NCBI GenBank assembly: GCA_014189685.1
Contig: DVAB01000051.1
Location: 1 to 20,800 of the forward strand
Reading direction: 5' to 3'
Length of the DNA: 20,800 bases
Source of the DNA: Candidatus Naiadarchaeum limnaeum
Lineage (GTDB): Archaea; Undinarchaeota; Undinarchaeia; Undinarchaeales; Naiadarchaeaceae
The position numbers were made by a program, and so were the translations under genes. Every line of letters begins with the position of its first letter. Position 1 is the stretch's first letter. Below are positions 1-20,800 of this stretch, piece by piece. Under the pieces are notes generated by a model. The model did no database searches and had not been told where the DNA came from. It saw only the letters and a list, made by a program, of their open reading frames with translations.

Positions 1-1293
1 AAACTTTACAAATCGACACTGGCTAAAGTTAATTGGGCCAGTATTGTTAGGAATTGTAAGAATGTTTCCTGCTGCAGTAGCTAAATCAAGATATCCATCG
101 TAATTAAAATCTGCTATATTTAATCCAATGCCGTTTTGAGGATCTCTTGAGAAGATATTCCATTGTGCTATATTAGATGTTCCGGTATTGTTAAAAATAA
201 AAGTACCTCCGGTTGTAACACTTGCCAGATCCAGATCTCCATCGTTATCAAAATCAGCTGCTCTAGTAACCCTAGGAGTGGCGCTGTCTGCAAGAGTGGC
301 TGTCATATTAAACCAGTCCCACTTTCTTATATCTAAAGTACCCGTATTGTTTAATATTGAAATATTGTCTATGCCTGCAAAAGCTATATCGTTCCATCCA
401 TTGTTATCAAAATCAGCAACAACAACATGATAAGAAGTGCTTGTTGTGATAAATCCAGGTGATCTATTTATGCTCCCCCACTGGGCTAGGTTAACAGTCC
501 CTGTGTTGTTCCAAGATGTGAGCACACCATTTTCTTGTACCATACTTACAACATCCAAATCCCCATCGTTATCCAGATCACCAACAGCGACTGAGTTCGC
601 CGTGCCGGGCGCTAAATTTGAAAAGCTGTTCCACTGAGTTATGTTCACATTTCTTGTATTGTTGTAAATTGTGATATCGTTACTGATCTGAGCTACAACT
701 ACGTCAGTATCGTTATCAGCATCAAAATCTCCAAATGCATGGCTTCCCTTGCCCGTAGTTACATTAAAGAGTTGCCAAGTTGCAATATTTGCAACTCCTG
801 TATTGTTATAGATGGAAATGTTTGTTGAAGTTGAAAAAAATACATCCAGATCTCCATCTAAATCAAAATCAGCTGCCCCGGATTGAGGCGAGGAAGAACC
901 TGGTAGAGTTGTTGTTGCGTTTAAAAACCCCCAATTGCTTATATTCGGCCCCCCTGGAATTGTTCTAAAGAGAGTAACATTTACATTCCAAGCCCCCAAA
1001 CCCGCAGTTCCATTTCCATTTGTAACATTCACAGTAACATTAATTGTGTTTTTTACACCTGCTTTTATCTGAGGAGGAAAAGTTATGTTTGTAATTACAA
1101 TGTCAGGATTTGAGGCGCGGGTTGCATTTTGAAAATAAGGAGAAACTTTTGTTGGCCCGATTAAAAGTCCTTCCTTTACAGGGCCGAAAATTTGCAGAAA
1201 AACAAAAACAATAAAAATAATTGTAGCAAGGACTAAAAAATTTAGGAAATTTTTTTTAAAACTTTTCTTCAAAGATTTTTTGCGCAATTTCAT
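1..1293 (-). CDS. Membrane-anchored FG-GAP/VCBS repeat surface protein (C-terminus beyond left edge)
   Basis: An open frame of 431 codons runs from ATG at 1293 to the window edge without a stop, so the C-terminus is missing. Residues 1-16 are very basic and 17-37 form a hydrophobic anchor. Residues 60-110 look like a CARDB or Ig-type beta domain. From residue 140 there are six repeats of 47-55 residues, each with a calcium-loop motif of the D-x-D-x-D-G-D-x-D type (near 142, 189, 239, 294, 347 and 394; for example DFDNDGDLD). Each is followed about 20-25 residues later by NNTG-x-x-N-I-x-Q-W. FG-GAP/VCBS repeats of this kind form blades of extracellular beta-propellers, often in adhesion or carbohydrate contact. 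Many N-x-S/T sequons fit an N-glycosylated surface protein. The start is supported by a box A about 26-33 bases upstream, which suggests a leaderless mRNA. The family call is firm; the ligand is unknown. Confidence 0.85.
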   Translation of the reverse strand, partial: MKLRKKSLKKSFKKNFLNFLVLATIIFIVFVFLQIFGPVKEGLLIGPTKVSPYFQNATRASNPDIVITNITFPPQIKAGVKNTINVTVNVTNGNGTAGLGAWNVNVTLFRTIPGGPNISNWGFLNATTTLPGSSSPQSGAADFDLDGDLDVFFSTSTNISIYNNTGVANIATWQLFNVTTGKGSHAFGDFDADNDTDVVVAQISNDITIYNNTRNVNITQWNSFSNLAPGTANSVAVGDLDNDGDLDVVSMVQENGVLTSWNNTGTVNLAQWGSINRSPGFITTSTSYHVVVADFDNNGWNDIAFAGIDNISILNNTGTLDIRKWDWFNMTATLADSATPRVTRAADFDNDGDLDLASVTTGGTFIFNNTGTSNIAQWNIFSRDPQNGIGLNIADFNYDGYLDLATAAGNILTIPNNTGPINFSQCRFVKF

Positions 1294-1318
1294 GCCATTT
1301 TTTATAGTTTAGGGCAAG

Positions 1319-1326
1319 TTAAATAA
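1319..1326 (-). promoter_or_regulatory. Box A for the FG-GAP protein gene
   Basis: Read on the minus strand this is TTATTTAA. It lies 26-33 bases before the ATG at 1293, the spacing expected for a leaderless archaeal transcript. A second AT-rich stretch (TATAAA) lies only about ten bases before the ATG and is too close to act as box A. Confidence 0.45.
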
Positions 1327-1426
1327 GTTATGCGGGCAAAAAAATGGAAAAAATTAAAAATTTGCTGAAAAAATATATGCATTTCAGAGGCGAAAAGCTT
1401 AAATACTAACTTTTGTTAGCCCAATT

Positions 1427-1496
1427 AACGCGCACCTCAATTTCCTCTGGAAGTTTGAGGGCGTTGGGTAGTATAATTTTTATCTTTCATACTACC
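1427..1496 (+). ncRNA. Possible structured small RNA or long ftsZ leader
   Basis: Two adjacent hairpins are visible. In the first, AACGC (1427-1431) and CCTCAA (1435-1440) pair with TTGAGG (1455-1460) and GCGTT (1461-1465), leaving a three-base bulge. In the second, GGTAGTAT (1467-1474) pairs with ATACTACC (1489-1496) over a 14-base loop. A box A-like CTTAAATAC at about 1398-1406 would place transcription start near 1427, exactly where the first stem begins. I do not recognise an RNA family: there is no tRNA T-arm, SRP domain or obvious C/D motif. It could equally be a leader of a second, longer ftsZ transcript, or inverted operator sites. Confidence 0.3.
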
Positions 1497-1569
1497 ACTT
1501 AAAAATAACTGGCTTTGCCGGGGAGAGAAAAAATATTGTTGCTGGGAGATCTCTCGCACTCAAGGACTG

Positions 1570-1580
1570 TTATTTAAATA
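1570..1580 (+). promoter_or_regulatory. Proximal box A of ftsZ
   Basis: TTATTTAAATA lies 32-42 bases before the ftsZ ATG. This predicts a start of transcription near 1600 and a leader of only about ten bases. A GGGGG purine run at 1598-1602, about ten bases before the ATG, is a possible Shine-Dalgarno site at the extreme 5' end. A more distant box A near 1398 could drive a longer transcript. Confidence 0.5.
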
Positions 1581-1611
1581 AAAATCTAAAAAAATTAGGG
1601 GGACAAAAAAT

Positions 1612-2721
1612 ATGGCAATGGATTTTGTTGTTAAAAATGCACTAGCACGAGATACTGCAAAGACTACCTCTGCTGCCATGGGCCATGCAAAAATTGTAGT
1701 TGTTGGAACAGGAGGAGCAGGAAACAACTCAGTAACACGATTGATGGACATGGGAGGGGTTCAGGGAGCAACATCTGTAATTGTAAATACAGATATGCAA
1801 CACCTCGAAGTTAGCAAGGCGGATGTAAAACTGCTCATTGGATATAATATAACACAGGGACTTGGAGCAGGGGGATATCCTGAAATTGGAAGGCAAGCAG
1901 CAGAAGCTTCCAAAAAAGAACTAAGAGAAATTTTGCACGGAGCGCATCTATGCTTCATAACAGCGGGGCTTGGAGGCGGAACAGGAACAGGCTCAATTCC
2001 AATAGTTGCTGAGGTTGCAAAGGCCGAGGGAGCTATTGTAGTAGCGACTGTTACAATGCCTTTTGACTTGGAAAAAGCAAGAATTTTCAAGGCAGAGGAA
2101 GGGCTTCTAGATCTAAGAAAACATGCTGACACAGTTGTTGTAATAGACAACAACAAGCTTGTTGAATATGTTCCGAACTTGCCAATAAACCAGGCATTTG
2201 CAGTTGCAGATGAGTTAATAGCGATGATGATAAAGGGAATAACAGAAACTATTACAGTCCCATCGCTCATGAACTTGGACTTTGCAGATGTAAGAACAAT
2301 TATGACAAACGGCGGAGTGGCAATGATTGGAGTGGGCGAAAGTGATACTAAAAGTAGAGTAGAGGAAGCTGTCCGCTCAGCATTAAGCCACCCACTATTG
2401 GATGTTGATTATGCAGGAGCAAACGGAGCCCTTATACATGTAACCGGAGGGCCGGACATGACTCTTGCAGAGGTCACAGACGCTGGAGAAGCGATTTCTG
2501 GAGCTCTTGACCCGCATGCAAACATAATCTGGGGCGCAAGAGTAGATCCAACAATGGAAGGCCGCATTCGAGTTATGGCTATTATAACAGGAGTAAAGAG
2601 CCCGAACATACTTGGAAAGACAGATCAGCTCTCAACTTCTGAGATAAGGCCACAGAGAAGGCCGTTAAAAATCGCCCAGAAACCGAAAACTCTGGAAGAT
2701 TTGAACATAGATTACTTATAG
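1612..2721 (+). CDS. ftsZ: Cell division GTPase FtsZ (archaeal, FtsZ1-like)
   Basis: This 369-residue protein is a tubulin-family GTPase that polymerises into the division ring at mid-cell. All the family landmarks are visible: the nucleotide-binding GTGGAGNN loop at 32-39, the tubulin signature GGGTGTG at 121-127, and the T7 loop NLDFAD at 221-226 that completes the GTPase site of the neighbouring subunit. About 25 residues precede the first strand. The C-terminus is a short basic linker ending in DLNIDYL, like the conserved tail by which archaeal FtsZ binds partner proteins. The start at 1612 is preceded by a GGGGG run. Sequence style suggests FtsZ1 rather than FtsZ2, but I cannot prove that by eye. 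The gene appears monocistronic: a terminator-like hairpin follows, and the secE/spt5 genes often found after archaeal ftsZ are absent. Confidence 0.97.
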   Translation: MAMDFVVKNALARDTAKTTSAAMGHAKIVVVGTGGAGNNSVTRLMDMGGVQGATSVIVNTDMQHLEVSKADVKLLIGYNITQGLGAGGYPEIGRQAAEASKKELREILHGAHLCFITAGLGGGTGTGSIPIVAEVAKAEGAIVVATVTMPFDLEKARIFKAEEGLLDLRKHADTVVVIDNNKLVEYVPNLPINQAFAVADELIAMMIKGITETITVPSLMNLDFADVRTIMTNGGVAMIGVGESDTKSRVEEAVRSALSHPLLDVDYAGANGALIHVTGGPDMTLAEVTDAGEAISGALDPHANIIWGARVDPTMEGRIRVMAIITGVKSPNILGKTDQLSTSEIRPQRRPLKIAQKPKTLEDLNIDYL

Positions 2722-2729
2722 GCACGATT

Positions 2730-2764
2730 AAGGGGGAAAGCAAATTCCCCCTTCTCTTTTTTTT
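2730..2764 (+). terminator. Hairpin plus T-tract after ftsZ
   Basis: A perfect nine-base stem AAGGGGGAA (2730-2738) / TTCCCCCTT (2745-2753) with a six-base loop is followed by eight T residues (2757-2764). It has the shape of a bacterial intrinsic terminator. In archaea the T-run alone usually suffices, so the strong stem may also protect the mRNA 3' end. Confidence 0.75.
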
Positions 2765-2861
2765 AAATTAACCACATGGCTAACCTATCCAAGTTTTGAC
2801 CAGCTAAAACTCTAAATCGTTTCCTAATCCCTCCTTTTCCCAAAAATAGCAAATAAGAAGG

Positions 2862-2869
2862 TTTAAATA
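2862..2869 (+). promoter_or_regulatory. Box A of the small membrane protein gene
   Basis: TTTAAATA lies 27-34 bases before the ATG at 2896, consistent with a leaderless or nearly leaderless transcript. It separates this gene from ftsZ. Confidence 0.55.
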
Positions 2870-2895
2870 CTCTCAGCGGTTAGTTTAAGTTTGCC

Positions 2896-3186
2896 ATGGT
2901 AGAAATCGAACTCGCACACCCTTTATGGGTAAGCACCTTTGTGCTAGTCGGGTTGGTGCTACTGAAATACAGCGGCTTCATGGACAAGGTTAGAAGAGGC
3001 CTAGGATTTGCTGTGGCAGCAGTTGTCTTTTGGTGGTTAACTGCAGCAACAAGCATTGGCTTCTGGGGCCGCCCAGAGCTATTGCAAGCAGCAAGCGCAC
3101 TTGGAGTTATCTGGCAAGTAATTGCATGGATACTACTCCTTGTTGGAGCGTTTTTAGTAGCAAGCGACTTGGCAAAGGCAAGATAA
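2896..3186 (+). CDS. Small three-helix membrane protein, function unknown
   Basis: The product has 96 residues. Three hydrophobic helices are visible, at roughly residues 9-24, 37-58 and 69-91, with a short basic stretch (KVRR) between the first two. I do not recognise a family. By eye the gene is richer in G and C than the glycosyltransferase genes beside it and uses codons like those of ftsZ, which may mean steady high expression. It has its own box A just after the ftsZ terminator, and a T-rich stretch follows. It may be a lineage-specific envelope protein; no function can be inferred from position because the next genes are on the other strand. Confidence 0.75.
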   Translation: MVEIELAHPLWVSTFVLVGLVLLKYSGFMDKVRRGLGFAVAAVVFWWLTAATSIGFWGRPELLQAASALGVIWQVIAWILLLVGAFLVASDLAKAR

Positions 3187-3210
3187 AACTATAGAACAAA
3201 ATTTTCTTCC

Positions 3211-3226
3211 GCTTTTTTCTTTTTTG
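3211..3226 (+). terminator. T-rich terminator after the small membrane protein gene
   Basis: Two T runs (3213-3218 and 3220-3225) interrupted by a single C lie about 25 bases after the stop codon at 3186. Archaeal RNA polymerase stops at such T-rich tracts. No strong stem precedes them. Confidence 0.4.
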
Positions 3227-3270
3227 CGAAAAACTAGCGCAAGCTTTATTCGAATTCTTTCAAAAATTGC

Positions 3271-5130
3271 TTATTCTAACTGATTTTGTTCTACTTTATA
3301 TATTTGCAATAAGTATTTTTTAGGTATAGTTATCCTACGAAATCCGATGCTCGGCTCATAAACCCCCGTAACAAAATCATAACTGTCTTGCGCATAATCT
3401 TTCTCTTCAAAAACAATATTGCTAAATAAGGATTCATAAAATCTTATATCGATTGCCCTTCTCTCGCACCCCAGCAAAGTAAAGTAGCTTACATTATAGC
3501 CCTTCATTACTTTTACAATATTTTCCATCGAAGCGCTAGGAAATTCCAAGTATTTTCTCCCATTATAAAAGTGAAAAACAGCGACATCGCAACCCATTAT
3601 AACAGCGTCGCTCTCAGTCTCATTATATACAGTTCCAGCCAAGAGCATCATATCTTTTGATCTAGTATCATCCTGAAAAGGAAAGGGTGCATTCTTATCT
3701 AAAAATTTTCCAAAAGTTTGCGGCAGGCTTGACAATACAAAGATTATCAAAAGAGATACTATGATTTTTTCAATTTGCCCTGCGCTGAGCTGCGGTTTTG
3801 GTATTTTACCGCTTATCTTTTGTACTAATTTCTCTAAAGCAACCCACGAGTATACAAGCAAAACCGGCACTACTACGAGCCAATATCTTCCTCCGCCTGG
3901 CCATATTACAGAGAAGAAGAGTGCAAAAAAGACCCAGAGGAGAATGAAGGTTGCGTCCTCTTTATTATCCTTTCTGAATAAGTATAAAGAAGTTGATAGT
4001 ATACCAATATAGGGTATTGAAAGTAAAAGCGCAGAGATTGTTAGTTGATACTTAAGCGTAAGTAGACCAGAATTAGTCAAAAGGAATGCGCCTATTCCAA
4101 AAATTATTAAAAAAGCAACCCATACAGAAAATCTTTTTGTAAACTCTTTAATATTTTTAAAAGAAAGTCCAATAAAAGTAAGTAGGTTTAGCAACATAAA
4201 GTTAGAAAACTGGCTTCCTAAACTTGTAATCAATCTATTTGTATAAACAACGTGGAATGGGAAAGGACCTTGCAAATTAAGCAGAGTAAAGAGGCTTGGT
4301 TTGGTATTTAACCAAAAAAAACTAAAGAATAATGATTCATAATAACCACCATATCCTAGTAGCCATCCGGCATACTTATTCACTGTAAAAAAAGGATCGT
4401 TAAAGAGTAAATAATTTCTCACAAGCCATGGAGAAATAACTGCAAGCGCAACTAGCATGCCATAAATGAATTTTCTTGAAAAACCTTTTTTCATTAAATA
4501 ATAAGCTAATATTATTGCAGGTATAACTGTAATTGTTGCTTGTCGTATCAAGTAAGAAAATCCTAAGAAAAAACCCATTATCAAAAACCATTTTGTGTTA
4601 TCTTCTTTTAGCCCTTTGTAAAAGAAATAAATTGAGGCAACAACAAAGAACGCGAACATAGTATCGCGCTCGCCCCCAAAACTAAGGTTGAATATTGTCG
4701 GATAAACTAGCATTGAAACCGCTGCCAAAAATCCAATTCTATTATTAAAAAATTCTTTTCCCAAAAAGTAAGTTAAGATTGGAAACAAAATTATTCCGAT
4801 AATCATGCTTGGCAATTTAACAGCAAAGGCTGTTTTTCCGAATAACAGTATGGAAGGAATTAAAATTAAAGAAACCCCCGGAAAGCCGTATTCCTCTGGG
4901 TGCGTAATGGAATCAAAAAAAATAAAATATTGGTTTATATAATCTAATGTAAAGCCTTCACCCTTCAAAAAGTTCTCAGCAGCCTCTGAATAGTGAGCAG
5001 GATCTGAAGTGCCGATAAAGTTTATTTTTGAAACAAAATAGGCTTGAACAATAAAAGCTACAATGCTTACAAGCAAAATTGCGATTAAAAAGAGATCGTA
5101 TTTTTTAGCAACAGGTTTTTGTTCATTCAT
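3271..5130 (-). CDS. GT-C family glycosyltransferase (PMT_2/ArnT-like), paralogue 1
   Basis: This 619-residue polytopic membrane protein belongs to the GT-C fold group that uses polyprenyl-phosphate sugars and acts on the outer face of the membrane. A first helix at 12-33 is followed by an outer loop with the likely catalytic acid in GTSD (D43), then the conserved HPEEYGFPGVS stretch near 78, and about ten more helices. Residues after about 480 form a soluble outer domain with two cysteines (C514 in IMGCD and C555 in LLGCERR) shared by all three paralogues here, possibly a disulfide. The STT3 motif WWDxG is not seen, so this is not an oligosaccharyltransferase. It starts 15 bases after the secreted Ig/FN3-like gene and is probably cotranscribed with it, hinting that this protein or similar ones are targets. 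The transferred sugar is unknown. Confidence 0.85.
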   Translation of the reverse strand: MNEQKPVAKKYDLFLIAILLVSIVAFIVQAYFVSKINFIGTSDPAHYSEAAENFLKGEGFTLDYINQYFIFFDSITHPEEYGFPGVSLILIPSILLFGKTAFAVKLPSMIIGIILFPILTYFLGKEFFNNRIGFLAAVSMLVYPTIFNLSFGGERDTMFAFFVVASIYFFYKGLKEDNTKWFLIMGFFLGFSYLIRQATITVIPAIILAYYLMKKGFSRKFIYGMLVALAVISPWLVRNYLLFNDPFFTVNKYAGWLLGYGGYYESLFFSFFWLNTKPSLFTLLNLQGPFPFHVVYTNRLITSLGSQFSNFMLLNLLTFIGLSFKNIKEFTKRFSVWVAFLIIFGIGAFLLTNSGLLTLKYQLTISALLLSIPYIGILSTSLYLFRKDNKEDATFILLWVFFALFFSVIWPGGGRYWLVVVPVLLVYSWVALEKLVQKISGKIPKPQLSAGQIEKIIVSLLIIFVLSSLPQTFGKFLDKNAPFPFQDDTRSKDMMLLAGTVYNETESDAVIMGCDVAVFHFYNGRKYLEFPSASMENIVKVMKGYNVSYFTLLGCERRAIDIRFYESLFSNIVFEEKDYAQDSYDFVTGVYEPSIGFRRITIPKKYLLQIYKVEQNQLE

Positions 5131-5145
5131 CGTTAAAAATTTCAG

Positions 5146-5808
5146 TTATGCCGGCCTCCCGCCTTTTGTCTTTGCAGTGTCATTCGTCCACTCGCCAGTA
5201 TTTCCAGCATTGTCAACTGGTCGCACTTCTAGCTCATAAGTTGTATTTTTAGTTAACCTAGTCGCTTGATACCAATTTACAGGCGCAGAAACATTCTCTT
5301 TGAAAACATTATCAAGATAAACTTCTGCATGGTTGTAATCAGAATTGATTGGATTTGTCCATGTCCAATTTATTTTTGAGCCTGTTGTCATTGTTTCGTT
5401 TAGGTTTGTTATTGGGGCCGGCGGGGCATCTATTACAACATAGCGCTCATGGCTTAAGCCTGTTCTTCCAAATGTATCGTTTGCATAGACTTTAAAGGTA
5501 TAGTTTCCGTCTGCTAGTGACGTCTTGCTCCTAAACCAATTTATACCACTGCCGGACATCGATTCGTTTGTACCATTCCATTGCAGAGTTGCTGAGCTCC
5601 CCTCTTTATTCAGAGTAACATTTATAAAGGTGTAGTTTTTGTTTATTATTTCGTTGTTTGGGGTTGGCAGTACAAAGTGGACAATGGTTTCGCTAAGGTT
5701 AACAGGGCATCGGAAAGACCAGTTACTAAAATCTGCGCCAAAAGATGCCTTGGTGTAAAAAATTAGAATACAAAATATTGCTATAATCTCAATTTTTTTA
5801 CTAGCCAC
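5146..5808 (-). CDS. Secreted Ig-like/FN3-like surface protein
   Basis: The product has 220 residues. Residues 1-24 are a signal peptide: a basic start, a hydrophobic core, then cleavage near ASFGA. Residues about 40-130 match a beta-sandwich repeat common in archaeal surface proteins, recognised by the LADGNYTFKVYANDT pattern. Residues 131-215 resemble a fibronectin type III domain (WTWTNP ... Y-E-L ... VDNAGNTG). About a dozen N-x-S/T sequons suggest heavy N-glycosylation. No membrane anchor or cell-wall signal is seen at the C-terminus. The start is GTG at 5808, because an in-frame TAG lies directly upstream and a purine run (GGTAGG) precedes it. The glycosyltransferase gene follows after 15 bases. 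It may be a small glycosylated exoprotein, or an accessory to the glycosyltransferase. Confidence 0.75.
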   Translation of the reverse strand: MASKKIEIIAIFCILIFYTKASFGADFSNWSFRCPVNLSETIVHFVLPTPNNEIINKNYTFINVTLNKEGSSATLQWNGTNESMSGSGINWFRSKTSLADGNYTFKVYANDTFGRTGLSHERYVVIDAPPAPITNLNETMTTGSKINWTWTNPINSDYNHAEVYLDNVFKENVSAPVNWYQATRLTKNTTYELEVRPVDNAGNTGEWTNDTAKTKGGRPA

Positions 5809-5840
5809 CTACCCGACCTCAGAAAGCCTGATGATTAAAA

Positions 5841-5849
5841 ATATATAAA
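5841..5849 (-). promoter_or_regulatory. Box A for the Ig/FN3 gene and its downstream glycosyltransferase
   Basis: On the minus strand this reads TTTATATAT, 33-41 bases before the GTG at 5808. It predicts transcription start near 5820 and a leader of about twelve bases. It lies between the zinc-ribbon stop codon and the GTG. Confidence 0.5.
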
Positions 5850-5875
5850 GCTTTTCCTTTTGTATCAAAATTCTC

Positions 5876-6031
5876 TTATTCTACCTGATTTCTCCACTTC
5901 TCTGAAGTGCAGCGCGGGCAGCCGACATAGTGCGCAAAAGTCATATAATTGCAGTCCTGGCATACCCTTAGAACTGGTTTTGAGCGATATGCAAGTCCTG
6001 TCCCAACTCCGCCGGAATAAGATTCAACCAT
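5876..6031 (-). CDS. Small zinc-ribbon protein, 51 residues
   Basis: The frame from ATG 6031 to TAA 5876 encodes 51 residues. The first 20 are glycine- and serine-rich, and then come two cysteine pairs, VCQDC (C24, C27) and GCPRC (C38, C41), separated by ten residues: a classic four-cysteine zinc ribbon. The start is supported by a strong Shine-Dalgarno-like GGGAGG (6042-6047 on the minus strand) ten bases upstream. Zinc ribbons of this size occur in archaeal transcription and translation factors and in many uncharacterised adaptor proteins; I do not recognise which this is. Its own box A lies at 6134-6143. An in-frame TGA sits two codons upstream and separates it from a 25-codon frame. A 46-residue frame partly overlaps its 5' end in another phase, so the exact arrangement of this short region is not settled. 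Confidence 0.6.
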   Translation of the reverse strand: MVESYSGGVGTGLAYRSKPVLRVCQDCNYMTFAHYVGCPRCTSEKWRNQVE

Positions 6032-6034
6032 TTT

Positions 6035-6112
6035 TCAAATGCCTCCCAAATTTCTCTTTGAAAAACTTGCGAGGTAACAAATTTCAAGTCCTCGCCAAGT
6101 CTTTTTCCCCAT
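6035..6112 (-). CDS. Possible 25-residue leader ORF ahead of the zinc-ribbon gene
   Basis: ATG at 6112 lies about 22-31 bases after box A (6134-6143), the spacing of a leaderless start. The frame runs 25 codons to TGA at 6035-6037, and the zinc-ribbon ATG follows two codons later in the same phase. The peptide has no recognisable motif. It may be a leader peptide, part of a longer protein broken by a point mutation, or chance. Confidence 0.25.
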   Translation of the reverse strand: MGKKTWRGLEICYLASFSKRNLGGI

Positions 6113-6133
6113 GCCGGAATTAGCTTGATGGCT

Positions 6134-6143
6134 ATTTAAATAT
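6134..6143 (-). promoter_or_regulatory. Box A for the zinc-ribbon gene
   Basis: TATTTAAATA, which reads the same on both strands in its core, lies just after the stop codon of the second glycosyltransferase. On the minus strand it predicts a transcript starting near 6112, with either a leaderless 25-codon frame or an 80-base leader before the zinc-ribbon ATG. Confidence 0.5.
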
Positions 6144-6155
6144 TACTAAGATTTA

Positions 6156-8132
6156 CTAGAATTCTTCTACATCCAAATTTGTTCCATTAGTCGTTATCTT
6201 ATATACACTTGTTTTATATATGGCGGGATGTTCAACATTGTAGGTACTGCGCTGCTCAAAATCTTTTACCAGGATTTTAGAGCCTTTTTCAAAATCTTCG
6301 CGCGAAAAAGTGCGGCCACTGTACAAGGCCTCGAAAAGTCTGACATCTATTGCTCTGCGCTCGCATTTCAATAAAGTAAAATATTTCACATTATAAACTT
6401 TCATTAAAATTAAAACGTCCTTCAGCGGTGCGCTGGGGAGTTCTAAATATTTTCTATCTGTGTAAAAATGGAAGATACCCGCACGGCAGCCCATTATGAC
6501 ATCATCCTTTTCGGTTATGCCCTTAATTTTTTCAGATAAAGAAAGCACATCCTGCGAATCTTGGTCATCTTTAAAAGGGAACTCCGCATTTTTATCAAAA
6601 AATTTCCCAAAGGTTTGCGGTAAACTAAGCAGAATAAATACAAAAAGAAAAATTAAAAGGAATCTCCACGCATCTTCTGTATCAAATTTATTTGTTTTTT
6701 CTGCTAACCAATGCAAGAATCTTTCAATTGCAAACCAAGAATAGATTAATAAAAATGGAACTATTGCTAGCCAATATCGTATAGCAAAAATCCACACAAC
6801 AGCAGAAAAGAGTGCAAATGCAGCCCAAAGGAGTACAAAAACAGTATTTTCTTTGCTATCTTTTCTAAAAAATAAAAATGAAGTTAATAAAATCCCTATA
6901 TATGGAATTGAGGGCAAACCCATATAAAAGAAAGTATTTAGCAAAGTAGTTTGAGGCACTAAACTGTTTACTTGGGCAAATTTATAAAAAAGAAATGCAA
7001 AAATAGAAAAACTTATTAAGAAAATCGCCCACCTTGAAATTCTTTTTGTGATCTGCTGCCTACTTGCCAGAGCAATTCCAACAAAAGCAAGCACATTTAA
7101 AACTATGAAGTCAGCGAACTGCGGGAACAAATTCGTGAAGAATCTTCTTATATAAAAAAGATAAAAGGGATACTGACTGGTTTGAGAGATTAGATAAGAA
7201 GGGCTTGGTTTTGTTACATACCACCAAATTGAAAAAAACCCTTCCTCATAATGGCCCAAATAACTGACCATCCAACCAACGTATATATTTGCTGTGAAAA
7301 AAGGATCTCCGAATATCAGATAATTTCTAATTAACCATGGGGAAACTATGACAGCGCCAAATAGCAATCCATAAATAAATTTTTTAGACCGCGAACTAAT
7401 TAGTTCGTGGGTAGCGACCACAGACTTTGTCTGTGGGTAGCGAAACTGAAAGTTTCGCCTGAAACCTTTGGTTTCGCCTGAAAACTTTTTGTTTACTAAA
7501 TAGTATGCTAAGATAATAGCTGGAAAAACTGCAATTGTCGCCTGCCTGATTAAATAAGAAAATCCTAAAAAAGCACCCATTAAAACAAAATATTTTGTAC
7601 TATCGGTTTTTAGGCCTCTGTAAAAGAAATAAATTCCGGCAACAACAAAAAAGGCGAACATTGTATCGCGCCACCCTCCAAAATTTATTGAGAATATTGT
7701 TGGATAAAATATCATTGAAATTCCTGCTAGAAACCCTATTCGCTCATTGAAGAATTCCTTCCCTAAGAAATAAGTCAAAATTGGAAACAAAATCACTCCA
7801 ATAATCAAACTAGGAAGCTTTACAGCAAAAGCTGTTTTTCCAAACAAAAGAATGAATGGGATTAAGATTAGAGAAACTCCAGGAAAGCCAAATTCTTCTG
7901 GGTGGGAAATTGAATCGAACTTAAAAAAATACTGGTTTATGTAATCAAGAGAAAATCCCTTTCCTTTTAGGACATTTTCAGCAGCCTCTGAAAAATGCCC
8001 CATATCATCAGTTCCAATGTATTTTACTTTTGAAACAAAATATGCCTGAATTAGAAAAGCTGCTATGCTTATAATAAAAAGTACAATTAAAAAGAAATCG
8101 AATTTTTTATTTCTAATATTTTGTTCATTCAT
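6156..8132 (-). CDS. GT-C family glycosyltransferase, paralogue 2, carrying an in-frame palindromic insert
   Basis: This 658-residue membrane enzyme is clearly paralogous to its neighbours, closest by eye to the one at 3271-5130 (both begin MNEQ). It has the same layout: helix at 12-33, likely catalytic acid in GTDD (D42/D43), HPEEFGFPGVS near 78, about ten further helices, and an outer C-terminal domain with the shared cysteines (C549 in IMGCR, C590 in LLKCERR). It probably transfers a sugar from a polyprenyl-phosphate donor outside the membrane. Between two helices, residues 219-250 are an extra hydrophilic, basic loop where both paralogues have one residue. That stretch is encoded by four tandem hairpins (7389-7480). 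The frame stays open, so the protein is probably still made, with a longer and presumably cytoplasmic loop. A 17-codon frame precedes the start. Confidence 0.85.
   Translation of the reverse strand: MNEQNIRNKKFDFFLIVLFIISIAAFLIQAYFVSKVKYIGTDDMGHFSEAAENVLKGKGFSLDYINQYFFKFDSISHPEEFGFPGVSLILIPFILLFGKTAFAVKLPSLIIGVILFPILTYFLGKEFFNERIGFLAGISMIFYPTIFSINFGGWRDTMFAFFVVAGIYFFYRGLKTDSTKYFVLMGAFLGFSYLIRQATIAVFPAIILAYYLVNKKFSGETKGFRRNFQFRYPQTKSVVATHELISSRSKKFIYGLLFGAVIVSPWLIRNYLIFGDPFFTANIYVGWMVSYLGHYEEGFFSIWWYVTKPSPSYLISQTSQYPFYLFYIRRFFTNLFPQFADFIVLNVLAFVGIALASRQQITKRISRWAIFLISFSIFAFLFYKFAQVNSLVPQTTLLNTFFYMGLPSIPYIGILLTSFLFFRKDSKENTVFVLLWAAFALFSAVVWIFAIRYWLAIVPFLLIYSWFAIERFLHWLAEKTNKFDTEDAWRFLLIFLFVFILLSLPQTFGKFFDKNAEFPFKDDQDSQDVLSLSEKIKGITEKDDVIMGCRAGIFHFYTDRKYLELPSAPLKDVLILMKVYNVKYFTLLKCERRAIDVRLFEALYSGRTFSREDFEKGSKILVKDFEQRSTYNVEHPAIYKTSVYKITTNGTNLDVEEF
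7389..7480. repeat. Array of four tandem short palindromes inside a coding gene
   Basis: Four adjacent hairpins can be read directly. Stem 1 is the perfect 16-base palindrome CGAACTAATTAGTTCG (7392-7407), extended by CC/GG and a G-T pair to 7389-7410. Stem 2 is CCACAGAC/GTCTGTGG (7418-7425, 7429-7436) with loop TTT. Stem 3 is GCGAAACT/AGTTTCGC (7440-7447, 7451-7458) with loop GAA. Stem 4 is GAAACC/GGTTTC (7461-7466, 7470-7475) with loop TTT. Short words recur between them: GTAGCGA twice and CGCCTGAAA twice, so the units look related. The array coincides with the roughly 31 residues missing from both paralogous enzymes, and it keeps the reading frame. No other copy was noticed in this window. 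No transposase accompanies it, and there are no spacers of CRISPR type. Confidence 0.85.
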
Positions 8133-8135
8133 AAC

Positions 8136-8189
8136 TTAAAAAATCACTGAAAATAGCAATAGAATAAATTTACCATTAAATAAACTCAT
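8136..8189 (-). CDS. Possible 17-residue upstream ORF before paralogue 2
   Basis: ATG 8189 opens a 17-codon frame that ends in TAA at 8136, one codon before the glycosyltransferase ATG and in the same phase. The predicted peptide is very hydrophobic (FILLLFSVIF at its end). A purine-rich stretch (GGAG, GAAGGG) precedes the ATG, and box A at 8224-8231 would start the transcript just ahead of it. It may be a leader peptide affecting translation of the enzyme, or chance in AT-rich DNA. Confidence 0.25.
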   Translation of the reverse strand: MSLFNGKFILLLFSVIF

Positions 8190-8223
8190 CCCTTCAACTC
8201 CACTAGAGGCTAATAATTGTCGA

Positions 8224-8231
8224 TATATAAA
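8224..8231 (-). promoter_or_regulatory. Box A for glycosyltransferase paralogue 2
   Basis: TTTATATA on the minus strand, about 92 bases before the ATG at 8132, predicts transcription start near 8200 and a leader of about 65-70 bases, unlike most genes here. Weaker AT-rich stretches closer to the gene could act instead. Confidence 0.4.
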
Positions 8232-8325
8232 TCTTTTTGATAATTTGTGCTTCATTTATGAGTTCAGAGGTAAATATAGAAAACCTGCCCTTCCTTAACC
8301 CCCCTAATAGAAGGGTAGATTAAAA

Positions 8326-8334
8326 ATATTTAAA
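8326..8334 (+). promoter_or_regulatory. Box A for glycosyltransferase paralogue 3
   Basis: ATATTTAAA lies 23-31 bases before the ATG at 8357, giving a leaderless start. It faces away from the promoter of the divergent paralogue, about 100 bases away. Confidence 0.55.
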
Positions 8335-8356
8335 CATTATCTTTATAGAAGCCTGC

Positions 8357-10168
8357 ATGGATGAAAAAGCAAAAAAAGTTGATTTTTACCTGATCGCAAT
8401 CCTAATTGTAGGGATTTCTGTCTTTATCGCAGAAGCCTATTTTGTCTCAAAGATAATTTATGTTGGAAATCTGGATTTGCAGCTCTATACAAACGCTGCT
8501 GAGAATCTCATTGCAGGCAATGGATTTAAGCTTGATTTCATAAATGAGTATTTTATAAAATTTCAATCAATCACGCACCCGGAGGAGTATGGATTTCCAG
8601 GGGTTTCAATTGTAATAGCGCCTTTTATCTGGCTTTTTGGGAAAAGTGCCTTTACTGCAAAGCTGCCAAGCATGCTAATCGGAACTATTCTGTTTCCGCT
8701 TTTAATTTATTTTCTTGGGAAAGAATTCTTTGATAGAAAAATCGGATTTTTAGCCGGGGTTTCAATGATTTTTTACCCTGCAGTATTTAAGCTTAGCTTT
8801 GAGGGCGAGCGCGATGTTATGTTTGCTTTCTTTTTAGCCCTGGGAATTTATTTTTTCTATATGGGACTGAAAGAAAAGAAATATTTTTACCTCATGGGCG
8901 CGGTTTTAGGATTTTCCTTCCTCATTAGACAAGTAGCTCTAATAATTTTCCCAATAATAATTTTAGCATATTATTTGATAGAAAAGAAAATTTCCCGCGA
9001 ATTCCTAATCGGATTAATTTTGAGCGCAGCAGTTATGTCCCCCTGGCTCATAGGAAACTATTTGGTTTTTGGCAACCCGATTTTTTCAGTAAATCAATAC
9101 GTTGTTTGGATTGATAGATATGTTGAACATTATGAACAGTACATGTTTGCTGTTTACTGGAATGGAGGGGTAAGAGAGCTCCCCTCTGCTCTCTGGGTAT
9201 TCAATCAGCCTTTTGGGAAATCCTTTTACTTTATGAGAGTGCTCAGTACTTTTACAGCAGAACTTTTGAGCTTTTTCTTTTTGAGCATTCTTTCATTTAT
9301 CGGGATTGTGCTAAATTCTGCAAAAAGGCTTGGCAATAGAGTTAAATTGTGGATAGTTTTTCTTATAGTGCTTGCTTTTTTGCTTGATTTACCGCTGCTC
9401 CCCGCATTTGCAAAATTTCCTTTGCTCTATATCGGATATACTTTAAAAGACGTTGCAATAATAGTTTTGCGCGCCCTTCCATATATAGGGATAGTTTTAA
9501 CAGCACTCTTTTTGTTTGCAAAAGAATCAAAGAGAAATGCAGTTTTCATTTTATTATGGAGCACTTTCGCAGCTTTCTTTGCATTTTACTGGCTGTTTGA
9601 GAAAAGATATTTCCTCCCAGTAATTCCTTTCCTGCTAATTTTTTCATGGGTTGGGGCACGCTCTATTTTGGAAAAACTTTTAGAAAATTTTCCGAATTTC
9701 CAAAGATTCAAAATAAATATTGATAAAACACTTGCCATAATTTTAATAATTTTTATACTAATCAGCCTCCCCTACACTTTTGGAAAATTTCTTGATGAAA
9801 AAGGAAAATTTCCCTACAGAGATGGTGAGCAAGAAAAGCAAACGCTGTATATGGCTCAAAAAATAAATAGCATAACTGAAAAAGACGCTGTGCTAATGGC
9901 ATGCGACCTAGGAGTTTTTAATTTCTACACAGGTAGAAAAACTGTTGAAATGCCTTCTGATAATTTACAGAATACACTTGGGATTGTAAAAATTTACAAT
10001 GTAAGCCATATCAATTTTATGGGCTGTCAGACGCGATTTGTTGATAAGGGGTTTCTTAAAATAATAACTGGAAGCTATCCGCCGCCTTCTGGATATGAGT
10101 TCAATCTCTATGAAATACGGCCAAGAGAAGCCGGGGAGAGAGTTGAGATTGAAGTAATAACGCATTAG
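8357..10168 (+). CDS. GT-C family glycosyltransferase, paralogue 3
   Basis: This 603-residue multi-helix protein shares the layout of the two minus-strand enzymes but is the most diverged. The first helix is at about 9-30, the likely catalytic acid is in VGNLD (D40), and the THPEEYGFPGVS block follows. About ten helices come next, then an outer C-terminal domain with the shared cysteine pair (LMACD and FMGCQTR). The CERR motif of the others has become CQTR, so donor or acceptor choice may differ. The loop where paralogue 2 carries its palindromic insert is short here. It is divergent from paralogue 2, with its own leaderless promoter. Its stop codon lies one base from the end of the converging YdjM-like gene. 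The expected role is transfer of a sugar from a lipid-linked donor onto a glycan, lipid or protein outside the membrane. Confidence 0.85.
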   Translation: MDEKAKKVDFYLIAILIVGISVFIAEAYFVSKIIYVGNLDLQLYTNAAENLIAGNGFKLDFINEYFIKFQSITHPEEYGFPGVSIVIAPFIWLFGKSAFTAKLPSMLIGTILFPLLIYFLGKEFFDRKIGFLAGVSMIFYPAVFKLSFEGERDVMFAFFLALGIYFFYMGLKEKKYFYLMGAVLGFSFLIRQVALIIFPIIILAYYLIEKKISREFLIGLILSAAVMSPWLIGNYLVFGNPIFSVNQYVVWIDRYVEHYEQYMFAVYWNGGVRELPSALWVFNQPFGKSFYFMRVLSTFTAELLSFFFLSILSFIGIVLNSAKRLGNRVKLWIVFLIVLAFLLDLPLLPAFAKFPLLYIGYTLKDVAIIVLRALPYIGIVLTALFLFAKESKRNAVFILLWSTFAAFFAFYWLFEKRYFLPVIPFLLIFSWVGARSILEKLLENFPNFQRFKINIDKTLAIILIIFILISLPYTFGKFLDEKGKFPYRDGEQEKQTLYMAQKINSITEKDAVLMACDLGVFNFYTGRKTVEMPSDNLQNTLGIVKIYNVSHINFMGCQTRFVDKGFLKIITGSYPPPSGYEFNLYEIRPREAGERVEIEVITH

Positions 10169-10169
10169 G

Positions 10170-10655
10170 CTAGGCAATTATACTAAAATAGATAAGAGAT
10201 GCCATTAAAAGGTCAAAAGTAAAGACATCTAGAATTAATTCTTCAAAAGTTACTGGAATTAAATAGTGCCCGAATTTGTATATCACTTTGCCAAAATTGC
10301 TATATGGAACAATAAAATCAAAGAACAGATGTGCTAAAAAGGGCAGATAGACTAAAAGCCCGTACTTTAATCCAAAGAAATAATACGCTATTAGAGCAGG
10401 TATAGCCATTGTTATTAATCCATATTTTCCATGAATCCAAGGAGTCCTGCTGTGCTCCAAGCCTTTAACATCAACGCGCAGAGTGTCTGATATGCTAAGC
10501 CTGCCACTCTTTTGCCAGTGCGAAACAACATGATCTAAGTCAACAAAGCTGCCAAAAATTGCTGCAATTATAACATCTGTAAATGCAATGTTAAACTTAA
10601 ATGATAGGAGCGCTCCTACCAAGGCGCCAATCATTACATGAGTTCTGGGCATCAT
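10170..10655 (-). CDS. YdjM-like metal-dependent membrane hydrolase (DUF457-type)
   Basis: About 161 residues from ATG 10655 (a second ATG lies at 10652). A frame open further upstream, to 10748, would cross the divergent gene and the promoter, so the shorter form is chosen; it begins MMPRTHVMIGAL, the usual start of this family, and its box A lies 24 bases upstream. Family-type acidic and histidine motifs line the helices: VDLDH, LEHSRTPWIHG and AHLFFDF. These are typical of the YdjM/DUF457 family, membrane proteins thought to bind metal and related by fold to phospholipase-type hydrolases; the substrate is unknown. About four to five helices are visible. It is divergent from a second member of the same broad family and convergent with a glycosyltransferase. 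Membrane lipid or envelope work is a reasonable guess. Confidence 0.7.
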   Translation of the reverse strand: MMPRTHVMIGALVGALLSFKFNIAFTDVIIAAIFGSFVDLDHVVSHWQKSGRLSISDTLRVDVKGLEHSRTPWIHGKYGLITMAIPALIAYYFFGLKYGLLVYLPFLAHLFFDFIVPYSNFGKVIYKFGHYLIPVTFEELILDVFTFDLLMASLIYFSIIA

Positions 10656-10661
10656 ACGGAA

Positions 10662-10686
10662 TTTATTTAAGATAACAATATTTAAA
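10662..10686. promoter_or_regulatory. Symmetrical divergent promoter with two box A elements
   Basis: TTTATTTAA (10662-10670) points right, and TTTAAATA read on the minus strand (10679-10686) points left. They lie 23 and 24 bases from the ATGs at 10693 and 10655. The two start codons are only 37 bases apart, so both transcripts should be leaderless and the two transcription complexes must compete for or share this short stretch. Confidence 0.65.
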
Positions 10687-10692
10687 TCTCTT

Positions 10693-11259
10693 ATGGAAAC
10701 CATTGTCCATTTTGTACTGCCTTTAATCGCTGCCCTGGCAGCGCGCATTCATTTAAAGCATGGAGTTGAATGGGCGTTTATTCTTGCTTCTGCATCTGTC
10801 TTAATCGATGTTGATCATTTTATTGGAGTCCCGCGCGGAACTTTGCACAATGTTTTTATCACGGTTTTGATTCCGCTAATTTTAATTATTTTAGCCTTTA
10901 AATTAGAGCCGCGCACGCGAACAAAGTTTAAGGAACTTGCAGTTGCAAACTTTTTGTTTTTAGTTGCCCATCCAATTCTGGATTTGTTCGATAATTTAGG
11001 AGTGCAGGCTTTCTATCCGCTCTCAAATCAGTTCTATAACTTTAATGATTTTGCAGTACGAATTACAATTAGCACAGGCACAAAAGCCTATATTGCCGGG
11101 CCGCAGGCGATTAGTATAATGATTTTCTTTGTTGTAATTGCTTTAGTTTTCTATTTGGAAGAAGTTGTTGAGTTAATGCACAAACACCACGATAATTTAA
11201 GACACGCGCTCGGGTTAGCTTTGAAAGAGGAAGAAAAGGAAATTGAGAAGGAGTTATGA
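10693..11259 (+). CDS. YdjM-like metal-dependent membrane hydrolase, first gene of the reductase-ligase operon
   Basis: This 188-residue protein has about four hydrophobic helices. Metal-site motifs of the YdjM/DUF457 type are visible: LIDVDHFIG near 36-44, RGTLHN near 48-53 and AHPILDLF near 92-99. The last 30 residues are a highly charged helix (EEEKEIEKEL) probably in the cytoplasm. It is related in plan to the divergently transcribed gene but not closely by eye. Its last four bases overlap the start of the reductase gene (ATGA), so the two are translationally coupled. Association with an isoprenoid reductase suggests a lipid-related substrate, but this is only guilt by association. Confidence 0.7.
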   Translation: METIVHFVLPLIAALAARIHLKHGVEWAFILASASVLIDVDHFIGVPRGTLHNVFITVLIPLILIILAFKLEPRTRTKFKELAVANFLFLVAHPILDLFDNLGVQAFYPLSNQFYNFNDFAVRITISTGTKAYIAGPQAISIMIFFVVIALVFYLEEVVELMHKHHDNLRHALGLALKEEEKEIEKEL

Positions 11260-12353
11260 CTAAAAAATACGATGTTATAATTGTTGGAGCAGGGCCTGCT
11301 GGCTCAACAACTGCACGAGCAGCAGCTGAAAATGGGTTAAAAGTTTTAATGATTGATAAGGATAGTTTTGCTGGAGAAAATACTGCTTGCGCAGGAGGAC
11401 TTGCACCTTTTATTCCTGCAAACTACAGATTAAAAAAGGATGTTATTATGCGCTATATAGATGGAGCAGTGCTTGTTGCAAGAGGAAAAATAATTCAGAA
11501 TGCAAAAGTTGACTTCAAATTTTCTAAGCCAGCAGCAACAACAAGGAGAATTTATTTCGATCGGCATTTGGCAGATATTGCTGTTGAAAAAGGCGCTGAA
11601 TACATGGGAAAAACCCTTGCAAAAGAAGTGCGAGGGAATGAAGTACATACAACAAAAGGAGTCTTTAAAGCAAAAGTAATTGTTGGAGCTGATGGTCCGA
11701 GTTCTATTGTTGCAAAGGCAATGGGGCATCCTCCATGGAAGCCAGAGGAACTGGCATTGGCAGTTGCGTATGAAGTTTCCATGCCAAATGAAGAAATTGA
11801 AGAGAGGTTCGGAAATTCTATCTGGCTTTATTTTGATAAAGAATTAATTCAGCATGGCTACGCCTGGGTTTTTCCTGGAAATAATATGCTGAATGTTGGA
11901 CTTGCGTGCATGCAAACGCATTTAAATGGAAAAAATTTGCAAAAGCTCACTGACCGCTTTATGAAACAAGAAAATATCAATGGAAAAATTTTAACATTCA
12001 AAGGAGGCGCGCTTCCGATGTGTGGGCCAAGAAAATATACAGCAAAAGGAAACATGCTCATAGTTGGAGATGCCGCTGGCCACACAGGACCTGCCATAGG
12101 AGAAGGGATTAGATATGCTATGAAAATGGGCGAAGTTGCAGGAAGATGCTGCGCCTCGCATGTAAAACTTGGAGCTCCGCTTGAAAACTATGATAGGGAA
12201 TGGAGAAAGAAATATTATTGGATGTACAGAGTTGAAAAATGGGGGCAGAAATTTGAATTCTTTGCAGAGCGCGCGAATTTAGTCCCAATTGGTTTGAAGC
12301 TGCTCAGCTTAAACCCATTCAGGCACGATGCATCTTGGTGGACGGAGATTTAA
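11256..12353 (+). CDS. Geranylgeranyl reductase family flavoprotein (probable digeranylgeranylglycerophospholipid reductase)
   Basis: The product has 365 residues. Enzymes of this family use FAD to saturate the double bonds of geranylgeranyl chains in archaeal membrane lipids; some members act on polyprenols or on geranylgeranyl diphosphate. Visible features are the N-terminal dinucleotide fold GAGPAG (11-16), a conserved cysteine region ACAGG (44-48), GADGPSS (144-150), the lipid-side YAWVFP motif (202-207) and the second FAD motif GDAAGHTGPAIGEG (271-284). It is slightly shorter than typical members (about 390-400). The start overlaps the upstream YdjM-like gene by four bases, and the ligase gene begins one base after its stop, so all three are one transcript. 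The family is firm; the exact substrate is not. It could also reduce the dolichol-like carrier used by the nearby glycosyltransferases. Confidence 0.9.
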   Translation: MTKKYDVIIVGAGPAGSTTARAAAENGLKVLMIDKDSFAGENTACAGGLAPFIPANYRLKKDVIMRYIDGAVLVARGKIIQNAKVDFKFSKPAATTRRIYFDRHLADIAVEKGAEYMGKTLAKEVRGNEVHTTKGVFKAKVIVGADGPSSIVAKAMGHPPWKPEELALAVAYEVSMPNEEIEERFGNSIWLYFDKELIQHGYAWVFPGNNMLNVGLACMQTHLNGKNLQKLTDRFMKQENINGKILTFKGGALPMCGPRKYTAKGNMLIVGDAAGHTGPAIGEGIRYAMKMGEVAGRCCASHVKLGAPLENYDREWRKKYYWMYRVEKWGQKFEFFAERANLVPIGLKLLSLNPFRHDASWWTEI

Positions 12354-12354
12354 A

Positions 12355-14031
12355 ATGGAATTCAAGAAACTTGTTAAATGTTATGAATCTCTAGAAGCCA
12401 CAACAAAAAAATTAGAAAAAAGAGATATCGTAGCCAAATTCATAAAAGAATGCCCAACTGAATTACTAAGCACAGTTGTAACTTTGTTGGAAGGAAGAAT
12501 TTTTCCAGCCTGGATGGAAACTGAGTTGGGAGTTGCTGAAAATATTATGTTTAAGGCTCTTGCAAGAGTTACAGGATTAAATGAGCATGCAATTAAGAAT
12601 GAGACAAAAAAAGCAGGAGATATTGGAACAGCAGCTGAAAGTATTTTGAAAAAGAAAAAACAGCGCACTTTAACTGCAAAAGTTTTAACAGTTGAAAATG
12701 TTTACAAAAATCTTGAAAAAATTCCAACTCTAACAGGCACTGGCTCGACTGGCCAAAAAATTTCTTTGATTGCAGAATTAGTTTCAAACGCAACTCCTGA
12801 AGAGGGGAGATATTTAGTAAGATTAATTCTAGAGGTGATGCGAATCGGAGTTGGAGAAGGGATAATAAGAAATGCTCTTGCTGTTGCTTATGAGATTGAG
12901 CCTGATTTAATTGACCAAGCTTACAGTATAAGAAATGATTATGGAGAAGTTGCACAATTAATAAGAAGTGGTGGCAAGCGAGCTCTTGAAAAAGTTGAGC
13001 TTGAAGTCGGCCGCCCTTTAAAACCTATGCTTGCCCAAAAAGTTGAAACCGCCCAGGAAGGACTTGATGAAATGAAAGGAAAAGCTGCTTTTCAGTACAA
13101 ATATGACGGAATGCGCGTGCAGATTCATAAAAGCGGAAACAAGATTTTAGTTTTTACAAGAAGGCTTGACAATATCACTAAACAATTTCCAGAATTAGTT
13201 GAATCTGCAAAAAAATTTATCAAGGCAGACAAAACAATTGTGGAGGGCGAGGCTGTAGGAATTTCTCCGCATACGAGAAAGCCCCAGCCTTTTCAAAAAC
13301 TTTCCCAGAGAATAAAAAGAAAATATGGGATTGAAGAGATGCAAAAACAAATTCCGGTTGAGATGAATCTTTTTGACATAATGTATTTGAACGGAAAAAA
13401 TTTGCTCAACACTCCTTATGTAGAGCGCTGGAAAAAGCTTGAATCAATACTAGAAGAAACTCGGGATTTCCACCTCGCAGAAAATTTAGTTACAACAGAT
13501 GCGAAAAAAGCTGATGGGTTTTATAAAAAATCCCTTAGCCTTGGGCACGAGGGATTGATGATTAAAAATTTAGATGCAAAATACATGCCCGGAAGCAGAG
13601 TTAAGTATATGTATAAATTGAAAATTGAGCGCGAAACTCTGGATTTAGTTATTATAGGAGCAATTTGGGGCGAGGGGAGAAGAGCAAAATGGCTTGGCTC
13701 ATATTTTCTTGGGGCGCGCGACCCCGATACCGGAAATTTTGTTGAGCTTGGAAAAGTTGCAACTGGATTAACAGATGAGGACTTGGAAAATCTAACAAAA
13801 TTAGTTAAGCCTTTAGTTGAGAGCGAGCACATAAAAGATGTTAAAATTAAACCAAAATTAGTTGTTGAAATTGCTTTTGATGAAATTCAAAAATCCACTA
13901 AATACGCAAGCGGCTATGCGCTTCGTTTTCCACGAGTGAAAAGAATTAGGGATGATAAAGGTCCGGATGATGCAGATGATCTCGAGCGAGTAGCAAAACT
14001 TTACGAGGAGCAGAAAAAAGCTAAAAAGTAA
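12355..14031 (+). CDS. lig: ATP-dependent DNA ligase (archaeal, LigI type)
   Basis: The 558-residue enzyme seals nicks in DNA during replication and repair, via a covalent lysine-AMP. The order is: N-terminal DNA-binding domain (about 1-215), nucleotidyltransferase domain with catalytic lysine K249 in YKYDGMR, then the acidic motif VEGEAVG, motif IV EGLMIK, and motif V KLKIE leading into the OB-fold, with LRFPRVKRIRDDKG as motif VI near the end. Length is normal for archaeal ligases (about 550-600). ATG 12355 is chosen because it lies one base after the reductase stop and begins MEFKKLVKCYE, the usual family start; an in-frame ATG nine codons earlier would overlap the reductase. Coupling to a lipid reductase gene is unusual in function and probably reflects operon compaction. 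A short hairpin follows the gene. Confidence 0.96.
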   Translation: MEFKKLVKCYESLEATTKKLEKRDIVAKFIKECPTELLSTVVTLLEGRIFPAWMETELGVAENIMFKALARVTGLNEHAIKNETKKAGDIGTAAESILKKKKQRTLTAKVLTVENVYKNLEKIPTLTGTGSTGQKISLIAELVSNATPEEGRYLVRLILEVMRIGVGEGIIRNALAVAYEIEPDLIDQAYSIRNDYGEVAQLIRSGGKRALEKVELEVGRPLKPMLAQKVETAQEGLDEMKGKAAFQYKYDGMRVQIHKSGNKILVFTRRLDNITKQFPELVESAKKFIKADKTIVEGEAVGISPHTRKPQPFQKLSQRIKRKYGIEEMQKQIPVEMNLFDIMYLNGKNLLNTPYVERWKKLESILEETRDFHLAENLVTTDAKKADGFYKKSLSLGHEGLMIKNLDAKYMPGSRVKYMYKLKIERETLDLVIIGAIWGEGRRAKWLGSYFLGARDPDTGNFVELGKVATGLTDEDLENLTKLVKPLVESEHIKDVKIKPKLVVEIAFDEIQKSTKYASGYALRFPRVKRIRDDKGPDDADDLERVAKLYEEQKKAKK

Positions 14032-14034
14032 GCA

Positions 14035-14067
14035 GTTAGGTGCGCCTAACCATTTCTCCTTCTTTGT
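14035..14067 (+). terminator. Hairpin and T-rich tract after the ligase gene
   Basis: GTTAGG (14035-14040) pairs with CCTAAC (14045-14050) around a TGCG tetraloop, three bases after the ligase stop codon. A pyrimidine-rich tract (ATTTCTCCTTCTTTG) follows. This probably ends the YdjM-like/reductase/ligase transcript. Confidence 0.55.
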
Positions 14068-14085
14068 AACCACTGGACAATAATA

Positions 14086-14095
14086 AATATATATA
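14086..14095 (+). promoter_or_regulatory. Box A of the TrmB-family regulator gene
   Basis: AATATATATA lies 37-46 bases before the ATG at 14132, predicting a start near 14115-14120 and a leader of about 15 bases without a Shine-Dalgarno site. An ATG at 14114 meets TGA after three codons and is not a start. Confidence 0.5.
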
Positions 14096-14131
14096 CCCTA
14101 AAACAAGTAAAAAATGTTAATTTGAAAAAAA

Positions 14132-14920
14132 ATGGGCTCAAAAAACTCTGTAAACGGAGAGGCTCTCAACCTTCTCAAGCAAATAGGACTTAATCAGTAC
14201 GAATCCAGAATTTATACTGCACTTTTGACAAGCGGAAGCTCAACTGCGGGCGAATTGGCAGAGCTTTCAAATGTTCCAAGAAGCAGAGTTTATGATGTTT
14301 TGAATTCTCTTGAGAAAAAAGGATTCGCAATTGTACAGATTGGAAGGCCTGTAAAATATGTTGCGGTTTCTGTTGAAAATGCTGTTAATCAAGTTCGCTC
14401 TACTTATGAAGAGGATTACAATAAAAAATTAGGTTTTGTATCAAAACTTGAAAAGGATTTGCGCGAGACGCTTGCTGCCCACTTGGAGAAAAGGAAAAAG
14501 CCAATTGAGATGGAAGATGTTGTTGGGGTTTTGCGCGGAAAAAACAGTTTATATGGACATATTAAACATTTAATTGCTAATTCCGAGGACAGAATTTTAA
14601 AAGTTACAAATGAGCAAGGGCTTTTAAATCTTGAAAAGCATTGCAAGCCCGCATTTGAAAAAGCAAAGAAAAAAGGAGTTAAATTTAAAATTCTTGCAAA
14701 CATTCCAAGCCTGAAATCCGCTGGAAAAATTGCTGATTATGTTGACTTGCGCTCGCACAGAGGAATTGAGGGACGGTTTTTAATAAAAGACGGGCAGGAT
14801 GTTGTTTTAATTACAAGCCCAGAAGATACTGGATTGTGGATAAAGAGCGATTATCTTGCAAATGCTCTGGAAAAATTATTTGAGCACGCCTGGGAAAAAG
14901 GAAAGGTTTTAAGCGAGTAA
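14132..14920 (+). CDS. TrmB-family transcriptional regulator
   Basis: The product has 262 residues. Residues about 8-78 are a winged helix-turn-helix of TrmB type (QIGLNQYESRIYTALL, then ELAELSNVPRSRVYDVLNSLEKKG). Residues about 90-120 are a charged helix suited to dimerisation. Residues 130-262 form the PLD-like effector domain usual in the family, which in characterised members binds sugars or other small ligands. TrmB proteins in archaea repress or activate sugar transport, gluconeogenesis and surface genes. Its position directly upstream of two surface-protein genes, and near three glycosyltransferases, suggests control of envelope or sugar genes, but this is inference. A nine-base hairpin covers its stop codon and reaches to two bases before the next start. 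Confidence 0.88.
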   Translation: MGSKNSVNGEALNLLKQIGLNQYESRIYTALLTSGSSTAGELAELSNVPRSRVYDVLNSLEKKGFAIVQIGRPVKYVAVSVENAVNQVRSTYEEDYNKKLGFVSKLEKDLRETLAAHLEKRKKPIEMEDVVGVLRGKNSLYGHIKHLIANSEDRILKVTNEQGLLNLEKHCKPAFEKAKKKGVKFKILANIPSLKSAGKIADYVDLRSHRGIEGRFLIKDGQDVVLITSPEDTGLWIKSDYLANALEKLFEHAWEKGKVLSE

Positions 14921-14937
14921 ATCCATATTTTACTCGC
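14913..14937 (+). promoter_or_regulatory. Perfect hairpin spanning the regulator stop and abutting the next start codon
   Basis: GCGAGTAAA (14913-14921) pairs perfectly with TTTACTCGC (14929-14937) over a seven-base loop. It contains the TAA stop of the regulator and ends two bases before the ATG of the 481-residue surface protein. No T-tract follows, so a simple terminator is unlikely. It may control coupling or translation of the second gene, mark an RNA processing site, or act as a DNA operator. Confidence 0.6.
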
Positions 14938-14939
14938 AA

Positions 14940-16385
14940 ATGACTAGAAGAAGGGAGAAACCAAAGCCACCCAGTAACATTCTCGGCCTGATTTTGATAT
15001 TGGCAGTCATAACAATACTTGTCTATGGGGTTTCAAGAGGGACAAGAACAACCCTTATTTTTGCTGTTGAGAATGAAACTTTAAACATAACCACTGAAAG
15101 CTCAACTTACGCCGATGAGCTAAATCTTTATGTCAATGGATCCTCTTCCTATGAGTGGGCATTAAGAACTTTCTGCATTGTAAAAAGCAATGAGACGGAA
15201 ATCCCAGGGAACAGGACAATTAGTATCTTAGTAGAGAATGTCTCTGCTGGAAATGAAACTCTTAATCAAACTATTAATACTACCCCGGAAATAAGTGTTC
15301 CGTTTCCAAATGACATATGTGCTTTGAGCTTTGCAAAAGTTTCTGGTATTATATTCGCAAATAAATCAGGCTATGCCAATATTTTCATTGAAAGCGAGGG
15401 CAACAAATATTTAATTTATAGCAGGGCCTTCAACCTGGAAAAAGAAAATATTACTGTTGAGGAGAATATAACAATTCAAAACGAAACACAAGAAGGGCCT
15501 ACAGGGGCAATTTCAACCCCATTTCCAACAACATCTCCTGCGCCTGTTCCAAGAGAGATTCCAGAAACATTTTCTCTCAATGAGAGCTGCATGGAAACTT
15601 GTAACTTGACAGAAATCTTTGATAAAAACACCTACAAGTTAACTCTTGAAATGTCTGAAAATGTCTTTGTTTTGCTGAATAGTGTAAGCTATAGATGGAA
15701 GGTGATTAATGCCTCTGGCAAAATTCGAGGTCCAACTGGCGAATTTTTGCCGCCCCCTGTTGTGACACCACTTCCAAGGGTAATAGAAGGGGATAACATT
15801 ATTTATGGGAACGATTTTGAAACCTCAATTCCAAATAATACAAAAGTTCCGCTAAATCTTTTATATGGCTATGGATACGGCCCCCATCAAACTGCTCAAT
15901 GGAACACAAATGAATTTTATATTGCCCCTTCTCCTTCAACTGATGGAAATGCCCTTGTGTTCGATTTAACTGCATCAGATGCTGTTAATGGAGTTAGAAC
16001 AGACCCGATTCCTTTGCAGGCAAATGCAAAATATGAAATTAACTTTTATGCAAATCCAAAAATTAGGTTTGTGGGTAACAGTACAACGCAAAAATTCTTT
16101 ATGGAGTTTTTTATTGTTAGTAGCGCTGGTGACCTAATTGACTATGCAGTCTTCTTTGGAGAAAAAGAGGTTGAGATTGCAAAGGTCGGAACAGAATTTC
16201 AGGCGAATATGACAACAATCCTTGATGCTGATAAATTGCCCAATGGTTGGTTAAATATAACTGCTGCTTTTGCAGACCCAATGCCCAGCAATGCGAGCAA
16301 TCTAATTATTTATATGGGCGAAAGCAGCGAAAATGAGTATGAGGGCACAATACAAATAGACAACTTAGTTTTGAGAAAAGTTTGA
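14940..16385 (+). CDS. Membrane-anchored surface protein with C-terminal carbohydrate-binding-like domain
   Basis: The product has 481 residues. A basic N-terminus (MTRRREKPKPP) and a single hydrophobic segment at 14-31 anchor the protein with the rest outside. Residues 38-175 form a beta-rich, sequon-rich domain. A proline/threonine linker (about 187-213) leads to a second small domain with a CMETC cysteine pair. Residues about 270-481 look like a jelly-roll of the CBM4/9 type, ending in IQIDNLVLRKV, the usual final strand of such modules. It may therefore bind sugars on the cell's own surface or on a host or substrate. It follows the TrmB-type gene by 19 bases and is probably in its operon. 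Domain calls are by pattern only. Confidence 0.75.
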   Translation: MTRRREKPKPPSNILGLILILAVITILVYGVSRGTRTTLIFAVENETLNITTESSTYADELNLYVNGSSSYEWALRTFCIVKSNETEIPGNRTISILVENVSAGNETLNQTINTTPEISVPFPNDICALSFAKVSGIIFANKSGYANIFIESEGNKYLIYSRAFNLEKENITVEENITIQNETQEGPTGAISTPFPTTSPAPVPREIPETFSLNESCMETCNLTEIFDKNTYKLTLEMSENVFVLLNSVSYRWKVINASGKIRGPTGEFLPPPVVTPLPRVIEGDNIIYGNDFETSIPNNTKVPLNLLYGYGYGPHQTAQWNTNEFYIAPSPSTDGNALVFDLTASDAVNGVRTDPIPLQANAKYEINFYANPKIRFVGNSTTQKFFMEFFIVSSAGDLIDYAVFFGEKEVEIAKVGTEFQANMTTILDADKLPNGWLNITAAFADPMPSNASNLIIYMGESSENEYEGTIQIDNLVLRKV

Positions 16386-16393
16386 GCAGTAAA

Positions 16394-16401
16394 TTTATTA
16401 A
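16394..16401 (+). promoter_or_regulatory. Box A of the 1084-residue surface protein gene
   Basis: TTTATTAA lies 23-30 bases before the ATG at 16424, consistent with a leaderless transcript separate from the upstream regulator operon. Confidence 0.45.
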
Positions 16402-16423
16402 TTAGGATAATATACCTTTTTTT

Positions 16424-19400
16424 ATGCTTATCCAAAGGAAGTTTTTGCGGATTATAGTTTTAGTTATAATTTATATTATGGTTTCTGCTCAGCAGACTTT
16501 TGCTGTGCGCGAGATTTTTTATCAAGTATTGTATGAAAGCCCTGGGAACTTAGATGGGGCAACTGGGAATATAGGAGGTGGGCAATGGGGTGCTAGCGGC
16601 ACAAATGCCTGTACAGGTGGACAGAGTGCACGAAACCCTGGAAATACTGTTGGAGTGGAGCAGTTGAACAAGCAAGTTTTTAACGCATCAGCAGGCCCAG
16701 GTCCAGCTGGAAAGGGAAACGATACTTTCGGCTGGCAAGTGATATATGTAAATCTCACTGCAGCAGCAGGAAGGGGAAATGCACTGGAAGCAGGGGAATT
16801 TTTGGATATTGCGCTCCAGGTAAATAACACTAGAGCTTTAATTGCCAATACCACATCCTCTACTTGTACAAATTTCCACTACAACGCAACTCAAAATGCT
16901 TCTAATGCTGGAAATTTTTCACTCCACTACAGGCATTTCTCAGGAACTAACAACGAAGATGGAATTGTTGACAATGTAAATGTAAGCGGAGTTCCTGCAA
17001 GATTTTCATGGAATTCAACAACAATTACAATATTGGTGAATGCAGGAACTGGCCCAAAATCAAGTGAACTAAGACTTAATGCAAGCGGAAATCATACGGT
17101 CGTAGATTTAATAGAGGATATATTTTCAAACGGAACTGAAATTACAAGCGATAACAACACTTCAATATCGATAAATGGCAGCACGTGGCCAAATGGATTT
17201 CCGGATGGTATTTCAGGCGCTGTTTGGGAGCAATTCTACAATACAATGTTTACCTGCAATGCAACTGCAGCCACACCAGAGGGAATTTATCAAACAACTT
17301 ATAATGTCAGCTCTCAGCAAAACTTAACAGGCGACCAGAGCTTGACAGTTAAATGTGATGTCAGACAGCCGCCGCCAAATGTAACAGGCTTTACTGCGTT
17401 TCAAGTTAAGCAGATTGATGGGCAGCAAAACCAGAGCAATAAAATTTTGAACAGCAGCGAGACAAATATAACAGTTGATGTGCGCACAAGCATAACTGGC
17501 AATCAGACAGCCGATGTTGTTGCTGAAATTTTCTCTTATAATGGAAGCTTTTATGGGAATTTTACAATGACAAATAATACAAGCTTAGGATTGCCAAATC
17601 CAACCGGAAATCCAAATCTCTATAATTTAACTCGGCGCTTTGATGTCTCAGCAAGCAAAAATGAGCCTTTTGGGAATTACACTGTACGCATTCATGCGAA
17701 TGACACAAATGGATGGATAAACAGTTCAGAAAAGGGGACTTTTGCTGTATACATAAATTCAACTTTTCTCAGCCACGAAATTGGAATAGACGGAGACTTT
17801 CCAAACAATAAGGAATGGCACAATGTGACTGGAATTTTTGATAATCAAGTTGATACGCTTTCAAAAAAGAAAAATCAGTTCTTCAGGCCAAACACAACAT
17901 TAACTGAATTGGGGACTGTTGACTTTCCTGAGCTAGCATTTGATTGGCAGTATAATAACACAAACACAAGCACAAATATTTCAATTGCACGCCAGAACTA
18001 CACATTTAGAGTTTATAAAAATCCTATGAATGAAGTAGTTCTTCACACTACTTTAAATGGGTCAATAGAAGGTGCCATACCTCTAGGAGCTTTTGGAGTT
18101 GATATATTTAATTATAGTAAAAGTGAGTGGTACACTTGGATAGATCTAAGTGGTATAACACAGGATATAAAAACTTTTTCAACAAAAATAACCAGGGCAG
18201 AGGGGCTTATCAGCAACGACGGAAATATCACTGTTCATTATAATGCAACGCTGTCAGGCCTAAGAATTGATGTTTATGATTTGTATGCAGAAGCAATAGG
18301 GAGAAACTATACTTTTGAAGGTGTAACAAACCCAAGCTTATCCCACAATGCTACTACCTTTAGCGCAGGCTTATCAGGATGCCCTGCAAAATATTGTGAA
18401 GGCACAGAATTATCAACTGCTTCATACAGGAAACTAGAACTAGATGATAATGTATATTTCCCAGATGCAAGAGGAGGGCCTAGTACGAGTGGTGGATTAA
18501 ACTATCATTTCTTTATAAATGAAAATACTTCGCGCATAAGCAGGGTTTATGCATTCATAAAAGGGAATGCTAGCAGTGATATTACTTGGAGTGTTTTTAA
18601 TATGACGCAAGGGCCAGGAGGAGCATGGGAAGAAATTGGCACGCTAACAACAGGATTAGAGCAGTCAAATCTTGCAATATTTGATGCTCCTTGGCATGTA
18701 ATAGATAACGCAACTGGCGACGGCAATAAAAGAGGCATACACTTCAGGGTTCAGGTAACAGGAGGCGGCGCCGGCGCGACTACTTATACAGTTGACTATG
18801 TTACAGTCCAGCTCAATCTGAGCGAAGAGCCAGCTTATGATATAAAAAACGTTTCAATCGCAAATAACCTTTCAAATATAAGTTTTAGAATGGATATGAA
18901 AGGAAATTTGATAGAAGAAGACCCCACAAGATATTACAGAGTTTGGATGGGCAATAGTTTAACAGGCACAGGCGAATCAGTTGCCACAAACAACAATGAA
19001 AACCTTCCGTTTGGGGCATCACAAACTGGCTCGCTTATTGAATATATAATGAATGGAAGTTGCACCACGTACAACATCTCAGGCGGGAGTTTCATTCCAA
19101 TTGGAAGTTGCATATCTGGGCACGGAGGCGGGCGCTTAGAACTGTCAACAACACTAAATGAATTGGGGCTTTTCAACAATTCTCCAATAAACGTGAGCTT
19201 TGAAACAGGAGATTCTGTTGACCGCCTTGATCTTGGGCCTGATTACGGCTCTTTCATAAATTACACAGTCTTTAAAGGAAAGGAATTAGGGCTGATTTGC
19301 ACAATAGATCATAACCTAACAGACCCTGTAGGAACCTTTGCATTTGGAATTGGCGGAAATCTCAATCTGCCGCCATATAGCGTATCTGATGAAAGAGATG

Positions 19401-19678
19401 TTAGATTTACAAACGATGGAAGCACTGGAGGGGATGTCGATGCGCAGGGAACTAATTATGACGGCCCAGATGGACCAGGAAGCCTGGGCGTAAATAATAC
19501 AAGTGTTGCAAATGTCTCGCAGCAAGTCTATTTGCCATTAACTCCGAACTTACAAAGAATATACACTGGGCTTTCTGGAGGAGGATCGTTCATCGATGTT
19601 GCCCACAAAGCAAATGTTCCAATTGCGCAAAAGGAAGGATTTTACAACCAGAATATAACTTATTTAATTGCCTGTTAG
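16424..19678 (+). CDS. Large secreted, glycosylation-rich surface protein
   Basis: The product has 1084 residues. Residues 1-28 are a signal peptide with a basic start, a long hydrophobic core and a cleavage site after QQTFA. The rest is almost entirely beta-type, rich in N, T, S and G, with roughly fifty N-x-S/T sequons by eye. Several Ig-like units are suggested by recurring endings such as TPEGIYQTTYNVS (about 285) and QKEGFYNQNITY at the end, a phrase typical of the last strand in S-layer-like proteins. There is no C-terminal membrane helix or PGF-type sorting tail; the protein simply ends ITYLIAC, with cysteine last. I do not recognise a named family. It could be an S-layer-associated or loosely attached exoprotein and a likely target of the glycosyltransferases. 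Its stop overlaps the stop of the converging gene by four bases. Confidence 0.8.
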   Translation: MLIQRKFLRIIVLVIIYIMVSAQQTFAVREIFYQVLYESPGNLDGATGNIGGGQWGASGTNACTGGQSARNPGNTVGVEQLNKQVFNASAGPGPAGKGNDTFGWQVIYVNLTAAAGRGNALEAGEFLDIALQVNNTRALIANTTSSTCTNFHYNATQNASNAGNFSLHYRHFSGTNNEDGIVDNVNVSGVPARFSWNSTTITILVNAGTGPKSSELRLNASGNHTVVDLIEDIFSNGTEITSDNNTSISINGSTWPNGFPDGISGAVWEQFYNTMFTCNATAATPEGIYQTTYNVSSQQNLTGDQSLTVKCDVRQPPPNVTGFTAFQVKQIDGQQNQSNKILNSSETNITVDVRTSITGNQTADVVAEIFSYNGSFYGNFTMTNNTSLGLPNPTGNPNLYNLTRRFDVSASKNEPFGNYTVRIHANDTNGWINSSEKGTFAVYINSTFLSHEIGIDGDFPNNKEWHNVTGIFDNQVDTLSKKKNQFFRPNTTLTELGTVDFPELAFDWQYNNTNTSTNISIARQNYTFRVYKNPMNEVVLHTTLNGSIEGAIPLGAFGVDIFNYSKSEWYTWIDLSGITQDIKTFSTKITRAEGLISNDGNITVHYNATLSGLRIDVYDLYAEAIGRNYTFEGVTNPSLSHNATTFSAGLSGCPAKYCEGTELSTASYRKLELDDNVYFPDARGGPSTSGGLNYHFFINENTSRISRVYAFIKGNASSDITWSVFNMTQGPGGAWEEIGTLTTGLEQSNLAIFDAPWHVIDNATGDGNKRGIHFRVQVTGGGAGATTYTVDYVTVQLNLSEEPAYDIKNVSIANNLSNISFRMDMKGNLIEEDPTRYYRVWMGNSLTGTGESVATNNNENLPFGASQTGSLIEYIMNGSCTTYNISGGSFIPIGSCISGHGGGRLELSTTLNELGLFNNSPINVSFETGDSVDRLDLGPDYGSFINYTVFKGKELGLICTIDHNLTDPVGTFAFGIGGNLNLPPYSVSDERDVRFTNDGSTGGDVDAQGTNYDGPDGPGSLGVNNTSVANVSQQVYLPLTPNLQRIYTGLSGGGSFIDVAHKANVPIAQKEGFYNQNITYLIAC

Positions 19679-20800
19679 GTGCGTAGCATTTTTATAATTT
19701 CTTTTGCCATAGAAATAAGCATATCAGCATCTGCTTCGCGTATTTTCTTTCCTCTCTGCGCCTCGACCTCATCTATAAATGCCTCAAGCTGATTAATCGC
19801 AGCTTTTATATTGCCCCTTAGGAATGCATCTCTAGCAGCGTTAAGCTTTGCCAAGAGGCTTTGCTTTAATCCCCCATCTATGTCAAGGCTCTTAACCTTA
19901 TCAATCAGGGCATCAATTTTTTCAAGCACTCCTCCTTGGCTCGGCATTCCACCGCTCATTCCAAATGTGCTGAAGCTGGTTGTGTTTATCCAGGCATAAT
20001 TATCAACTGTATTAACTCCGCAGGTTGATGGGCAAGTCCAAGCGCTTCCGTTCCATCTCAAGAGAGCAAGAGCAGATTCGTTTAATTCAAGTGCAACAAT
20101 ATCATCATCAGTGTAAAATAATTTAATAACTGCCCAGTCCATATTATTCAAAACATTTTGATGTGTGATTTTCATGTATTTGCCAAGCTTTGTTTCTCCA
20201 AATGCATTTGTTGTGTTTGGAGGCATTGGATATTTGCGCAGATGCATTTCTCCTGTTCCGCTTGAAGTTGCATGGATATCAACAGAAATATCAGAGTTCA
20301 TAACTCCATCAACTGTTGTTACCTGTCCTGCTGTGAACTGGACATTTTCATTTGAATGAGTTGTGTTCGCGCGCAATCTGAGCACTTTCCCGCCATCTAC
20401 GCCAATATAAACAGCATCATCTATGAGGGCAGGAGTTGAATAAACACTGTTTCCAGCATTAACTGTCCAGAGCAAGCTTCCGTTCAAAGAACTCAGAGCA
20501 TAGACTTTCTGTCCTGCTCCTGTGCCAAATACAACTTTGCTGTCTGCAACGCTTGGACCGCTCCACATGTCCTCGCCTGTTACATCGTACTGCCATATCA
20601 GAGTTCCTGTTGTTGCATTAAGAGCGTAGATTTTTGAGTTTGAAAAATCGGTTGTAGACACAACAATTTTATCCCCATAGTAAACAGGCAAAACTCTTTC
20701 AGGGAATTGGTTTACATCGCTGAAATTATAGCGCCAGAGCTGCTGCCCGTTTGTTTTATTCAAAGCCAGCAGATAGGAAAGTTCTCCTCCTGTGTTGTGC
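19675..20800 (-). CDS. PQQ-propeller surface protein with C-terminal FIMAH-like domain (N-terminus beyond right edge)
   Basis: The frame is open from the right edge to TAA at 19675, so at least 375 codons are present and the start is missing. A TTG at 20763 could look like a start, but the propeller pattern (ALNKTNGQQLWRY) continues through it upstream. About three to four blades of the PQQ/YncE type are visible (YALNATTGTLIWQYD, YALSSLNGSLLWTV). A beta domain common in archaeal surface proteins follows, with the conserved NESALALLRWNG ... NTTSFSTFGMSG pattern. The last 82 residues are helical (AAINQLEAFIDEVEAQRGK) and resemble the FIMAH domain of secreted proteins. No membrane anchor is seen at this end. 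It is probably an extracellular structural or binding protein. Confidence 0.82.
   Translation of the reverse strand, partial: HNTGGELSYLLALNKTNGQQLWRYNFSDVNQFPERVLPVYYGDKIVVSTTDFSNSKIYALNATTGTLIWQYDVTGEDMWSGPSVADSKVVFGTGAGQKVYALSSLNGSLLWTVNAGNSVYSTPALIDDAVYIGVDGGKVLRLRANTTHSNENVQFTAGQVTTVDGVMNSDISVDIHATSSGTGEMHLRKYPMPPNTTNAFGETKLGKYMKITHQNVLNNMDWAVIKLFYTDDDIVALELNESALALLRWNGSAWTCPSTCGVNTVDNYAWINTTSFSTFGMSGGMPSQGGVLEKIDALIDKVKSLDIDGGLKQSLLAKLNAARDAFLRGNIKAAINQLEAFIDEVEAQRGKKIREADADMLISMAKEIIKMLRT

Follow-up and report, generated by a model that had tools for sequence, protein, structure and literature searches.

How four closely spaced palindromes came to lie within the open reading frame of a membrane enzyme is the question raised by one gene of Candidatus Naiadarchaeum limnaeum. 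The window analyzed here is one whole contig (C38; 20,800 nucleotides) of a 984-kb archaeal genome that is 98% complete. Its gene at 6156..8132 (minus strand) is a stop-free ORF encoding a 658-aa multi-pass membrane glycosyltransferase of PMT_2 type (profile search match to PF13231 PMT_2, E 8.5e-18). The family is expanded within this genome to about nine members (window 3271-10168; contigs C3, C12, C13, and C26), and it gave no match at E 1e-15 in the 30 other archaeal genomes searched. Alignment with eight glycosyltransferase paralogues from the same genome reveals a gap of exactly 31 residues, filled in none of the eight, which corresponds to an insertion at 7387..7479 (minus strand) of 93 bp or 31 codons, GETKGFRRNFQFRYPQTKSVVATHELISSRS, its boundary being ambiguous with respect to a flanking Ser. 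The two closest paralogues keep TTTTCA at the point where the insertion starts. The target flank, GTTTTC, occupies 7480..7485 (minus strand), and its TC is found again at the insertion's right end; the coding phase is open across 7387-7479, with no stops. A first-pass annotation of the locus had already placed an insert here and had judged it close to 93 bases net, a multiple of three, and stop-free, all of which agrees with the paralogue alignment. The limits that it gave (7389-7480) are slightly displaced, and its estimate of 32 residues, set against a single one in two paralogues, is revised to exactly 31 against eight.

The palindromes themselves occupy 7389-7410, 7418-7436, 7440-7458, and 7461-7475, and the recurring words that had been proposed to join them, GTAGCGA and CGCCTGA(AA), are indeed found between them. 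The hairpins are real and far above chance expectation. None of 100 dinucleotide shuffles of the window contained a cluster of four palindromes (arm at least 6, within 100 bp), and the fold of the insertion strand, at -40.6 kcal/mol (z = -7.1), was equalled in 0 of 200 shuffles. The AlphaFold model of the enzyme is too poor to be relied on (mean pLDDT 41); it places residues 218-235 in coil between two helices, with low confidence. A predicted RNA fold of this strength, together with the presence of related hairpin elements within tRNA introns (described below), might point to hairpins that act as mRNA structure, in pausing or regulation, or to an intron excised by the tRNA-splicing endonuclease of archaea. 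No pairing between the two ends of the insertion is predicted, however, leaving no evident bulge-helix-bulge, and splicing through such a structure was rejected on these grounds. The inserts are also stop-free with lengths that are multiples of three, which splicing would not need, and a role as RNA structure or as a spliced intron is given only a very low probability.

The repeat unit, read on the coding strand, is TC^AGGCGAAACCnnnGGTTTCGC-TAC-CCGCAAACnnnGTTTGCGG-TC, which amounts to 45 bp counting one TC, and it consists of two 8-bp hairpins (B and A), each with a loop of 3 bases, separated by a TAC linker. The order in the glycosyltransferase gene is part of a B hairpin, a complete 45-bp unit, the remaining B hairpin, TAC, and an A hairpin. 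The first half of an outer copy, E1, lies at 7461..7479 (minus strand; AGGCGAAACCAAAGGTTTC), where hairpin B is broken before its last GC, and the second half at 7387..7415 (minus strand), comprising GC TAC, hairpin A1 (7389-7410), and TC. Enclosed between them is the nested copy E2 (7416..7460, minus strand; B2 at 7440-7458, TAC, A2 at 7418-7436, and the terminal TC), which is exactly 45 bp long and matches in length and boundaries the copies found in two other genes, glmS and rpsB. Excision of E2 in silico brings ...GGTTTC to GCTACC..., so that the 8-bp B stem of E1, GCGAAACC/GGTTTCGC, is perfect again in an outer copy of 48 bp. Because removal of these 45 bp restores the stem, the array reads as one unit inserted within an older copy after its TTTC. 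The four palindromes of the first-pass annotation thus stand, while the tandem single hairpins that it saw in them are replaced by a 45-bp hairpin pair nested in a second copy.

The two further copies, in glmS and rpsB, were recovered independently of any model when the genome that contains the array was searched with it by BLAST (E 5e-5 and 1e-3). A covariance model of the unit also scored three places about 40 bits above all else in the genome; it was trained on the same three places, and BLAST constitutes the independent evidence. The string GTAGCGACGCCTGAAA gave no exact match because its two words never adjoin, and both BLAST and the covariance model did better. In total, four unit copies reside at three places on three contigs of the 984-kb genome, none of these places being clearly intergenic. 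Both glmS and rpsB are single-copy genes. The insertion in glmS (C51) measures exactly 15 codons, 45 bp, and falls in the linker before the SIS domain; it is certainly in frame, and it is absent from all aligned relatives (26 sequences, 24 genomes), which lie outside the family of the host, whose phylum is represented by six genomes, all of one order. In the ribosomal protein S2 gene rpsB (C13), 45 bp stand directly after MEKTK, probably in frame, and an alignment of relatives finds the N-terminal region of S2 too poorly conserved for an empty site to show. The start of rpsB may instead be a downstream GTG, which would leave the unit in the 5' untranslated region. According to the first-pass annotation, the idea of an invading element would fall if the genome held no other copy or if orthologues in distant relatives all carried the same loop at protein level without palindromes; the genome search supplied glmS and rpsB, and relatives and paralogues display empty sites. 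Outside this genome the covariance model returned nothing convincing in 20 relatives and, in 87 genomes of another archaeal phylum, weak matches only, outside ORFs. Viral contigs contained no exact match to one hairpin pattern of the unit, and Rfam at gathering score reported only tRNAs in the window and seven loci.

The same annotation had suggested stepwise duplication, and local tandem duplication of a hairpin within the glycosyltransferase gene, with no mobile element, would account for adjacent stems that are related but not identical and share recurring words. Two unrelated genes on other contigs nevertheless contain this two-hairpin unit with the same boundaries, and the joins of the array are exactly those expected of a unit that entered another at the shared TTTC target; duplication in place is accordingly regarded as very improbable.

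Across the four unit copies, both partners have changed in 4 of 16 stem pairs, and pairing is kept in 62 of 64 cells (96.9%), either value being reached in only 5 of 500 shuffles. The reading frames used also differ, with RRNxxFRYPQT encoded in glmS and E2 and GETxGFAT in rpsB and E1. Since the stem changes are compensatory and two reading frames are used, these four sequences are suggestive of a unit kept as a nucleic-acid palindrome and not as a peptide. The perfect palindromes could also be kept by hairpin-templated repair, and the common orientation of all copies is weakly informative because most frames are open on both strands. Inserts that keep the frame, contain no stops, and in the clear cases occupy linkers or loops might also be expected had they been selected as protein, as basic loop peptides functional in each enzyme. 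Yet the two frames yield peptides that differ between genes, the sequence changes preserve DNA pairing, and the enzymes of relatives manage without the insert, so that selection for the peptides is hardly credible.

The account preferred here, and held with considerable confidence, is that a small mobile DNA element, non-coding and made of two hairpins, is present twice in the array through nested in-frame insertions, and that the same element is present in glmS and rpsB. It draws on directly observed repeats, empty sites, nesting, exact lengths, two reading frames, and compensatory stem changes. The element would consist of a 43-46 bp core plus the repeated TC, with two adjacent short hairpins. 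A first copy would have entered the glycosyltransferase gene after TTTC, and a second copy would later have entered the first after the latter's own TTTC. As both insertions are multiples of three and stop-free in the frame used, the frame would have been kept and an extra loop of 31 residues encoded. Further insertions of the element would have added 15 codons to glmS and placed a copy at the start of rpsB. Insertions that disrupted a frame or a fold would have been eliminated, the survivors being in frame, stop-free, and in tolerant loops; the inserts are presumably translated within host enzymes that remain functional, the encoded peptide being incidental. The compensatory changes in the stems and the position of the insertions after (A/T)TC make it probable that the element spreads as DNA and not for the peptide that it encodes.

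The left flanks of the four insertions are TTTC, TTTC, ATTC, and AATC and the right ends TC, TC, TT, and TC, a target rule and TC repeat that derive from four events only, with boundaries ambiguous by one or two bases. A 2-bp target duplication of TC and a fixed target combined with an element ending in TC fit equally well. All four events follow (A/T)TC and each unit has two hairpins, which could reflect insertion 3' of a short fixed target with a hairpin at each end, as in an IS200/IS605-derived miniature element, or equally a 2-bp duplication of TC. By analogy with IS200/IS605 and REP elements, the presumably mobile and non-autonomous unit was most likely recognized by its hairpins and carried in trans, in single-stranded form, by an enzyme that may since have been lost. 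Searches of the genome returned 0 matches to PF01797 (TnpA/RAYT, Y1), with positive controls in E. coli and others, and no match to PF07282 (TnpB), again with a positive control. Neither of the partners expected of an IS200/IS605-derived miniature element, TnpA and TnpB, was detected in the genome.

A more specific affiliation would be with the GTAG-tagged REPs, miniature repeats moved by the REP-associated tyrosine transposase (RAYT). GTAG/CGTC-tagged REPs have stems of 6-13 bp and loops of 2-3 bases; they are usually intergenic, often abundant, and tied to RAYT transposases, and intragenic dimers or groups of them encode 20-30 residues (PMC3733652). In all four copies of the unit the B hairpin is GTAG-tagged on the plus strand, the outer one when read across the nested insert, and each consists of 5'-GTAG, a 7-bp stem, and a 3-nt loop, within the size range of GTAG REPs (PMC3733652). 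Intragenic REP dimers that encode 20-30 residues are known, but the unit is a fixed pair whose second hairpin is different and, in the glmS and rpsB copies, has no 5' GTAG of its own, it has four copies only, and no Y1 transposase domain was detected in the 98% complete genome by a search whose control was positive. The survey of GTAG REPs, moreover, was made in bacteria and lists them there only (PMC3733652). Membership of the unit in the GTAG REP/RAYT system fails on transposase and copy number, and true kinship with it is unlikely.

Among systems already described, in-frame palindromes in conserved genes are presented as the defining mark of the elements found in Rickettsia and Wolbachia (PMC2229807, PMC10969869, PMC2996958). 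The Rickettsia palindromic elements (RPEs), as outlined in later papers, measure 105-150 bp, form long stem-loops, and occur in dozens of copies (Ogata et al. 2000, 2002; in PMC2229807, PMC10969869). Like an RPE, the unit is an in-frame palindromic repeat in conserved protein genes with no evident peptide function, and some RPE hosts carry repeat clusters that recall the array. In contrast to RPEs, it is a 45-bp double hairpin found at three sites in an archaeon, and its size and architecture set it apart from RPE-1 to RPE-10 as these are described (PMC2229807). The kinship in kind with Rickettsia elements that had been proposed for the locus is borne out by the dispersed in-frame copies and the empty sites. 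As far as their description in a citing paper goes, the Wolbachia protein-coding palindromic repeats (WPE; Ogata 2005, cited in PMC2229807) resemble the unit as a coding-capable palindromic repeat in protein genes of a reduced genome, but they are bacterial. Protein-coding palindromic repeats have also been reported from Methanocaldococcus jannaschii (Suyama, Lathe and Bork 2005, cited in PMC2229807, PMC2996958); by the description given there, they share with the unit the character of an archaeal palindromic repeat with coding potential fused into protein genes, although M. jannaschii, unlike the present host, is a methanogen. A dispersed unit combined with in-frame insertion and empty sites conforms to protein-coding palindromic elements in general, and the unit is a new family of this already known kind. 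It is not the first in archaea, because the M. jannaschii coding palindromes were reported in 2005, and the earlier suggestion that nothing alike was known in archaea is not upheld.

A companion family of about 15 mainly intergenic elements is present in the same genome. Its plan is ACA, a 10-bp hairpin with a 3-nt loop, 1 nt, and an 11-bp hairpin with a 3-nt loop, and elements are located at C1:644-697, C6:3531-3584, C7:88944-88997, C12:3404-3457, C13:28195-28248, C17:6348-6401, C17:52174-52227, C19:1931-1984, C27:7017-7070, C28:1810-1863, C32:5388-5441, C41:313-366, C45:4208-4260, C50:18148-18201, and C51:16987-17040. Some lie inside a larger predicted cloverleaf with an outer stem such as GGCCAC/GTGGCC. 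The stems are strongly divergent in sequence with pairing kept: in nine copies, first chosen by perfect arms, 15 of 21 pairs are changed on both sides and 0 are unpaired. No Rfam match was obtained in the five companion loci scanned (L005-L009). An exact 17-mer, GAAACCTTTGGTTTCGC, connects the companion family with the 45-bp coding family. Close double hairpins numbered 18 in the sampled stretches vs. 0-4 in 20 shuffles; 654 kb of the genome was read directly, and the model searches covered all of it.

Several other hairpin loci were noted. The tRNA-Trp(CCA) gene on C41 (L067, 211-501) has a predicted 215-nt intron that holds a companion element at 315-363, and in a genome of another archaeal phylum (G045, loci L174 and L177) double hairpins of the same plan occur in tRNA-like genes whose introns are predicted to measure 120-133 nt. 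Trimmed variants of the companion double hairpins lie in frame in ftsY, where one falls in the protein's acidic N-terminal region (L194 1501-1549 = C3:8060-8108), and in an acidic 276-aa ORF (L039 1501-1552 = C43:12842-12893). On C8, locus L047 contains at about 1480-1550 a 51-bp sequence with an acceptor-like stem, GCCGAGG/CCTCGGC, near a predicted split tRNA gene, and is perhaps a tRNA fragment. A covariance-model match to the 45-bp unit at C8:8176 (E 0.24) was dismissed, since it probably represents a fragment resembling tRNA-Leu next to a tRNA gene.

A broader proposal, speculative and rather doubtful at present, is that more than one archaeal phylum harbors a group of double-hairpin elements that travel as single-stranded DNA with the help of an unrecognized enzyme and invade coding genes, tRNA introns, and intergenic DNA; the smallest of them would be the 45-bp coding family, which would target (A/T)TC and be able to nest. 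So far as the literature searched shows, the 45-bp family would be the second archaeal case of palindromic DNA enlarging proteins in frame, and it is an unusually clear one: the 45-bp units are exact, one insertion is nested, and both paralogues and relatives have empty sites. Pairs with and without the insert, in which the tolerance of enzymes for new loops may be studied, are provided by glmS and by the glycosyltransferase paralogues. Since the usual Y1 transposase is absent, one may ask what mobilizes such elements in small archaeal genomes.
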